64,000 bases of DNA from Roseomonas aeriglobus (GTDB taxonomy: Bacteria; Pseudomonadota; Alphaproteobacteria; Sphingomonadales; Sphingomonadaceae), in NCBI GenBank assembly GCA_016937575.1, contig JAFHKN010000002.1:620001-684000 (forward strand), written 5' to 3'. This document shows, piece by piece, positions 1-64,000 of the stretch. The number at the start of each line of letters is the position of its first letter. The stretch's first letter is position 1. The notes under the pieces were generated by a model. That model worked only from the letters and a program-made list of their open reading frames with translations, did not search any database and was not told the DNA's origin. The translations under genes and the position numbers were made by a program.

Positions 1-1064
1 TACTTCCTGTCGCCCTCGCCGTCGCCGCGCTGCTGGCGGTCGCGGCATGGCAACTCGTGGCGGCCCTGAGCCGCGATGATGTCGCTGCCGCGGCGGATCG
101 CGAGGGTGTGGTCGAGATATGGTCGACGACAGATCTCGACCGGGTGAAGGACCTGCTCGCAGACTTCCGCCGCCTGCACCCCCGCATCAAGGTCGTCTAT
201 TCGGACGTGCATGGTAGCGACCTGCAGACTGACTTCCTCCGCGCCGCGCGTGGCGGCGGCGGTACCGCCGATCTGCTGTGGAGTTCCGCTATGGACCTGC
301 AGATCAAGCTGGTGAACGACGGTCATGCGGCCACGTATCGCTCGCCCGAAGCGGCTAATTTACCCGATTGGGCGAAGTGGAAGGACCAAGCCTGGGGCAT
401 CACCGCCGAGCCGATAGTGATTGTCTACAACAAGCGGTTGATCGCGCGCGATCAGGTGCCGACGAGCCATATCGGCTTGCGCAAATTCCTGGAAAGCGGC
501 CCGGCCGACGGGCGCCGGGCGGTCGCGACCTACGATATCAGCCGATCAGCCGTGGGGTATTTGTACCTTTCGCAGGACGAGCAGGCCTCGAGCGACGTGT
601 GGCGGCTGGTCCGCGCGATGGGCCGCGACCGGCTCAAACTCTACACGTCTGCGGAGGACATCCTGCGTGACGTCTCGGCCGGCAGCGCGGCGATCGGCTA
701 CAACATCGTCGGTTCCTATGCGCTCGACGAAATGTCGAGGCACGCGGATCTCGGCGTCATCATGCCGCAGGACTATACGTTGGTGATGTCGCGGATCGCC
801 ATGATCCCGAACCGCGCGCGGCACCCGGCGGCGGCGCGGCTGTTTCTCGATTTCCTGCTTTCGAGAAGCGGACAGCGCCGGCTGGCTGAACACCACATTA
901 CGCCAGCGCGAAGCGACGTGATCATTCCCGCGCAGCTGCAGACGCCTGCGGTGCCGCTACGCGCGATCCGCGTCGGGCCGGCGCTGCTCGTAACGAACGA
1001 CAGACTGACTCGCTCGCATTTCCTGGCGCTGTGGCGACAATCACTATCACCCAGCACGTTGTGA
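1..1064 (+). CDS. ABC transporter extracellular solute-binding protein (5' truncated by window edge)
   Basis: Periplasmic substrate-binding protein of the type that serves Fe(III) or other small-solute ABC importers. The frame is open to the left edge, where a hydrophobic Ala/Leu/Val stretch reads as the core of a signal peptide, so the true start lies outside the window; the GTG at 57 is internal. The mature part begins VVEIWSTTD and has the two-lobed family pattern: an early beta strand, a WSSAMDLQ segment, then a hinge-like stretch around AEPIVIVYNK. It ends with a helix-rich lobe containing SGQRRLAEHHI. No permease or ATPase gene is visible; they may lie upstream. Substrate is not determinable here. 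Confidence 0.75.
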   Translation, partial: LPVALAVAALLAVAAWQLVAALSRDDVAAAADREGVVEIWSTTDLDRVKDLLADFRRLHPRIKVVYSDVHGSDLQTDFLRAARGGGGTADLLWSSAMDLQIKLVNDGHAATYRSPEAANLPDWAKWKDQAWGITAEPIVIVYNKRLIARDQVPTSHIGLRKFLESGPADGRRAVATYDISRSAVGYLYLSQDEQASSDVWRLVRAMGRDRLKLYTSAEDILRDVSAGSAAIGYNIVGSYALDEMSRHADLGVIMPQDYTLVMSRIAMIPNRARHPAAARLFLDFLLSRSGQRRLAEHHITPARSDVIIPAQLQTPAVPLRAIRVGPALLVTNDRLTRSHFLALWRQSLSPSTL

Positions 1065-1284
1065 CGCGCACCGGCAGTGACTGCCTATCCACAGCAGACT
1101 TGGTGTCGGCGGCTCTGTGCTCAGACATCAAAGCGATCGCAACCCTGCTAAATTTCAGCTGTATGAACAAAAATTTCCCAATGATTTGAGTGCCCATTTG
1201 GGTGGTGCACGGGGCACCATTTCCGGTCGAAACCGGGGCACACCATCGCTTGCGCGCCCCCGTGCCGCCCGCTAATCCCGCGCC

Positions 1285-1677
1285 ATGGGCATCAACCTCA
1301 ATCCCTTCACCTGGTGGAACGGCGCCACCATCGGCACCTGGTTCGGACTGCGCGGCAAGTCCGCGGTCGGCGAGGATGCGCTTGGCAACGTCTATTACGA
1401 GGGTGGGCGCGACACCGCGGGTAATCCGCGGCGCTGGGTGATCTATTCGGGATCGAACGATGCCAGCCGCATCTCGCCCGAATGGTTCGGGTGGTTGCAC
1501 CACCAGATCGACGACGTGCCCGATCGCGCGCTGCCGCCGGCGAAGCCGTGGGTGAAGCCCGCAGTGCCAAACCTGACCGGCACGCCGCTTGCCTATCGCC
1601 CGGCCGGCGCGCTGGAGAAGGGCGGCAGGCGGGCGTCGGCGACCGGCGATTATGAGGCATGGACGCCCGACGCATGA
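1285..1677 (+). CDS. NADH:ubiquinone oxidoreductase subunit NDUFA12 family protein
   Basis: A 130-residue homologue of the mitochondrial complex I accessory subunit NDUFA12 (B17.2), a family widespread in Alphaproteobacteria. Recognisable features are the WWNGATIGTWF start, the DALGNVYYE and PRRWVIYSG strands, and SPEWFGWLHHQIDDVP, followed by a Pro-rich tail. It is expected to sit on the cytoplasmic arm of complex I; bacterial copies are usually unlinked to nuo, as here. The stop overlaps the ATG of the next gene (ATGA), so the two are probably translationally coupled. The 220 bp upstream contain no other gene that I can see. Confidence 0.9.
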   Translation: MGINLNPFTWWNGATIGTWFGLRGKSAVGEDALGNVYYEGGRDTAGNPRRWVIYSGSNDASRISPEWFGWLHHQIDDVPDRALPPAKPWVKPAVPNLTGTPLAYRPAGALEKGGRRASATGDYEAWTPDA

Positions 1678-2363
1678 CGCGTGCGCGCTGGCTGGGCGTG
1701 AGCGCGATCGTGCTCGCGGGCGGCGCCGGCGCGTGGTTGGGCGGTGAAGGCCTGATCGCCGCCGTCCGGGGCACCGCGGCACCGACCGCCGCGACCGGGA
1801 GTGCGCCGACGCGCTCGGCCGCGCCCCAGCCCGCTGTCTCCGCTGCCCGGAGCCAGCCCAAGGCAAACCCGGTGCCCAAAGCGACCGCGGCCGGTGAAAC
1901 CCCGATGGCCGAGCGTGTTGCGATCGTCGGCTTCCTCAACAAGCGCAACGGCCAGGCGCGCGACCTGGTGATGAAGCCGGGGCAGGCGTACCGCGTGGGC
2001 GGCGCGATCATCCGTCTGCGTGCGTGCGAACAGACGGCGCCGTGGGAAGAGGATCAGCTGACCGGCGCCTTCCTGCAACTCGATGTCGAGGGAACCGATC
2101 GGCGCTGGCGCCGCGCCTTTTCGGGGTGGGTGTTCAAGGAGCGCCCGGCGCTCAATGTCGTGCAGAGCCCGCTCTACGATGTCTGGCCCAAGAGCTGCAC
2201 GATGCGGTTCCCGACCGCGGGGGCGGACACGGTGTCGCTGTCGGCGGGGGGTGCCCCTGCGAGCAGGGCATCGAACGCGCGGAAATCGCCATCGACCGAC
2301 GGCACGCCGTCCAGCAACCCGCCGACCGACGTGCCAAGCGCCGAGCCCAGCAACACGTTGTAA
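1674..2363 (+). CDS. DUF2155 domain-containing exported protein with antisense-overlapping tail
   Basis: Protein of 229 residues with an N-terminal membrane or signal segment (about residues 7-28), an Ala/Pro/Thr linker and a DUF2155 domain (about 80-185) containing RVGGAIIRLRACE, a Trp-rich FSGWVFKE strand and YDVWPKSC. The family often neighbours NDUFA12 in sphingomonads; its role is unknown. The ATG at 1674 overlaps the previous stop and is preferred to 1659. The last 60 or so residues are low-complexity Ser/Pro/Ala and are read from DNA that is antisense to the end of aat, suggesting loss of an earlier stop codon. Both cysteines (CE and KSC) could form a disulfide. Confidence 0.8.
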   Translation: MTRARWLGVSAIVLAGGAGAWLGGEGLIAAVRGTAAPTAATGSAPTRSAAPQPAVSAARSQPKANPVPKATAAGETPMAERVAIVGFLNKRNGQARDLVMKPGQAYRVGGAIIRLRACEQTAPWEEDQLTGAFLQLDVEGTDRRWRRAFSGWVFKERPALNVVQSPLYDVWPKSCTMRFPTAGADTVSLSAGGAPASRASNARKSPSTDGTPSSNPPTDVPSAEPSNTL

Positions 2364-2926
2364 CCGGCGCGCGGCACCTCGATCGCGCCGAGCGAGGCGA
2401 GGTGCGGGGTCTGGAACTGGCAGTCCAGCAGGTCGAACCCGCCGCAGCGTAAGCGGGCAACCAGGGCGGCCAGCGCGACCTTCGACGCATCCCGCGCGCG
2501 GCTGACCATGCTTTCGCCAAAGAAGGCGCGGCCCAGCGCCAGGCCATATAGGCCGCCCGCCAGCCGGTCGCCGTCCCACACCTCGACCGAATGGGCGAAA
2601 CCGCGGTGGTGGAGGGTAACGAAGACACGCTCGATCGCGCGATTTATCCAGGTTTCGGGCCGATCGTCGGCCGCTTCGGCGCACAGGGCGATAACCGCCT
2701 CGAACGCGGTGTCGGCGGTCACGCGGAACCGGTCGCATGCGATCGTCCGACGCAGGCGGCGGGACAGGTGGAAGCCATCCAGCGGCAGGACGGCGCGAAG
2801 CTTCGGCTCGACCCAATAGACGCCCTCGTCGTCGCGCGCGTCGGACATGGGGAACACGCCCATGGCATAGGCGCGCAACAGCAGGTCGGGATCGATGCTC
2901 TCGACCGGGCCGGTCGGACGCGTCAT
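2174..2926 (-). CDS. aat: Leucyl/phenylalanyl-tRNA--protein transferase
   Basis: N-end-rule enzyme that adds Leu or Phe from aminoacyl-tRNA to proteins with N-terminal Arg or Lys, marking them for ClpS/ClpAP. Length (250 aa) is normal. Family motifs are LLRAYAMGVFPM near the N-terminus, VYWVEPKLRAVLPL, TWINRAIERVFVTLHHRGFAHSVE (read in two blocks), GGLYGLALGRAFFGESMVSR and FDLLDCQFQTPHLASLGA. The 3' end runs antisense into the tail of the DUF2155 gene by 190 bp. A single-gene transcription unit is likely; the neighbouring lipoprotein upstream ends in its own terminator. Confidence 0.95.
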   Translation of the reverse strand: MTRPTGPVESIDPDLLLRAYAMGVFPMSDARDDEGVYWVEPKLRAVLPLDGFHLSRRLRRTIACDRFRVTADTAFEAVIALCAEAADDRPETWINRAIERVFVTLHHRGFAHSVEVWDGDRLAGGLYGLALGRAFFGESMVSRARDASKVALAALVARLRCGGFDLLDCQFQTPHLASLGAIEVPRAGYNVLLGSALGTSVGGLLDGVPSVDGDFRAFDALLAGAPPADSDTVSAPAVGNRIVQLLGQTS

Positions 2927-2952
2927 CGCCGTGCGATCCGCCGCACAGCAAA

Positions 2953-2982
2953 AAGGGACCGGCGGTCGCCCGCCGGCCCCTT
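2953..2982 (-). terminator. Rho-independent terminator of the small lipoprotein gene
   Basis: A GC-rich inverted repeat (AAGGG-CCGGCGG / CCGCCGG-CCCTT) lies 24 bp downstream of the lipoprotein stop and is followed on the minus strand by a run of five T residues. It also insulates aat from upstream transcription. Confidence 0.75.
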
Positions 2983-3005
2983 CCGCAAATCCATCTCGAT
3001 CAGCG

Positions 3006-3392
3006 TTACGCCTTGCAGGTCAGGGCCGGCTTGCCCGGAGCGGTGTACTTGATCGATTCCGGCGTCCCCTCGACGGTGTAACCGCCACCGACGAACGGCT
3101 GGCCGGCTTCCGGCGCCGTCAGCTGGGTCGGCGTGCCGGTCTTCTCGGTGCGCAGGTTGGCCAGCTTGCGGCCCTGGAAGAAGTCGACGTAGATCAGGCC
3201 GTTGCCCGGCTGGCAGCGGAAGGTGACTGCCTTTTCGATCGACGGCGGCAGCTCGACGGCAGCGGCGTTCTTCAGCTGCTCGGCCATCGGGTCGGCGGCG
3301 CGGGTGTCGACCACTTCCGGCTGCTTGTCGCCACAGGCGGTGAGGGTCAGCAGCGCGAGCGCCGCGGCGGAGGCGAGGATGCGATTGTTCAT
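3006..3392 (-). CDS. Small lipoprotein of unknown function
   Basis: A 128-residue protein starting MNNRILASAAALALL with a signal sequence ending in a lipobox (LTAC, Cys 20). An upstream in-frame start at 3467 would add 25 residues before the signal peptide and is disfavoured. The mature part has two further cysteines (FRCQPGN and ALTCKA at the very end) that could pair, and an FFQGRKLANLR segment. It resembles the small membrane-bound lysozyme-inhibitor-like (MliC) lipoproteins in size and Cys placement, but I cannot assign that family with certainty. A terminator follows immediately. Confidence 0.7.
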   Translation of the reverse strand: MNNRILASAAALALLTLTACGDKQPEVVDTRAADPMAEQLKNAAAVELPPSIEKAVTFRCQPGNGLIYVDFFQGRKLANLRTEKTGTPTQLTAPEAGQPFVGGGYTVEGTPESIKYTAPGKPALTCKA

Positions 3393-3488
3393 AACGAGTC
3401 GCGACTTCGCGCATGCAACATGGTGCGTCAAGGCGCGCGGGCGCCCTTTTTCGACCGTTCGCCGCATCTGCCGCTGGCCGCGGCGCCG

Positions 3489-4823
3489 TCATTCGTGGAA
3501 CTCGTCCATGTCAGGAATACGCCCGAAGGCGATCTTGGTGCCGACGCGGTCGATCCGTCCGCCCGTCATCGGCCCGACCGATACGGCGTGACGACCGAAT
3601 TTCTCGTTGATCCGGTCCATCGCCCGGCTGAGGCTGAGCGTGCGTGTACCGCGCGCCAGCGGGTCGTCGGGATCGAGCGCGCCGAACAGCGACCCTTGCT
3701 CGCCGTCGACCGCGGCGATTTCCGCCAGCGTCACCCCGATCATCCGCAGTCGAAACCCGCCTGGCCGCGTCCGCCCGACGTCGGCAAGCCGCGGGAAGAT
3801 CGCGTCAAGCGCGCCGAGCACCGCGAAACTGTCCTGCGTGGCGGACAGCTTGATCGAGGTGCGCCAGTTGGACTTGTCGTCCTCGAACTTACCGTGAAGC
3901 ACGAGCAGGCGCGCGACATAGCCCTTGCGACGCAACCGGCTGGCGCATTTGAGCGCCAGGCGCCGGGCGGTCAGCCGCGACGGCTCCAGCGCGCGCTTGG
4001 AGGGTGACAGAACGTGGCTGTGCCCGATCGTACGATTCTGCGTCGCCTTCTCGGGCAGGTCGACGCCGTGGAGCAGATACCACAAGCGGTCGCCGTTCAC
4101 GCCGCCCCAGGCCGTTCCCGCGTCGCGCGGGCGACGCGCGCAGAGCTGGCGGATGTCGTTGATCCCGTCGCGCGCCAACCGCCGCTCCATCTTCGCGCCG
4201 ATGCCCGAAATGTCGCGCAGCGGCGTGTCGTAGAGGCGCTGTGGCAGCTCATGCCCCTCCAGCACGACCAGGCCGTCGGGCTTCTGCATGTCGGACGCGA
4301 GCTTCGCCAGCAGGCGATTCGGCGCGATGCCGACCGACGACGTCAGACATTCCCCGATATTGGCGAGGATGCCCGCCTTGACCCGCCGTGCGAGCGCGAC
4401 GGCGCTGTCGCGGTCGTTCTCGTTGTCGAGCAGGCGGCAGGCGACCTCGTCGATCGAGCACACCTTCGTCACGGGGATGTGACGCCAGATTTCCGCGACG
4501 ATGGCGTCGTGGAACTCGACATAGCGTTCGTGGCGCGCCGGTGTGATCAACAGGTCGGGGCAGCGGCGCTTGGCTTCCCAGACGGGGGTGCCGGTCGAGA
4601 TGCCGTAACGCTTCGCCTGGACCGACGCGGCGATGGCGACGGTCGTGTCACTGTCGACGGGCGCGACGATGACGGGTTTGCCGCGCAAGGCGGGATCGAG
4701 TTGCTGTTCGACGCTGGCGAAATAGCTGTTCAGGTCGAGGAACAGCCAGCGCAGTGGGCGCGGGGGCAGCGCCAGGACCGCGGGCTGAGGTGACGGGTCG
4801 GCGCAGCGAGTCGCGGGCGGCAT
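3489..4823 (-). CDS. Y-family DNA polymerase (DinB/Pol IV-like), SOS-controlled
   Basis: Error-prone translesion DNA polymerase of 444 residues. The palm begins WLFLDLNSYFASVEQQ (about 27-42) with the first catalytic Asp; the second metal-site acids are in SIDEVACRL (about 143-151), so unlike ImuB the active site looks intact. Helix-hairpin-helix fingers follow (LRDISGIGAKMERRL), then a little-finger domain. The SIDEVACRL sequence differs from the usual SIDEAYLD of DinB, so this is a divergent subgroup. A LexA-type box lies six bases upstream of the ATG, which argues for DNA-damage induction. No imuA or dnaE2 is adjacent. The C-terminal 60 residues (RTLSLSRAMDRINEKFG) match the tail seen in UmuC-like relatives. 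Confidence 0.88.
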   Translation of the reverse strand: MPPATRCADPSPQPAVLALPPRPLRWLFLDLNSYFASVEQQLDPALRGKPVIVAPVDSDTTVAIAASVQAKRYGISTGTPVWEAKRRCPDLLITPARHERYVEFHDAIVAEIWRHIPVTKVCSIDEVACRLLDNENDRDSAVALARRVKAGILANIGECLTSSVGIAPNRLLAKLASDMQKPDGLVVLEGHELPQRLYDTPLRDISGIGAKMERRLARDGINDIRQLCARRPRDAGTAWGGVNGDRLWYLLHGVDLPEKATQNRTIGHSHVLSPSKRALEPSRLTARRLALKCASRLRRKGYVARLLVLHGKFEDDKSNWRTSIKLSATQDSFAVLGALDAIFPRLADVGRTRPGGFRLRMIGVTLAEIAAVDGEQGSLFGALDPDDPLARGTRTLSLSRAMDRINEKFGRHAVSVGPMTGGRIDRVGTKIAFGRIPDMDEFHE

Positions 4824-4828
4824 GGGCA

Positions 4829-4843
4829 GAACATTAGCGGAAC
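4829..4843 (-). promoter_or_regulatory. LexA (SOS) box
   Basis: On the minus strand the sequence reads GTTC, seven bases (CGCTAAT), GTTC: an exact match to the alphaproteobacterial LexA operator GTTC-N7-GTTC. It ends six bases before the polymerase start codon, so bound LexA would block transcription start or early elongation. The match is seen directly; regulation is inferred. Confidence 0.75.
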
Positions 4844-4883
4844 GTGGGCGGCTGGGGGAGTCGGTGTGTCGACCCTCTCGATC

Positions 4884-4976
4884 GTCATCCCCGCGAAGGC
4901 GGGGATAAATTCTGGCTGACCGCTGTGAGACCCATCACCATCAGCGACTATTGATCCCCGCCTTCGCGGGGATGAC
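4884..4976. repeat. Inverted pair of REP-like palindromes
   Basis: Two copies of a short palindrome (ATCCCCGCGAAGGCGGGGAT) face each other about 45 bp apart. The same unit recurs near 45999. The 323-bp gap between the polymerase gene and rplA holds this pair, a bidirectional terminator and a set of small GC hairpins next to the rplA stop, but no gene that I can see. Confidence 0.8.
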
Positions 4977-5009
4977 GTTAAACGGGCGGGGCGGGTGCCG
5001 ACACAATAG

Positions 5010-5046
5010 AAAACGGGCCGGAAGGTCGCCCCTCCGGCCCGTTTTT
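5010..5046. terminator. Bidirectional Rho-independent terminator
   Basis: Perfect inverted repeat AAAACGGGCCGGA / TCCGGCCCGTTTT with T-runs on both strands, about 100 bp downstream of rplA. It probably ends the rplK-rplA transcript; nothing convergent needs it on the other strand. Confidence 0.8.
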
Positions 5047-5146
5047 CTATCTTCAGCGGCGGGAGCGAAGTGAATTCGCTCCCTCGTCGGTCGGGCTTTG
5101 CCCGCCGGCCGCGCGTTCGGTTGCGCTTGCGCGCACCGCGTCGGCG

Positions 5147-5839
5147 TTACGCCGACGCTACCTCCGCGACATCCACCTTCACGCCCGGGCCCATCGACGA
5201 GCTCAGCGCGACCTTGCGCAGATACTTGCCCTTGGCGCCCGACGGCTTGGCCTTCACCACCGCGTCTACCAGCGCGTCGAAGTTCGCGCGCAGGTCCTCT
5301 GCCGGGAAGCTCGCCTTGCCCAGGCCGGCGTGGATGATGCCCGCCTTTTCGACGCGATATTCGATCTGGCCGCCCTTGGCCGCCTTGACGGCTTCGGCGA
5401 CGTTCATCGTGACGGTGCCCAGCTTCGGGTTCGGCATCAGGCCCTTCGGACCGAGAACCTTACCGAGACGACCGACGACGCCCATCATGTCCGGGGTCGC
5501 GATGCAGCGATCGAAGTCGATGGTGCCGCCCTGGACGGTTTCCATCAGGTCTTCGGCACCGACGACGTCGGCCCCTGCGGCGCGGGCTTCGTCAGCCTTC
5601 GCACCCTTGGCGAACACGCCGACGCGCACGGTCTTGCCGGTGCCCTTGGGCAGCGTGACGACGCCGCGGACCATCTGGTCGGCGTGGCGCGGATCGACGC
5701 CCAGGTTCAGCGCGACTTCGATCGTCTCGTCGAACTTGGCGGTGGCATTGGACTTCACGATGCCGATGGCTTCGTCGACGCCGTGGAGCTTCTCCGCGTC
5801 GACGGTCCAGGCCTTCTGCTTCTTGCTCAGCTTGGCCAT
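5147..5839 (-). CDS. rplA: 50S ribosomal protein L1
   Basis: Ribosomal L1-stalk protein, 230 residues, which binds 23S rRNA and, in many bacteria, represses its own operon. Diagnostic stretches are the Lys-rich start [36 protein letters not shown] (read in two parts), [16 protein letters not shown], and [20 protein letters not shown]. The start lies four bases after the rplK stop. The stop codon sits inside a small palindrome (GTCGGCGTTACGCCGAC). Confidence 0.97.
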
Positions 5840-5843
5840 GATC

Positions 5844-6275
5844 TTAGCCCTCCACCACTTCGAGGCCCATCGCGCGGGCCGAACCTTCGATGATCTTCGT
5901 CGCCGCTTCGATGTCGTTGGCGTTCAGATCCTTCATCTTGGCTTCCGCGATCTCAGCGAGCTGCGAGCGCTTGATCTTGCCGGCGACGACCTTGCCCGGC
6001 TCCTTCGAGCCCGACTTCAGGTTCAGCGCCTTCTTGATGAGGAAGGTGGCCGGCGGCGTCTTCGTTTCGAACGAGAACGAACGGTCGGCATAGACGGTGA
6101 TGACGGTGGGCAGCGGCGAGCCCTTTTCCATGTCGCCCGTCGCGGCGTTGAACGCCTTGCAGAACTCCATGATGTTGACGCCGCGCTGACCCAGCGCCGG
6201 GCCGATCGGCGGCGACGGGTTGGCAGCGCCGGCGGGCACCTGCAGCTTGATATAGCCGGTAATCTTCTTGGCCAT
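5844..6275 (-). CDS. rplK: 50S ribosomal protein L11
   Basis: GTPase-centre protein of the large subunit, 143 residues. It has the N-terminal [20 protein letters not shown], the [14 protein letters not shown] loop and the C-terminal rRNA-binding domain with [21 protein letters not shown] strong Shine-Dalgarno (GAGGAGG) lies seven bases upstream. Unusually, secE-nusG are not directly upstream and rplJ-rplL do not follow rplA. Confidence 0.97.
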
Positions 6276-6423
6276 GATGGCCTCCTCACTCTTTTGCTGG
6301 GCACAGCGTTACGGCAGCGCCCGGTTCAAGTTTAGCGGTCGTGACGGGCATGGCCGAAGCCAGCGCCCTCCCGCAGATTTTCCATCGATACCGGTGGAAG
6401 CCGGCGCCGTTAGCGGAAAAACC

Positions 6424-9420
6424 CTATCGACGCAACGCCCCGGCGCCACCGCCCAGCGCGCCGCCGGGGCGGCCCTGGGGGCGGCTAAAGAACAGCTTAC
6501 GGAACGACACCGCGACCGTGCGGCCGACGGGGTCGAGCAGGTCTGGCTGATAGTTCACGGGCACGCTGCCGTTCGCGTCGGTAACGCGCAGGCGGGTATC
6601 AAGCAAGTTGCGGACGTTCAGTTCGATCCGCGCACCGAGCAGCCACGGGTGATCGCGCACCGCCTTCATCGTCGGATTGAAGGTGACGAAGGATCGCATG
6701 CCGAGCGTGGTCAGCGGCGCTGCGCTGATGTCGATCGGCGCACGTGCGGTGCCGCCGTTCACGAAGGCGCAGGACTGCCAGTTCACGTCGAAACGCAATC
6801 CATAGCCATTCTTTGTGACGCCCCCGTTCGCCTGAACCTGGTGCCGAAAGGGACCTCGGATGTCAGTTGCATCGCCGTTCAGTCGATCGAGGTCGGGCAC
6901 GCCCGGCGCGATCGTCACCGTGTCGCGGAACCGCCATGTGTGGAATGCGGAGAATTGGATACGGCCCTCGTTCCCGCCTGCGCCGCCGAATCCACCTCCA
7001 CCAAAGCCGCGACCACCGCCGCCGCCGAAGCCACGTCCGCCGCCGCCCGGGGGCGGACCGGCCTCCTGGATGACGATCGTCGTCGCGCCGCTGGCAGGCG
7101 GTGTCGCCGCACTACCGCGCTGCTCCGGACCACGCGCGCCGACCCGTCCTTCGGGCGTTTGCGGCCGCTGCGGCTGCGCCTGTCCCCCCTGGCCGCCGCC
7201 TGAACGAGCACCGCCGAACCCGCCGAAGCCACCGCGCGCCGGCGCCGCCGGTCCAATCCGCCGCGAAAAGTTGAAGCCGTACCGCAGCTGTTGCTGATCC
7301 GACCGCACGAAGTTGACCGGACGATTGTCGACCCGAATCAACTGTCCGCTCGCGTCACGCAGGAAGCGGTCGGGAAAGGCGGCTTCCAGCGCGGCGGTCG
7401 GCGTCGACAGGTTCTGGATCGGGTTGAGCGTCCGTCGACGGGTATATTCGGCGTTGAAGTTCAGGTCGATCGACGAGAACGGTCGGGCGTTTAGCGTGAT
7501 GTTCGTCGACCGATTTTCAGGCGAACGCAGCAACGGGTTGCCGCCGCTCAGCAAGGTCACGTCCACGCTGGTGCCGCGGACGAAGTCGAAAACGCGCGCG
7601 TTGGGCGTGACGACGATGGGATCGCCCGTCTGATTGATCGTAGGCGCGTTCTCGTCGCGGTTGACGCTCGCGAGGATGAACAGCTTACCTGGCAGCGGCG
7701 ACCAGTTGAGACCGTAGCCATAGGTTGACAGCCAGCCGAAGTCCGACACCTGATTGAATTCATAGCTGGCGTTAAGCGACAGGTTGCCGATCGCCGACAG
7801 CACGCCACGTCCCCGGTTGGCGATCGGCACGTCAATCCGCGCCAAACCACGCCCTACGTTGCGACTCTGCTCCCCGGTCGCCGTGACGCCGCTGCGGACG
7901 CTTAGCGTCTCGTTGTCGTTGTGGCTGAAGCCGGAGGTGACGTTCAGGCGGGCGTCGCCAGCAGGCAGCGCCGCGATCGGACCGTTGACCTGATACTCGA
8001 TGGTCGCCGTATTCGTCAGCGACCGCGCATAGTCGCGGCGATAGTCGCCAAGCAGGTCGGGCGAGAAGATCGCGAAAGGATTGAGCGTCGGGTCGTTCGC
8101 CGCGATGCGGCTGGAGATCGGCGACAGGTCGAAATTATTGTCGGTCAGCGTGCTGGAAAAGCGGCGATTGTAGCTGCCGTTCACCGACCAGCGCCACCGC
8201 CCAGCGTCACCGTTCAACGCGCCGTTGAATTCCAGATTGGTCGTCTCGCGATTCTGCTCGCGCGCGCCGCCCTCGGCCAGATAGCGGTTGATCACGACGG
8301 GACTGGCGAAGGGTGAATAGGGATTGCCGGCCGGGACCGTCAGGCTCGTCGTGGCGAGGCCCAGGGCGCTGTCGTTTTTCGTCCAGTCGAAACCGGTCGA
8401 TGCGGACGCGGTGATCGTGTCGCTGATCGGCTGCGCATAGGACAGGCTCGATTCGATCTTTTGCGATGCGCCGCTTACGGTTCGGTAAGCGCCGAAATCG
8501 CTCGGGTTAACGGCGCCAAGGAAGGCGCTGAGCGCCGGGCGGCCGTTAATGGCATCAGGGACACCGGCGACCGTGACGGTGCGTCCGGCCAGCGCGCTCA
8601 ATGCCGGATCGATCTGCGTCAGACCGCTGCCCGGCGTCAGATTGCCATTGATCGAATAGGGGCGGGTGGGCGTGGTTGTCGGCAGGATGTCGCGATCCGC
8701 TTCGTAGACCGGGGTCTGCGCGGTATAATTCAGCGACACGTTCACCCGTTTGTCGCGCATGATCCGCAGCAGGCTGACCTCGTCCTGAGTCGTATAGCGG
8801 TCGCCCTGCGTCGCACCGCCGCCCTGCACCTCGGCGGTCACCGCATTGAACCGGCGCCGCAAGACGAAATTGATGACGCGCTGCTCAGCGCGATAACCCA
8901 GCTGCTGTGCGGCCTCCGGCGGCAGGATGTCGACGCGCTCGATCGCTTCGGGCGGATAATTGCCGATCTCGCGGAAGCCGGAGATGCGGCGGCCGTTGAG
9001 CAGCACGACCGGCATACCGCCTTCGGTTCCGCGGCCGCTGCCCAGCTGCGGGGCGAGTTCGTTCAGCAGGTCGCTGAGCGAATTAACGCCGTAGGCGCGG
9101 ACATCCGCCGGGCGCAGGACCTGTTCGGGTTGGATGTCGCCCGGAACGCTGCCGCGCTCTCGCTGGCCGACGACCGTCACTTCGGTGGCGATGTCGGCTT
9201 CGTCCTCGGGCTCGACCGGGGCAGCCGGAGGCGTCTGGGTCTGCGTCGGTGTCGGCGTTTCCTGCACTACGGTGGTGGTGGAAGCGTCCGACGGGGTTGC
9301 GGGCACGGCCGGTGCCTGCGGGGTCACCGGCGTCGGTGTCACCGCTGCAGTCTGCGCCAGTGCGGGGTGGGCTGCGGTCGCGAGCAGCAGGGCGGCGAGG
9401 GACGGTGTGTGGGCGCGCAT
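6424..9420 (-). CDS. TonB-dependent receptor with Gly-rich barrel insert
   Basis: Outer-membrane active transporter of 998 residues. A signal peptide (about 1-22, ending ALAQ) is followed by a Pro/Thr-rich linker, a TonB-box-like EVTVVGQR near residue 80, a plug domain (about 95-220, with LLNGRRISGF and ERVDILPPEAAQQLGY), and a long beta barrel ending in a Phe (VAVSFRKLFFSRPQG) before a Gly/Ala-rich tail. Residues of roughly 720-820 form a low-complexity Gly/Phe/Gln/Pro insert that interrupts the barrel. Substrate is unknown: no adjacent enzyme or FecI/FecR pair points to one. Start is the only ATG before the signal peptide. Confidence 0.9.
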   Translation of the reverse strand: MRAHTPSLAALLLATAAHPALAQTAAVTPTPVTPQAPAVPATPSDASTTTVVQETPTPTQTQTPPAAPVEPEDEADIATEVTVVGQRERGSVPGDIQPEQVLRPADVRAYGVNSLSDLLNELAPQLGSGRGTEGGMPVVLLNGRRISGFREIGNYPPEAIERVDILPPEAAQQLGYRAEQRVINFVLRRRFNAVTAEVQGGGATQGDRYTTQDEVSLLRIMRDKRVNVSLNYTAQTPVYEADRDILPTTTPTRPYSINGNLTPGSGLTQIDPALSALAGRTVTVAGVPDAINGRPALSAFLGAVNPSDFGAYRTVSGASQKIESSLSYAQPISDTITASASTGFDWTKNDSALGLATTSLTVPAGNPYSPFASPVVINRYLAEGGAREQNRETTNLEFNGALNGDAGRWRWSVNGSYNRRFSSTLTDNNFDLSPISSRIAANDPTLNPFAIFSPDLLGDYRRDYARSLTNTATIEYQVNGPIAALPAGDARLNVTSGFSHNDNETLSVRSGVTATGEQSRNVGRGLARIDVPIANRGRGVLSAIGNLSLNASYEFNQVSDFGWLSTYGYGLNWSPLPGKLFILASVNRDENAPTINQTGDPIVVTPNARVFDFVRGTSVDVTLLSGGNPLLRSPENRSTNITLNARPFSSIDLNFNAEYTRRRTLNPIQNLSTPTAALEAAFPDRFLRDASGQLIRVDNRPVNFVRSDQQQLRYGFNFSRRIGPAAPARGGFGGFGGARSGGGQGGQAQPQRPQTPEGRVGARGPEQRGSAATPPASGATTIVIQEAGPPPGGGGRGFGGGGGRGFGGGGFGGAGGNEGRIQFSAFHTWRFRDTVTIAPGVPDLDRLNGDATDIRGPFRHQVQANGGVTKNGYGLRFDVNWQSCAFVNGGTARAPIDISAAPLTTLGMRSFVTFNPTMKAVRDHPWLLGARIELNVRNLLDTRLRVTDANGSVPVNYQPDLLDPVGRTVAVSFRKLFFSRPQGRPGGALGGGAGALRR

Positions 9421-9566
9421 CGGGTCTCGTCTGTCTGATCGTCGCCGCGCGGAACGGCGGCAGGGTCGCGAACGGCGCTAACGTTCATTTGTCGCAGAAA
9501 GTTGGCGGTGGCGCGAATTTTGTCTGATTTTTGTTGAAGCCGCCGTCGGAGCCAGCGCGCCAGGCG

Positions 9567-10007
9567 TCAGTTCAGAACCGTTTCGGTTTCGCTGGCACCG
9601 ATCCAGAAGGCGGTCGACCCATTGCGGTCGGCCTCGGTGCGGAAACGGATGCCCCAGCCGCGGACCGTCTCGATCGGGTCGGCGGCGCCGAGATCGGCGA
9701 ACTTCCGGCGGATGCGGTGGATCAGCACGTCGCGGCTGTCGGGACAGCTGCCCGCGTCAGCCAGCACCGCCGCGGTGACGTCCCAGCTCAGCCGGCTGCG
9801 GCGCATCAGCGTGGCCAACAGCGTCGCCTCGACCCGCGACAGAGTGATGCGTTCGCCGTTCCAGCGAAACTCGATCGGGTCGAGCGTCATGGTGACCGCG
9901 CCACGCTTCACCAGCGGACGCCGCGTCATGTCGGGCTGTAGGGCGGCAAAGGGGGCGTGATCGACGAACATGCTTATCTCGCTATCGATCGTCGGCATAA
10001 CGCGCAC
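9567..10007 (-). CDS. Stand-alone winged-helix transcriptional regulator (OmpR/PhoB output domain)
   Basis: A 146-residue protein consisting almost only of a Trans_reg_C winged helix (about residues 40-130): EFRWNGERITLSRVEATLLATLM, then SRDVLIHRIRRKFADLGA as the recognition helix region, and TVRGWGIRFR as the wing. There is no receiver domain, so phosphorylation by a histidine kinase is unlikely; an effector or protein partner may control it. It lies between the TonB receptor (same strand, downstream) and the divergent LytS-type kinase, so either could be its target. Confidence 0.8.
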   Translation of the reverse strand: MRVMPTIDSEISMFVDHAPFAALQPDMTRRPLVKRGAVTMTLDPIEFRWNGERITLSRVEATLLATLMRRSRLSWDVTAAVLADAGSCPDSRDVLIHRIRRKFADLGAADPIETVRGWGIRFRTEADRNGSTAFWIGASETETVLN

Positions 10008-10149
10008 GGTTCATGTCGCCAAGCGACCGTCATCGGCAATTAAATGCTCGGTGTATTATATAAGTGCAGCACCAACTGCACGATTGTACCCACGAACGGC
10101 ACCTTTCCCGCTTGGCAGGGGATAAGCGTTGGCTCTAGCAAATCGGACG

Positions 10150-11235
10150 ATGCCGACGACCGCACCCTTGCCATCTAGCGACCGCTTCATGCGGCGGGTG
10201 TCGGCCGTCACGATCCTGCTGTTCTGGCTCGCCCAGTTTTCGCTGCTGACCGTCCAGCGCTGGGTGTTCGGCGCGGCGGACGACGCGCGGTTCCATGCCA
10301 CGCGACTGGTCGTGACCGGGGTCGGCATCGTGCTGTCGTTTGCGATCCTCGCCTTTCACATCGCCACGCGCGGGCGCCCGTTGTCGCGGCGCCTGCTGTT
10401 CGCGGTGTTCGCGGCGATCGCGGGATCGGCGATCCATGCCTTTGCCAATTTCTGGATCTTCCGGGCGACGATGCCGGCGGAGGTCGTGGGGAACGCCGGC
10501 CTGCTCTCGCACCTGCTCGCGATGCTGCAATGGTTCTCGACCTATGCCGCGATGTCGGGGCTGTTGCTGGCGATCGTCTATTCGGGCGAGGTGCGCGATT
10601 ACGAACGCGGCGTGGCACGGTTGCAGCGCGAGGCGCACGAGGCGCATCTGCGCGCGCTGAGGTACCAGCTCAATCCGCATTTCATGTTCAACACGCTGAA
10701 TTCCATCGCCTCGCTGATCGGCGCGGGCCGGGTCGAACATGCTGAGCATATGGTCGAGAATCTGTCGGACTTCCTGCGTGCCGGCCTGGCGCTCGACCCG
10801 CATGAGGACATTGCGCTGGCCGAGGAGATCGAGCTGCAATCGACCTATCTTGCGATCGAGGCGGTACGCTTTCCCAATCGGCTGGTGGTCGAAATCGACG
10901 TGCCCGATGACGTCCAGGACGCGCGGGTGCCCAGCCTGATCATCCAGCCGCTCGTCGAAAATGCCGTCCGCCATGCGGTGTCGATGTCGACGCGACCGGT
11001 GAAGCTGACCGTGACCGCCGCGCGCGAGGGCGATCGGTTGCGCCTGAGCGTCCGCGATTCGGGCGGCAATGCCGGCAACCGCCGCGCCCCGCCGGGCACC
11101 GGTGTCGGCCTGGCCAATGTCGCCGAACGATTGATGACCCGCTATGGCGAGGATTGCGGCTTCACCGCGGGCCCGCTGGCCGAAGGCGGCTTCCAGGTCA
11201 GCTTCGCCATTCCCTTCACCGAGTCCCATCGATGA
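10150..11235 (+). CDS. LytS/YehU-type sensor histidine kinase
   Basis: Membrane kinase of 361 residues: four predicted transmembrane helices (about 15-150) followed by a His_kinase domain with the phospho-acceptor in RYQLNPHFMFNTLNSIA (His near 177). ATP-binding motifs are IIQPLVENAVRHAV (N box) and GTGVGLANVAERL (G box). No extracellular sensor domain is visible. An in-frame TTG at 10129 would add seven residues; ATG 10150 is chosen. The stop overlaps the response-regulator ATG (ATGA), so the two are coupled. An AT-rich stretch about 90 bp upstream (TATTATATAA, 10054-10063) is a possible promoter. Confidence 0.92.
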   Translation: MPTTAPLPSSDRFMRRVSAVTILLFWLAQFSLLTVQRWVFGAADDARFHATRLVVTGVGIVLSFAILAFHIATRGRPLSRRLLFAVFAAIAGSAIHAFANFWIFRATMPAEVVGNAGLLSHLLAMLQWFSTYAAMSGLLLAIVYSGEVRDYERGVARLQREAHEAHLRALRYQLNPHFMFNTLNSIASLIGAGRVEHAEHMVENLSDFLRAGLALDPHEDIALAEEIELQSTYLAIEAVRFPNRLVVEIDVPDDVQDARVPSLIIQPLVENAVRHAVSMSTRPVKLTVTAAREGDRLRLSVRDSGGNAGNRRAPPGTGVGLANVAERLMTRYGEDCGFTAGPLAEGGFQVSFAIPFTESHR

Positions 11236-12011
11236 TCCGGTTCCTCATCTGCGACGACGAACCTCTGGCCGTCGAGCGGTTGCGCGATCTGGTCGGGCGG
11301 GTCGACGGGGCGGAGGTTGCCGGGACCGCGACCGATGGACGCACCGCGATCGCCGAGGTCGAGCGGCTGACGCCCGATGCACTGCTGCTCGATATCGAGA
11401 TGCCCGCGCTCGACGGCTTCGACGTGGTCGAGGCGCTGGCGAAGGCGGGCGGGCCGACGCCGCTGATCGTGTTCGTCACGGCCTATCCCAATTTCGCGGC
11501 CCATGCGTTCGACACCGGTGCGATCGATTTCCTGACCAAGCCCGTACGGCTCGCCCGGCTCGACACTGCGGTCGATCGCGTGCGGCGCGCGATCGGGGAT
11601 CGCGAGGCGGCGACGCGGCTGGCCGAGCTTGCTCGCCAGATCGATGCGTTGCGCGCCGAACAGGGCGGTGGCAGCGCCAACGGCAGCAGCCACTTGTGGG
11701 TGCAGCGGCGAGGCGAAAACCTGCGGCTCGACCTGGGACATGTCGATCGGGTGCAGTCGGAAGGCGAGTATGTTCGAATCTTCCAGGGCGATGCCAGCTA
11801 TCTGCACCGCGAACCGATCAGCAGCCTGATCGAACGATTCGATCCCGCCCGCTTCGTGCGCATCCATCGTTCGCACATCGTCAATCGCGACCGCGTCGCG
11901 TCGATCCGCCGGCGCCCGGCGGGGGGCTATACCATCGTCACCGATCGCGGCGAGGAACTGCCGGTCGGACGGAACTATCGCACGGTGGTGCGCGATCTTG
12001 TCCAGGATTGA
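11232..12011 (+). CDS. LytTR-family response regulator
   Basis: Partner of the kinase immediately upstream, 259 residues. The receiver domain (about 1-120) has the acidic pocket ICDDEP, phospho-acceptor Asp 54 in LLLDIEMPALDGF, the conserved Thr/Lys in FVTAYP and DFLTKPV. The DNA-binding LytTR domain (about 155-255) has VDRVQSEGEYVRI, FVRIHRSHIVNRD and GYTIVTDRGEELPVGRNYR. LytTR proteins bind direct repeats; no target was identified. The ATG overlaps the kinase stop. Confidence 0.95.
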   Translation: MIRFLICDDEPLAVERLRDLVGRVDGAEVAGTATDGRTAIAEVERLTPDALLLDIEMPALDGFDVVEALAKAGGPTPLIVFVTAYPNFAAHAFDTGAIDFLTKPVRLARLDTAVDRVRRAIGDREAATRLAELARQIDALRAEQGGGSANGSSHLWVQRRGENLRLDLGHVDRVQSEGEYVRIFQGDASYLHREPISSLIERFDPARFVRIHRSHIVNRDRVASIRRRPAGGYTIVTDRGEELPVGRNYRTVVRDLVQD

Positions 12012-12049
12012 TCGAAGTTTGACCCCATGAAGGAAAGGATGACACACCG

Positions 12050-12382
12050 ATGATGCGCCCGATGTTCGCCGTCCTGCTGGCCCTGCCGCTCGCCGCCTGC
12101 GGGGGCGGGGATGCGCCCACCACCAACACCGCAACGCCCGCTGCGCAGGCGACCGAAAGCGAGTTCCAGGCCAAGGTTTCGGCGCTCGAGCCGGCCCAGC
12201 GCAACGGCGTCTTCATCCGCGCGATCCGCGATGCCGGGCTGAACTGCCAGGAGGTCACCGAATCGACCAAGGACAAGAAGCCGGGAATGTGGGGGGTGCG
12301 GTGCGGCGACGGCACCGGCTATGCCGTGCAGATCCAGGCCGACGGCACCGCGACCGTCTTCGCGCCCGGTGGCGCACGCTGA
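12050..12382 (+). CDS. Small lipoprotein
   Basis: A 110-residue protein with a short signal peptide and lipobox (LPLAACGGG, Cys 17), a Thr/Ala linker, and a C-terminal domain with an intramolecular Cys pair (LNCQEV and GVRCGDG). It starts 38 bp after the response-regulator stop on the same strand, so co-transcription with the two-component pair is possible. Small Cys-paired domains of this kind are common in sphingomonad envelopes, but no function is known to me. Confidence 0.75.
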   Translation: MMRPMFAVLLALPLAACGGGDAPTTNTATPAAQATESEFQAKVSALEPAQRNGVFIRAIRDAGLNCQEVTESTKDKKPGMWGVRCGDGTGYAVQIQADGTATVFAPGGAR

Positions 12383-12444
12383 CGGACCGACCTGGCATCC
12401 GATCGCCGCGCTCGCGGGTTGAGCGCGGCGAAAGGATGAGGACG

Positions 12445-12945
12445 ATGAGCGAAACCGCCGAGCGCGACGACCCGAAACTGTGGGACCGCGTGAAGAAGAA
12501 GGTGACCGCCGGCACCAAGGGCGGGAAAGCGGGCGAATGGTCCGCGCGCAAGGCGCAGTTGGCGGTCGCCGAGTATAAGAAGGCCGGCGGCGGCTATGTC
12601 GGCCGCAGGGATGCTGACAACAGCCTGCACCAGTGGACCGAGGAAGGCTGGGGCACGAGGTCGGGCAAGCCGAGCGGCGAGACCGGCGAGCGCTATCTGC
12701 CCGCCGGAGCGCGCACGGCGCTGTCGAAGGCCGATTACGACCGCACGACCGCGAAGAAGCGCCGCGACACCGCGAAGGGCCGGCAATTTTCGGCGCAGCC
12801 CGCCGACGTCGCGACGAAGACCGCCGCCTACCGCGGCGGCGGCGGCCCGACCAAGGCCGAACTGCTGGCCGAGGCGCGCCGAAAGAACATTCGCGGGAGA
12901 TCGACCATGACGAAGGCGGAACTGGCGACAGCGCTCGGCAAATAG
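12445..12945 (+). CDS. DUF5872-like basic protein with C-terminal SAP/Rho_N-like motif
   Basis: A 166-residue, strongly basic protein. The N-terminal part (LWDRVKKKVTAGTKGGK, EWSARKAQLAVAEYKK, GGYVGRRD) matches what I recall as DUF5872, whose members read like chromatin or nucleic-acid associated proteins. The C-terminus (PTKAELLAEARRKNIRG, then MTKAELATALGK) looks like a SAP or Rho N-terminal helix-extended-helix motif that binds nucleic acid. ATG 12445 is favoured over 12436 because AAGGA lies at proper spacing. It has no signal peptide or membrane segment. Confidence 0.65.
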   Translation: MSETAERDDPKLWDRVKKKVTAGTKGGKAGEWSARKAQLAVAEYKKAGGGYVGRRDADNSLHQWTEEGWGTRSGKPSGETGERYLPAGARTALSKADYDRTTAKKRRDTAKGRQFSAQPADVATKTAAYRGGGGPTKAELLAEARRKNIRGRSTMTKAELATALGK

Positions 12946-13152
12946 ACTGTGGCGCTCCCGATGGCGGATTGTTCACTCGCCTCGGTCGACTGTGCGGGCT
13001 TCGGCGCAGGCGGAGACCCGGCAGTCTTTGCTCTTCTGCGTACGCCGCTCCGAGCTGCGCCCGATAGGGTCCGCTTCAGACACATCGGATCGAGTTCGAA
13101 CGTCACCCCCTGCAACAGAGGTGGCCGGCCGAAGGCCTGACGGAGGGGCGCG

Positions 13153-13184
13153 CCGGTAGCGACGGGCGATACCCGCTACCGGCG
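13153..13184. other. Strong hairpin in the intergenic region before the PhoX-like genes
   Basis: CCGGTAGCG and CGCTACCGG form a 9-bp stem around a 12-base loop. The 298 bp between the DUF5872-like gene and the first PhoX-like gene contain this hairpin and another at 13218-13236; a 63-codon open frame here lacks any recognisable protein features. Confidence 0.5.
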
Positions 13185-13217
13185 ACGACATCCCTCGACG
13201 AACGTCGGACGATCCTG

Positions 13218-13236
13218 CGTTCCTCCGGGAGGAACG
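13218..13236 (-). terminator. Probable terminator hairpin of the first PhoX-like gene
   Basis: CGTTCCTC and GAGGAACG form a perfect 8-bp stem with a tight loop, eight bases beyond the stop codon. There is no T-run, so intrinsic termination is only probable. Confidence 0.5.
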
Positions 13237-13243
13237 GACCGGG

Positions 13244-15655
13244 TTACAGCCCGACTACACCGCCATCGGTGCGGGTGATGACGATCGTCGCCGAGCGGGG
13301 CCGCGCGGTCGATGCGGCGGTCTGGTTCGCCGGCCAGTTGCTGGTCGGGGCCGTCGCGGTGCCGTTTTCACCCGGATGCTGGATGTTGACGAACAAGGTG
13401 CGGCCGTCGGGCGAGGTATCGACGCCCGTCACCGCGGCCTCGTTCGGACCAACCAGGAAACGCTTCAGCGTATTCGCGCTCAGCGTCGCGCCGATGCGCG
13501 TGGCCTGGGTGGTGCCGCCGGTGTTCGTGATCGTCTTGGCCGCGGCGGTGCCGCCGTCGCCGACCGCGCCGGTACCGAGCGCCACCAGCATCTGGTTGTT
13601 GGTCACGTCGCGATAGGCGGTATCGTCGGTCTGGATGAACATCAGCGGGGTACCGGTGCCAGCCGGGCTGCTCGGACGGGCGAAGCGCAAACCTTCCGGA
13701 CCCGAGAAGTCGTTGGTCGCGGCGAGCCCCGAGATGTTGACGTTCGTCGCGTCGAGATCGGCACCCGCGGCGAATGCGTAGATATCCCAGGTGAAGGTCG
13801 TCGCATCGGGCAGGGTGCCCGTCTCGCGCAGGCGGACGATATGACCGTTGCGATTGCCGACCTGCGTGCTCGGCGCATCGACATAGGCACGCGGCGACGC
13901 CGGATTGGTGTTCGCCCCCGTCCGCGCGTCGTTGCCGTTCATCGCGATCAGCAACTCGCCGGTGGCCGCGCTGTTTGCGATCCACGACGCACGGTCGAGC
14001 GGAGTCGCCGCCAAAATGTCGCCCGCGATTCGCGCATGGGTCAGCACATCCGCCTGGTCGGTGAAAGCGAAGGTCGCGTTGGCCGCGTCGAGCCCGCCCG
14101 TACCGAACGTCAGGGGAACCCAGGTACCGGTGCCGTCCGCTGCAAACTTCGCGACATAAAGCGTTCCGGTGTCGAGATATTTGTCGCCGATCGCCATGCG
14201 GTCGGTTGCGGACGCATCCGCCACTGCAAAGACGGTGCTCGACACGAACTTGTAGAGATATTCGTTCTGCCCGGCGTCCGCCATGTAGACGGTCGGCTTG
14301 ATTCCGGCGGAAACCAGGAACTGCTGTACGCCCGAGTGCGCGAAGCGGCCGAGCGCCGTGCGCTTCCGGACGGTGGCGGCCTTGTCATAGGGGTCCATCT
14401 CGACGACCCAGCCGAACTGGTTGGGCTCGTTGCGATAGTCGGCGGTGGCGCCGGCACCGGTCGCCTGGGCATCCCAGCGGGCATAGAGGCTGCCAGCGGC
14501 CGCTGCGGTTTCCCAGCCGTACAGGCCAGCCGACGCGGTCACGCCGTAGCGGTTGAGCGCATAGACCTGCTTGGCCGTGCGCCGCGCATTGTCGGCCGAC
14601 GGGCGGCGGAAATAGCGAGCCCATTTCTCTTCGCTGGTCAGCGCGGTGCCCCAGCCGGTGGTGGTGAGGGCGGAATTGCCGATCGTTCCCCGACCCGCCG
14701 TGCCGTCGGCCGAGAACGCGGTCTGGAGCAGCGCGTTGCCGCGCACCGGGCCGTTGAAGACCACCGCCGACGACGGGGTGACGCGGCGGTTGTACGCGCT
14801 TGCGGTCACCGGGGCCCAGACGTTGCTGGCGTTCGCGGCGACTTCGACGACGCTCAGGCCATGAGCTTCGGTTTCCTTGACGACTTCGGCGGTCGGGCGG
14901 ACGCCGCCCGGCGCGGTCGGGCCGTTCGGGTGGAGGTATGCCTGGGTGATGCCTTCATGGTTTGTCGCCAGCAGGCCGCGCGCGCTGTTCGACACGTCGA
15001 TGCCGGTGCCGCTGGCGACCAGACCGAAATACAGGAAACCTGCACCGTTGTCGCCGAAACGGTTGGTGAAGTCGGTGTCCGCGCCGGTATTGCTGTACGC
15101 CGACACGCCGCTGGCGATCGGGTCGCCGGTCGCGATCAGCGTGGTGACGGTATAGCCTGCGGGGATCGTCACGCGGTCGTTGCGATTCTTGTCGACCGAG
15201 GTGAAGGTCAGCGTGTTGGCCGACGCGGTGATGTTGACGTCGATCGAACTGGCCTGGCCGGCGTTGTCGTTGGCGGTGAAGCGGATGATGATCGTGCTAG
15301 ACGCCGCCCCGCCGGGTACGATGAAGCTGGTGGTCAGCCCGGTCGTCGCCGACAGGCTGACCGGCGGGCCACTGACCTGGTTGAAGGTGGTCGAGGCGAC
15401 CGAACCGTTGTCGGTTGCCGTGCCGGTGATGGTCACCCGGGTGCCCGGTGCCGCGGTCGCCGGCGATGCGGTCGCAGTCACGGTCGGTACCGGATCGCTG
15501 CTGCCGCTCGACCCGCTGCCGCAAGCGGCGAGCAGCGAGCCGCCGACCATCACGGTCGCAGCGGTCGTCGCCGATCCGCGCAGCGCGTCGCGCCGGGAAT
15601 AGCGCCGCGCGATCAGATCGCCGAGGGTCGGGGCGGTGCGGGTCGGATCGGTCAT
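13244..15655 (-). CDS. PhoX-like (DUF839) Tat lipoprotein, probable pseudoenzyme
   Basis: An 803-residue protein with a Tat motif (YSRRDALRGSA) and a lipobox (LLAAC), then an Ig/PKD-like domain (about 60-150) and a DUF839/PhoX six-bladed propeller. PhoX enzymes are Ca/Fe alkaline phosphatases. Compared with its neighbour (15830-18286), most motif residues are changed: TCEEN became TSEEK, NCANG became NSALT, NHEG became AHSG, YMGDD became YMADA, and DRPEW became DRASW. Fold retention with loss of metal ligands suggests a non-catalytic role. ATG 15655 is chosen because it precedes the Tat signal closely and has AGGA upstream; a longer frame to 15739 lacks this. Confidence 0.85.
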   Translation of the reverse strand: MTDPTRTAPTLGDLIARRYSRRDALRGSATTAATVMVGGSLLAACGSGSSGSSDPVPTVTATASPATAAPGTRVTITGTATDNGSVASTTFNQVSGPPVSLSATTGLTTSFIVPGGAASSTIIIRFTANDNAGQASSIDVNITASANTLTFTSVDKNRNDRVTIPAGYTVTTLIATGDPIASGVSAYSNTGADTDFTNRFGDNGAGFLYFGLVASGTGIDVSNSARGLLATNHEGITQAYLHPNGPTAPGGVRPTAEVVKETEAHGLSVVEVAANASNVWAPVTASAYNRRVTPSSAVVFNGPVRGNALLQTAFSADGTAGRGTIGNSALTTTGWGTALTSEEKWARYFRRPSADNARRTAKQVYALNRYGVTASAGLYGWETAAAAGSLYARWDAQATGAGATADYRNEPNQFGWVVEMDPYDKAATVRKRTALGRFAHSGVQQFLVSAGIKPTVYMADAGQNEYLYKFVSSTVFAVADASATDRMAIGDKYLDTGTLYVAKFAADGTGTWVPLTFGTGGLDAANATFAFTDQADVLTHARIAGDILAATPLDRASWIANSAATGELLIAMNGNDARTGANTNPASPRAYVDAPSTQVGNRNGHIVRLRETGTLPDATTFTWDIYAFAAGADLDATNVNISGLAATNDFSGPEGLRFARPSSPAGTGTPLMFIQTDDTAYRDVTNNQMLVALGTGAVGDGGTAAAKTITNTGGTTQATRIGATLSANTLKRFLVGPNEAAVTGVDTSPDGRTLFVNIQHPGENGTATAPTSNWPANQTAASTARPRSATIVITRTDGGVVGL

Positions 15656-15777
15656 CGGAGGTCCTCGAACAAGCAATCGAAACGGGGCGGGTGTCACGCC
15701 AGGTCGCCGCTGCTTAGCGCGCGAACGACATTTTGCCACGCCTTTGTCGAACCGCTGCCCGAGGAATGCGGCGGTTT

Positions 15778-15809
15778 GCGGGCCGGCGCGCTACTCTGCA
15801 CCGGCCCGC
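15778..15809 (-). terminator. Probable terminator hairpin of the second PhoX-like gene
   Basis: GCGGGCCGG and CCGGCCCGC form a perfect 9-bp stem with a 14-base loop, about 20 bp beyond the stop of the upstream PhoX-like gene and before the start of the next one. Confidence 0.5.
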
Positions 15810-15829
15810 GTCCCCCTTCTACGCCGGGG

Positions 15830-18286
15830 TCAGAGCCCGACGATCCCGCCATCGGTGCGCTGGATGACGACCGTTGCCGAACGCGGGCGATTGCCCGGGG
15901 CGCTGCCCGACTGGCTGGCCGGCCAGTTGCTGGTGATGTTGGTCAGCGTGCCGTCCTCGCCCGGGTGCTGGATGTTGACGAACAGCGTGCGGCCATCGGG
16001 CGTCGAATCGACGCCGGTGATCTCGCACTGAACCGGGCCGACCAGGAAACGCTTCAGGCTTGTGCCCGGTGTCTTGCCGACGAAGGTCGTCGTCGTGGTG
16101 CTGGCCCCGGCTGCATTGAAATTCGTCACCGTCCGCGCCGCGCCGTCGCCGACCGTGCCGGGGATGGCCGCGAGCATCTGGTTGTTCGTCTGGTCGGTGA
16201 AGGCACCGTCGTCGGTCTGGATCCACAGTAGAGGATTGCCTTGGCCCGAGGCGTTCGAGGCGCGGCCGAACCACAGCCCGTCGGGCGAGGAGAAGTCGTT
16301 CGAGGCGTCGAGGTTCGACAGGTTGATGTTCTGCGCGTTCAGATCCGATCCGGCACCGAACGCGTAGATGTCCCAGCGGAAGGCGGTCGCTTCGGTCGTG
16401 TCACCGCTTTCGCGCAGGCGCAGGATGTGGCCATTGTGGTTGGCGTAGCTCAGGTTCGGCGCGTCCTGATACGACCGCGGGTTCGCCGGATCGGTGTTCG
16501 TGCTGGTACGACCCGAATTGTTGGTCAGCGTCAGGTACATCTCGCCCGTGACCGGATTGACCGCGGTCCATTCCGGCCGGTCCATCTTGGTTGCGCCGAC
16601 GCTGTCCGCGGCCAGGCGGCAATGGGTCAGCACGTCGGCCTGGTCGGCGAAGGGGTAGAGCGTGTTCGACGCCGTCAGCCCGTTCTGGCCAAACACCAGC
16701 GGCAGCCACTGACCCGACCCGTCGGCGTTGAACTTCGCGACGTACAGCGTGCCGGTATCGAGATATTTGTCGCCGGTCGCGAGTCGGTCGGTCGCGCTGG
16801 CGTCGGCAGCGCTCCATGCCGTCGCCGATACGAATTTGTAGAGATATTCGTTGCGTGCGTCGTCGCCCATGTACCAGGCAGGTTTGCGACCCGCGACGAA
16901 GGCGCCCGGCCAGCAGCCTTCATGGTTCATGCGGCCGAGCGCGGTGCGCTTGCGCGGGGTCGCGGTCGGATCATAGGGATCGATGTCAAGTACCCAGCCG
17001 AACTGGTTCGGTTCGTTGCGGAAATCCGCGGTTGCCGAGGCCCCGGTCGCCTGTGCGTCCCAGCGACGGTAGAGCGTGTTCGCCGCATCCGACGGCGTGA
17101 CCGTCGCCCAGCCGTAATTTCCCGATGACGAGGTGACGCCGTAGCGGGCAAGCGCCGTCACTTCCTTCGCGCTGCGCCGCGCATTGTCGGTGCCGGTCGG
17201 GCGGCGGAAATAGCCGGCCCAATTTTCCTCGCAGGTCAGCGACGTGCCCCAGGGCGTATAGCCGTTCGCACAATTGTTGATCGTCCCCCGGCCCGCGACG
17301 CCGGTCGGCGAATAGGCGGTGAACAACAGCGCGTTGCCGCGTGCCGGGCCCGAGAAGCTGGTCGGCGTGTTCGGCGTGATGCGGCGGTTGAGGCTGCCCG
17401 ACTGGACATAGCTCCAGGCGCCGGACGACGCTTGCGTCACTTCGACGATGCTGACGCCGTGCGCCTCGATCTCCTTCAGCGCCTCGGCCTCGGGGCGCGC
17501 ACCACCCGCCGACGTCGGGCCGGCGGGGTGGAGGTAGACCTGGACGATATTCTCGTGATTCATCACCAGCAGCCCGCGCGTGCTGCTGGCATCGTCGCGT
17601 CCTGCGCCGGTGGCGGTCAGGCCGAACCAGTGGAGCGCGTCATGCTGGTCGCCCGCACGGGTCGAAAAGCCCGTGTCGGTGCCGTCGTTCCGGTACGCCG
17701 CGGTCGCGCCCGAGATCGGGTCGCCGGTACGGTAGAGCACGCTGACGCTGTAGCCCGCGGGCACGGTCACGACGTCGTTCCTGTTCTTGGCGACCGCAGC
17801 GAAGCTGAGCGTGGCGGGCTGGATGTTGATCGTGGTGTCGGCGGTCGTCGTACCGCCCTTGTCGTCGGTCGCGCTGAAGCGGATGACGATCGGCGTCGTC
17901 GTCGTGACGCCCGGCGCGATGAAGCTGGTCGTGAGACCCGTCGTCGACGAGAGGGTAACGGCCGGGCCGCTGACCTGGGTGAAGCTGGTCGCAGCGATCG
18001 TGCCGTTGTCGGTGGCGGTCGCGGTCAGCGTGACGCGGCTGCCGCTCGAGGTCTGGCTGCTCTGGCCGACGCTGATCGTCGGGCGCGGATCGCTCGCGCC
18101 GATCTTGTCTTCGCCGCACGCCGCCAACGCCGCGCCGCCGAACACCGCCATCGCCGCCGCTGACGCACCGCCCCGCAGCGCATCGCGTCGCGAATAGCGC
18201 CGGTCGATCATGTCGCTGAGCGTCTCGCCACTGCTGCGGTTGGTGTCGACGTCGCCGTCGCTGTAGCCGAAATCGAACGAAGTCAT
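15830..18286 (-). CDS. PhoX-like (DUF839) Tat lipoprotein phosphatase
   Basis: An 818-residue paralogue of the gene downstream. It starts MTSFDFGYSDGD and carries a Tat motif (YSRRDALRGGA), a lipobox (ALAAC), an Ig/PKD-like domain (about 75-165) and a PhoX propeller. Characteristic PhoX motifs are intact: MNHENIVQVYLHP, NCANGYTPWGTSLTCEENW (about 330-352), RMNHEGCWPGAF, YMGDDARNEYLYKFV, MDRPEWTAVNP and LTLTNN. It is therefore expected to be a Ca/Fe-dependent phosphomonoesterase on the cell envelope or surface. ATG 18286 has GGGGGA upstream; the longer frame to 18442 reads intergenic DNA. The adjacent T2SS locus is a plausible export route. Confidence 0.9.
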   Translation of the reverse strand: MTSFDFGYSDGDVDTNRSSGETLSDMIDRRYSRRDALRGGASAAAMAVFGGAALAACGEDKIGASDPRPTISVGQSSQTSSGSRVTLTATATDNGTIAATSFTQVSGPAVTLSSTTGLTTSFIAPGVTTTTPIVIRFSATDDKGGTTTADTTINIQPATLSFAAVAKNRNDVVTVPAGYSVSVLYRTGDPISGATAAYRNDGTDTGFSTRAGDQHDALHWFGLTATGAGRDDASSTRGLLVMNHENIVQVYLHPAGPTSAGGARPEAEALKEIEAHGVSIVEVTQASSGAWSYVQSGSLNRRITPNTPTSFSGPARGNALLFTAYSPTGVAGRGTINNCANGYTPWGTSLTCEENWAGYFRRPTGTDNARRSAKEVTALARYGVTSSSGNYGWATVTPSDAANTLYRRWDAQATGASATADFRNEPNQFGWVLDIDPYDPTATPRKRTALGRMNHEGCWPGAFVAGRKPAWYMGDDARNEYLYKFVSATAWSAADASATDRLATGDKYLDTGTLYVAKFNADGSGQWLPLVFGQNGLTASNTLYPFADQADVLTHCRLAADSVGATKMDRPEWTAVNPVTGEMYLTLTNNSGRTSTNTDPANPRSYQDAPNLSYANHNGHILRLRESGDTTEATAFRWDIYAFGAGSDLNAQNINLSNLDASNDFSSPDGLWFGRASNASGQGNPLLWIQTDDGAFTDQTNNQMLAAIPGTVGDGAARTVTNFNAAGASTTTTTFVGKTPGTSLKRFLVGPVQCEITGVDSTPDGRTLFVNIQHPGEDGTLTNITSNWPASQSGSAPGNRPRSATVVIQRTDGGIVGL

Positions 18287-18471
18287 GTGATTGTCCCCCG
18301 GGGTGTGCGTCAAATGCCCGCCGGCTTTGGCGGGTGTGGACGACACCGGCGTGACGGGGCGGGGACGATTCGGTTGCGATGGGGTTACGAGTTTGTGACG
18401 ACCAGCCATCCGCCTCTTCGAGCGGGGAGAGGGCTTCAACAAGCGCCGTCATTCCGGTTAAAGCCCGGCCC

Positions 18472-18969
18472 ATGCCCCCCGAGCGTACCACCCCCAGCCT
18501 GGCGCATCGCCTGCGTACCGCGGTGGCGGGCCTCGACACCGGGCACGACCGCCGCGCCGGGGTCGCGGTCGCCATTCTTCTCGCCCTGGCGCCGACGCTT
18601 ACCTGGGCCGGCGCCCGCTGGACCGAAGCGCGTGTCCGTCAGGACACCGCCGCGATCGAGCGCACTGCACGCTCCCGCCTTGTGACGATCAGCGCCGTGG
18701 GCGCGGCGCGGCGCGAACTGGATGACGTGCTCGATACCCCCGGTATCGCCGCGACGCTCGACGGGGTGGCCGGGGCGCTGCCGGCAGGCGCGACGCTGAC
18801 GCAGGCCGGCCGCACCGCCGATCGCCGTCTGGCGGTGGAAGTCATGGCGCCCGATCCCGATCGTCTCCGCGCCGCCTTGCGCCGCGCGCCCCAGACCGCG
18901 CGGCTTCGCGACACCGGCCAGCGCCGCGGCGACGGCGCGATGCTGGTCGCGCTGGAGGAGCCCAAGTGA
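18472..18969 (+). CDS. GspL/PilN-like inner-membrane protein (accessory trio, gene 1)
   Basis: A 165-residue bitopic protein: basic N-terminus, one transmembrane helix (about 27-46), a short coiled-coil stretch, and a C-terminal ferredoxin-like part (about 95-160). This order matches PilN or the periplasmic end of GspL. There is no actin-like cytoplasmic domain, unlike the full GspL at 24842. The stop overlaps the next start (GTGAAG/ATGA style, four bases). The three genes 18472-19843 look like a compact L-M-C-type inner-membrane module; assignment is from architecture, not close sequence identity. Confidence 0.6.
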   Translation: MPPERTTPSLAHRLRTAVAGLDTGHDRRAGVAVAILLALAPTLTWAGARWTEARVRQDTAAIERTARSRLVTISAVGAARRELDDVLDTPGIAATLDGVAGALPAGATLTQAGRTADRRLAVEVMAPDPDRLRAALRRAPQTARLRDTGQRRGDGAMLVALEEPK

Positions 18970-19424
18970 AGCTGTCGCCGCTCGCATTCGGCACGGTCGG
19001 GGGGCTGTCCGCCGCTGCGCTGCTGGCGATCCCCGCTGCCGACGCGCTGCGCGACCTGCGGGCCGCCCGCACGCAGCGCGCGACGCTTGCGCAGATCGCC
19101 GCCGACCCCAGCCCGTCGCGGGCGATCGTCATCGATGGCGAGGCGACGGCGGCGCGCGACGCGGGCACCGCGGCCGATCGCCTCGCCGCCCGCGTGCGTG
19201 CTGCGGCAACCAAAGCCGGGCTGCTGGTCGAGACCGCCACACCCGCGCCGTCCATGGGACTTGCCCGTGTGCGCCTGACCGTGTCGGGCACCGAAGACGG
19301 CGTGATCGGGTTCGCCGACACCCTCGAACGCGCCCGGCCGCTCGCGCGGTTCGCGACGTGGCAGATGACGGCCAAGGGCCGGACCGTAACCTTGAGCGGC
19401 GAAGTGGTGAGCCCATGGCAATGA
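18966..19424 (+). CDS. GspM/PilO-like inner-membrane protein (accessory trio, gene 2)
   Basis: A 152-residue protein with one N-terminal transmembrane helix (about 7-28), a helical stretch, and a C-terminal ferredoxin-like domain containing LARVRLTVSGTEDGVIGFADTL. It resembles the short T2SS protein M type (T2SSM_b). The start is a GTG overlapping the previous stop by four bases. Together with its neighbours it would form a periplasmic scaffold between inner membrane and secretin. Confidence 0.6.
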   Translation: MKLSPLAFGTVGGLSAAALLAIPAADALRDLRAARTQRATLAQIAADPSPSRAIVIDGEATAARDAGTAADRLAARVRAAATKAGLLVETATPAPSMGLARVRLTVSGTEDGVIGFADTLERARPLARFATWQMTAKGRTVTLSGEVVSPWQ

Positions 19425-19843
19425 TCCGTGCCGAACGAACCGCCGTCGCCGCTGCTGCGCTGGTCGCCATCGCGACGCCCGCGCTCTTGCTCGGCATCGG
19501 TCGCGAGCCGGTCCCTGTGGCGCCGGCTGCTCCCGCGCTTCTCGCTGCTCGCTCGCCCGTGGCCGGCACCATCGTCTACACGCGCGACCTATTCGGCGGC
19601 GGCGGGGAGGGGGGCTCGATCGAGGACGCACCGCTTCCGGAAGGCGCCCCCCAGCTTGCCGGCATCGTCGGCCGCATCGGCGCCGACGCCGTCGCGATGG
19701 TCCGCACCGCTGATGGGCGCACGCGAACAATCGGCGTGGGGGAGAGCGTCGACGGCTGGACGCTGGAGTCGCTGGCGATCGATGCGGGGTATTTCACCCG
19801 CGGGGGGCAGAAGGCTCGCGTGCCGTTGCCGGCGGGGGAGTGA
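19415..19843 (+). CDS. GspC/PilP-like protein (accessory trio, gene 3)
   Basis: A 142-residue protein: N-terminal transmembrane or signal helix (about 7-28), Pro/Ala linker, and a beta-rich domain (about 80-142) with LAGIVGRIGADAVAMVRTA and TIGVGESVDGWTLESL, which fits the homology region of GspC that contacts the secretin N0 domain. Unlike the GspC at 22582 it has no PDZ domain. ATG 19415 overlaps the end of the previous gene; an ATG six bases later is also possible. The next gene, hicA, starts one base after the stop. Confidence 0.6.
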   Translation: MAMIRAERTAVAAAALVAIATPALLLGIGREPVPVAPAAPALLAARSPVAGTIVYTRDLFGGGGEGGSIEDAPLPEGAPQLAGIVGRIGADAVAMVRTADGRTRTIGVGESVDGWTLESLAIDAGYFTRGGQKARVPLPAGE

Positions 19844-19844
19844 A

Positions 19845-20033
19845 GTGAAGAGCCGCGATGTCATCGCTAGAATCGAAGCCGCGGGCTGGGTTCGCGTGCG
19901 GCAGGCCGGCAGCCATATTCAGTTCCGCCATCCCACGCGCCTCGGAACGGTCACGGTGCCCCATCCGAAATCCGATCTGGCGATCGGAACGCTCAAAAGC
20001 ATCGAGCGCCAGAGCGGTGTAGCGTTGCGATGA
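19845..20033 (+). CDS. hicA: HicA-type mRNA interferase toxin
   Basis: A 62-residue protein with the complete HicA fold: MKSRDVIARIEAAGW, then VRQAGSHIQFRHP with the catalytic His of the GSH motif, then VTVPHPKSDLAIGTLKSI. It would cleave mRNA when free of its antitoxin. It starts with GTG one base after the GspC-like stop, with GGGGGAG upstream, so it appears to be the last cistron of the trio. The gene for the antitoxin faces it from the other strand, which is unusual. Confidence 0.85.
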   Translation: MKSRDVIARIEAAGWVRVRQAGSHIQFRHPTRLGTVTVPHPKSDLAIGTLKSIERQSGVALR

Positions 20034-20036
20034 TCT

Positions 20037-20429
20037 TCAGCCGATCCGCCGCGCGGCAAGTTCGTGTCGTGCAGCGTCGGCGAGAAAGCCCGAACGATTC
20101 TTGGCAACGCGGTCGATCGCGGCAACCAGTCCTTCGTCGAGCGTGATGTTCAAACGCACCGATCGGCCCGGCCGCTCGGCACGCACCAGTATTCGGGCGA
20201 CCTCGGTCACCTCCGGATCGACTGCGAGCGTATCGAGCGGTGTCGGATCGGCGATCGTGTCGCCATATTCGGCTGCGACGATCAAATGGCCGGCCAAGGC
20301 TTCCTCAGCGTTCATCGCCGCCTCCTGCACGGTGGCGCCTGCGGACACGCAGCCGGGGACGTCGGGAAAGAACACGCTGTAGCCATCGTCCGCGCGCTCG
20401 ATGATGGCAGGATAAAGTACCATAGGCAT
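20037..20429 (-). CDS. hicB: HicB-type antitoxin with ribbon-helix-helix DNA-binding tail
   Basis: A 130-residue antitoxin. The N-terminal HicB domain (about 1-65) has YPAIIERADDGYSVFFPDVP, GCVSAGATVQEAAMNAEEAL and HLIVAAEYGD. The C-terminus (about 90-125, SVRLNITLDEGLVAAIDRVA) is a ribbon-helix-helix that should bind the palindrome overlapping its start. The hicA and hicB stops are three bases apart and converge, whereas classical hicAB pairs run hicA-hicB on one strand. Start may be either Met (20429 or 20423). Confidence 0.85.
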   Translation of the reverse strand: MPMVLYPAIIERADDGYSVFFPDVPGCVSAGATVQEAAMNAEEALAGHLIVAAEYGDTIADPTPLDTLAVDPEVTEVARILVRAERPGRSVRLNITLDEGLVAAIDRVAKNRSGFLADAARHELAARRIG

Positions 20430-20450
20430 GGTGTGTATTTATACACACCA
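20429..20450 (-). promoter_or_regulatory. Probable hicB autoregulatory operator and promoter
   Basis: A 22-bp palindrome with perfect 9-bp arms (TGGTGTGTA and TACACACCA) overlaps the hicB start codon. On the minus strand its centre reads TATAAATA, a possible -10 element, which would place the transcript start close to or at the ATG and make a nearly leaderless mRNA. Operator function is inferred from position and symmetry. Confidence 0.65.
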
Positions 20451-20512
20451 ACCCGCTGGTTCAAGTCGCCACGCCGTCAGACGAAGCCGGCTGCGCCGGC
20501 GCGGCAGCCCGC

Positions 20513-22576
20513 TTAGTAAATCCCGTCGATTTCCAGCGTCAGCCTAGGCCCCGGCGGGTTGAGCAGCAGGCTGCCCTTCTGTCGCAGCGCCGCTTCGTCG
20601 CCCCGCAGGCGGGCGTATTTCCCGTCCGTCGCGGTCTTTGCATCGGCTCCGTCGCGCAGGATCGTGGGCTTGAGGAAGATGAACAGCGTCCGCTTCGTCC
20701 GCCCCTCGCGGCGCGACTTGAACAGTTCGCCGACGACGGGGATGTCGCCCAGCACCGGCACCTGGCTCTTCGTCTGTTGGCGATCGTCGGTGATCAGGCC
20801 GCCCAGCACGATCGTCTGGCCGTTGTCCGCCAGCACAGTCGTGTTGATCGCGCGCCGGTTGGTTACCAGATTTTCGGCCGACGACAGCGCCGTGCTGACC
20901 AGCGATGACGCTTCGCCGGCGATCTCCAGCCGGATCGTATCGCCCGCGTTGATGCGGGGCAGCACGCGCAGTGTCAGGCCGACGTCCTTTCGCTCGACCG
21001 TCTGATAAGGGTTGGCGGTACCATTGCCGGTCAGGATCGAACCGGTCACGAACGGTACGTTCTGCGCCGCGACGAATTCGCCCAGCTTGTTGTCGAGCGT
21101 CGTCAGTTGCGGCGTCGACAGAAGGTTAGCCTTGGTCGATGTGCTAAGCGCACGGACCAGGATCGAGAAGTCGTTGCCGATTCCGACATTCGCCGACAGC
21201 CCCTCGCCAAGCAGCGCACCGGCCGGCAAACCCAGAACGCTGCCCAAAATGGTCCCCAGTGGCGTGATGTTCTGGCCGCTGAACGACGTGCCGCCGCCCT
21301 GCACTTGGGTTAGCGCCGCACCGGCCGCGCCGATCTGCACCGCCAGCGCCTCGGCATCCTCGCCGGTGATTTCGGCGATGGCCGCCTCGATCAGCACCTG
21401 CGGGCGGCGGACGTCCAAGTCGGGAATCAGCCGTTCGATGCTGGCGATGGCGGTAGGTGTCCCGCGGACGACGATCGCGTTGATGTCGGGGGCGGGCTGG
21501 ACGGTCAGGTCGGGGGTCGCGAAGCCCTGTGAGGTCGCCGCGGTCTGCTGGCCGAGCTGGGCAGTGGAGACGCCGCCGCTGCTGACGCTGCTGCCGGCGA
21601 TGTTGCCTGACGCGGTGCCCCCGGTCGCCGCGTTGCTGGCGATCAGCCCGCCCAGCGCACTCGTGGGATTGGTCGACCCAACGCTGGTCGTGCTGCGACT
21701 CGACAGGCTCCGTGCGACGGGATTAGTGACCGTCTGCTCCTGCCCCAGAATGCCCCGCAGCACGTCGGTGACGGCTTCGGCATCGGCATAGGCCAGGCGG
21801 AAGACGCGCGTCGTTGGCGCGGCGCCACCGGGCGCGTCGAGCGCTTGCGCCATCCGCCGCGCCTCCGCGACTGCCGCCGGCGTACCGCGCACGATGATCG
21901 AGTTCGACCGTGCGTCACCCGCCACGCGCGCGCCGCCTTCGCCCATCACGCTCTGAATCGACGCGGCGATATCGGCGGCATTGCCGTTCTTCAGCAGGAT
22001 GGTGGTGAACGTCGACCCGCCGCCACCGTCCAGGCTGCGGGCCAGTCCTTCGATCCGGCGGACGTTGTCGGCGTAATCGGTCACGACGATCGCATTGGGC
22101 TGGGTCAGCGGTTCGACCGAGCCGAAATTGGCGACCAGCGGCCGGACGATCCGCGCCGCGTCGGCGCTCGGCACATTCGACAGGCGGATCATGCGGGTGA
22201 TCAGTTCCTGCCCGCTCGCCCCGCGGCTCGGCACCCCGCCGTCACGCACCGCATTGGCCTGCGGTATGATCCGCCACGCGCGACCCGACCGCACCGCGGC
22301 ATAGCCGTTGGCGCGCAGGACGGACTGGAACAGGTCCCACACGCCCGCCTGGCTCAGCGGCTCGGCGGAGGTGACCGTCACCGCGCCCTTGACCGCGGGA
22401 TCCAGGATCAGCGTGCGGCCGGTCAGCCGGCTGATCTGTTCGGCGACGTCGGCGATCTCGACGCCGCGCATGTTGACGACGATGTCGCTGGGCGCCGGAG
22501 TCTGCTGCGCGCTAAGCGCAGTGCCGGCCAGGGCCAAAGCGAGCATCGACAGGCGGATGGGTCGGATCACGTACAT
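20513..22576 (-). CDS. gspD: Type II secretion system secretin
   Basis: Outer-membrane secretin of 687 residues: signal peptide (about 1-23), N0 domain (VVNMRGVEIADVAEQIS), N1-N3 repeats (ITRMIRLSNVPSADAARIV, TFTTILLKNGNAADIAA, TRVFRLAYADAEAV), and the secretin core with the signature VPVLGDIPVVGELFKSR. A Ser/Gly/Thr-rich insert (about 290-340) interrupts the N3 domain, as is common. The start lies five bases after the gspC stop, completing the leftward G-H-I-C-D block. Confidence 0.96.
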   Translation of the reverse strand: MYVIRPIRLSMLALALAGTALSAQQTPAPSDIVVNMRGVEIADVAEQISRLTGRTLILDPAVKGAVTVTSAEPLSQAGVWDLFQSVLRANGYAAVRSGRAWRIIPQANAVRDGGVPSRGASGQELITRMIRLSNVPSADAARIVRPLVANFGSVEPLTQPNAIVVTDYADNVRRIEGLARSLDGGGGSTFTTILLKNGNAADIAASIQSVMGEGGARVAGDARSNSIIVRGTPAAVAEARRMAQALDAPGGAAPTTRVFRLAYADAEAVTDVLRGILGQEQTVTNPVARSLSSRSTTSVGSTNPTSALGGLIASNAATGGTASGNIAGSSVSSGGVSTAQLGQQTAATSQGFATPDLTVQPAPDINAIVVRGTPTAIASIERLIPDLDVRRPQVLIEAAIAEITGEDAEALAVQIGAAGAALTQVQGGGTSFSGQNITPLGTILGSVLGLPAGALLGEGLSANVGIGNDFSILVRALSTSTKANLLSTPQLTTLDNKLGEFVAAQNVPFVTGSILTGNGTANPYQTVERKDVGLTLRVLPRINAGDTIRLEIAGEASSLVSTALSSAENLVTNRRAINTTVLADNGQTIVLGGLITDDRQQTKSQVPVLGDIPVVGELFKSRREGRTKRTLFIFLKPTILRDGADAKTATDGKYARLRGDEAALRQKGSLLLNPPGPRLTLEIDGIY

Positions 22577-22581
22577 ATGTC

Positions 22582-23373
22582 CTAGCGCATCGGGACGGTC
22601 ACGGTCACCGACCGGCCGTTCCGCAAGATCTGGATCTGGGCCGTCCCGCTCGCCTGCGCGCCCGCGATCGCCGCACGCGCGGCGTCGGGGGAGGTGAGGG
22701 GACTGCCGTTCAACTGCTGGATGACGTCGCCCTGCTGCAGCCCGGCCGGAGCGCCGGCACCGATGCGATAGCCGCCCTCGGTCGGCGTCGCGCCGAGCCG
22801 CTGGAGCATCGCTTCGGGCGTCGGGCTGGTCGGCGCGGGCGGGGCGGCGGCAGTGACGGCATTGCCCGCGGGTGCGGCCGGTGCGGCACCCGCAGCGGGG
22901 GTGGCGCCAGGCGTCGCGAAGGGGTCGGGGAAGGCGAGGAATTCGCTACGCCCGCCGTTGTTCAGAATGACGCGGTTGATTTGAATGGCGCTGATCGTCG
23001 CACCGCCGACGGCCTCGCCGACCTTGAAGGGTTTCATCGCGTCGCTGCCCGACTGGATATAGGCGATCGACAGCTCGGCGGGACGCGCGAAGACGATGCC
23101 CTTCAACGTCAGTTGCAGCGTCGTCGGCGTCGCACTGTCGGCATCCGCCCCGGCGCGGCCGAAGGGCGCCAGTGCGAGCGTGGGGCCAAGATCCGGCACC
23201 GGCGGCGCCGTGCGCATCGGCGGCACGGTGATCGCCCCGACATCGGCATGACCGCCCAGCCGCCATGTCAGGCCGGCGAGCGCGAAGGCGACCGACACGA
23301 CCACCGCGCCGGTGAACACGTTCAGCACGATTCGCTGGCGATAGGGGGTAAGGTCGAACCGGCGGAGGATCAT
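22582..23373 (-). CDS. gspC: Type II secretion system protein C with PDZ domain
   Basis: Inner-membrane clamp protein of 263 residues that links the inner-membrane platform to GspD. One transmembrane helix (about 17-38), a homology region (about 75-145: LTLKGIVFARPAELSIAYIQ, FKVGEAVGGATISAI), an Ala/Pro linker, and a C-terminal PDZ domain (about 190-263: GYRIGAGAPAGLQQGDVIQQ, LNGSPLTSPD). The ATG overlaps the gspI stop (ATGA). Confidence 0.92.
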   Translation of the reverse strand: MILRRFDLTPYRQRIVLNVFTGAVVVSVAFALAGLTWRLGGHADVGAITVPPMRTAPPVPDLGPTLALAPFGRAGADADSATPTTLQLTLKGIVFARPAELSIAYIQSGSDAMKPFKVGEAVGGATISAIQINRVILNNGGRSEFLAFPDPFATPGATPAAGAAPAAPAGNAVTAAAPPAPTSPTPEAMLQRLGATPTEGGYRIGAGAPAGLQQGDVIQQLNGSPLTSPDAARAAIAGAQASGTAQIQILRNGRSVTVTVPMR

Positions 23374-23756
23374 CGCCGCCCCTCTTGCGTCACCGGCTCG
23401 CCCGTGTCGAGGAATCCGTCGAGCGAGGCGGTCGGCGAGGTTTGGCCCTCCGCATAGACATCGACCCGGACGCGGGCGATCGCGGGGTCGGCGGTGGCCC
23501 GTTGCACCGTGCGGACCAGCCAGTTGGTGTCGAGCATCGTCACCCGTTCGGGCGCGGGAATGCCGGCGTTGAGTTCGGTCAGCCGATTCTCCGCCACCCA
23601 CATCGCAGCCGAGCGCTGCTCCATCGCGCGGGTCGAATCGATATGCTGCTCGACCGCGCCGACCAGACCCACCGTCGCCACCGCCAGCACCGCAAGCGCG
23701 ACCAGCGCCTCGATCAGCGAGAAGCCGTCGGTGTCGGTCCCCCCCAAATGCGTCAC
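23370..23756 (-). CDS. gspI: Type II secretion minor pseudopilin I
   Basis: A 128-residue minor pseudopilin. The prepilin site is DTDG|FSLIEALVALAVLAV with Glu at mature position 5, after an 11-residue leader. The mature domain includes AAMWVAENRLTELNAG. It forms the pseudopilus tip with GspJ and GspK. The start overlaps the gspH stop and the stop overlaps the gspC start. Confidence 0.93.
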   Translation of the reverse strand: MTHLGGTDTDGFSLIEALVALAVLAVATVGLVGAVEQHIDSTRAMEQRSAAMWVAENRLTELNAGIPAPERVTMLDTNWLVRTVQRATADPAIARVRVDVYAEGQTSPTASLDGFLDTGEPVTQEGRR

Positions 23757-24355
23757 GTCGGCTGCGCTCCGGCGCGGGTGACGGTGGAGGTCAGTCCGTC
23801 GTAGCGCACGACCCAGGTCTGGTCACCGCTGACGAGCGTCGCGGTCAGCGGCTTCGACAGGCCATCGACGCCGAGCACCAGCGGAGGCGGCTGGTCGAGC
23901 GTCATCGCGACGCCACCGGGAAGGGCGTGGTAATCGAGTTTCGGCGTGCCCTTAGGGATGACACCGTCCGACGCGACTTTGGCAAAGCCATAGCCGCTGT
24001 CGTCGATCGTCAGCGCGACCATCCGGTCGCCCAGCATCGCGTCATCGCCCGCCGCCTCCAGCCGGGTGGCGAAGCGGCGGGCTTCCGATTCGACCGACGG
24101 CGCGCGGGTGGCCGACCCGATCGCCAACGCAATCCCGCCCGAGGCGATGCCGATGATCGCGAGGACGATCAGCATCTCGACCAGGGTCATGCCGGCGTCA
24201 GATCCTCCCCGGCACGGGGAGGGGGACCGCCCGCGAAGCGGGTGGTGGAGGGGGCGGGCGGCAACCGAGTTGCTCGCGGAGGTCCCCCTCCACCACGCTG
24301 CGCGTGGTCCCCCTCCCCGTGCCGGGGAGGATGCGGAGGCCACCCCTCCAATCAC
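23753..24355 (-). CDS. gspH: Type II secretion minor pseudopilin H with repeat-derived leader
   Basis: A 200-residue pre-protein. The start is a GTG overlapping the gspG stop (GTGA). The pseudopilin site is SDAG|MTLVEMLIVLAIIG with Glu 5, but it is 55 residues from the start, while prepilin leaders are normally 6-25. Residues 9-51 are the in-frame translation of a 129-bp palindromic repeat. Without it the leader would be MIGGVASASDAG. No ATG, GTG or TTG lies in frame between the repeat and the cleavage site. Whether the long leader is processed, or translation starts elsewhere, is open. The mature domain is about 145 residues, normal for GspH. Confidence 0.85.
   Translation of the reverse strand: MIGGVASASSPARGGGPRAAWWRGTSASNSVAARPLHHPLRGRSPSPCRGGSDAGMTLVEMLIVLAIIGIASGGIALAIGSATRAPSVESEARRFATRLEAAGDDAMLGDRMVALTIDDSGYGFAKVASDGVIPKGTPKLDYHALPGGVAMTLDQPPPLVLGVDGLSKPLTATLVSGDQTWVVRYDGLTSTVTRAGAQPT
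24203..24331. repeat. 129-bp palindromic repeat inside the gspH leader
   Basis: Starts TCCTCCCCGGCACGGGGA and ends with its reverse complement, with inner segments GGGGGACC...GTGGTGGAGGGG typical of the same family at 34648 and 35661. Its length is exactly 43 codons and it is open in the gspH frame. Confidence 0.85.
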
Positions 24356-24831
24356 CGCCCGGCCACGATATCCGCATCGAGCCCTTCGCCGCCCTCGGCG
24401 CCGTCCTTGCCCAGGCTTTTCAGCGAAAATCCGCCCGGTGCCGGCGAGACATAGACATAATCCCGGCCCCAGGCGTCCTTGGGCGGCTGGCCGACATAGC
24501 CTTCGGGGTTCCAGTTGCTCGGGATCGGGGCGGTCGTCGGCTTTTCGGCCAGCGCCTTCAGCCCCTGCGCGGTCGACGGATAGTCGCCATTGTCCAGGCG
24601 ATACATCTTCAGCGCCGCGCTGATCGTGCGCATGTCGGTGGTCGTGGTCGTCACGCGGGCCTGGTCGGGCCGGCTGAGGATGCCGGTGCTGACGATCATC
24701 CCGGCGATGACCGCAATGATGACCAGCACGACGATCATCTCGACCAGGGTCACGCCCTCATCGTTCGGGCGCTTGCGGCGGCGCGCCGCGGCTGCCACGG
24801 TGTCACGAAACTGTCGGAAAAGAGTGCGCAT
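24352..24831 (-). CDS. gspG: Type II secretion major pseudopilin G
   Basis: Major pseudopilin, 159 residues. Leader of 28 residues, basic (RRRKRPNDEG), then G|VTLVEMIVVLVIIAVIAGM with Glu 5. The mature domain has the family signature NGDYPSTAQGLKAL, then NPEGYVGQPPKDAWGRDYVY, and the C-terminal Ca-binding loop AEGGEGLDADI. An alternative ATG at 24843 abuts the ATG of the divergent gspL (24842); 24831 is chosen to avoid this overlap, but neither has a strong Shine-Dalgarno. Confidence 0.92.
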   Translation of the reverse strand: MRTLFRQFRDTVAAAARRRKRPNDEGVTLVEMIVVLVIIAVIAGMIVSTGILSRPDQARVTTTTTDMRTISAALKMYRLDNGDYPSTAQGLKALAEKPTTAPIPSNWNPEGYVGQPPKDAWGRDYVYVSPAPGGFSLKSLGKDGAEGGEGLDADIVAGR

Positions 24832-24841
24832 TCGCTCGCCC

Positions 24842-25969
24842 ATGATTATCACGCGTGACACCCATGTTACAGTCGAAGCGGCCCCGCACGCCAGCCTCGA
24901 CGCATCCGGCCCGGCGGGCGTCTGGACGCTGGCGGGCGAGGCGCTGGTCGCGTCGGATGCCGATGGGCCCGCTACCGTACTCGTGCCCAACGAAGCGGTT
25001 CGCCTTTTGGCGGTCGATCTGCCGCTGCCGACACGCGCCAGGCGGCTGGCTGCGCTGCCGTTCGCGGTCGAGGAACTGATCGCCGAGCCGATCGACAGCG
25101 TGCATCTGGCGCTGGGCATCGAACTCAGCCCCAAACGCTATCTCGTCGGCGTCGTCCGCCACGACCGGATGGCGGAATGGATCGCTCGGATAGAGGCGGA
25201 GGGCCTTGGTCACGCAGCGCTGGTCCCCGACGCGCTCGCGCTGCCCCAGCCGGCGGCGGGGGAATGGGCGGTCGAACTGGGCGCGACCCGCGCACTGGTC
25301 CGCGCTGGCGACGGCACCGGCTTTGCGATCCCCGCGGCCCTGCTGCGCACCGCTTGGGATGCCGCGGGCCAGCCGCGGACGATCGCGTACGGCACCGCAC
25401 TGCCGGCCGACATGACCGACAGCACGGACGCACTGGCGCTCGATCCGCTCGCCCGGCGGCTGCTCGCCCCGGCGCTCGACCTGCGCCAGGGGATCTATGC
25501 CGTGCGCCGGACGGGGTCGGGGTTCTGGCGCAAACTCGCGACGGTCGCCGTGCTCGGCCTGCTCGCCCATGTCGTGATCGCCGCGCTGGACACGCTGGCA
25601 CTGCGCAACATCGCCAATGCCCGCGTGGCCGAGACGCGCGAACTGGTCGCTACCAGAGCCCCCGGGACGGCGCTGCCGGAGGAGGGCCTGGCCGGCGCCG
25701 TCACCGACCTGTTGCCGCGACCTGGCGCCGGGGGCGGGGCCAACCCGTTCCTCGGTGCCGCCGCCCGCCTGTCGGCCGCGCTCACCCCGCTCGGCGCCGA
25801 TTTGTCCGTCCGCACGATGCGGACCGAAGGCACGTCGCTGATCGTCGATCTCGACAGCACCGACCCCGGCTTCGCCGGCCGGGTCCGCACCACCCTGTCG
25901 AGCGGCGGAATTGACGCCGCGGTCGCGCCGATCGATGGCGGCGTGCGCATCACGAGCCCGCTGGCATGA
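24842..25969 (+). CDS. gspL: Type II secretion system protein L
   Basis: A 375-residue inner-membrane platform protein that recruits the GspE ATPase. The actin-like cytoplasmic domain (about 1-215) contains VLVPNEAVRLLAVDLPLP and AALPFAVEELIAEPIDSVH; a transmembrane helix lies at about 228-246 (VAVLGLLAHVVIAAL); a periplasmic ferredoxin-like domain ends the protein. It starts the rightward L-M-E-F block and is divergent from gspG with essentially no spacer, so promoters for each must lie within the other gene. Confidence 0.9.
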   Translation: MIITRDTHVTVEAAPHASLDASGPAGVWTLAGEALVASDADGPATVLVPNEAVRLLAVDLPLPTRARRLAALPFAVEELIAEPIDSVHLALGIELSPKRYLVGVVRHDRMAEWIARIEAEGLGHAALVPDALALPQPAAGEWAVELGATRALVRAGDGTGFAIPAALLRTAWDAAGQPRTIAYGTALPADMTDSTDALALDPLARRLLAPALDLRQGIYAVRRTGSGFWRKLATVAVLGLLAHVVIAALDTLALRNIANARVAETRELVATRAPGTALPEEGLAGAVTDLLPRPGAGGGANPFLGAAARLSAALTPLGADLSVRTMRTEGTSLIVDLDSTDPGFAGRVRTTLSSGGIDAAVAPIDGGVRITSPLA

Positions 25970-26475
25970 AGCCTAAATCTTTTGTGGCGATCCGCATCGT
26001 CGAACACCCCACGATCGAGCGCATCCGCGTCTGGTGGGTCGGCCTGACCCCACGCGAACGCTTGCTGATCGGGACGCTGGGCGCGCTCCTCACCTTCGCG
26101 ATCCTCGTGTTCGGCGTCGTCAAGCCGCTCCAGGCCAGCCGCGCCGAATCGCTGGCCGATATCCGCACCTACGAAACGCTGATGGCTCGCGTGAACGCCG
26201 CCCCCGCGCTTGGTCCCCAGGCGACCGGCCCCCAGCCGCGTACCGGCACCGCCGCGGAGATCGTGACGCAATCCGCCGCCAGCTTCGGGCTGCAAGTGCA
26301 GGTGGAGGCGACCCCGACCGGCGTCCGCGCGACCGTCGCCGACGCGCCGTACGACGCAGTGGTCAACTGGATGGCCGACATCGCCCGCACCTCGACACTC
26401 GCCGCCACCCGCGTCGACATCCAGAAACGCCCGACCCCGGCGCGCGTCTTCGCGCAGATCGAGTATCGCGGATGA
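25966..26475 (+). CDS. gspM: Type II secretion system protein M
   Basis: A 169-residue protein with one transmembrane helix (about 33-52, LIGTLGALLTFAILVFGVV) preceded by the WVGLTPRER motif typical of GspM, and a periplasmic ferredoxin-like domain (ASFGLQVQVEATPTGVRAT). It partners GspL. Start overlaps the gspL stop and the stop overlaps the gspE start (ATGA). Confidence 0.92.
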   Translation: MKPKSFVAIRIVEHPTIERIRVWWVGLTPRERLLIGTLGALLTFAILVFGVVKPLQASRAESLADIRTYETLMARVNAAPALGPQATGPQPRTGTAAEIVTQSAASFGLQVQVEATPTGVRATVADAPYDAVVNWMADIARTSTLAATRVDIQKRPTPARVFAQIEYRG

Positions 26476-27950
26476 CCGACACGCTGATCGTCGATACGCT
26501 TAGCCCGCCGGCGCTGCTGCCCTACGGCTTCGCGCGCAAGGGCGGGGTGTTGCTGCGCGGCGGCGAATGCCTCCACCGCACCGACGCCGCCCTCGATGCG
26601 TTGCTGGAGGTTCAGCGGCTCCACCCCGCCGTCGTCTTCATCTCGGTCACCGACGAAGCCTTCGATGCAGCGCTGTCCGCCACCTACGGCCAGGGGGCGG
26701 CGCAGGCCGCCGAGTTCGAGATGGACGCGACCGACCTCGCGGCGTTGGCCGATTCGGTTGGTCCGGTCGACGATCTGCTCGATTCGAACGACGATTCGCC
26801 CGTCATCCGCCTGATCAATGCGATCCTGCTGGAGGCGGTGAAGGAGGGCGCGTCCGACGTCCATGTCGAGACGACCGAGAAGCGCCTGGTCGTCCGCTTC
26901 CGCATCGACGGCGTGCTGCGCGACGTCGTCGAACCGCAGCGGGCGCTGGCGCCGTTGCTGGTCAGCCGCATCAAGGTCATGGCGAAGCTCGACATCGCCG
27001 AAAAGCGCGTCCCGCAGGACGGCCGCGTGACGCTCAGGATCGGCGGCCACGACGTCGATGCGCGCGTGTCGACCATCCCGACCCAGCATGGCGAGCGTGT
27101 CGTGATGCGTCTGCTCGAGAAGGGCTCGCTGCGATTGGACCTCGCCGGCCTCGGCATGAGCGAGCGCGACGTCGACACCTTCCGCCGGCTGCTCGACCGG
27201 CCGCACGGCATGCTGCTGGTCACCGGGCCGACCGGCTCGGGCAAGACGACGACGCTGTACGCCGCGCTGTCCCGCCTCAACGACCGCAAGCGCAACGTGA
27301 TGACGGTCGAGGACCCGATCGAATATGAACTCGCCGGCGTCGCCCAGACGCAGGTCAACCCACGCACCGACATGACCTTCGCGCGGGGGCTGCGGGCGAT
27401 CCTTCGTCAGGACCCCGACGTCATCATGGTCGGCGAAATCCGCGACCAGGAAACTGCCGAAGTCGCGGTGCGGTCGGCGATGACCGGGCATTTCGTGCTG
27501 TCGACCCTGCACACCAACAGCGCGGTCGGGTCGGTCACGCGCCTGCTCGATATGGGCGTCGAGCGCTATCTGCTCGCCCCGATGCTGGTCGGCCTCGCGG
27601 CGCAGCGATTGGTGCGGCGGCTGTGCCCCGACTGCCGTTGGGAAGACACCGCAACCGAAGCCGATTCACGGCTGCTGGGCGGCGCGCTGAAGGTCGGCAA
27701 GCGTGTGTGGCGCGCCGGCGGCTGCGAAGCCTGCCACGGCGAGGGCTATCGCGGCCGCGCCGGCATCTATGAGGTCATCGCGGTCGACAGCCAGTTGCAG
27801 GCGTTGATCCACGATGGCGCATCGGAAGCGAAACTCGAAAAGCTCGCGAGAGCGAATAATCCGTCGCTGCTGGACGATGGCGTGGCCAAGGTGAAGGCCG
27901 GGGTGACGACCGTCGAGGAGGTCGCGCGCGTGACGCGGGACGAGGCATGA
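26472..27950 (+). CDS. gspE: Type II secretion ATPase E
   Basis: Hexameric cytoplasmic ATPase, 492 residues. N-terminal GspL-binding region, then Walker A VTGPTGSGKTTTLYA (about 250-264), Asp box EDPIEYEL, Walker B RQDPDVIMVGEIRDQETAE, His box STLHTNSAVG, and a zinc-binding tetracysteine module (CPDC ... CEAC). The stop is followed at once by a palindromic repeat that separates it from gspF. Confidence 0.97.
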   Translation: MTDTLIVDTLSPPALLPYGFARKGGVLLRGGECLHRTDAALDALLEVQRLHPAVVFISVTDEAFDAALSATYGQGAAQAAEFEMDATDLAALADSVGPVDDLLDSNDDSPVIRLINAILLEAVKEGASDVHVETTEKRLVVRFRIDGVLRDVVEPQRALAPLLVSRIKVMAKLDIAEKRVPQDGRVTLRIGGHDVDARVSTIPTQHGERVVMRLLEKGSLRLDLAGLGMSERDVDTFRRLLDRPHGMLLVTGPTGSGKTTTLYAALSRLNDRKRNVMTVEDPIEYELAGVAQTQVNPRTDMTFARGLRAILRQDPDVIMVGEIRDQETAEVAVRSAMTGHFVLSTLHTNSAVGSVTRLLDMGVERYLLAPMLVGLAAQRLVRRLCPDCRWEDTATEADSRLLGGALKVGKRVWRAGGCEACHGEGYRGRAGIYEVIAVDSQLQALIHDGASEAKLEKLARANNPSLLDDGVAKVKAGVTTVEEVARVTRDEA

Positions 27951-28074
27951 CAATCCTCCCCTGCCAGGGGAGGGGGCATCGCGTAGCGATGACGGAGGGA
28001 TGTCCCCGTCTCGATAGCGCGACACCCCTCCGTCAGGCCTGCGGCCGGCCACCTCCCCTTGCAGGGGAGGATTG
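27951..28074. repeat. Palindromic repeat filling the gspE-gspF gap
   Basis: Begins at the first base after the gspE stop (CAATCCTCCCCTGCCAGGGG) and ends CAGGGGAGGATTG three bases before the gspF ATG. Same family as 39106-39230: both contain an internal ACACCCCTCCGTC segment. Its last arm provides the gspF Shine-Dalgarno. Confidence 0.85.
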
Positions 28075-28077
28075 AGA

Positions 28078-29301
28078 ATGCCCGCCTATGCCTACCGCGC
28101 GGCGGATCGCTCCGGCGCCACCAAGAAAGGGGTCATCGAAGCCGCCTCCGCCCCCGCTGCCCGCGCGATGTTGCGCGAGCGCTCGCTGCTGCCCCTTGCG
28201 GTCGAGCCGGCGGGCGCCAAGCCGCAGACGGCCGGCAGCATCACGCTGCCCAGCCTCCGCCGCGGGGTCAGCGCGAAACAGCTCGCAACGCTCACGCGCC
28301 AGCTCGCGACGCTCATCGGGTCCGAAATCCCGGTCGAAGAAGCGCTGCGACTGGTCGCCCAGCAGTCCGAAGCGCGGCAGGTCAGCGCTCTCCTGCTCGA
28401 CGTGCGCGGCAGCATCCTCGACGGGCGCAGCTTCGCCGCCGCGCTCGGCAACCACCCCAAGGCCTTCCCCGAATTCTATCGCGCCTCGGTTGCGGCCGGC
28501 GAGAATAGCGGGCGTCTGACCCATGTGCTCAATCACCTCGCCCAGTTCGTCGAAACGCGGCAAGCCAATGCGCAGAAGCTGCAACTGGCACTGATCTACC
28601 CCGCGCTGCTCGCGACCGTGTCGGTCGGCATCATCGTGCTGCTGATGATCTACATCGTCCCCGACATCGTCCGCGTGTTCGTATCGCGCGGCGCGGAGCT
28701 GCCGTTCCTGACGCGCGCGCTGATCGCGATTTCGGCGTTCCTGCAGAATTGGGGGCTGGCGCTGCTGCTTGCGTTGCTTGTCTTGGGGCTGATCGTCGGA
28801 CGGTGGCTGCGCGTGCCGGCCAACCGGCTGAAGCTCGACCGCATGTTCGCCGAACGTCGCCCGTTCAAGCGCTTCAGCCGCCAGCATAATGCCGCACGCT
28901 TCGCCGGCAGTCTGGCGACCCTGGTCGAAAGCGCGGTGCCTTTGGTCGAGGCGCTGCAAGCCGCGGCTGCCGTTACGCCCAACCGCCACATCCGCGACCG
29001 CGCGCTGACCGTAGCCGCGCGCGTGCGGGAGGGGTTGAGCCTGCGTGCGGCGATGGCCGAGGCGGCGGTGTTCCCGTCGATGCTGACCGCGCTGGTCGCG
29101 AGCGGCGAAAGCTCGGGCAAGCTCGCCCCGGCACTGGGGCGGGCCTCGAGTGAACTCGACCGCGAACTCGACGCGCTGGCGGCGACGCTGGTTGCGCTGG
29201 TCGAGCCGATGGTGCTGCTGCTGATGGGCGGAATGGTGTTGATGATGGTGCTGGCGATCCTGCTGCCGATCATCAATCTGAACAATTTGGTGTCCATTTA
29301 A
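28078..29301 (+). CDS. gspF: Type II secretion inner-membrane platform protein F
   Basis: Polytopic platform protein, 407 residues, with two T2SSF domains (about 70-190 and 270-395) and three main membrane segments (about 165-190, 220-245, 375-400). Motifs include LATLTRQLATLIGSEIPVEE, FPEFYRASVAAGENSG and MLTALVASGESSGKLAPAL. ATG 28078 is favoured over TTG 28072: AGGGGAGG, part of the upstream repeat, ends seven bases before it. The stop abuts another repeat. Confidence 0.95.
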   Translation: MPAYAYRAADRSGATKKGVIEAASAPAARAMLRERSLLPLAVEPAGAKPQTAGSITLPSLRRGVSAKQLATLTRQLATLIGSEIPVEEALRLVAQQSEARQVSALLLDVRGSILDGRSFAAALGNHPKAFPEFYRASVAAGENSGRLTHVLNHLAQFVETRQANAQKLQLALIYPALLATVSVGIIVLLMIYIVPDIVRVFVSRGAELPFLTRALIAISAFLQNWGLALLLALLVLGLIVGRWLRVPANRLKLDRMFAERRPFKRFSRQHNAARFAGSLATLVESAVPLVEALQAAAAVTPNRHIRDRALTVAARVREGLSLRAAMAEAAVFPSMLTALVASGESSGKLAPALGRASSELDRELDALAATLVALVEPMVLLLMGGMVLMMVLAILLPIINLNNLVSI

Positions 29302-29402
29302 GCCCTCGCCCCTTTAGGGGAGAGGGGAAAGGGGCTCACCGAGACCGGCACTGGAGGATAGGCCCCTCTCCCAACCCTCTCCCCTGAAGGGGAGAGGGCT
29401 TA
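29302..29402. repeat. Palindromic repeat between gspF and gspN
   Basis: Arms AGCCCTCGCCCCTTTAGGGG and CCCCTGAAGGGGAGAGGGCT. It exactly fills the space between the convergent stops of gspF and gspN and may act as a bidirectional terminator. Confidence 0.8.
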
Positions 29403-30179
29403 TCAGATCTTCCCCCGGATACTCCCGCCCGGCGGCAGGCCGACGAATGGCAGCACCGCGGCGCCTTCGGGTGTCAGCTGAACGTCGACCGTGCCGTTGC
29501 CGCCCAGCGTCATCGTCAGCAGCGTGCGGCGCCGCTGGGTCGCCGGGGCCAGCGTGATCGTCGAGCGATCGCCGACGTGGTTCGCAGTCAGCACCAATGC
29601 CGGCACCGGCGTCGCCACGCCGCCTGCCTTCGGCCGGCAACTGCCGGGATCGGTCAGCAACTGCCCTTCGACCATCTGCCCCGATCCGCCCAGTTTCGCC
29701 CTGGGAAAATCGAGCTGCATCGTCATGTCGCACACGAACGGCAGGTCGGGCTGAATCGCCTGCAACAGCGTGCCGTCGGCCGACCCGGTCATCGCGTCGA
29801 CGGTGGTCGACGACGGGCCGATCAGCGCGCGTCCGCCGAGGTTCGTCGCGGCGCCCTTCGCGCTCCAGTCCGCGGCAAAGGCCAGCGTGACCAGGCTCCG
29901 GAGTGGCGCCCAGCCCCATGACAGCACGCTGCCCCCGGCCAGCCCCACTTCGCCGTTCCACACGGTCCCCCCGACGCCCGTCCGCCACGCCCCGCGATCG
30001 ACGATCGCGCTCGCGGGGATCGTCGCGACCATCGCGACGGCGTAAGCGGCTATCCCGAGCCCGGTGAAGCGGATAAGACGGCGGCGCGCGGCGTGGCGCG
30101 CGATATCGGAGGATACAGGTGAATCGTCGGGACGCTCTGAGGCTTCTGCGATCCGGCCTCGTCGTATCAGCGGCGTCAT
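29403..30179 (-). CDS. gspN: Type II secretion system protein N
   Basis: A 258-residue membrane-anchored protein: N-terminal cytoplasmic segment, one transmembrane helix (about 38-56), and a beta-rich domain with GVGGTVWNGEVGLAGG (the GTVWNG motif of GspN) and a Cys pair (FVCDMT, GSCRPK). GspN is optional in T2SS; its role is unclear. ATG 30179 overlaps the 5' end of the divergent binding-protein gene by 61 bp; no better start exists inside. Confidence 0.85.
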   Translation of the reverse strand: MTPLIRRGRIAEASERPDDSPVSSDIARHAARRRLIRFTGLGIAAYAVAMVATIPASAIVDRGAWRTGVGGTVWNGEVGLAGGSVLSWGWAPLRSLVTLAFAADWSAKGAATNLGGRALIGPSSTTVDAMTGSADGTLLQAIQPDLPFVCDMTMQLDFPRAKLGGSGQMVEGQLLTDPGSCRPKAGGVATPVPALVLTANHVGDRSTITLAPATQRRRTLLTMTLGGNGTVDVQLTPEGAAVLPFVGLPPGGSIRGKI

Positions 30180-31156
30180 CGGCTCTTCCCCTCTGGGCCG
30201 CCAAGAAGGTGGACAAGCGACCCGTCGCGCTGCTGCTGCCAATGACCGGCGAGCGTCAGCAGCTGGGGCTTAGCATGCAGCGCGCGGCGATGCTTGCCGA
30301 AACCGACGCGAAACTGATGTTCGCGCTCGACACCGCCGGCACGGCGGGCGGCGCCAGCGCGGCGGCGACCCAGGCGATGAAACGCGGCGCGGCGATGATC
30401 CTGGGGCCGCTGACGTCGTGGGAAGCGACTGCGGCGGCGGGCGCGGTGGCCGGCAAGGTGCCGGTCATCGCCTTTACCAACAGTGCATCCGCGCAGGCGT
30501 CGGGTGCGTTCGTCTTCGGCCTGACGCCCGTCCAGACCACGACTGCGGTGTTGCGCTATGCCCGTTCGCGCGGCGTCAGGAGCGTTACCGTCGTCGGCGA
30601 CGGCAGCCAGTGGAGCAATGCCGCGTCCGAAGCCGCAGTGAAGGCGCAGGGCGACCTGGGCCTCGATATCCGCGCGATCGCGGTAACGGCGGGCCAGCCC
30701 CTGCCGGCGGCGGGCGACGCACCCGACGCGGTGCTGATCCCCGGCAGCGGCGATGCGGTGCTGGCGGCGGCACGTGGGCTGAAGGACACGGGCGTGCAGT
30801 TGCTCGGCACGGTCCAGGCGCTCGACAATCGGCCATCGGCACTGGCGGCACTGGAAGGCGCATGGATCGCCGCGCCGGACCCGGCGGCGTTCGGCAGCTT
30901 TTCCGCAGAGTATGAGTCGCGGATCGGCGGCGCCCCCGGTGCCATCACCGCGCTGGCCTATGACGCCGCCAAGATTGCAAAGACGCTGCGCGCGGCGAAT
31001 GCGCTCAGCCGCGAGGGGCTGTTGGCCGCGGACGGTTTCTCCTGCGTTACCGGCACCGTCCGCTTCCGCGCCGACGGCAGCTGCTCGCGCGACCTGGCGA
31101 TCCTGCTGGCGGGCGCGGACGGGTATCGGAGCGTCGCAACCAGCCGGGGGGCGTGA
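30119..31156 (+). CDS. Periplasmic binding-protein-like protein (penicillin-binding protein activator/LpoA type)
   Basis: A 345-residue exported protein. Tat-like start NRRDALRLLRSGLVVSAAS, then a two-lobed Peripla_BP_6 fold: KRPVALLLPMTGERQQLGLS, AAMILGPLTSWEATAAAG, VPVIAFTNSASAQASGAFV and SVTVVGDGSQWSN. This is the arrangement of LpoA-like penicillin-binding protein activators rather than amino-acid transport proteins. GTG 30119 has GGAGG six bases upstream. It sits between the E-F and J-K parts of the T2SS locus, so a role in letting the apparatus pass the peptidoglycan is conceivable but unproven. Confidence 0.8.
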   Translation: MNRRDALRLLRSGLVVSAASSALPLWAAKKVDKRPVALLLPMTGERQQLGLSMQRAAMLAETDAKLMFALDTAGTAGGASAAATQAMKRGAAMILGPLTSWEATAAAGAVAGKVPVIAFTNSASAQASGAFVFGLTPVQTTTAVLRYARSRGVRSVTVVGDGSQWSNAASEAAVKAQGDLGLDIRAIAVTAGQPLPAAGDAPDAVLIPGSGDAVLAAARGLKDTGVQLLGTVQALDNRPSALAALEGAWIAAPDPAAFGSFSAEYESRIGGAPGAITALAYDAAKIAKTLRAANALSREGLLAADGFSCVTGTVRFRADGSCSRDLAILLAGADGYRSVATSRGA

Positions 31157-31196
31157 GGGTGGCGGCTACCGCATCATCTTCACCCATGGGTGTTAG

Positions 31197-31287
31197 CGTT
31201 CCCCGGCGAAGGCCGGGGTCCAGTTGCAAACCGTGAATGCTTCCCGGCCAGCGACGGCGCCTGGGCCCCGGCCTTCGCCGGGGAACG
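31197..31287. repeat. Inverted REP pair overlapping the gspJ start
   Basis: CGTTCCCCGGCGAAGGCCGG and its reverse complement (CCGGCCTTCGCCGGGGAACG) flank a 40-base loop. The same pair occurs at 46128-46222. Here the loop contains the only plausible gspJ start codons. Confidence 0.85.
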
Positions 31288-31856
31288 GTTTCGGTTCCGG
31301 GAGCCGGTCGTCGCGTTGCGCTGACACCGGCAAAAGGTGCGGGGACGACGGCTTCACCCTGATCGAATTGATGATCTCCCTCCTGCTTTTCGCGCTGATC
31401 GCGGTGGCGGGGGTGGCGCTGGTCGACAGCGTGCTGGGCGTGCAGGGCCGTACCGAAGCTCGTCTCGATCGCCTGACCGCACTCCAGCGCGCGATGCTGG
31501 TCGTCACCGGCGACGTCGAACAGGTCGCGAGCGGGAATATCGAGGGCGGGGGGGCCGCTCTCTCGCTGCGTCGCGCCGCACCGGGTGTCGGCGGCCCGCC
31601 GATCACCATCCGCTACGCGCTCGACCGCGGCGTGCTGGTGCGCGATGCGGGCAACGGCGCGCAGGCATTGCTGCGCGATGTCGCGGGCGTCCGCTGGCGC
31701 TTTGCCGAGCAGGGCAATTGGCTCGAGCGCTGGCCGGCGGGCGACCCCAAGGCCTGGCCTGGCGCGATCGAGCTGGAAGTCACGCTGGCCGGCGCCCCCG
31801 CCGGCACCATCCGACGCGTCGTCGCGCTGCCGGTGCGGGCGAAGGACGTCAGCTGA
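31233..31856 (+). CDS. gspJ: Type II secretion minor pseudopilin J (start uncertain)
   Basis: A 207-residue pre-protein if GTG 31233 is used (TTG 31224 also possible). The pseudopilin site is GDDG|FTLIELMISLLLFALI with Glu 5, but it lies about 39 residues from the start, and much of that leader is translated REP sequence. No start codon is in frame closer to the site. A 16-codon reading frame (ATG 31186) ends in a TGA overlapping the GTG, which could couple translation. The mature domain (LDRLTALQRAMLVVTGDVEQ) is typical of GspJ. Confidence 0.85.
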   Translation: MNASRPATAPGPRPSPGNGFGSGSRSSRCADTGKRCGDDGFTLIELMISLLLFALIAVAGVALVDSVLGVQGRTEARLDRLTALQRAMLVVTGDVEQVASGNIEGGGAALSLRRAAPGVGGPPITIRYALDRGVLVRDAGNGAQALLRDVAGVRWRFAEQGNWLERWPAGDPKAWPGAIELEVTLAGAPAGTIRRVVALPVRAKDVS

Positions 31857-32728
31857 TGTCGCGGGACGATGATTCGGGGATGATCCTGGTCAACGTGCTG
31901 ATGTTCGTCGCCATCGCAGCCGGGCTCGTCCTGCTGATGATCGAGCGCGAGGAACTGGCGCTCGACCGATCCCTGCGCGTTCGCGAAGCGGCGCGGGCGG
32001 CCGCGGTGGTGAAGGGCGGCGAGCTGTCGGCCATCGCCGCGCTCCGGCGCGACGCGATCGTCGCGCCGGAGGTCGACAATGTCGGCGAGCCATGGGCGAC
32101 GTTGGCGGAAAATGGCGCAAAGATCGATGGCGGTACTTTCGACCTGGCGATTGCCGATGCGGAGGGGCGATTCAACGTCAACGCGCTGCGTTCGGGCAGT
32201 GCCGCGGCGGTCATCCTCTTCGAACAGATCGCCGCTGCCGCCGGCGTCGATCGCGACACGACGTTGAAGGCGGTCGAGGCGGTGCGCGCCTACGGCCCGT
32301 TCACCGACCTGCGCCCCCTGCGCTTCGCCGGCCTGTCGCCCGAATCCCTGACGAAGATCGAGGCGCTGGTGACCGCGCTGCCCGGCGACACCGCGATCAA
32401 CCTCAACGCCGCGACGCCAGAGGTGCTTGCCCTCCTGTTCCGCGATCCCGCCATTGCCGACCGGCTGGTGCGAACGCGAGCGCGAAAGGGCTTTCTGACG
32501 CTGGAGGATCTGTCGGCGGAAAATGTGTCGCTGCCGCCGGGCGCGTCGTTTCGCTCCAACACCTTCTGGGTCCGCACGCGCGCGCGGATCGGCGATACGA
32601 CGCAGCAGGGCGTGACCCTGATCCAGCGTTCCATCGACGAGCAGGGGGTACGGCGGACGGTGCCGGTCGAACGCTGGTCGGGCGCCGCGATCCCACCCGA
32701 TGCGCCGGCCTTTGGTCAGGCGGGATAG
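31856..32728 (+). CDS. gspK: Type II secretion minor pseudopilin K
   Basis: A 290-residue tip pseudopilin. Site DDSG|MILVNVLMFVAIAAG has Asn rather than Glu at position 5, as expected because GspK proteins lack Glu 5. The large alpha-helical domain contains FNVNALRSG, NLNAATPEVLALLF and LVRTRARKGFLTLEDL. Start overlaps the gspJ stop (ATGA). Confidence 0.93.
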   Translation: MSRDDDSGMILVNVLMFVAIAAGLVLLMIEREELALDRSLRVREAARAAAVVKGGELSAIAALRRDAIVAPEVDNVGEPWATLAENGAKIDGGTFDLAIADAEGRFNVNALRSGSAAAVILFEQIAAAAGVDRDTTLKAVEAVRAYGPFTDLRPLRFAGLSPESLTKIEALVTALPGDTAINLNAATPEVLALLFRDPAIADRLVRTRARKGFLTLEDLSAENVSLPPGASFRSNTFWVRTRARIGDTTQQGVTLIQRSIDEQGVRRTVPVERWSGAAIPPDAPAFGQAG

Positions 32729-32767
32729 TAACCGCTGAAACTATCGCGTAGATTGGCGCACTCATCT

Positions 32768-32862
32768 CCGTTCGTGCTGAGCTTGTCGAAGCATCGTTCT
32801 TTGTGCCGTGAGCCAAGCGGGGTTATCGCAGTACGGTGCTTCGACAGGCTCCGCACGAACGG
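32768..32862. repeat. Inverted repeat pair upstream of sdaA
   Basis: CGTTCGTGCTGAGCTTGTCG and its near reverse complement (GCTTCGACAGGCTCCGCACG) face each other across about 40 bp. It separates gspK from sdaA and is a different family from the GC-rich REPs elsewhere in the window. Confidence 0.8.
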
Positions 32863-32884
32863 TTAGAGGTCTGTCCCAAATCCC

Positions 32885-34267
<1,383 letters not shown>

Positions 34268-34309
34268 GCGTTGAGCGGTCGCGGCCTTCAGCCGCGTAAG
34301 GGAGCTATC

Positions 34310-34642
34310 ATGAGCGACGACCGTTCGGCCGCAGGCGCGGCCACCGAAAACATGCAAGCCGCCGGCGAGGCGATGAAGGCGACCGGCGAGCGGATGGCCG
34401 ACAGCGGCGCCAGCGTCGGCGCCAAGATGCTCGACCAGGCGGAGGAAAACGTCCGCGAAGCCTTCGCTGCGATGCGCGCCGCCACGCAGGCGAAGGACCT
34501 GTCGGAAGTGATGAAGATCCAGGGCGACTATCTGCGGGACCAGGGCAGCCGCGCAATGGCGCAGGCGCGCGAGATCAGCGAGATGATCGTTCAGTTCGGG
34601 AAAGATACCACCGACGCGATGCGCGGTGGGATGAAGGGGTGA
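34310..34642 (+). CDS. Phasin-family protein
   Basis: A 110-residue, mostly helical Ala/Met/Glu-rich protein of the Phasin_2 type ([54 protein letters not shown]). Such proteins coat polyhydroxyalkanoate granules; no phaC or other PHA gene is in the window. ATG 34310 has AAGGGAG upstream. Confidence 0.85.
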   Translation: MSDDRSAAGAATENMQAAGEAMKATGERMADSGASVGAKMLDQAEENVREAFAAMRAATQAKDLSEVMKIQGDYLRDQGSRAMAQAREISEMIVQFGKDTTDAMRGGMKG

Positions 34643-34647
34643 CACCG

Positions 34648-34795
34648 TAACTCCTCCCCCAGCTCGTCTGGGGGAGGGGGACCGCGCCCGCAGGGCGTGG
34701 TGGAGGGGCATTCCACCCATCATGGGAGCGGGCTGCCCCTCCACCACCGCCTTCGGCGGCGGTCCCCCTCCCAGAGACAAGCTCGGGGAGGAATT
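34648..34795. repeat. Palindromic repeat, same family as the gspH insert
   Basis: Arms CTCCTCCCCCAGCTCGTCTG and CAAGCTCGGGGAGGA with inner GTGGTGGAGGGGC / GCCCCTCCACCAC. It starts five bases after the phasin stop. Confidence 0.8.
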
Positions 34796-34801
34796 TAGCG
34801 G

Positions 34802-34939
34802 TCAATGACTCTTCCCGCCTTTTTTCCCCAGCTCCGCCTGCGCGGCGCTGGATTTGCGCGGGTTGCTCTTGCCTTCCTTCGCGGCCTTCGCATTCGCCCG
34901 CTGGGCCGTCGCGCTGCCGTTACCCTTCTTGTCCGCCAT
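34802..34939 (-). CDS. Small Lys/Ala-rich protein overlapping gpmA
   Basis: A 45-residue basic protein beginning [20 protein letters not shown] and ending [10 protein letters not shown], with no cysteine or membrane segment. Its ATG lies 20 bases inside the 3' end of gpmA in another frame, with AGGAG ten bases upstream, so it looks translationally coupled to gpmA. Composition suggests a nucleic-acid or ribosome-associated peptide; function is unknown. Confidence 0.55.
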
Positions 34940-35633
34940 CGGTCTTGCTCCTCTCGGAGAGGTAATAGCGATCGGTGGGCTTCAGTTCCGCGTCGAGTTC
35001 GTAAACGATCGGCTGGCCAGTCGGAATCTCGAGGCCGGTAATGTCGGCGTCCGAGATGTTCGACAGATGCTTCTCCAGCGCGCGCAGCGAATTGCCGTGG
35101 GCGGCGATCAGCACGCGCTTGCCGGCCTTCAGTTCGGGCGCGATCCGTTCGTTCCAATAGGGCAGGACGCGCGCGATAGTGTCCTTGAGACTTTCGGTCT
35201 GCGGGATCGGAATGCCCTTGTAGCGCTCTTCCTTCGACAGGTCATAAGCCGACCCTTCCGCAGGCAGGGGCGGGGGGATGTCGAAGCTGCGGCGCCAGAT
35301 CTTCACCTGCTCGTCGCCGTGCAGCGCCGCGGTCTCCGCCTTGTCGAGGCCGGTCAGGCCGCCATAATGGCGCTCGTTCAGCTTCCATGATTTTTCGGTC
35401 GGCAGCCACAGCCGCCCCATCGCCTCAAGCGCCAGGTTCAGCGTCTTGATCGCGCGGGTCTGGAAGCTGGTGAAGGTCAGGTCGAAATCGAGCCCCGCCG
35501 CCTTCATCGCCTCGCCTGCCGCCCACGCCTCGCGCTCGCCCTGTTCGGTCAGGTCGACGTCCCACCAACCGGTGAAGCGGTTCTCCAGATTCCACGCCGA
35601 CTGGCCGTGGCGGATGAGGACGAGCGTGGGCAT
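34920..35633 (-). CDS. gpmA: 2,3-bisphosphoglycerate-dependent phosphoglycerate mutase
   Basis: Glycolytic and gluconeogenic interconversion of 3- and 2-phosphoglycerate. The 237-residue protein has the phospho-His motif [18 protein letters not shown], the [14 protein letters not shown] loop and the second catalytic His in [15 protein letters not shown] 35633 is the family start; the frame continues upstream through repeat DNA. Confidence 0.96.
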
Positions 35634-35660
35634 GCGGGGCACTCCTTGGGGTGTAGATAA

Positions 35661-35806
35661 GTCCTCCCCCAGCTTGCTGGGGGAGGGGGACCGCCCGGCG
35701 AAGCCGGGTGGTGGAGGGGCGGCGCGGCACGCGCCGGGCGCCGCCAGCCCCTCCACCATCGCTACCGCGATGGTCCCCCTCCCCGAGACAAGCTCGGGGA
35801 GGAATT
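35661..35806. repeat. Palindromic repeat between gpmA and the M14 carboxypeptidase gene
   Basis: Arms TCCTCCCCCAGCTTGCTGGG and CGAGACAAGCTCGGGGAGGA with inner GTGGTGGAGGGGC. Closely related to the copy at 34648, so gpmA is flanked on both sides by the same repeat family. Confidence 0.8.
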
Positions 35807-35813
35807 GAAACCG

Positions 35814-36935
35814 TCAGATCTCGTCGATCATGTCGGCCAGCGTTTCCAGGCACGCGACCGCCAGCATCTTCGACCGTTCGCCGTCCCAGCCATGCAGCGG
35901 ATCGGCGTTCGCATCATGATCCTTGAACGGCATTTCCAGCGTCATGGCCACGGCTCCGAACCGCTCGGCCAGCTGGTTGGTCGACATGCTGAGATTCGCC
36001 TGGCCGGGAGCGGCCTTGTCATAGCCCTTGGCGGTCTGGAAATCGGGCGTCCGCGCTTCCAGCCGGCGGCCGAAGTCGGTGAACTTGGCGCCCAGCGCAT
36101 CGGTCCAGGACGGAATACCTTCGAACCCGGCGATGAAATTGGCCGGGATCGCCTCGTCGCCATGAACGTCCATCGCGAAATCGACGCCGGTTTCGTCCAT
36201 GGCGCCCAGCACGCACAGCACTTCCGGGCTCTTGTCCGCGCTCGGCGCATGCCATTCGCGGTTGAGGTTCACGCCCGCCGCATTGGTGCGCAGGTGGCCG
36301 CGGAACGAACCATCCGGGTTCATGTTCGGCACAAGGTGGAAGGTCGCCTTCTCGCGCAGCGCCTGCGCGACAGCGTTGTCGCCATCGGTCAGCATCTCGA
36401 CCGCGCCTTCCATCCACCATTCGGCCATCGGTTCACCCGGGTGCTGCCGGGCGTAGAGCCACACCTGCTTCGGTCCCGTGCCCAGCGTCAGGCAGTCGAT
36501 CGCACGGCCGTCCAGGCTTTGGCCGAGTTCGCGGTGCGTGACGCCGGGTGCGAGTGCGGCCTCCGCCACCAGCGCGTCATGACGATCGAGCGTATAGGGC
36601 TGGAAATAGGCGAACCAGGCGAGTTCGGTGTCGAAGTGATGCGTCCAGGTCAGCACGCCATCGGTGTAGCTGGTATCGTCGGCGACGACCCAGTCGAGCC
36701 GATCGGTCGACACGCGGGTCTGGTACCCCGGCCAGCCAAGCGGATAGGCCGACCCTTCGCAATTCTCGATTCGGAACGTCAGCGTCCGCCCCCGTGCGCC
36801 GGCGACGCGAAAGTGGAACCATTGATAGAAATCGGAAAGGTGATCGTTCGGGATTTCCAGGCGAACGACGTCGCCGTCGATCCCGACGACACGAATGGCG
36901 CCGCTGTCGAAAGCGGCCGAAACGGTGATGGTCAT
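35814..36935 (-). CDS. M14-family metallocarboxypeptidase (cytosolic CCP-like)
   Basis: A 373-residue zinc peptidase without a signal peptide. An N-terminal beta-sandwich (about 1-125) precedes the catalytic domain, as in cytosolic carboxypeptidases. Zinc and active-site motifs are ARQHPGEPMAEWW (His and Glu ligands), NMNPDGSFRGHLRTN, GVNLNREWHAP and MDVHGDEAIPANF (third zinc His), with the catalytic Glu in TLEMPFKDHD. Likely trims C-terminal residues from peptides or proteins. The start overlaps the upstream gene stop by four bases. Confidence 0.88.
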   Translation of the reverse strand: MTITVSAAFDSGAIRVVGIDGDVVRLEIPNDHLSDFYQWFHFRVAGARGRTLTFRIENCEGSAYPLGWPGYQTRVSTDRLDWVVADDTSYTDGVLTWTHHFDTELAWFAYFQPYTLDRHDALVAEAALAPGVTHRELGQSLDGRAIDCLTLGTGPKQVWLYARQHPGEPMAEWWMEGAVEMLTDGDNAVAQALREKATFHLVPNMNPDGSFRGHLRTNAAGVNLNREWHAPSADKSPEVLCVLGAMDETGVDFAMDVHGDEAIPANFIAGFEGIPSWTDALGAKFTDFGRRLEARTPDFQTAKGYDKAAPGQANLSMSTNQLAERFGAVAMTLEMPFKDHDANADPLHGWDGERSKMLAVACLETLADMIDEI

Positions 36936-37537
36936 TTCACCGTGGTAGTAATTCCCGACTCTCCGGGGAACCCCCGAAACAGCGCATTCGCCATTCGACC
37001 TGCCGTTACGGCAGGCTGCTCGTCCGGGCCCGACAGGCTCGGCCGTTGGGCGCGACCTTCCCACACGATCGTCCCGTCGCTGCGCCGCTTGAGCTGGACC
37101 GCGAGTTCGGTCGAATAGGCCTGCAGCGTCTTGCTGCCGATCCCGGTGCTGACGCCGCCGCCCAGGCCGACGCCGCCACCGCGTCCACCGCCGAAGCTGC
37201 CGCCGCCGATGCCGATCGAGAAGCGCGGGGGCGTGCGGACCTCGCCCTGCGACACGCGGGTGAAGCCGACCGCGGCAAAATATTGCGACGGCGTGCCCGC
37301 CGGGGCGGGGGTGAAGCCCAGGCGCGCGAGTTCGGCTGCGACCGCATCGGCATACATCTGATATTCGGGGCTGACCTGCACCGCGCCGCTGATCGGCTCG
37401 ACCGCAACGGTACCCGGCGCGATCGGCTGGCCGAGGTGATACCGCACGACGTCGGTCGGGCCGCTGCGGGGACCGGTCGTCGCACAGGCGGACACCGCGA
37501 GGACGACGGGGGCGAGAAGGGCGATTTTTTTCATCAT
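36932..37537 (-). CDS. DUF4136-like lipoprotein
   Basis: A 201-residue lipoprotein (VLAVSACATT, Cys 18) with a DUF4136-type domain: YADAVAAELARLGFTPA, YFAAVGFTRVSQGEV, a Gly-rich loop (about 112-136), and TIVWEGRAQRPS. It resembles the product of the next gene upstream in layout (a Gly-rich loop then a VWEGRA strand), so the two probably arose by duplication. Function unknown. Confidence 0.75.
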   Translation of the reverse strand: MMKKIALLAPVVLAVSACATTGPRSGPTDVVRYHLGQPIAPGTVAVEPISGAVQVSPEYQMYADAVAAELARLGFTPAPAGTPSQYFAAVGFTRVSQGEVRTPPRFSIGIGGGSFGGGRGGGVGLGGGVSTGIGSKTLQAYSTELAVQLKRRSDGTIVWEGRAQRPSLSGPDEQPAVTAGRMANALFRGFPGESGITTTVK

Positions 37538-38097
37538 GGTACGCTCACCAACAAGCCCGAAGGCGCGCCAAAGTTCCGTGCGAGGGCGGTGGCCAGTTTG
37601 CGCGCGACCGTCGCCGGGTCGCCGTCGCGCGTGCCGGTGACGCCATAGGTGACCGCGCGCCCCTCCCACACCGGAGCCGATTCGCCGCGTCGGGTGATGG
37701 TCAGTGTCATCGTCGTCTCTACCATCGTGCCGACATTCATCTTGCCGCCACCCAGCGCGATCGACACGCCGGCGCCGACACCGTTGACCCCGCCCGGCAT
37801 GCCGATCGCCGGATTCTTCGCGCCCTTCGCCAGCGCCGAGCCCTTGGCATAGCGGGTGACGGCGTATCGCGCGACGTGCCGGGCATTCTGGGCCGACGGG
37901 ATGACGGTGAAGCCGGCATCGATCAGCGCGCCCTCCACCGCCTCGGTCGTGGCGACGTCCATCGTCGCCGTGGCGCGATCCCGGGCCACCGCGGGGCGCA
38001 CGACTCCGATCGTCCCGCCGGGCACGAAGGCGGTATCGGCCATGACGGCAGGCTGCGATGCGAGGAGGGCCGTGACGACCGCGCTGGCGAATGGCAT
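37534..38097 (-). CDS. DUF4136-like exported protein
   Basis: A 187-residue protein with a signal peptide (ASAVVTALLASQPAVMADTA). The mature part has EGALIDAGFTVIPSAQNARH, a Gly-rich loop (GVNGVGAGVSIALGGG), and SAPVWEGRAVTYGV, mirroring its downstream neighbour. Unlike that neighbour it has no lipobox. ATG 38097 is chosen; the frame extends to 38151 without a better signal. Stop overlaps the next start. Confidence 0.7.
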   Translation of the reverse strand: MPFASAVVTALLASQPAVMADTAFVPGGTIGVVRPAVARDRATATMDVATTEAVEGALIDAGFTVIPSAQNARHVARYAVTRYAKGSALAKGAKNPAIGMPGGVNGVGAGVSIALGGGKMNVGTMVETTMTLTITRRGESAPVWEGRAVTYGVTGTRDGDPATVARKLATALARNFGAPSGLLVSVP

Positions 38098-38162
38098 AAG
38101 CTGTTTCGGCTTCCTGAAGTAGCGCGAGGACCCGGACGCCTGCGGGTACACCCGCTTCGTCC

Positions 38163-38189
38163 TTGACTTCGCCGACCCCCGCTTATAGG
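38163..38189 (+). promoter_or_regulatory. Probable rpmJ promoter
   Basis: TTGACT at 38163 and TATAGG at 38184 are spaced 15 bases apart (slightly short), about 50 bases upstream of the L36 start. It is the best promoter-like pair in this divergent intergenic region. Confidence 0.4.
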
Positions 38190-38241
38190 CGGGCGCCTCA
38201 TTTTTCCGAAACCATCAAATTAAAGAAGCGGCCAGCACGCC

Positions 38242-38367
38242 ATGAAGATCGTCAACTCGCTCAAGTCCCTCAAGGACCGTCACCGGGACAACCGCGTGAT
38301 CCGTCGTCGCGGCCGTATCTACGTCATCAACAAGACGAATCGCCGCTTCAAGGCGCGTCAGGGCTAA
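38242..38367 (+). CDS. rpmJ: 50S ribosomal protein L36 (cysteine-free type)
   Basis: A 41-residue basic protein starting [18 protein letters not shown] and ending NRRFKARQG. It is the zinc-independent form: none of the usual Cys/His ligands is present. Alphaproteobacteria commonly carry only this form. A hairpin at 38372-38397 follows the stop. Confidence 0.95.
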
Positions 38368-38371
38368 GGCC

Positions 38372-38397
38372 GCGGGATTAGCGGCGCTAATCCCCGC
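38372..38397 (+). terminator. Terminator-like hairpin after rpmJ
   Basis: GCGGGATTAGC and GCTAATCCCCGC form an 11-bp stem with one bulge and a three-base loop, five bases after the stop. No T-run follows. Confidence 0.45.
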
Positions 38398-38439
38398 AAA
38401 GCCGAAAGCCCGGCCGGCGGCGCCAAGAGCGCCGACCGA

Positions 38440-38464
38440 CGACACCGAATTCGCTTCGGTGTCG
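38440..38464 (+). other. Perfect hairpin between rpmJ and the HAD gene
   Basis: CGACACCGAA and TTCGGTGTCG form a perfect 10-bp stem with a five-base loop, 22 bases before the HAD start. It may be a second terminator or a leader structure. Confidence 0.45.
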
Positions 38465-38486
38465 GCTCCCGCCAGGAAGCATAAAG

Positions 38487-39104
38487 ATGACCATGCCGCC
38501 GAACACCGTCATCTTCGACGTCGGCAAGGTCCTCTACGACTGGAACCCGCGGTTCCTGTACGAGCGTCTCATTCCCGAGGGTGAGGCGCTCGACGCGTTT
38601 CTGCGCGACGTGCTGACGATGGAATGGCATTTCCAGCACGACGCCGGTCGTCCGTTCGCCGAAACCTCGGTCGAACTCGTCGCCAGGTTCCCGCAACATG
38701 CCGACCTGATCGGCCATTGGGGCCCGCGCTTCCTCGAATCGATCGGCGCGCCGATCCCTGGCATGCACGAACTGGTCGCCGATCTCGATGCGGTCGGCGT
38801 GCCGCTCTACGCGATCACCAATTTCTCCGGTGAATTCTTCCCCGAACTGCGTGCGCGCGACGCCTTCCTGTTCGATCGCTTCCGCGACATCGTCGTGTCG
38901 GGCGACGAGAAACTGGTGAAGCCCGATCCCGCCATCTACCGCCTGGCGCTCGACCGCTTCGGGGTTACGGCGGAGCAGGCGGTGTTCGTCGACGACAATG
39001 CGGCGAACGTGGCAAGCGCGGCAAGGCTCGGCATCCACGCGATCCTGTTCGAGGACGAACCGAAGCTGCGTACCGAACTGCGCGGGCTGGGGTTTGGAAT
39101 CTAA
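38487..39104 (+). CDS. HAD-superfamily phosphatase (YihX-like)
   Basis: A 205-residue HAD subclass IA hydrolase. Motif I is VIFDVGKVLYDW (nucleophile Asp 11; the +2 position is Gly, as in YihX sugar-phosphate phosphatases), motif II ITNFSGEFF, motif III Lys in LVKPDPAIYRLAL, motif IV VFVDDNAANVASA. A helical cap lies between motifs I and II. Substrate is probably a small phosphate ester. A repeat starts right after the stop. Confidence 0.85.
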   Translation: MTMPPNTVIFDVGKVLYDWNPRFLYERLIPEGEALDAFLRDVLTMEWHFQHDAGRPFAETSVELVARFPQHADLIGHWGPRFLESIGAPIPGMHELVADLDAVGVPLYAITNFSGEFFPELRARDAFLFDRFRDIVVSGDEKLVKPDPAIYRLALDRFGVTAEQAVFVDDNAANVASAARLGIHAILFEDEPKLRTELRGLGFGI

Positions 39105-39105
39105 A

Positions 39106-39230
39106 CAATCCTCCCTTTGAAGGGGAGGGGGCAGGCCGCAGGCCTGACGGAGGGGTGTCCCGCTTTCCGGATAGGGTGACACCCCTCCGTCGCGCGTGTC
39201 GCGCGCCACCTCCCCTTGCAGGGGAGGATT
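39106..39230. repeat. Palindromic repeat between convergent HAD and GNAT genes
   Basis: Arms AATCCTCCCTTTGAAGGGGA and TCCCCTTGCAGGGGAGGATT. Same family as the gspE-gspF repeat. It begins two bases after the HAD stop and ends six bases before the GNAT stop. Confidence 0.85.
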
Positions 39231-39235
39231 AGCTG

Positions 39236-39766
39236 TCACCTCAGTTCCTTCTCCATCCGCACCATCGGCACCGGCGCGATACCGTCCGCTTCCACCATCA
39301 CCGCCTCGATCGCGCCATAGCCGCACGCCCGGTACAGCGGCTCGCCCGACAGCGTGGCCATCAACTCGACGCGGGTGAAGCCTGCCGCGCGCGCCGCGTC
39401 CTCGCAGGTCTGGAGCATCCGGCGCCCGATCCCGCGGCGGGCACGGTCGGGGTCGGTGTACATCGCGCGGACCTTCGCCGGCTCGGTCGCGGGGTCGAGC
39501 AGTCGCGCCTCCCGCGCGATCGCACTGGCGTCACCGCCGAACAGCGTCGCCCGGCGGCTCCACCCACCGCAGCCGATGATGGCACCGCTCTCCTCGATCA
39601 CGAAATAGGTGCGGTCGGCGATCAGCTGCGTATCCAGCCCCATGAAATGCCGGCTCGCCGCCAGCTGTGCCGGCGTCAGGAAGGCGCGCTGCAGAGCGTC
39701 CGACGCGCGGGCCATCAGGTCGGCGATCGCGGGGATATCGGTTTCGGTGGCGAGGCGCGGCGTCAT
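39236..39766 (-). CDS. GNAT-family N-acetyltransferase
   Basis: A 176-residue acetyltransferase with the acetyl-CoA loop DPDRARRGIGRRMLQTCEDA, preceded by the beta4 strand KVRAMYTDP and followed by FTRVELMATLSGEPLYRACG. ATG 39766 (MTPRLATETD) is the usual type of start; 39805 is possible. Substrate unknown. Confidence 0.85.
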   Translation of the reverse strand: MTPRLATETDIPAIADLMARASDALQRAFLTPAQLAASRHFMGLDTQLIADRTYFVIEESGAIIGCGGWSRRATLFGGDASAIAREARLLDPATEPAKVRAMYTDPDRARRGIGRRMLQTCEDAARAAGFTRVELMATLSGEPLYRACGYGAIEAVMVEADGIAPVPMVRMEKELR

Positions 39767-39833
39767 GTGCCGTTCCGTACCAGCAACGACGGTATCATTC
39801 GACACCGATCAATGGCTCGGATAAACGGGTCGA

Positions 39834-41756
39834 ATGTCCGATACGCCTGATACCCCGTTGCTCGACACGGTGAACACGCCGGCCGACCTGCGAAAGCTCG
39901 CTCCCAAGCAGTTGAGACAGCTTGCCGATGAACTCCGTGCTGAGACGATTTCCGCCGTCGGCCAGACCGGCGGGCACCTCGGTTCCGGGCTCGGCGTGGT
40001 CGAGCTGACGGTCGCGATCCACTACGTCTTCAACACGCCCGACGACCGGCTGATCTGGGACGTCGGCCACCAATGCTATCCGCACAAGATCCTGACCGGC
40101 CGCCGCGACCGCATCCGCACGCTGCGCCAGGGCGGGGGGCTGAGCGGCTTCACCAAGCGCAGCGAAAGCGAATATGACCCGTTCGGCGCGGCACATTCGT
40201 CGACGTCGATTTCGGCGGCGCTGGGCTTCGCCATCGCCAACAAGCTGACCGATTCGCCGGGCAAGGCGATCGCCGTGATCGGCGACGGGTCGATGTCGGC
40301 GGGCATGGCGTACGAGGCGATGAACAATGCCGAGGCCGCGGGCAACCGGCTGGTCGTCATCCTGAACGACAACGACATGTCGATCGCACCGCCGGTGGGC
40401 GGGCTGTCGGCCTATCTCGCGCGGATGGTGTCGAGCAGCGAGTATCTCGGCCTGCGCAGCCTCGCCTCGAAGCTGACGTCGAAGCTGTCCAAGCGCGTGC
40501 ACAAGACCGCGTCGAAGGTCGAGGAATATGCCCGCGGCATGGCGACCGGCGGCACGCTCTTCGAGGAACTCGGCTTCTATTATGTCGGGCCGATCGACGG
40601 CCATAACCTCGAACATCTGATTCCGGTGCTGGAGAATGTCCGCGACGCGAAGGAGGGTCCGGTCCTGATTCACGTCGTGACGCAGAAGGGCAAGGGCTAT
40701 GCCCCGGCCGAGAATTCGGCGGACAAATATCACGGTGTCCAGAAGTTCGACGTGATCACCGGTGCGCAGGCGAAGGCGCCGCCGGGGCCGCCGGCCTACC
40801 AGAACGTCTTCGGCGACGCGCTGGTAAAGGAGGCTGCAAGCGACCCGCGCATCGTCGCGATCACCGCTGCCATGCCCTCGGGCACCGGCGTCGATCGCTT
40901 CGCCAAGGCCTATCCCGACCGCGCGTTCGACGTCGGCATCGCCGAACAACATGCGGTGACCTTCGCCGCGGGGCTCGCCGCGCAGGGCATGCGCCCGTTC
41001 TGCGCGATCTATTCGACCTTCCTGCAACGCGCCTACGACCAGGTCGTCCACGATGTCGCGATTCAGAACCTGCCGGTGCGCTTTGCGATCGACCGTGCGG
41101 GACTGGTCGGCGCGGACGGCGCGACCCACGCGGGCAGCTTCGATGTGACGTATCTGGCGACGCTGCCGAACTTCGTCGTGATGTCCCCGGCGGACGAGGC
41201 CGAGCTGGTCCATATGACGCATACCGCGGTGTTGCACGACACGGGGCCGATCGCGGTTCGCTATCCGCGCGGCAACGGCACCGGCGTCACCCTGCCCGAG
41301 GTGCCGCAGCGCCTCGAGATCGGCAAGGGTCGGGTAGTGCGCGAGGGCAAGACCGTCGCCATCCTGTCGCTCGGCACGCGTCTGGCCGAGGCGCTGAAGG
41401 CTGCCGATGCGCTGGAGGCCAAGGGCCTGTCGACGACGGTCGCCGACCTGCGCTTTGCGAAACCCCTCGACGAGGACCTGATCCGCCGCCTGCTGACGAC
41501 CCACGAAGTCGCAGTCACGATCGAGGAAGCCGCGGTCGGCGGTCTTGGCGCCCACGTCCTGACCTACGCCAGCGACGCGGGGTTGATCGACGCGGGGCTC
41601 AAGCTGCGCACGATGCGCCTCCCCGACGTATTCCAGGATCAGGACAAGCCGGAGCTGCAGTATGACGAGGCCAGGCTCAACGCCGCGCACATCGTCGATA
41701 CGGTGCTGAAGGCACTGCGACACAATAGCGAAGGCGTGGCGGAGGCGCGGGCTTAA
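39834..41756 (+). CDS. dxs: 1-deoxy-D-xylulose-5-phosphate synthase
   Basis: First enzyme of the MEP isoprenoid pathway (pyruvate plus glyceraldehyde 3-phosphate, thiamine diphosphate cofactor). It feeds quinones, carotenoids and hopanoids. The 640-residue protein has [20 protein letters not shown], the ThDP-binding [30 protein letters not shown], and the transketolase C-half [18 protein letters not shown] and VRYPRGNG. Single-gene unit; the stop overlaps the convergent relE-type gene by four bases. Confidence 0.97.
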
Positions 41757-42037
41757 CGTCGTTTGACGGCGGCCTTGTACACGGCGTTGCGGTCGCGTTT
41801 GCCGACCGCGACGACGATTACCGTGATCGTGCCGTCGTCAACGCGGTAGACCAGCCTGTAACCGGCCGCGCGAAGCTTGATCTTGTAGCAGTCCGCCATG
41901 CCGGACAGGCGGGCGGCCGGGACGTGTGGGTCGTCCAGTCGCTCGGCCAGCTTCTTCTTAAACTGGGCGCGGACATTCGCACCCAGCTTCTCCCATTCCT
42001 TCAGCGCGCTCGGCAGGAAGGCGAGGTCATAGCGCAT
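41753..42037 (-). CDS. RelE/ParE-family toxin
   Basis: A 94-residue basic protein with the RelE fold: [54 protein letters not shown], and [18 protein letters not shown]. The last block holds the Arg/Tyr residues used for ribosome-dependent mRNA cleavage in RelE. It overlaps its antitoxin by 11 bp. Confidence 0.9.
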
Positions 42038-42275
42038 CAAGCGCGACCAGCACCGGCGTCTCGTCGGAGCGGTCGCGAACGATCGCCGCAAGTTCGGCAT
42101 CCTCTAGGCGCTCGATCATTTCGGCCCAGGCTTCGGCAGGGACCAAATAGGCCGATGCCTTGTTGCGGTTCAGGATCGCCACCGGAAAACCGCCGGCCGC
42201 GGCGATGGCGGCCGACGGGTTTTTCTTGAAATCGCTGATGCTGATGCTGGCGCCAGCGAGGATAGGGTCGATCAT
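42027..42275 (-). CDS. Phd/YefM-family antitoxin
   Basis: An 82-residue antitoxin: SISISDFKKNPSAAIAAAGG (DNA-binding dimer part), FPVAILNRNKASAYLVPAEA, and an acidic helical tail that wraps the toxin. A palindrome lies 16 bases upstream of the start. The order antitoxin-toxin is classical. Confidence 0.9.
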   Translation of the reverse strand: MIDPILAGASISISDFKKNPSAAIAAAGGFPVAILNRNKASAYLVPAEAWAEMIERLEDAELAAIVRDRSDETPVLVALDAL

Positions 42276-42290
42276 GACAAGAGCCTTTCA

Positions 42291-42310
42291 ATGACCCATA
42301 AATAGGTCAT
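42291..42310 (-). promoter_or_regulatory. Probable operator of the Phd/YefM-RelE pair
   Basis: ATGACC-AT and AT-GGTCAT form a near-perfect 20-bp palindrome with an AT-rich centre, just upstream of the antitoxin start, the usual place for autoregulation. Confidence 0.55.
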
Positions 42311-42319
42311 ATCGAGGCG

Positions 42320-43288
42320 TCAGGCAATCAACCGCCCCTTCGCCCACAGGAGCATCAGGTCCGGCCACAGATGCGCGGGCAGTCCTGCCGTCCGGCGGCC
42401 CCAACCGAAGCCGTGCCCGCCCTTTTCGAACAGGTGCATCTCGACCGGCACCCCGGCGCCGCGCGCGGCGGCGTGCAGGGCGAGGCTGTTGGCGACCTTC
42501 ACCGTCGCATCGTCCTCGGCATGGATGATGAACAGCGGCGGCGTGTCCTTCGTCACCTGGCGGTCGGGGGAGTGTTCGATGACCATCGTCTCGGTCGCGT
42601 CCGCGCCGATCAGCTTGGCGCGCGATCCGGCGTGGGCCAGGTCCTCCTCCATCGACACGACCGGATAGATCGGCGCGGCGATCGTCGGGCGGGCGCTCAG
42701 CTGGTCCGCGGCATCGACCGGGGCGTAGACCGCGCGGCCGAACCGCGTCGCCAGGTCCGCGCAAAGGTGTCCGCCTGCGGAAAAGCCCATCGCGCCCACC
42801 CGCGCCGGATCGACCCCGAAGCGCGCCGCATTCGCCCGGATCAGCCGCATCGCGCGTTGCGCGTCGGCTAACGGCGTGTTCGCCGGGTCGCGCCACCCCT
42901 CCGCCGGCAGGCGATAGGTCAGCACGAACACGGTGATCCCACGCGCGGTCAGCCAGCGCGCCTGCTCGCGGCCTTCGTTGTCGCTCGACAGCCGCGTATA
43001 GCCGCCACCCGGCATCACCAGCATGGCAGCACCGTTCGCCTGGGCGGGCCGATACACGTCCATCCGCGGCTGGCGCACCCCCCACACCGCGCGGTCGGGC
43101 CGGGCGGGGTCCTGACTCCGGTTCTCGACCACCTCGGCCAGCGCGGCGTTGGTCAGCCCCGGCCCATCGCGACTGGGCCACAGATAGATCGTCTCGGGCG
43201 CCGATATGGGTGGGAGGGTCTGCGCCACCACACCCGCAGGCACGGCAGAGAGGGAGGCGGCGAGCAGGGTGCGGCGATCGATCGTCAT
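42320..43288 (-). CDS. Exported alpha/beta-hydrolase (esterase)
   Basis: A 322-residue protein with a twin-Arg-like signal (TIDRRTLLAASLSAVPAG). The hydrolase domain has the oxyanion loop MLVMPGGGYTRLS, nucleophile elbow GAMGFSAGGHLC, acid in IIHAEDDATVK and His in FEKGGHGFGWG. This pattern is that of BD-FAE-like carbohydrate or acyl esterases. ATG 43288 precedes the signal. Confidence 0.88.
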   Translation of the reverse strand: MTIDRRTLLAASLSAVPAGVVAQTLPPISAPETIYLWPSRDGPGLTNAALAEVVENRSQDPARPDRAVWGVRQPRMDVYRPAQANGAAMLVMPGGGYTRLSSDNEGREQARWLTARGITVFVLTYRLPAEGWRDPANTPLADAQRAMRLIRANAARFGVDPARVGAMGFSAGGHLCADLATRFGRAVYAPVDAADQLSARPTIAAPIYPVVSMEEDLAHAGSRAKLIGADATETMVIEHSPDRQVTKDTPPLFIIHAEDDATVKVANSLALHAAARGAGVPVEMHLFEKGGHGFGWGRRTAGLPAHLWPDLMLLWAKGRLIA

Positions 43289-43307
43289 CGCCGCAACCTG
43301 CCACGGA

Positions 43308-43955
43308 TCACGACGCGGGGCGAGCCTCCACCGGTGCCGCCAGCCGCTGCGCGAGCAACGCGCGCCCTTCGTTCGGCGAATGCGCAAGACCGATATCGTC
43401 GATCAGCTCGGCGAGCAGCGCCTGCCCCTCCGCCCAATCGCCCACGCCACTCGCCGCGTTGATATGCCCTGCGCTGCCGGCGTCGACCAGATGACTGCCC
43501 CAGCCGCTCGCCAGCGCCTGTGCGCGCTCGAACCGAATCCACGGATCGTCGCGACTGGCCACCACGATCGACGGGAAGGGCAGCGGCGTCGTCGGCGCCG
43601 GTGCAAAGCCCGCCAGCTCGGGCGGCCCGTCATGGCGATCGACATCGGCCGGGGCGACGAGCAGAGCGCCGGCGACCGGCCAGCCGTAAGGCTGTGGCGA
43701 CAGCGTCGCCCACCAGGCGATCGCGAGACAGCCGAGCGAATGGCCGACCAGTACCACCGGCGCCTGTGCGGTCCGGATCGCCTGATCGAGTTTCGTCACC
43801 CAGCTGTTGCGATGTGGCTTGTCCCACAGGCCCAGGTCGGCGCGCACGGTGTCGTCGCGTGCCGCCTCCCACAGGCTTTGCCAGTGGCTGGGCCCGGAGC
43901 CACCAAGGCCCGGCACGGTCAGGATGGTCGGGGACTGGTCTCGAAATTGCACCAT
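43308..43955 (-). CDS. RBBP9/YdeN-family serine hydrolase
   Basis: A 215-residue cytosolic alpha/beta-hydrolase. Family marks are LTVPGLGGSGPSHWQSLW, nucleophile motif VLVGHSLGCLAIAWW, PSIVVASRDDPWIRF (acid) and GSAGHINAASGVGDW (His). It ends 20 bp before the esterase start on the same strand, so the two may form an operon. The 366 bp upstream to recN show no gene; they contain scattered GC hairpins and no clear SOS box. Confidence 0.9.
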   Translation of the reverse strand: MVQFRDQSPTILTVPGLGGSGPSHWQSLWEAARDDTVRADLGLWDKPHRNSWVTKLDQAIRTAQAPVVLVGHSLGCLAIAWWATLSPQPYGWPVAGALLVAPADVDRHDGPPELAGFAPAPTTPLPFPSIVVASRDDPWIRFERAQALASGWGSHLVDAGSAGHINAASGVGDWAEGQALLAELIDDIGLAHSPNEGRALLAQRLAAPVEARPAS

Positions 43956-44321
43956 GATGTCCTCCTCGTTGCGGGGCGGGGACGGTCGTGCGGCACCGGG
44001 AGCTGATGGCGCTGCACGACCGACTCCTCCCGAACGCAGAACTAATTCCTATCGTTCCGATGGACAATAGGCCGTGCGCCAGGACGATGGGCGGGTGAGG
44101 CGGTTCGAAGGGCGCCTGTCGCGCTTTCGCGAGGGCGCTACACGGCGGGCGTACGTGCGCTTGTCGCGCCGCCCCGGCTGCGGTTCTGCCGAAGCTCCAT
44201 CAAGGCCCGTCCATGCCCCGGTCTTGGCGGGGAACGGCGCGAAAGATCGATCGCACGATGTTGCGCCGCCAGCCGAACCCACCTTCCCCCCCGCCTCAAG
44301 CCGTGGCAAAGGGCGGAACAT

Positions 44322-45980
44322 ATGCTGACCGCGCTTTCCATTCGCGACGTCGTGCTGATCGAGGCGCTCGACCTCGATTTCGCGCCCGGGCTGGGCGTGC
44401 TCACCGGCGAGACGGGGGCGGGCAAGTCGATCCTGCTCGATTCGCTGGGGCTGGCGCTGGGTGCGCGGGCGGACAGCGGCCTCGTCCGCCATGGCGCGGC
44501 GCAGGCGAGCGTCGCCGCCAGCTTCGACCTGCCGGCCGACCATCATCTGACGTCCGTTCTCGCCCAGAACGGCCTGGATATGGAGCCGGGCGAGCCGCTC
44601 GTCATTCGCCGCGTGGTAAAAGCCGATGGCGGCAGCCGCGCGTTCGTCGGCGGCCAGCCGGTGTCGGCGGCGCTATTGCGCGAACTCGGCGCCTATCTCG
44701 TCGAAATCCATGGCCAGCACGACGACCGCGGGCTGCTGGCGCCGGCCGGCCACCGCGCCTTGCTCGACGCCTTCGGCCGGATCGATGCCGGGACCTGCGC
44801 GATCGCCCACCGCGCGTGGCGCGATGCCGAAGCCGTGCTGGCCGCGGCGCGCGCCGAAATCGAGGCGGCGGCGCGCGACCGCGAATGGCTGGAACACGCG
44901 GTCGCCGAACTGGAGGCGCTCGCGCCCGAACCAGGCGAGGAGGAAACGCTCGCCGACCGTCGTCGCGGCATGCAGCGCGCGGAAAAGATCGCCGACGACT
45001 TGCGCGCCGTGGAGGCGTTCCTGACCGACGGCGACGGTGGCCTGTCCAAGTTGCGCCAGGCGGCCCGCGTGCTCGAACGTATCGCGCCCGATCACGAGGC
45101 GCTGGCCGAAGCACTCGCCGCGGTCGATCGCGCCGTGATCGAGGGCGCGGTGGCCGAGGATAAACTGGTCGAGGCGGCGCGCGAACTCTCGTTCGACCCG
45201 CGCGCACAGGAAGAGGACGAATCCCGTCTGTTCGACCTGCGCGGTATGGCGCGCAAACACCGTGTCCAGCCCGACGACCTGGCGGCGCTGACTGCGGAGC
45301 TGCGCGGCCGGCTCGACCGACTGGAAAGCGGCGAGGCCGGGCTCGCCAGGCTCGAGGCCGATGTCGCGGGGACCGAAGCGGCCTATGCCGCCGCCGCCGA
45401 AGCCCTGTCGGTGGCGCGAAGCAGCGCTGCCGAACGGCTCGATACCGCGGTCGCGACGGAATTCGCGCCGCTGAAGCTCGATGCGGCGCGCTTCCGCACC
45501 CTCGTCGAGCCTTTGCCGCGCGACAGTTGGGGCGCGCACGGCCGCGACCGCGTCGAATTCCTGGTTGCGACCAACCCCGGCGCGCCGTTCGGCTCACTGA
45601 TGAAGATCGCCAGCGGCGGCGAATTGTCGCGCTTCATCCTGGCGCTGAAGGTTGCTCTGGCCGAAGAAGGCGGCGCGGAAACGCTGATCTTCGACGAAAT
45701 CGACCGTGGGGTCGGCGGCGCGGTGGCGAGCGCGATCGGCGACCGCCTGTCGCGGCTGGCGAAGGGCGCGCAACTGCTGGTCGTGACCCACAGCCCCCAG
45801 GTCGCGGCGCGCGGCGACCAGCATCTGCTGATCGCCAAGAGCCACGACGGCACCGTGACCCGCACCGGTGTGCGCGTGCTCGACGCCGACGACCGCCGCG
45901 AGGAAATCGCGCGGATGCTGTCGGGCGCGGAGATCACCGCGGAAGCGCGGGCGCAAGCCGAGCGGCTGATCGCGGCGTAG
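44322..45980 (+). CDS. recN: DNA repair protein RecN
   Basis: SMC-like ATPase acting in double-strand break repair, 552 residues. Walker A VLTGETGAGKSILLDSLGLA near residue 30, two coiled-coil arms in the middle, and C-terminal ABC signature ASGGELSRFILALKVAL with Walker B ETLIFDEIDRGVGG and H-loop VVTHSPQVAARG. No GTTC-N7-GTTC box is seen directly upstream. Confidence 0.97.
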   Translation: MLTALSIRDVVLIEALDLDFAPGLGVLTGETGAGKSILLDSLGLALGARADSGLVRHGAAQASVAASFDLPADHHLTSVLAQNGLDMEPGEPLVIRRVVKADGGSRAFVGGQPVSAALLRELGAYLVEIHGQHDDRGLLAPAGHRALLDAFGRIDAGTCAIAHRAWRDAEAVLAAARAEIEAAARDREWLEHAVAELEALAPEPGEEETLADRRRGMQRAEKIADDLRAVEAFLTDGDGGLSKLRQAARVLERIAPDHEALAEALAAVDRAVIEGAVAEDKLVEAARELSFDPRAQEEDESRLFDLRGMARKHRVQPDDLAALTAELRGRLDRLESGEAGLARLEADVAGTEAAYAAAAEALSVARSSAAERLDTAVATEFAPLKLDAARFRTLVEPLPRDSWGAHGRDRVEFLVATNPGAPFGSLMKIASGGELSRFILALKVALAEEGGAETLIFDEIDRGVGGAVASAIGDRLSRLAKGAQLLVVTHSPQVAARGDQHLLIAKSHDGTVTRTGVRVLDADDRREEIARMLSGAEITAEARAQAERLIAA

Positions 45981-45998
45981 CGGTATCCCTGTTCAACC

Positions 45999-46320
45999 GT
46001 CATCCCCGCAAAGGCGGGGATCAATTGGCGCGGGTCGTAGTAAGTCTCACGAAGGTCAGCCGGAATGGATTCCCGCCTCCGCGGGAATGACGGAAGAGGG
46101 GGCGGGCGGTCCCCGCTCTCAATTCACCGTTCCCCGGCGAAGGCCGGGGTCCAGGTACGATGCGTTCGCGGCGGTGCTACGCTCTACCGGCGTGTAACTG
46201 GGCCCCGGCCTTCGCCGGGTACAGGCAAGCCTGTCTTCCCCCTGGGCTCCCGCGGAGGCGGGAGCCCAGGGCTGCGGGCAGCTCGCTTGCGGCTCTAGGC
46301 TCCCGCCTCCGCGGGAGCAT
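45999..46320. repeat. Cluster of four REP-type palindromes
   Basis: The 410 bp between recN and the next gene hold a run of palindromes: GTCATCCCCGC...GGCGGGGATCAA paired with GATTCCCGCCTCCGCGGGAA (45999-46093), the CGTTCCCCGGCG pair (46128-46222), CTGGGCTCCCGCGGAGGCGG near 46243, and a related GCTCCCGCCTCCGCGGGAGC near 46296. No gene is seen. Confidence 0.8.
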
Positions 46321-46390
46321 GGCGATGCTTTGATCGACACGAAAGCCAACCACCTTGCCATCCCGCACCGCCCATGCTCCACCGCACGCG

Positions 46391-47476
46391 ATGACCGACA
46401 GCTACCGTTTCGATGCTTGGCACCTTGATGCGACCGACCGGCGGCTGACACGCGACGGTAGCCCGGTCGACGTCAACGCCCGCTATCTCGATGCGCTGGT
46501 GCTGCTGGTCCGTGAGAACGGCCGGCTGGTGACGAAGGACCGGTTTCTGGAGGAGGTCTGGCGCGGGGTGCCCGTCACCGACGAGGCGCTGACCCAGTGC
46601 ATCAAGACGCTGCGTCGGACGCTGGGCGACGACGCGAGCCGCCCGCGCTTCATCGAAACGGTCCCCAAGCACGGCTATCGCTTCGTCGCCGCCGTCGCCG
46701 CGCCGGACGTGGTGGTCGCCGAAATCGGCTCGCCTGCGTCCTCGATCACTGCCGACGCCATCGGCGAGCGCCGCCGCGACGCGCTGCTGCTCGGCGGTGC
46801 GGGGACGGTCGGCGCGGGAATGGCGGGGCTTATCGGCGGCCTGATCTACGGATTTGCCGGCGCCGCGCAGCCGGTGTCGGCGGGGCCGGGGGCGGCATCG
46901 GTGTTGATCGTGATGCTGTGCCTGACGATCCTCATCGCGCTGCTCGGCGGGGTCGGGGTCGCGTTCGGCATCGCGCTGGCAACGCGCGCCGGGGACGCGC
47001 GCTGGCGCATTCTGGGCGGCGCAGTTGGCGGCATGGTCGTCGGCGCGTTCGTGAAGCTGCTGGGGATCGACGCGATCACGTTGCTGTTCGGGCGTTCGCC
47101 GGGGAATGTCACCGGCGCGCTCGAGGGGCTGGCGCTGGGCGCCGCGGTGGGCCTCGCGGCGTGGCTCGCGACCCGTATGGCGCTCCGCCGGGCGATTCTG
47201 GCGGCGGGGGTGATCGGCGGGCTGGCGGGCGCTGCGATCGTGGCGTCGGGCGGACGGATGTTCGCCGGCAGCCTGATGCTGTTGTCGGACGCGTTTCCGG
47301 GGTCGCGGATGCGTTTCGACGCGCTCCTGTCGCTAGCCGGCGACCGGCTCGGCCTTGCCGTGACCGGCGCATTCGAGGGCGGCCTGTTCGCCGCCTGTCT
47401 GGTCGCCGCGATCACGCTCGCCGAACGGACGCTGGCGGCGACCCGGCGGGAGCGGGCGGTCAGAACTTCAGCTTGA
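46391..47476 (+). CDS. ToxR/CadC-like membrane-anchored winged-helix regulator
   Basis: A 361-residue protein. The N-terminal Trans_reg_C winged helix (about 1-100) has DAWHLDATDRRLTRDGSP, VTKDRFLEEVWRGVPVTDEA, ALTQCIKTLRRTLGDD and ETVPKHGYRFVA. The rest is very hydrophobic and Gly/Ala-rich with about six to seven transmembrane helices, unlike CadC which has one helix and a periplasmic sensor. It may sense a membrane signal directly. The 3' end overlaps the convergent gene by 17 bp. Confidence 0.8.
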   Translation: MTDSYRFDAWHLDATDRRLTRDGSPVDVNARYLDALVLLVRENGRLVTKDRFLEEVWRGVPVTDEALTQCIKTLRRTLGDDASRPRFIETVPKHGYRFVAAVAAPDVVVAEIGSPASSITADAIGERRRDALLLGGAGTVGAGMAGLIGGLIYGFAGAAQPVSAGPGAASVLIVMLCLTILIALLGGVGVAFGIALATRAGDARWRILGGAVGGMVVGAFVKLLGIDAITLLFGRSPGNVTGALEGLALGAAVGLAAWLATRMALRRAILAAGVIGGLAGAAIVASGGRMFAGSLMLLSDAFPGSRMRFDALLSLAGDRLGLAVTGAFEGGLFAACLVAAITLAERTLAATRRERAVRTSA

Positions 47477-47780
47477 ACCGTGCCATCGCCGCCGGCGCGG
47501 TGCCCATCAGCGTGCTCTTCTGCTCGGCCGCCACATCCAGTTTTCCTCCAAGCACATCGACCTCGGGCTTCAGAGGCTTTTCCGCAAACTGGCCCGGCGA
47601 TACCGGTGGTGGCGACTTCGGCCGCGTGGCGCACACGATCACTTCGGCCTGTACGGCGGCGAAATCGATATCCCTGCACTCGGTGCGGGTTTTGACATTC
47701 GCCAGGTCGAAGGGCTGAGGCGGCGGGGTGATCGTGAGCACGGGCGTCGTTGCCTGGGCAAGCAGCAGAGTCGCGATCAT
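47460..47780 (-). CDS. Hypothetical exported protein
   Basis: A 106-residue protein with a signal peptide (MIATLLLAQATTPV), a Cys pair (TECRDIDFAAVQAEVIVCAT) and a C-terminal region rich in Pro, Lys and Ala. Small proteins with this two-Cys motif recur in sphingomonads. ATG 47780 is chosen because it precedes the signal; the longer frame does not. Confidence 0.6.
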   Translation of the reverse strand: MIATLLLAQATTPVLTITPPPQPFDLANVKTRTECRDIDFAAVQAEVIVCATRPKSPPPVSPGQFAEKPLKPEVDVLGGKLDVAAEQKSTLMGTAPAAMARFKLKF

Positions 47781-47917
47781 GACGGGGATGAAACGACCCG
47801 ATTGTGGCGCAGGTGCGGCGTGCGCATGGGCGGATTGCAATGTTGGATTTTTCCTGCGCACCTTCGGCCCCGAGGCCGCTCGTCGGGGCCGAAGCTTGAA
47901 ACGGGGAACTTCATCCA

Positions 47918-49711
47918 ATGACGCGTCGCGGCCTTGTTGGGCAAAAACCCGCTCTTGGTGTGACCTTCGTGACCTTCGGCGCGCTGGCACTGGCCTTCGC
48001 GGTGCCCGCGGCTGCGGCGCCGACCGATGATCTGAAGGCGCTGCTGGCCGATCATTATGCCTGGACGCTCCGTGAAAGCCCGACCTTCGCGTCGTCGGTC
48101 GGCGTGCGCGATTATGATACCGAACTGGGCGACCCGTCGCTCGCCGCCGAGGACGCCCGTGCCGCCCAGGCGACGATTTTTCTCAGGCGGCTGGATGCGA
48201 TCCCCGATACCGCGCTGACGACGTCCGATCGTACGAACAAGGCGATCCTGCGTCGGATGCTGACCGAACAAATCGAGGGCAATCGCTTCGGACAGCGGAT
48301 GATCCTGTTCACCAGCTATTCCTCACCGTGGCAGGGCATGGCCGGGCTGGGCGAGCGACTGAACTTCCGGGGGAAGCAGGATTACGCCAATTATCTGACC
48401 CGCCTCGAGAAGCTGCCGGCGGTGAACGACATTTGGCTGGCGATCACCGAACAGGCGGTGACGGGCGGCTATGCCCAGCCCTGCGTCTCGATGGGCGGGG
48501 TCGAGGGCGCGATCCGCGGCGTCGTCACGACCGATCCGGCCGCCTCTCGCTTCTATACGCCGTTCGTCAAGGCCAAGCCGCGGGATGCCAGCGACACCGA
48601 ATGGGTCGCGCTCCAGTCGCGCGCGAGGAGCGTGATCGGTGGCCGCGTGAACCCGGCCTATACGAAGGCTGCCGACTATATCCGCGACCGCTACATACCC
48701 GCCTGCGCGAAGGTCGCGAGTGTGGCAGCCCAGCCGGGCGGGCCGGCATATTATCGCTTTGCCGTGCGCCAGCAGACGACGACCGACCTGGACCCGGAGG
48801 CGATCCATCAGATCGGATTGAGCGAAGTCGCCCGCATCCGCGCCGCGATGGAAGGTGTCGCAAGATCGGCCGGCTTCGCAACCCGCGAGGCCTTCATCGC
48901 TGAACTTCGCACGAACCCCAAATTCTACGCCAAGACGTCCGAGGAACTGCTGGCCGCCGCCTCGCGCGTCGCCAAGGTCATCGATGGCAAGATGCCGACG
49001 CTGTTCTACCGCCTGCCGCGCCTGCCCTACGGCGTGCGCGCGATCCCGGCGGAAATCGCGGAAGGCACCACGACCGCCTATTACAGCCAGGGCAGCCCGC
49101 AGAACCGGATCGCGGGGACGTATTACGTCAACACGTCGAAGCTCGACCAGCGCCCGTTGTGGGAGCTACCCTCGCTGACCGCGCACGAAGCGGTGCCGGG
49201 GCATCACATGCAGATTGCGATGCAGCAGGAGCTCGACCTGCCGCCGCTGCGGACTCGGCTTGCCCATTTCACCGCCTTCACCGAGGGCTGGGGGCTGTAT
49301 GCCGAGACTTTGGGCAACGAGATGGGCTTGTACGACACGCCCGAGAAGCAGATGGGGCGCTTGAGCTACGATATGTGGCGCGCCTGCCGGCTGGTCGTCG
49401 ACACCGGCATTCATGCCAAGGGCTGGACGAAGGAACAGGCGGTTCGATTCATGCTCGATAACACCGCTTTGTCGGCGGCGAACATCGATGCGGAGGTCAA
49501 CCGCTACATCGCCTGGCCGGGGCAGGCACTGGGCTACAAGCTGGGCGAGCTCAAGATCCTGGAGCTACGGCGTAAGGCGGAAGGGGCGCTGGGCGCAAAG
49601 TTCGATCTGGCCGCCTTCAACGACGCCGTACTGGAACAGGGCTCGGTCCCGCTCGACGTGCTCGACGCGCATATGACCGACTGGATTACCAGGCAGATGA
49701 ACGCCGGATAA
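47918..49711 (+). CDS. DUF885 family exported zinc peptidase-like protein
   Basis: A 597-residue protein with a signal peptide (about 1-34). The DUF885 domain carries the HExxH-type site SLTAHEAVPGHHMQIAMQQE near residue 425 and a downstream acidic helix FTEGWGLYAETLGNEMGLY likely to give the third ligand. A family gluzincin-like carboxypeptidase fold is expected. Periplasmic peptide or protein turnover is the inferred role. Repeated copies of this family are common in sphingomonads. Confidence 0.88.
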   Translation: MTRRGLVGQKPALGVTFVTFGALALAFAVPAAAAPTDDLKALLADHYAWTLRESPTFASSVGVRDYDTELGDPSLAAEDARAAQATIFLRRLDAIPDTALTTSDRTNKAILRRMLTEQIEGNRFGQRMILFTSYSSPWQGMAGLGERLNFRGKQDYANYLTRLEKLPAVNDIWLAITEQAVTGGYAQPCVSMGGVEGAIRGVVTTDPAASRFYTPFVKAKPRDASDTEWVALQSRARSVIGGRVNPAYTKAADYIRDRYIPACAKVASVAAQPGGPAYYRFAVRQQTTTDLDPEAIHQIGLSEVARIRAAMEGVARSAGFATREAFIAELRTNPKFYAKTSEELLAAASRVAKVIDGKMPTLFYRLPRLPYGVRAIPAEIAEGTTTAYYSQGSPQNRIAGTYYVNTSKLDQRPLWELPSLTAHEAVPGHHMQIAMQQELDLPPLRTRLAHFTAFTEGWGLYAETLGNEMGLYDTPEKQMGRLSYDMWRACRLVVDTGIHAKGWTKEQAVRFMLDNTALSAANIDAEVNRYIAWPGQALGYKLGELKILELRRKAEGALGAKFDLAAFNDAVLEQGSVPLDVLDAHMTDWITRQMNAG

Positions 49712-49839
49712 CTGAACGAAGTCGTTAGCCTGCCATAGATTTGCGACACTTTTCCCGCGTTTGCGGCACGGTGTTGCGACAGCTGCGTTCCACATTCCTC
49801 TCATGCCCGAACAGGGTTGGTTTAAGAGGAGTGCGTATC

Positions 49840-50178
49840 ATGAAGAAGCTCACACTGATGCTCGCCGGTCTCGGCATCGCCACCGCCACGGTCCCCGCCG
49901 TCGCGAGCGCGCAGGGCTATAACAACTGGCAGCCGATCAACGCGCGCGTCGCGAACCTCGATCGCCGCATCGACCAGGGCATTCGTAATGGATCGCTGAC
50001 CCGTCGTGAAGCGGTACGCTTGCGTGGCGAGTTCCGCCAGGTCGTCCGCCTGGAGCAGCGCTACCGCCAGGGTGGCCTGTCGCAGTGGGAACGCCGCGAC
50101 CTCGACCGCCGCTTCGACGCGCTGTCGCGCCAGGTCCGCTGGGAGCGCAACGATCGCCAGGATCGCCGCTACCGCTAA
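49840..50178 (+). CDS. Small periplasmic Arg-rich helical protein
   Basis: A 112-residue exported protein: signal peptide ending VASAQG, then an Arg-rich alpha-helical domain (INARVANLDRRIDQGIRNG, TRREAVRLRGEFRQVVRLEQ, ERRDLDRRFDALSRQ). It has a good Shine-Dalgarno (AAGAGGAG). Function unknown; the charged helical shape recalls CpxP/Spy-like or stress-induced periplasmic proteins only in general form. Confidence 0.7.
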   Translation: MKKLTLMLAGLGIATATVPAVASAQGYNNWQPINARVANLDRRIDQGIRNGSLTRREAVRLRGEFRQVVRLEQRYRQGGLSQWERRDLDRRFDALSRQVRWERNDRQDRRYR

Positions 50179-50186
50179 GGAAGCGC

Positions 50187-50215
50187 GGGGCCTCGCCGAT
50201 AACGGCGGGGCCCTT
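50187..50215 (+). terminator. Terminator hairpin after the Arg-rich periplasmic protein
   Basis: GGGGCCTCGCCG and CGGCGGGGCCC form an 11-bp stem with one wobble pair and a four-base loop, nine bases past the stop and just before the convergent cell-wall hydrolase stop. Confidence 0.6.
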
Positions 50216-50220
50216 CGCCG

Positions 50221-51243
50221 TCACTTCAGCGGCTTGCCCGAGTCCTTCCACTTATCCAGGATCTGGGACTCGTCGGCATAGCGCTCCTGCACCGCCCCGC
50301 TGGCGACATGCGGAGCCTGAACCTGTGCCACCGGCGTCGGCGCTGGCGTCGAGGATGCGCTCTGAGCGATCAGCGCCGCCGCTGCCGTTGCGATGGCGGG
50401 CGGGACGACGGTCGACGACGTGCTGGCCAGCACCAGCGGCGTCTCCGCCGGGACATGCGGGCCCGGCGTCGGTTCGCCGCCCAGATACGACTGGCGGAAC
50501 GCGATCGGCGTGCCCCAATAGCCCTTCCACCGGTGGAACAGGTGGGCCCCGAACATGCCGGTCATCACCAGACTGCGGTTCCATGTCGGGGTGACGGCAT
50601 AGGTATGGTAATGCGTCGCCAGCCCGACCGGCGCGAAGACATAGCCCGCAAGCGCCCGCGCCGCGACTCGCCGCGCGCGGTCCCAGGCGGAGCGCATCGG
50701 CGCCCGCGCCATCGCGCCATCGCAGGCGAAGCTGAATTGGCACCCCCGCCGCTCCGACCCCTGATAGACGACGCCGCACACGGTCGCGGGAAAGGTCGGA
50801 TGGCGCACGCGGTTCAGGATGACCTGTGCGACCGCGGCCTGACCATTGTCGGGCTCGGTCGCGGCTTCGTAATAGATGGCAGTCGTCAGACACTGCAGGG
50901 CGCGCGCCTTGTCGAGTGTCGAACCGCGCAGCACGAAGGGCAGGGCCGGGCGGATCGAAGCATCGCCCTCGACCGTCGTGTCGGGCACCGGCGCGGCGGG
51001 CAAGGCGACGGTCCCCGTCGCGCCGGTGACCGGCAAGTCCTTCTGCTCCTCGGCATACAGCAGCGCGGCGCCGGGGAAATGATCTTGCGCATCGAATCCG
51101 ACGGGGTGGGGCGACGGCATCGGGACAGTGTCGGGCTGCCCTTCGACCGTGCGCCCGGCATGCGCGGAAAATCCTGCACCGGCTAGCGAAACCGCCAGCG
51201 CAGCAAGCGCGCCGCGCCCCTGCGTCGAAAACCACCGTGCCAT
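50221..51243 (-). CDS. Cell-wall hydrolase (SleB/CwlJ family)
   Basis: A 340-residue exported protein. Signal peptide (about 1-30), a spacer, and a Hydrolase_2 domain (about 110-235): ALQCLTTAIYYEAATEPDNG with the catalytic Glu, AVAQVILNRVRHPTFPATVC, GVVYQGSERRGCQFSFACDG and ATHYHTYAVTPTW. The Ala/Ser/Thr/Pro-rich tail may contact the wall. It would cleave peptidoglycan glycan strands. ATG 51243 is chosen over the GTG just before it. Confidence 0.9.
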   Translation of the reverse strand: MARWFSTQGRGALAALAVSLAGAGFSAHAGRTVEGQPDTVPMPSPHPVGFDAQDHFPGAALLYAEEQKDLPVTGATGTVALPAAPVPDTTVEGDASIRPALPFVLRGSTLDKARALQCLTTAIYYEAATEPDNGQAAVAQVILNRVRHPTFPATVCGVVYQGSERRGCQFSFACDGAMARAPMRSAWDRARRVAARALAGYVFAPVGLATHYHTYAVTPTWNRSLVMTGMFGAHLFHRWKGYWGTPIAFRQSYLGGEPTPGPHVPAETPLVLASTSSTVVPPAIATAAAALIAQSASSTPAPTPVAQVQAPHVASGAVQERYADESQILDKWKDSGKPLK

Positions 51244-51342
51244 CACGGCGCTTCAGATAGCGTCGATCCGCCCGGATTTCGCCAGCGAATTTGGGCGTGT
51301 CCCGCGGTGAAACGCTACATGGTTAAGCTAAGAAACGGCCGT

Positions 51343-51537
51343 TCAGTCGTCCCGCTTGTCGCGGTTGGCGTAGAGCATCGCGGCAGCGACCGCGGCCGAT
51401 CCGATGCCGACGCCCAGGCCGATCGCCTTCAGCGGCCAGTGCCCGTCCTTCGGCTTGACCTTCGCGATTGCCTTTTCGGTCCGCGCCTTGGCGTCCTTGG
51501 CTGCGGCGACGATCTCGTTGGTAGTGTCTTCGGCCAC
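51343..51537 (-). CDS. Small membrane protein (DUF883-like layout)
   Basis: A 64-residue protein with a charged helical N-terminus (EIVAAAKDAKARTEKAIAKV) and one C-terminal transmembrane helix (LGVGIGSAAVAAAMLYA) ending in basic residues. Start is GTG at 51537 with GGGAGAG eight bases upstream. The layout resembles ElaB/DUF883 ribosome-associated tail-anchored proteins, but similarity is only general. Confidence 0.65.
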   Translation of the reverse strand: MAEDTTNEIVAAAKDAKARTEKAIAKVKPKDGHWPLKAIGLGVGIGSAAVAAAMLYANRDKRDD

Positions 51538-51557
51538 GCATACTCTCCCGGGAAACG

Positions 51558-52685
51558 TTATTTCTCGCCTCGATATGCAGCGCGAAAGCCATTGGCAAAC
51601 GCCGCGAGCTCCTGCCGAGCGATCGCGGCGCGCAGGTCGGCCATCAACGCCTGGTAGAACCAAAGGTTGTGCTCGGTCATCAGCATCGCTCCCAGGATCT
51701 CCTGCGCGCGAACCAGATGGTGGATGTACGCCCGGCTCCACGTCCCGCACACCGGGCATTCGCATGCCGGGTCGAGCGGGCCGGTATCCTCGGCGAACTT
51801 CGCGTTGCGGATGTTGATTGGCCCGGTGCGCGTGAACGCCTGTCCAGTGCGGCCCGAGCGGGTGGGCAGGACGCAGTCGAACATGTCGATCCCGCGCTCG
51901 ACCGCGCCGACGATGTCGTCGGGCTTGCCGACGCCCATCAGGTAGCGCGGCTTGTCGGCGGGCAGCTGGCCGGGCGCGAAGTCGAGACAGCCGAACATCG
52001 CCTCCTGCCCCTCGCCGACCGCGAGACCGCCGACCGCATAGCCGTCGAAACCGATATCGATCAGCGCGTCGGCCGACGCCTTCCGGAGCCCTTCGTCGAG
52101 CGCGCCCTGCTGGATGCCGAAGATCGCGTTATGGGCGGCGTGCTCTTCGGCGGCGAAGAAGGCGTCGCGGCTGCGGCGAGCCCAGCGCATCGACCGCTCC
52201 ATTGCAGCGGCCTGGACCTCGCGGCTGCTGGTCGTCGGGACCAGCTCGTCGAACGCCATGGTGATGTTCGAGCCGAGCAGCCGCTGGATCTCGATCGAGC
52301 GTTCGGGGGACAGCATGTGGCGTGTGCCGTCGAGATGCGATTTGAACGCCACGCCCTCTTCGCTGCGCTTCGTCAGGTCGGCCAGGCTCATGACCTGATA
52401 TCCGCCGCTGTCGGTGAGGATCGGCCGGTCCCACCCCATGAAGGCGTGCAATCCGCCCAGGCGCTGCATTCGCTCGGCGGTCGGGCGCAGCATCAGGTGA
52501 TAGGTGTTGCCCAGAATGATGTCGGCGCCGGCCGCACGGACGTCGGCGGGCTTCACCGCCTTGACGGTGGCGGCGGTGCCCACCGGCATGAAGGCGGGCG
52601 TGCGGATCTCGCCGCGCACCATGCTGATGGCGCCGGTCCGCGCGCGACCGTCGGTCGCGGTGATAGTGAAGGTAAAACGGGACAT
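51558..52685 (-). CDS. tgt: tRNA-guanine transglycosylase
   Basis: Exchanges G34 for preQ1 in GUN-anticodon tRNAs (queuosine pathway). The 375-residue protein has the nucleophile region [52 protein letters not shown] and zinc ligands [16 protein letters not shown]. queA is not visible next to it. ATG 52685 is preferred to 52721. Confidence 0.97.
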
Positions 52686-52721
52686 GGGTGCCGTCCCTAG
52701 CGCGACGTCGCCGCTTGGCAA

Positions 52722-53657
52722 CTAATGTGCGTGCACCGCGCAGCCGTCCTCGCCGATCTCGATCTGCACGGTTGCATGGCCGATCGCGAAATCGTGGTCG
52801 AGCCGGTGCTGCAGCTCGGTGAGGAACGCGTCGCCGGGGTGGCCGCCGGGCATGACGAGGTGCGCCGTCAGCGCGCTTTCGGTCGTCGACATCGGCCAGA
52901 TGTGCAGGTCATGAACGCGCGCGACGCCGGGCAGGCCGCGCAGATACGCCAGCACCTTGGCCGGATCGATCCCCGGCGGCACCGCGAGCAGCGCCATTCC
53001 GAGCGAGTCGCGCAGCAGCCCCCAGCTGCTCCACAGGATGACCGCGACGATCACCAGACTGACCAGCGGATCGACCCACACCCAGCCGCTTGCCAAAATT
53101 ACCAGCCCGGCGACCACGACGCCGGCCGACACCGCCGCATCGGCCGCCATGTGCAAATAGGCACCGCGAATGTTGATGTCGCCGTGCCGTCCGCGCGCGA
53201 AGAGCATGGCAGTGCCGAGGTTGATCGCGATTCCCGCCGCGGCGACCCAGACCATCGTCATGCCGTGGACCGGCGGCGGCGATCCCAGGCGCTGCACCGT
53301 TTCGAGCAGGATCGCGCCGACCGCCACCATCAGCAGCACCGCATTGGCGAGCGCGGCCAGGATCGACGAACTTTTCAGGCCATAGGTATAGCGTTCGGAC
53401 GCAGGGCGCTTGGCGAGCGTTGCCGCGCCCCAGGCGATGAGCAGGCCCAGAACATCGGACAGATTGTGTCCGGCATCCGCCAGCAACGCCACCGAATCGG
53501 CCCAGATGCCGAACGCCGCCTCGACGACGACGAAGCCGAGGTTGAGCGCGGTGCCGATCGCAAAGGCGCGGCCGAAATCCGCTGGCGCGTGCGAATGGCT
53601 GTGCGCGTGCCCGTGTCCATGTTCGTGCCCATGTCCGTGATGGTGATGCCCGCCCAT
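52722..53657 (-). CDS. CDF-family cation (zinc) efflux transporter
   Basis: A 311-residue inner-membrane antiporter. The N-terminus is a His-rich metal buffer (GGHHHHGHGHEHGHGHAHSH). Six transmembrane helices follow with the paired metal sites in LLADAGHNLSDVLGLL (helix 2) and HMAADAAVSAGVV (helix 5). The C-terminal cytoplasmic domain has VHDLHIWPMSTTESALTAH. This is the ZitB/CzcD group, most likely Zn(II), perhaps Cd or Co. Confidence 0.94.
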   Translation of the reverse strand: MGGHHHHGHGHEHGHGHAHSHSHAPADFGRAFAIGTALNLGFVVVEAAFGIWADSVALLADAGHNLSDVLGLLIAWGAATLAKRPASERYTYGLKSSSILAALANAVLLMVAVGAILLETVQRLGSPPPVHGMTMVWVAAAGIAINLGTAMLFARGRHGDINIRGAYLHMAADAAVSAGVVVAGLVILASGWVWVDPLVSLVIVAVILWSSWGLLRDSLGMALLAVPPGIDPAKVLAYLRGLPGVARVHDLHIWPMSTTESALTAHLVMPGGHPGDAFLTELQHRLDHDFAIGHATVQIEIGEDGCAVHAH

Positions 53658-53712
53658 GGGGTGCGCTTAGCCGGTTTCGGGCAGGATATGCCAGCGATGG
53701 GACCCTGGCGCC

Positions 53713-54207
53713 TCAGCGTTCGGGCGGACGTCCGCCACTGCGCCGACCGCGCCGGTCACCATCGGGGCGGCCATAGGGACTGGTGCGAACGGTCAGCAGC
53801 TCGGCGCGGGTGACAGCGCCATCCTTATTCGCGTCGAATCGGACGAACAGCGCCTCGAACCGCGCGGCGAGTTCGTCGTAGGTCACCTTCTGGTCGCCGT
53901 TGCGATCGAGGTCGAATGGCGTCGGCACACCGTTGCGGTCGCCCAGCCATCGCTCCGCCCAATCCGAATACTGGATGTAACCGATCCCCGTATCGCCCTG
54001 CGCGCTCCACGGCGGATCGGCCGCGGTCGATTCGAGAATGGCCTGGCGCAGCTCCGACACCGTCGTGCGCCCGTCGTGATCGCGATCCGCGCCCGCAATG
54101 AACAGCGCGACCGGCTCTGCGACCACGGTCGCCGGGGCCGTGCGATAAGGATCGGGCCGGGGCGGGGCATCCTGCGCGCCAGCGAGCAACAGAAACGCGA
54201 TAAGCAT
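53713..54207 (-). CDS. EF-hand domain exported protein
   Basis: A 164-residue protein with a short signal (LIAFLLLAGAQDAP) and three EF-hand-like loops: ADRDHDGRTTVSEL (about 39-52), FDLDRNGDQKVTYDEL (about 97-112) and FDANKDGAVTRAEL (about 123-136). It should bind Ca2+ in the periplasm. The tail is Arg/Gly-rich. ATG 54207 precedes the signal peptide. Confidence 0.82.
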   Translation of the reverse strand: MLIAFLLLAGAQDAPPRPDPYRTAPATVVAEPVALFIAGADRDHDGRTTVSELRQAILESTAADPPWSAQGDTGIGYIQYSDWAERWLGDRNGVPTPFDLDRNGDQKVTYDELAARFEALFVRFDANKDGAVTRAELLTVRTSPYGRPDGDRRGRRSGGRPPER

Positions 54208-54355
54208 AGCGCGACACCTCAGACACCCGGGCGACACCACCCGGGCCTTTGTCTAATCGTGACGCGACGGCGTGAGAAGCGCTTGTGCGCGACCGTCCTT
54301 GCCAACGCAGCTGCGAAACGCGTTCGACGCGTCAGCTATCAGAAAGGGGGGAGGC

Positions 54356-54429
54356 TGGAGCGGGTGAGGGGAATCGAACCCCCGTCGTAAGCTTGGAAGG
54401 CTTCTGCTCTACCATTGAGCTACACCCGC
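54356..54429 (-). tRNA. tRNA-Gly (anticodon TCC)
   Basis: Complete cloverleaf on the minus strand: acceptor GCGGGTG/CACCCGC, D-loop TAGCTCAATGGTAGAGC, anticodon loop CTTCCAA (TCC), T-loop GGTTCGATTCC, discriminator T and an encoded CCA (54356-54358). It reads GGA and GGG codons. The 237 bp upstream, to the deacetylase-like gene, show no other gene. Confidence 0.97.
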
Positions 54430-54666
54430 TAGGCCGACAGGGCGCTTCGCACATCCGCAGCCGGCGGGTCAATGCGGAAAGGTGGGCGAAATCGCGACCG
54501 TCTTGCCTCGCAACGTTGAAAGCGACCTTGCCCCAAATTAGCCCAAAAAATCTGGATAGGGCTGCGGAAACGTCGCTGTGACGACGTCTTTACGAGAGTT
54601 AACCGGGATTTCGGGCGCGACGATGGGACCCCATCACGCCGGAAATCCGGTGGGGTCGAACTGAAC

Positions 54667-55425
54667 ATGCCGTCCGTACCGAAGCCTGAACGCCGATTGT
54701 TCCTTTCGGTTCACGACGTGGGGCCGCGATTTGAAACTCAGGTCGATCGCCTGCGCGACCTGCTCGGCGGGCACGCGCCGGAAGACCGTGTCGCGTTGCT
54801 GGTCGTGCCGAATCATTGGGGACAGGCGCCGCTGACCCGGGGGACGCCGTTTGCGACGAAGCTGCGCCGCTGGGCGGATGCCGGGGCGGAGCTGTTCGTC
54901 CACGGCTGGTTCCACCGCGACGACAGCGTCCACACTGGCCGCGCGGCGCAGCTGAAGGCGCGGCACATGACCGCGGGGGAGGGCGAGTTCCTGGGTCTGT
55001 CCTATAACGCGGCGCTCGGCCGCATGCGTGACGGCCGCCATCTGATCGAGGATATCGCCGGGCGGCCGGCGGCGGGCTTCATCGCCCCGGCCTGGCTGTA
55101 TGGCGCTGGCGCCGACGCGGCGCTGGCCGATGCCGGTTTCCAGATCGCCGAGAACCACCGCCGGGTCTGGAATCCGGTGACCGGCCAGGTGCTGGCTCGC
55201 GATCCGGTGCTGACCTGGGCGAGCCGCAGCCGGGCACGCATCCTGTCCTCGCTCGCGGCCGCCCGCGTCCTGCCGCCGGTGCTCAATCGCCTGCCGACCG
55301 CGCGAATCGGCGTCCATCCCGGCGACACCAACGTGCCCGCGCTGATGCGCAGCATCGATCGCGCGGTCGGTCGGGTGCGCCGCACCCATGCGCCGGCGCG
55401 CTATGCCGACCTGCTGGCGGCCTGA
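54667..55425 (+). CDS. DUF2334 polysaccharide deacetylase-like protein
   Basis: A 252-residue cytosolic protein of the NodB-like/DUF2334 fold: LFLSVHDVGPRFETQVDRL (metal-site Asp), VVPNHWGQAP, ELFVHGWFHRDD (His pair of the metal site), PAAGFIAPAWLYGAGAD and IGVHPGDTNVPAL. It opens a run of envelope-glycan genes on this strand and ends 10 bp before the next start. Likely removes acyl groups from a sugar or lipid-linked glycan. Confidence 0.85.
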   Translation: MPSVPKPERRLFLSVHDVGPRFETQVDRLRDLLGGHAPEDRVALLVVPNHWGQAPLTRGTPFATKLRRWADAGAELFVHGWFHRDDSVHTGRAAQLKARHMTAGEGEFLGLSYNAALGRMRDGRHLIEDIAGRPAAGFIAPAWLYGAGADAALADAGFQIAENHRRVWNPVTGQVLARDPVLTWASRSRARILSSLAAARVLPPVLNRLPTARIGVHPGDTNVPALMRSIDRAVGRVRRTHAPARYADLLAA

Positions 55426-55435
55426 GGACTCGCCG

Positions 55436-56380
55436 ATGACCGAACTTGCCGCTCCTACCCCCATCGCCGCAGCCGCGCCGATCGCGCCTGCTGTCCTGGT
55501 CGATCCCGCCCCGCCGCTGAAGACGCGGTGGAACGGCTGGCTTGCCGCGCTCGGCCCTTTGCTGTCGCTCGGCGTGCTGGCGGCGGCCCTCTATCAGTTG
55601 CGCACGCTCGACATCGCGACCTTGTGGGCGATGATGCCGACCGGCGTGGGCTTCTGGCTGGCGTTCGCGCTCTGCTACGCGATCAGCCCGCTGTCGGAAT
55701 GGGTGATCTTCCGCAAGCTGTGGACGCTACCGGCAAATGGCATCGTCCCGCTGTTCCGCAAGCTCGTCTGCAACGAACTGCTGCTCGGCTACCTGGGCGA
55801 GATGTATTTCTACAGCTGGGCGCGGCGCCATGCGCGAATCACGACCGCGCCGTTCGGGGCGATCAAGGACGTCTCGATCCTCAGCGCCATCGCCGGCAAC
55901 GTCTTCACCCTGCTGCTCGTTATCATCGCGGCGCCGCTGTTCGCGCGGCTGAACGTCGGTATGGAAACCACGCACTTCGTGACGTCGGTTGTCGTCATCC
56001 TGGTGTCATCGCTGGTGATCTTCTTCTTCCGCGGCCGGCTGTTCAGCCTGCCCGGGCGCGATCTGGCGTTCGTCGCCGCGATCCATACGGTCCGCATCGT
56101 CGTCGCGATCGGCCTGTCGGCCTATCTGTGGCACGAGATCGTGCCGGCCGTGGCGCTCAGCTGGTGGCTGCTGCTCGGCACCATCCGCCAGATCCTGTCG
56201 CGTCTGCCGTTGATGCCGAACAAGGACGTCGTCTTCGCCGGCGTCGTCACGGTGCTGGTCGGCGCGCACGGGCCGATCGTCGATGCGATCGCGCTGGTCG
56301 CGGCGCTGTCGCTGGCGACGCATCTGATCGTCGGCGCGGTGCTGGGCGCGAGCGAAGTCGTCCGCGCGGTAGTGGACTGA
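55436..56380 (+). CDS. Flippase-like multi-pass membrane protein (UPF0104/LPG-synthase-TM type)
   Basis: A 314-residue membrane protein with about seven or eight transmembrane helices after a Pro/Ala-rich N-terminus. Sequences such as KLVCNELLLGYLGEMYFYSWARR and AIKDVSILSAIAGNVF fit the lysylphosphatidylglycerol synthase transmembrane/UPF0104 group, often encoded with glycosyltransferases. It lies between the deacetylase and the GT4 enzyme, with four bases to the latter, so it is probably part of one pathway. Confidence 0.7.
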   Translation: MTELAAPTPIAAAAPIAPAVLVDPAPPLKTRWNGWLAALGPLLSLGVLAAALYQLRTLDIATLWAMMPTGVGFWLAFALCYAISPLSEWVIFRKLWTLPANGIVPLFRKLVCNELLLGYLGEMYFYSWARRHARITTAPFGAIKDVSILSAIAGNVFTLLLVIIAAPLFARLNVGMETTHFVTSVVVILVSSLVIFFFRGRLFSLPGRDLAFVAAIHTVRIVVAIGLSAYLWHEIVPAVALSWWLLLGTIRQILSRLPLMPNKDVVFAGVVTVLVGAHGPIVDAIALVAALSLATHLIVGAVLGASEVVRAVVD

Positions 56381-56384
56381 CGCG

Positions 56385-57581
56385 ATGATCCGCATCGTCG
56401 ACATCTGCGCCTTCTATACCCCCGCCGGCGGGGGTGTGCGCACCTATGTCGAACAGAAGCTGGCCGCGGCCCGGCCGGGTCGCGAGGAAGTCATCATCCT
56501 GGCCCCCGGCGAGCGCGATGCGACCGTCGCGCAAAGTGCAGCCGGACGCATCGTCACGATCGCGGCACCACGCTTCCCGCTCGACCGGCGTTACCGCTAT
56601 TTCGCGGATGAGGCGGCGCTCCATCGGGCGCTCGATCGGCTGGCGCCCGACGTGGTCGAAGCATCGTCGCCCTGGTCTTCCGCGTCGATGGTCGCGCGCT
56701 GGCAGGGGCGTGCGCTGCGGTCGCTGGTGATGCACGCCGACCCGCTGTCGGCCTATGCCTATCGTTGGTTCGGCGGTGTCGCCCCGCGCGACGTTATCGA
56801 TCGGGGGTTCGACTGGTTCTGGCGCCATCTGCGTCGGCTCGATGCCGACTTCGACATGGTCCTGAGCGCCAGCCACAGCCTGTCGCGCCGGCTGACCGCC
56901 GGCGGGCTGACCAAGGTGCGGACCAATCCGATGGGCGTGACGCCAGGTGTGTTTTCGCCGCAGCATCGCAACGCCGAGGTGCGCCGCCAGCTGCTCGCGA
57001 AATGCGGCTTGCCCGACGATGCGACGCTGCTGCTCGGGCTCGGCCGCCACGGGCCGGAGAAGCGCTGGCCGATGGTGATCGAGGCGGCGATCGCCGCCGG
57101 CAACAGCCATCCGGTGGGCTTGGTCATCTTCGGCGGCGGCCGCGACGAAGCGAAGGTCGCGCGTGCCGCGCGGTTCAGCCCGCACGTTTATCTCGCCGCG
57201 CCGGAACGGGACCGCACGCGGCTCGCCACCCTGCTTGCGAGCGGCGATGCGCTGGTTCACGGCTGTGAGTCCGAGACCTTCTGCATGGTCGCCGCCGAGG
57301 CGCAGGCGGCGGGCCTGCCGCTGATCCTGCCTGAGGAGGGCGGTGCCAGCGATCAGCTGCGAACGGCGTGCGATCAGGGCTATACAGCGCGGTCGGCGCG
57401 GTCGATGGCAGCGGCGATCGCGCGACGGATCGAGGCGGGCGACGCCGCCCTTCACGCCGCCGCCCGGCTGGCCGATCAAGCCCCGGCGATGGACACGCAT
57501 TTCCGCCGCCTGTTCGACGATTATCGTGCGGCAATCACCCTTGGCGCCGACGCATCGTTGCGCGCAGCGGTAAATTTTTAA
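56385..57581 (+). CDS. GT4-family glycosyltransferase
   Basis: A 398-residue GT-B enzyme. N-domain start IRIVDICAFYTPAGGGVRTY (Gly-rich loop typical of GT4), acceptor part SLVMHADPLSAYAYRW, donor domain LLLGLGRHGPEKRWPMVIEA, and the EX7E-like motif SGDALVHGCESETFCMVAAE. Predicted to add a sugar to a lipid or glycan at the inner membrane face. Donor unknown. Confidence 0.9.
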   Translation: MIRIVDICAFYTPAGGGVRTYVEQKLAAARPGREEVIILAPGERDATVAQSAAGRIVTIAAPRFPLDRRYRYFADEAALHRALDRLAPDVVEASSPWSSASMVARWQGRALRSLVMHADPLSAYAYRWFGGVAPRDVIDRGFDWFWRHLRRLDADFDMVLSASHSLSRRLTAGGLTKVRTNPMGVTPGVFSPQHRNAEVRRQLLAKCGLPDDATLLLGLGRHGPEKRWPMVIEAAIAAGNSHPVGLVIFGGGRDEAKVARAARFSPHVYLAAPERDRTRLATLLASGDALVHGCESETFCMVAAEAQAAGLPLILPEEGGASDQLRTACDQGYTARSARSMAAAIARRIEAGDAALHAAARLADQAPAMDTHFRRLFDDYRAAITLGADASLRAAVNF

Positions 57582-57647
57582 CGCTTCCTAAGCCTGGCCA
57601 CTGCGGATGGCGGCGTCTGGCATCGTCTATCTCCTGAAACGGGGGAT

Positions 57648-58400
57648 ATGGGGATGGGCTGGCCGCTGGTGCTTGTCGGCGTCGTGGGATGCGGACCTCT
57701 CGCGGTGCCGTGCGAGCCTCTGCCGCCGAAGCATCTCCCCCTGATCGAACGCCAGTTCGACTATGCTGCGACCATGCCGGCGGCGCTGCGCACCCGGACG
57801 ACGGCGCTGAACACGCTGCAGCTTCAGGACCGTGTGACGATCCGGCGCAACCAGGCGGACGAACTCCACGTCAACGGCCCCGTAGACCTGACATTCAGTG
57901 CCGTGCGGATCGTCGGTGGTCCGGCGGGATCAGACAGTCTGTTGCGGTCCGACCGGTACACGATGCTGAGCCTGGGCGCTTCCGCCGCCATTGCGCTTGG
58001 CGCGCTTGAACTACGCGCGAATGTTGCCAACGCCTCGGTCCGGCGCAAGCGCGATATTCTTCCCACCGCCGAGCGGCGACTGTCGGCCGATATCACGTCC
58101 GCGGGGGTAGAGGCGTCGTACGACGGCGGGCTGGCGCTGGGCGTCGATTTCCTGCGAATCGGCACGTCGCGCGGACGCCGGCTGTTCGCCGGTCCGGACG
58201 TGATCAATGTCGGCGGAGTGACGGCTGGCCATGGTCTGCGACTGACGCTGGGCGACGATCAGGGAACGGAAGCCGGTCCGACGATGGGGTGGCGCGTGTC
58301 GCTGTCGTCGCTGCGTCGTCCGGTCGTCGATATGCGGACGGGCGCCGGCGAACAGGGCGACACCCAGGCCGAGGCGCGCTGGACGATCACCTTCCGCTGA
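57648..58400 (+). CDS. Hypothetical exported beta-rich protein
   Basis: A 250-residue protein. N-terminal hydrophobic stretch ending in a possible lipobox (VVGC), then a beta-rich body with alternating patterns (VTIRRNQADELHVNG, LTFSAVRIVGG, MLSLGASAAIALGALELRA, GLRLTLGDD) ending in ARWTITFR. The last residues resemble a C-terminal beta strand, so an outer-membrane or surface location is possible. I do not recognise a family. It overlaps the convergent permease by 14 bp. Confidence 0.55.
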   Translation: MGMGWPLVLVGVVGCGPLAVPCEPLPPKHLPLIERQFDYAATMPAALRTRTTALNTLQLQDRVTIRRNQADELHVNGPVDLTFSAVRIVGGPAGSDSLLRSDRYTMLSLGASAAIALGALELRANVANASVRRKRDILPTAERRLSADITSAGVEASYDGGLALGVDFLRIGTSRGRRLFAGPDVINVGGVTAGHGLRLTLGDDQGTEAGPTMGWRVSLSSLRRPVVDMRTGAGEQGDTQAEARWTITFR

Positions 58401-59664
58401 TTGCCGCTCGTCCGATCGGAAGATCGCTGTTCGCCGCAGCGCGCGGCGGCCATGCCGCGACGCGGTGGAACCCCAGCAGAACATAGGCCCAGCGCCGCAC
58501 GCCGCGCGGACGACGGTCGCCCAGTGGTCGCGCGCGCCTGACCCTCACCACCCGTGCCGCCGCGCGCTCGACGAAGCCTTCGCCGAAGCGTCGCTCGAGC
58601 CAGAGGGTCGCAAGACCGAGCGCCAACCAACCTACGACATGCGCCGCCGCTGCCAGCGCGGCGTGCGCGGCGAAATGATCCTCGACGAAGGCCGCGGACT
58701 TCAGGTGCGCGACAATCAGGACGATGCCCAAACCGATGCCGATCGCACTCGACCGCCGCCGACCCGGGTGGCCGAGCGCGATACCGAAGAGCGGGATGAT
58801 CAGACAGAACAGCGCCGAATCGATGCGCATCGCCAGGGCCGCCGTCGCCGCGGCGCGCGCGTCAGGCGCGCCGTCCCTAACGAGCGCCACCAGTCCGGCT
58901 GTGTCCCTGCGGTCGAGCGCCTGGCGAAAATCCTGGCCGACCATGCCGATCATCTCGGGCGAGCCGGAAAGGCGCAGGCTCGCGAACGACACGGTGCGCA
59001 CCGGGCCGTCGGCAGGGCGCGTGACTGCCGTTCCGTCGCGCAGATCGATCGCGATCGTCCCGTCGCCGCTGCGCACGATCTTGGCGATTGGGGCGCTGAA
59101 CACGGTATCGCTCTGCGTCACCATGACTTCGGCCAGAACCGGTCGGCGGCCCGGCGACCGGTCGACCCGCGTCACGAACAGCGTCGTATCGGGCGCGATG
59201 GCGACGGGTTCGCCGATCGGCAGCGGAATGCCGTGCGCGCCGGTGCGGATCGCGCCGTAAAGGGCATCGAGCGCGCGTTCGCCAGCGGGGCGGATCTCCA
59301 TCCGCAATACCAGCTGCACGCCTCCGGCGATCGTCGCCACTACCAGTAGAGGAATCAACAGACGGCGACGCGACAGGCCGGCGCCGGCGAACACCTGCCA
59401 TTCCCCATCCATTGCCAGCTTGCGAACGGTCAGGGCGACGCCCAGCAGCAAGGCGACCGGAATCGCGGCGCTCAGATGCTCGGGCACCAGCAACAGGCTC
59501 AGGCGTCCGAGCAGGGGTATCGCATTATTCGTCTGTTGCAGGTCGGTGGTCAGACGCTGGACATTCTCCAGCGACAGGATGGCGACGATCAACCCCGCGA
59601 CCACCAGCATGCGTTCCGCGACCGCGCGCGCGAGCAAGCGACCTACGATGCCCGGCACCATCAT
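58387..59664 (-). CDS. LptF/LptG-family permease-like protein
   Basis: A 425-residue protein with the LptF/G plan: two N-terminal helices (RMLVVAGLIVAILSLE, LLLVPEHLSAAIPVALLLG), a periplasmic beta-jellyroll (about 130-260), and C-terminal helices (LFCLIIPLFGIALGHPGRRR). LptFG pump lipopolysaccharide; here only one subunit is present and it is flanked by glycan genes. It could be the main LptF or LptG, or a paralogue. The Arg-rich C-terminal tail (about 375-425) is unusual. Confidence 0.8.
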   Translation of the reverse strand: MMVPGIVGRLLARAVAERMLVVAGLIVAILSLENVQRLTTDLQQTNNAIPLLGRLSLLLVPEHLSAAIPVALLLGVALTVRKLAMDGEWQVFAGAGLSRRRLLIPLLVVATIAGGVQLVLRMEIRPAGERALDALYGAIRTGAHGIPLPIGEPVAIAPDTTLFVTRVDRSPGRRPVLAEVMVTQSDTVFSAPIAKIVRSGDGTIAIDLRDGTAVTRPADGPVRTVSFASLRLSGSPEMIGMVGQDFRQALDRRDTAGLVALVRDGAPDARAAATAALAMRIDSALFCLIIPLFGIALGHPGRRRSSAIGIGLGIVLIVAHLKSAAFVEDHFAAHAALAAAAHVVGWLALGLATLWLERRFGEGFVERAAARVVRVRRARPLGDRRPRGVRRWAYVLLGFHRVAAWPPRAAANSDLPIGRAAISGR

Positions 59665-59793
59665 CGGCGACCGCCCGGGGATGCCATCGCAATCGAAAAC
59701 AACAGGCGCATGAGCGACGTCCGCGATTTATTCGTCTGTTCCGACATCATGACGCCGCCGACGTGCGCAACTCGCAGCGTTCGAGCAGGAAAT

Positions 59794-61266
59794 TCAATGC
59801 AAGTCGCGACGGACGTAGACGAGCAGCGTGCGGCCCTCCCGCGGAAAGCGGCCGGCCGGGCGATAATCGCGGGCGATGGCGGCTGCGACCAGGGTTTGGC
59901 TGCGGACGTTCCACGGCGCGAGCGGATCGTCGAATGTGACGATCGCCGGCGGCCGGGTAGCGAGCACGCGCGCGACCTCCGCCGCCTCGTCGATGCCGAC
60001 TGCCCCGCGCTCGGGCTCATAGGCCAGGGTGGAGGGAAAGGCGTAGGGGGTCGGCACGCAGGTCCGCGACAGCAGGTAAAGGGCCGAGTCGCCGGCGAAG
60101 ACATAGGGGCAGCCGGCGTCGCGATGCGTGGCGAGGATGCCGGCGGCGCCATAGGCGGAGGCGCGCTCGTCGGTTTCGGTCACGATGTGGAAGATTGCGA
60201 GGATCACGGCTGCGCCGGCCATCGCCCACCGCGCAACGCCGCGTCGCCCCAGCGTCGGGGCGGCGAGCATGGCGGCGGGGACGAGCAGGGGCAGGGCGTA
60301 ATGATCGAAGAAGGCGCCGATCATCGCGAAAGCGACGAGCGCAGCGGCGAGCCAGATCAGCGCCAGGCGCGTCGGCGTCGGCCCGGGCCGAGCGCGGGCC
60401 GTCGCGATCACGCAGCCGGCGAGCACCGACAGCTGCGCAGTGGTCCCCGCCAATCGCCCGACGATCTTCGCTGCCGGATAGCCGCGGCGCAGCGTCACGG
60501 ACGTGAAATTGGCGAACCAGAATGCGTCGAAGACCGCTGGTCCCTTTGACCAGTACCAGGCGACGACGGCGAGCGTCGGCAGAGCGCCGAGCAGCATCCA
60601 CAGCAACGCGGCGGTCGCGACGCCGATCGGTCGCGTGCCCGCGCGGTGAAGATACCAGAGGTGGGCGAGGCCGAAGACGGCGCCTTCGACGACCGGGGTA
60701 TATTTCACCTGGATCGCCAGTCCCGCCAGCAGGCACGCCGCGGCACCGCTGGCAACGATCCCTCGGCGATCTCCCACCGCTGCCCGCCCGGGCAGGCCGA
60801 GAGTCAGAAGCCCGCCGGCGGCCATGAACAGGTTGTAGAAGACCGGCGACTGACCGCCGCGCCCGCTCAGGAACGACAGCCACACGATATAGACGATGCC
60901 GGCGGCCAGCGCGCCGAATGCGGATGCGCCCAACCGGCGCCCGCCAAGCGCGACCAGCCACGCGGTCAGCGCGGCGAAAAGGGTCGCGGTGACCTGATAG
61001 GCAATGATGCCGTCGCCGGGCAGCAATCGCATTCCGGCAAACAGCAGGAACAGGCCCGGCGGCTTGCGATCCCACAAATCGACATAGGGCACGGCGCCCC
61101 CCAGAAGCCGATCGCCGACGAGCAGATAATATTGCTCGTCGACATGGATGACCGGATTGCCAAAGTCATGTGCGCGCACGACGAACGCGATCGCCAGCAG
61201 CAGCGCCAGCGCGACGCCCGGGCGCCAGTTCGTCCGATCGATCCGTGATGGGAAACCCATGGCCAT
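59794..61266 (-). CDS. GT39/ArnT-like membrane glycosyltransferase
   Basis: A 490-residue polytopic protein with about ten transmembrane helices. Near the N-terminus NPVIHVDEQYYLLVGDRLL holds the DE pair typical of GT-C enzymes, followed by YVDLWDRKPPGLFLLFAG (Asp-Arg-Lys-Pro-Pro motif). These enzymes use polyprenyl-phosphate sugars to modify lipids or proteins in the periplasm. It is transcribed with the LptF/G-like gene on the minus strand. Confidence 0.85.
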   Translation of the reverse strand: MAMGFPSRIDRTNWRPGVALALLLAIAFVVRAHDFGNPVIHVDEQYYLLVGDRLLGGAVPYVDLWDRKPPGLFLLFAGMRLLPGDGIIAYQVTATLFAALTAWLVALGGRRLGASAFGALAAGIVYIVWLSFLSGRGGQSPVFYNLFMAAGGLLTLGLPGRAAVGDRRGIVASGAAACLLAGLAIQVKYTPVVEGAVFGLAHLWYLHRAGTRPIGVATAALLWMLLGALPTLAVVAWYWSKGPAVFDAFWFANFTSVTLRRGYPAAKIVGRLAGTTAQLSVLAGCVIATARARPGPTPTRLALIWLAAALVAFAMIGAFFDHYALPLLVPAAMLAAPTLGRRGVARWAMAGAAVILAIFHIVTETDERASAYGAAGILATHRDAGCPYVFAGDSALYLLSRTCVPTPYAFPSTLAYEPERGAVGIDEAAEVARVLATRPPAIVTFDDPLAPWNVRSQTLVAAAIARDYRPAGRFPREGRTLLVYVRRDLH

Positions 61267-61455
61267 CCGTTAGTCGCGAGTTGGTTCCGCGTCATCTCAA
61301 CTATTTTTGACGGATGGTGCGGATCGCCCTAACCGGAATCGTCTAATCACCAGCGGATGGCGGGAACGAGGTCGGCGGGGGTCCGTGGGGGGGCAGCCGA
61401 AGGATCGTCCGGGGCCGGCATTCGACGATCGATCCATCGCGCGGATGCTGAGGCC

Positions 61456-62328
61456 ATGTATCTCGATATCGACCATCTTTCGTCGGCGCGCCGCGGTGCG
61501 ACCGGACCGGCGATGGCGGCCGACTGGACGATCCTGCTGCCGTTCTTCAACGAACGCGATTATCTGGCAGCGACGATCGCCAGCCTGGCCGCGCAGACCG
61601 TCCGCTTTCGCCTGATCCTGATCGACAATGGATCGACCGACGGCAGCGCGCTGGTCGCGGAAGCCGCCGCGCTTGCGCATGGGCTCGACCACGTCGTGCT
61701 GATCGAACGTGTGCCGGGCAAGGTCGCGGCGTTGAAGGCGGGGCTCGCCTTCGCACGCACGCGCTGGACCGCGACCTGCGACGCCGACACGCTCTACCCG
61801 CCGACCTATCTGGCGGAGGCCGCGCGGCTGTTGTCCCGGCCCGGCTGCGTCGTAGCCGGCGCCTATTTCATCGCGCCCGGCGCCGGCGAAGTCGCCCGCG
61901 GCATCGAAGCGACGGCAATCACGCTGGCCGGCCGGTTGCTGCCGCGCCAGTGCCATGCTGGCGGCGCCGGACAGGCGTTCTGCACCGCCACTCTGCGCAG
62001 CGTCGGCGGCTTCGACCCCGAGCAGTGGAATTACGTGTTGGAGGATCATGAGGTGATCAACCGCACGATGGCGCGCGGATCGATGCTCTATTCGCGCGAC
62101 TTCTGGTGTCGCCCATCGGCGCGGGACCGTGACCGCGAATCGATCCGGTGGACGTTCGTGGAGCGGCTGATGTATGTCCTCGCGGCGCCGTTTGCGGGCG
62201 ACTGGTTCTTCCACGACTTCCTCGGGCCCCGTCTGCGGCAGCGCAAACTGGCCAGCCACCGCATCCGCGAGCGCCAGTTTCAGGTCGACGAAGGGCTTGG
62301 TTTTGCGACGCCTCATCCTGTGCTCTGA
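61456..62328 (+). CDS. GT2-family glycosyltransferase
   Basis: A 290-residue GT-A enzyme. UDP-sugar-binding start TILLPFFNERDYLAATIASL, the DNGSTDGSALV motif, the metal-binding DXD region ATCDADTLYPPTYLAEA, and acceptor/catalytic segment YVLEDHEVINRTM. There is no clear transmembrane segment. ATG 61456 is preferred to 61357, whose extra residues are low-complexity. The stop lies within the start of the next gene. Confidence 0.88.
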   Translation: MYLDIDHLSSARRGATGPAMAADWTILLPFFNERDYLAATIASLAAQTVRFRLILIDNGSTDGSALVAEAAALAHGLDHVVLIERVPGKVAALKAGLAFARTRWTATCDADTLYPPTYLAEAARLLSRPGCVVAGAYFIAPGAGEVARGIEATAITLAGRLLPRQCHAGGAGQAFCTATLRSVGGFDPEQWNYVLEDHEVINRTMARGSMLYSRDFWCRPSARDRDRESIRWTFVERLMYVLAAPFAGDWFFHDFLGPRLRQRKLASHRIRERQFQVDEGLGFATPHPVL

Positions 62329-63106
62329 CGATTTCGCCTTCTCGCGCGCGGTCAGCGAGACGATTGCCGGACTGGCACGCGACGGAAAGCTCAATGCGAT
62401 CAGCTGCATGGCGGTGATGCCCGGCTGGGCGGAGGACAGTGCGCTGCTGCACGATCTGCCCGCGCATGTCGAAATCGGCCTGCACCTGACGCTGACCGAG
62501 GAACGGCCGCTGACTGCCATGCCAGGCTATGCGCCCGACGGCGTCCTGCCGACGATCAACGATGTGACGCAGCGCGCAGGGCGGGGCGATGTGCCGCTCG
62601 ACGAAATCGCACGCGAGGTCACCGCACAGTTCGATGCGTTCATCGCCGCCATGGGCCGCCCACCGACCTTCGTCGACGGGCATCAGCACAGCCACGTCCT
62701 GCCCGGCATCCGCAAGATCGTCCTGGCGGAAACCGCCCGCCGTGCGCCCCAGGCCTGGCTGCGCGATTGTACCGACCGGCTGTCGGCAATGCTCGCGCGC
62801 CCGTTCTTCGGCAAGGCGATCGGCAGCGCCTATCACTCGCGCGGTTTCCGACGCGACGCGGCGAAGCTGGGACTGTCGACCAACGACAGTTTCGCCGGCC
62901 ATTATGATTTCGCGCGCGATTATGGCGACATCCTGCCGCGCTTGTTGCGCAAGCCCGGTCGCCGTCACCTCGTGATGTGCCATCCCGGGGCAGGGGAGCG
63001 GCCCGGCGACACCATCGCCGCGGCCCGTCCGCGCGAAGCCGATGGCTTGCGTGCGACCGACATAACCGACATTGCTGGACGCGAAGGGCTGGCGTTTCCG
63101 GCCTGA
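62303..63106 (+). CDS. ChbG/HpnK-family carbohydrate deacetylase
   Basis: A 267-residue YdjC-type deacetylase: LILCSDDFAFSRAVSETIAG (metal-site Asp-Asp), VEIGLHLTLTEERPL (His ligand), TFVDGHQHSHVLPGI (His cluster) and HLVMCHPGAGE. HpnK members are linked to hopanoid loci; others act on chito-oligosaccharides. The start is TTG 62303, seven bases after GAAGGG, overlapping the GT2 gene by 26 bp; TTG 62297 is also possible. Confidence 0.85.
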   Translation: MRRLILCSDDFAFSRAVSETIAGLARDGKLNAISCMAVMPGWAEDSALLHDLPAHVEIGLHLTLTEERPLTAMPGYAPDGVLPTINDVTQRAGRGDVPLDEIAREVTAQFDAFIAAMGRPPTFVDGHQHSHVLPGIRKIVLAETARRAPQAWLRDCTDRLSAMLARPFFGKAIGSAYHSRGFRRDAAKLGLSTNDSFAGHYDFARDYGDILPRLLRKPGRRHLVMCHPGAGERPGDTIAAARPREADGLRATDITDIAGREGLAFPA

Positions 63107-63127
63107 TCTCAAGGGTTCGGCGACAGC

Positions 63128-63658
63128 GTGGACGACGGCGGCCTGAAGGCCATCTTCCTGGAGCAGCAACCGATGCTGCGACGCCTGCTCGTCGCGCGGC
63201 TCGGCAATGCCGAGGACGCCGAGGATGCGTTGCAGGACATGTGGCTGCGGATCGACCAGCTGGCGCAACGCCCGATCGCCCAGCCCGCCGCCTTCCTCTA
63301 CCGCGTCGCCGCCAACCTGGCGACCGACATGCGCATCGCCGCCGGGCGGCGTGCCGCACGCGATACGGCGTGGCTCGATGATCAGCCCGACGCAAATCAG
63401 ATCCCGAATGCCGAGCGTGTGCTCGCCGCGCGCAGCGAATGGCAGGCGGTCGAAGCGGCGATAGCCGATATGCCCGACCGCATGGCGACCGCGCTCAGGA
63501 TGTTCCGGATCGAGGATCAGTCGCAACGCGCGATCGCCGAACGATTGGGGATCAGCGTCAGCGGTGTCGAGAAGCTGCTGCAGCGGGCATACCGAAAACT
63601 TCACGATCACGTCGAACGCTGTGGTGAGGATCACGGCGAGCCACATCGTCTAGGCTAG
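63128..63658 (+). CDS. FecI-like ECF sigma factor
   Basis: A 176-residue sigma-70 factor with regions 2 (RRLLVARLGNAEDAEDALQD, FLYRVAANLATDM) and 4 (ALRMFRIEDQSQRAIAERLG, ISVSGVEKLLQRAYRKL). It begins with GTG. Directly followed by a fecR gene, the usual pair that controls TonB-dependent receptors; the receptor may lie beyond the window. Confidence 0.93.
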   Translation: MDDGGLKAIFLEQQPMLRRLLVARLGNAEDAEDALQDMWLRIDQLAQRPIAQPAAFLYRVAANLATDMRIAAGRRAARDTAWLDDQPDANQIPNAERVLAARSEWQAVEAAIADMPDRMATALRMFRIEDQSQRAIAERLGISVSGVEKLLQRAYRKLHDHVERCGEDHGEPHRLG

Positions 63659-63675
63659 GAAAGGGAAATCGACGC

Positions 63676-64000
63676 GTGACCGATGATGGCGCAGATCTGA
63701 TGGACCGGGCGATTGCCTGGCACCTGCGCCTTGTCGACGCGGGTGTCGACGACTGGGCGGCGTTCGTCGACTGGCTGGAGGCGGACCCTGCCCATGCTGC
63801 TGCCTATGACCGGGTGGCGATGCGCGACCGCGTCGTGGCTGCAGAGCATTTCCCCCAGGCCGCATCACCGGCCGGGAACGACAATGATGCACCGCTGGCC
63901 GCGCCGCGGCACCGCTGGCGCTGGATCGCCGGTGGTTCGGCGATCGCCGCCGGCCTTGCCGCGGTCATGGTACCGCAGCTGCTGCCGCAAGCTACGGCGT
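63676..64000 (+). CDS. FecR-family anti-sigma factor (truncated by window edge)
   Basis: The first 108 residues of a FecR-like protein: N-terminal cytoplasmic DUF4880 part (AIAWHLRLVDAGVDDWAAFV, WLEADPAHAAAYDRVA) and the start of a transmembrane helix (IAGGSAIAAGLAAVMVPQLL) where the window ends. GTG 63676 starts 17 bases after the sigma stop. Confidence 0.9.
   Translation, partial: MTDDGADLMDRAIAWHLRLVDAGVDDWAAFVDWLEADPAHAAAYDRVAMRDRVVAAEHFPQAASPAGNDNDAPLAAPRHRWRWIAGGSAIAAGLAAVMVPQLLPQATA

Follow-up and report, generated by a model that had tools for sequence, protein, structure and literature searches.

Palindromic repeats lie in frame within the prepilin leaders of minor pseudopilins and may be removed with them

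The gene for the minor pseudopilin GspH in the 64,000-nucleotide stretch of the Roseomonas aeriglobus genome analysed here (the window) carries a palindromic repeat between its start codon and its predicted prepilin peptidase site. Comparison of this locus with those of relatives leads us to consider it probable, at about 0.76, that the repeat is translated as part of the cytoplasmic leader of GspH and cut off by prepilin peptidase. If prepilin leaders are permissive sites, repeated insertions are to be expected in gspH and gspI of related bacteria, and such insertions are found. The data suggest that stray repeats can persist without damage in a prepilin leader that is cut off.

The gspH reading frame (23753–24355, minus strand) encodes a precursor of 200 aa from a GTG, with the mature part beginning at M56. 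The GTG (24355–24353) overlaps the TGA stop of gspG (24354–24352), so that the two share the GTGA at 24352–24355 on the minus strand. The upstream partner gspG encodes the major pseudopilin (24352–24858, minus strand, start coordinate approximate; TIGR01710, E 1.2e-42, above cut-off), and gspI, the gene of the next minor pseudopilin, lies downstream (23370–23756, minus strand) and has a leader without a repeat in the window. Within gspH, eight ordinary codons are followed by 43 repeat codons, then by S-D-A-G and by M-T-L-V-E-M. The leader part before the repeat (about codons 2–8; 24333–24352, minus strand) is poorly conserved with respect to the closely related locus L078. The repeat itself, which has no strand of its own, spans 24202–24332 and supplies codons 9–51 (24331–24203); its outer arms form a perfect inverted repeat of 27 nt (24202–24228 with 24306–24332; hairpin score 27), and the folding energy of 24191–24350 is –131 kcal/mol. 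The leader ends with S52-D-A-G55, which together with the first mature codon M56 occupies 24188–24202 on the minus strand and places the predicted prepilin peptidase site between G55 and M56 (24193/24190). Gly(–1), Glu(+5) and a hydrophobic stretch, the features of a class III signal, are all present, and Pfam N_methyl matches residues 53–75 (23.9 bits versus a cut-off of 21.2). We call the protein GspH from the place of its gene between gspG and gspI and from its best NCBIfam match, TIGR01708 (E 2.3e-16; 60.3 bits, below the cut-off of 80). The genome gives two matches to PF01478, the family of prepilin peptidases. Ahead of M56, an in-frame ATG, GTG or TTG is found only at codons 1 and 5, which precede the repeat.

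The initial annotation had placed a GTG start over the gspG stop, a cleavage site after 55 residues, and exactly one palindromic repeat of 43 open codons at residues 9–51; all of these coordinates proved correct. It had also held a 55-residue leader to be far above the usual length. This holds in comparison with repeat-free closer relatives, whose leaders are mostly about 9–19 aa (some others reach about 30), but less well within the operon, where long leaders are less odd because that of GspG itself measures about 26–30 aa, judging by its translation and the position of its motif. Removal of the repeat on paper, as had been proposed, leaves a 12-residue leader that fits the range of repeat-free closer relatives. 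An Rfam scan of the window found nothing beyond a tRNA at the gathering threshold. Elsewhere in the window, the region 13241–18043 holds two paralogous stretches in tandem, spaced by about 2.59 kb and 73–85% alike in blocks, and a small gene pair adjoins gspD (19843–20429); from the ORF translations we take this pair to resemble hicA-hicB. Another palindromic repeat, not coding, lies between gspE and gspF (27951–28074).

The repeat in gspH belongs to a dispersed family. Searched against its own genome, it gave 89 matches with both strands counted, and 43 repeat places were examined, one of them, on contig C6, probably due to assembly redundancy. This contig (L006) is 99.7% identical to the truB region of contig C2 (L004) over 3134 nt, with 7 gap openings, and its copy of that region is probably redundant. 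Match lengths are mostly 123–136 nt, some being partial, and 18 of the 43 are multiples of three. Copies of the family tend to have open frames: the 34 that are at least 110 nt long have a mean of 5.06 open frames each versus 3.79 in shuffles, and 15 of them are open in all six. Dinucleotide shuffles of the window copy leave all six frames open in 19% of cases, and about 1 length in 3 is divisible by three by chance; the open frame of the single gspH copy is therefore unremarkable. The termini of the window repeat are ATCC/GGAT. At its edges, a search for a target site duplication returned only chance-like 5-nt candidates, none convincing, and a search of the genome for a mobilising enzyme gave one match to a Y1 transposase (PF01797), on contig C4. 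The family also occurs on plasmids, in 16 of 72,556 records (Sphingomonas 12, Sphingobium 3, Novosphingobium 1).

Copies of the same family lie in frame inside murD, truB, gluQ, ligD and a Y-family polymerase gene of this genome (L022 370–2184, L004 1099–2712, L009 1122–2537, L026 1–2328 and L029 12–2423, respectively, all on the minus strand), as established by reading ten repeat-spanning frames from nine places by eye. The first four genes are named above NCBIfam cut-offs and the fifth by Pfam IMS; we take the last, with its Y-family polymerase domains, to be imuB-like. Its frame also holds the peptide APAKAGAQ, which resembles a second repeat family. The insert stands at residue 48 in the murD product and at residue 155 in that of truB. 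At E 1e-30 or better murD has one match in the genome, and truB has two matches, the second of which lies on the redundant contig C6 and is interrupted by a stop. Aligned relatives have orthologues without the insert, for murD in L284–L287 and for truB in L298. These copies show that the family is compatible with being translated, as they lie in genes whose full product could not be restored by a start further downstream.

Since one locus alone is weak evidence, we compared 182 distinct gspG–gspH junctions. With GspG used as bait, matches were obtained in 47 of 61 genomes and in 279 of 290 genomes of the genus, the window's own genome being in both sets, and at 71 loci from named genomes; besides the loci returned directly, 100 further regions were taken, so that the junctions represent a subset of the matching genomes. 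From 228 junction rows, one without a prepilin motif (L139) was dropped and duplicates were merged to give the 182, among which L031 is the window's own; seven distant rows were excluded from the tree, family, length and Gly counts, leaving 175. In L078 (MAG; gspG 93.8% identical at the nucleotide level) the same repeat stands in the same place; rather than revealing an alternative conserved start, this relative keeps the same GTG and the same 55-residue leader. A GTG at –1 is common to the window, L078, L079, L151, L152 and L153. In L079 (Leaf33) the end of the window repeat is present and the assembly has an N run at about 5535–5555; hairpins may break assemblies at the gspG/gspH junction. 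L152 and L153 carry repeats related to that of the window. The repeat-free allele sought among these junctions was found, its nearest representative being L151 (GspG identity 72%), with a GTG leader of 14 aa. The initial proposal that a mobile repeat sits within a secretion signal and was kept since its length kept the frame gains support from this repeat-free allele, from the shared insert of L078 and from the 182 junctions as a set. Two further peculiarities were seen at the gspH start: the peptide around the cleavage site is duplicated in L263, L272 and L243 (such as GFTPVRRSAEHGFTL), and the repeat-free gspH of L082, L084 and L087 has no ATG, GTG or TTG from the gspG end to the cleavage site, only a CTG overlapping the gspG stop.

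The repeat in the gspH leader is real but not singular, being one of 29 hairpins at the 182 gspG/gspH junctions, next to 39 at the 182 gspH/gspI junctions. Hairpins, called at thresholds of our own choice, are also frequent at gspE/gspF (41/83 where these genes run opposite to gspG, 9/37 where they are on the same strand) and rare at gspM/gspE (1/100); strong ones (score at least 17) fall inside aligned gene bodies in 2 of 149 cases. The 109 hairpins from the three junctions gspG/gspH, gspH/gspI and gspE/gspF cluster into 10 families and 9 singletons, with the window's family represented 4, 10 and 20 times, respectively. Translations of other junction families include HSRAGGNP, SSRRKPGS or HPGLVPGS, and in several relatives CGTC stands at the start of the junction repeat. 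On a GspG-H-I tree, the minimum numbers of changes between hairpin and no hairpin at the three junctions are 21, 27 and 21, with gains and losses pooled. A site-specific role at the major/minor subunit boundary was considered and rejected as the main cause, since gspH/gspI has hairpins about as often and gspE/gspF more often.

If translation began behind the repeat, the upstream frame would be free to drift, as at the non-coding gspE/gspF junction. The frame is open through the hairpin in 29/29 cases at gspG/gspH and in 39/39 at gspH/gspI, compared with 23/50 at gspE/gspF. The latter total comprises 16/41 hairpins in the arrangement opposite to gspG and 7/9 in the same-strand arrangement (37 loci), which was added after the opposite-strand set (83 loci); several of the nine come from close relatives, the control is weaker in this distant clade, and its result lowered our confidence in translation of the leader repeat from 0.78 to 0.76. 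When cases sharing both a repeat family and a nearest repeat-free sibling were counted as one group, which only approximates independent events, open groups numbered 15/15 and 24/24 at the two prepilin junctions versus 10/22 at gspE/gspF (Fisher p 3.5e-4 and 1.7e-5); this collapsed control uses the 41-case set, and a group counts as open if any member is. Among the 175 loci, without a hairpin being required, 44 gspG/gspH junctions measure at least 100 nt, and in 42 of them the frame is open from close to the gspG stop. The two exceptions, L182 and L197, have no called hairpin and count against translation from upstream.

Lengths follow a similar pattern. The difference to the nearest repeat-free sibling is divisible by three in 39/39 gspH/gspI cases (collapsed 24/24, p 3.5e-12) and in 24/29 gspG/gspH cases (collapsed 11/15, p 0.0018), five being out of step, as against 20/41 at gspE/gspF (collapsed 10/22, p 0.16), where siblings were allowed spacers of up to 400 nt. 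Across the 68 inserts, stops occur in 50 of the 136 other sense frames and in none of the 68 used ones. We also considered that the frame might be picked for positive charge, following the positive-inside rule, and rejected this (mean 3.13 in the used frame versus 3.33 in the others; rank 1.07, with 1 expected by chance). An ATG, GTG or TTG is present upstream of the hairpin in 39/39 gspH/gspI cases, 11 of which have none inside or after it, and in 21/29 gspG/gspH cases, seven of which, the window included, have none inside or after it. The remaining eight (the L080–L095 clade) offer only CTG upstream but have ATG, GTG or TTG inside the hairpin; these eight cases and the five with out-of-step lengths speak against a translated repeat, and the gspH start may have moved in them.

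Gly(–1), although not a requirement of the scan, was present in 29/29 repeat-bearing and 146/146 other loci (L139, which has no prepilin motif, having been dropped beforehand), while positions –2 to –6 vary. In mature GspH the window and L078 are separated by 38 synonymous and 4 non-synonymous changes (dN/dS 0.03; versus L079 the value is 0.13). The repeat has 3 and 9, a dN/dS of about 1.25, with changes spread 4/4/4 over the codon positions, so its peptide looks unconstrained except for staying open; the L078 repeat has stops in both unused sense frames and none in the used one. The description of the repeat as 'domesticated' finds no support in these values: a ratio of about 1.25 from 12 changes indicates a sequence that is tolerated rather than selected.

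Several other explanations of these observations can be weighed. Translation could start at ATG56 (+1), with the GGGGAGG that the repeat end supplies 13 nt before it as ribosome binding site; the repeat would then be untranslated and GspH would need no processing. The presence of that motif makes such a start conceivable, the +1 codon is ATG in 20/29 repeat-bearing gspG/gspH loci, 36 of the 120 public GspH relatives among the matches listed, of 313, are annotated from the +1 Met without a leader, and many N-terminal REPs may be extragenic, with a downstream start possible, according to excerpts of PMC3733652. We nevertheless hold it to be distinctly unlikely, because under it neither the upstream frame nor Gly(–1) should be constrained, yet both are kept in 29/29, and because it leaves gspI, with its 39 of 39 open frames and lengths in multiples of three, unexplained. 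A public protein, P0009, speaks for a translated repeat: its leader of 53 aa, which follows an ATG, looks in sequence like a repeat of this kind. Even less can be said for a decaying gspH damaged by the insertion: its family score under the NCBIfam cut-off would fit, but purifying values of dN/dS in the mature part (0.03 and 0.13) make decay hardly credible.

Translation could also be a side effect of a hairpin kept mainly as an RNA element of the operon that sets the ratio of GspG to GspH and GspI, a view that is compatible with a translated leader. The scarcity of strong hairpins inside gene bodies and their preference for junctions other than gspM/gspE agree with it, and REPs have been proposed to stabilise mRNA (excerpts of PMC3733652). 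The major/minor boundary is not preferred over gspH/gspI or gspE/gspF, however, and most relatives do without a hairpin; we regard an RNA role as a rather unlikely main reason for its retention. Finally, the open frame might be a coincidence of a GC-rich, stop-poor repeat, as the shuffles, the mean of open frames in the 34 copies and the 7/9 open control junctions of the distant clade would allow. Against this, stops are common in the unused sense frames, fewer than half of the gspE/gspF hairpins are open, and lengths that keep step in 39 of 39 cases do not arise by chance; we consider coincidence very improbable.

Translation of the repeat within a removable leader would account for these data as follows. 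A dispersed palindromic repeat would have inserted between the gspH start codon and the cleavage site. As the gspG stop and that start codon overlap, an insertion would be viable only if it were in frame and free of stops, and the frame statistics point to only such insertions having left gspH working. Ribosomes would read through the repeat to yield a precursor with a 55-residue leader. Prepilin leaders vary in length, stay in the cytoplasm and are cut after Gly or Ala by prepilin peptidase (PMC10191384, in excerpt); given the intact motif, the GspH leader would likewise lie on the cytoplasmic side and be cut after Gly55, which would leave mature GspH unchanged. Such tolerance may be the reason for recurrent insertions. 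As inserts would be erased at the protein level when the leader is cut off, unrelated repeat families could repeatedly colonise the coding sequence of minor pseudopilins. Whether prepilin leaders are a general safe harbour for unrelated mobile repeats, whose hairpins then tune the major/minor subunit ratio, is a tentative extension that we rate as doubtful.

The analysis names a protein site from which the product of inserted mobile DNA could be removed once translated, and offers an explanation for unusually long prepilin leaders. It also provides a natural series of leaders, very different in length and sequence, for testing the tolerance of prepilin peptidase. Gene models often drop such leaders, as they do for 36 of the 120 relatives listed, which makes pseudopilins appear unprocessed. 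The frame statistics further offer a test for the translation of N-terminal repeats, a question that the excerpts of PMC3733652 leave undecided.

In the mostly open-access literature, no description of repeats in prepilin leaders was found among the matches listed; excerpts of PMC4741004 do not describe such repeats, and the strings pilin, pilus, leader and gsp are absent from the main text of PMC3733652. Long leaders as such are known: leader length varies, and much longer leaders occur in type IVb and Streptococcus sanguinis pilins, for which, unlike the present case, the excerpts of PMC10191384 describe no repeat origin. Intragenic REPs have been reported in tRNA pseudouridine synthase B genes of S. 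maltophilia, E. litoralis and S. alaskensis, in tRNA synthetases and in DNA ligase (PMC3733652, in excerpt), and the truB, gluQ and ligD cases described here fit these targets. In contrast to GTAG/CGTC REPs, the window repeat bears neither tag, although some relatives' junction repeats begin with CGTC; and where the same source, as far as excerpted, deems many N-terminal REPs perhaps untranslated, the frame statistics argue the opposite for gspH and gspI. The palindromic elements of Rickettsia (RPEs) and Wolbachia, of about 100–150 bp, lie in preexisting ORFs, housekeeping genes included, with the frame intact (PMC3767692 and PMC10969869, in excerpt). Compared with them by description, the window repeat is likewise dispersed and in frame in intact conserved ORFs that have repeat-free orthologues. 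It differs in occurring in other bacteria and in that the recurrent target is a leader expected to be removed rather than a retained part of the protein. In-frame intragenic repeats are thus known from RPEs and REPs, and what appears to be new, as judged from genome sequences, is the recurrent use of prepilin leaders.
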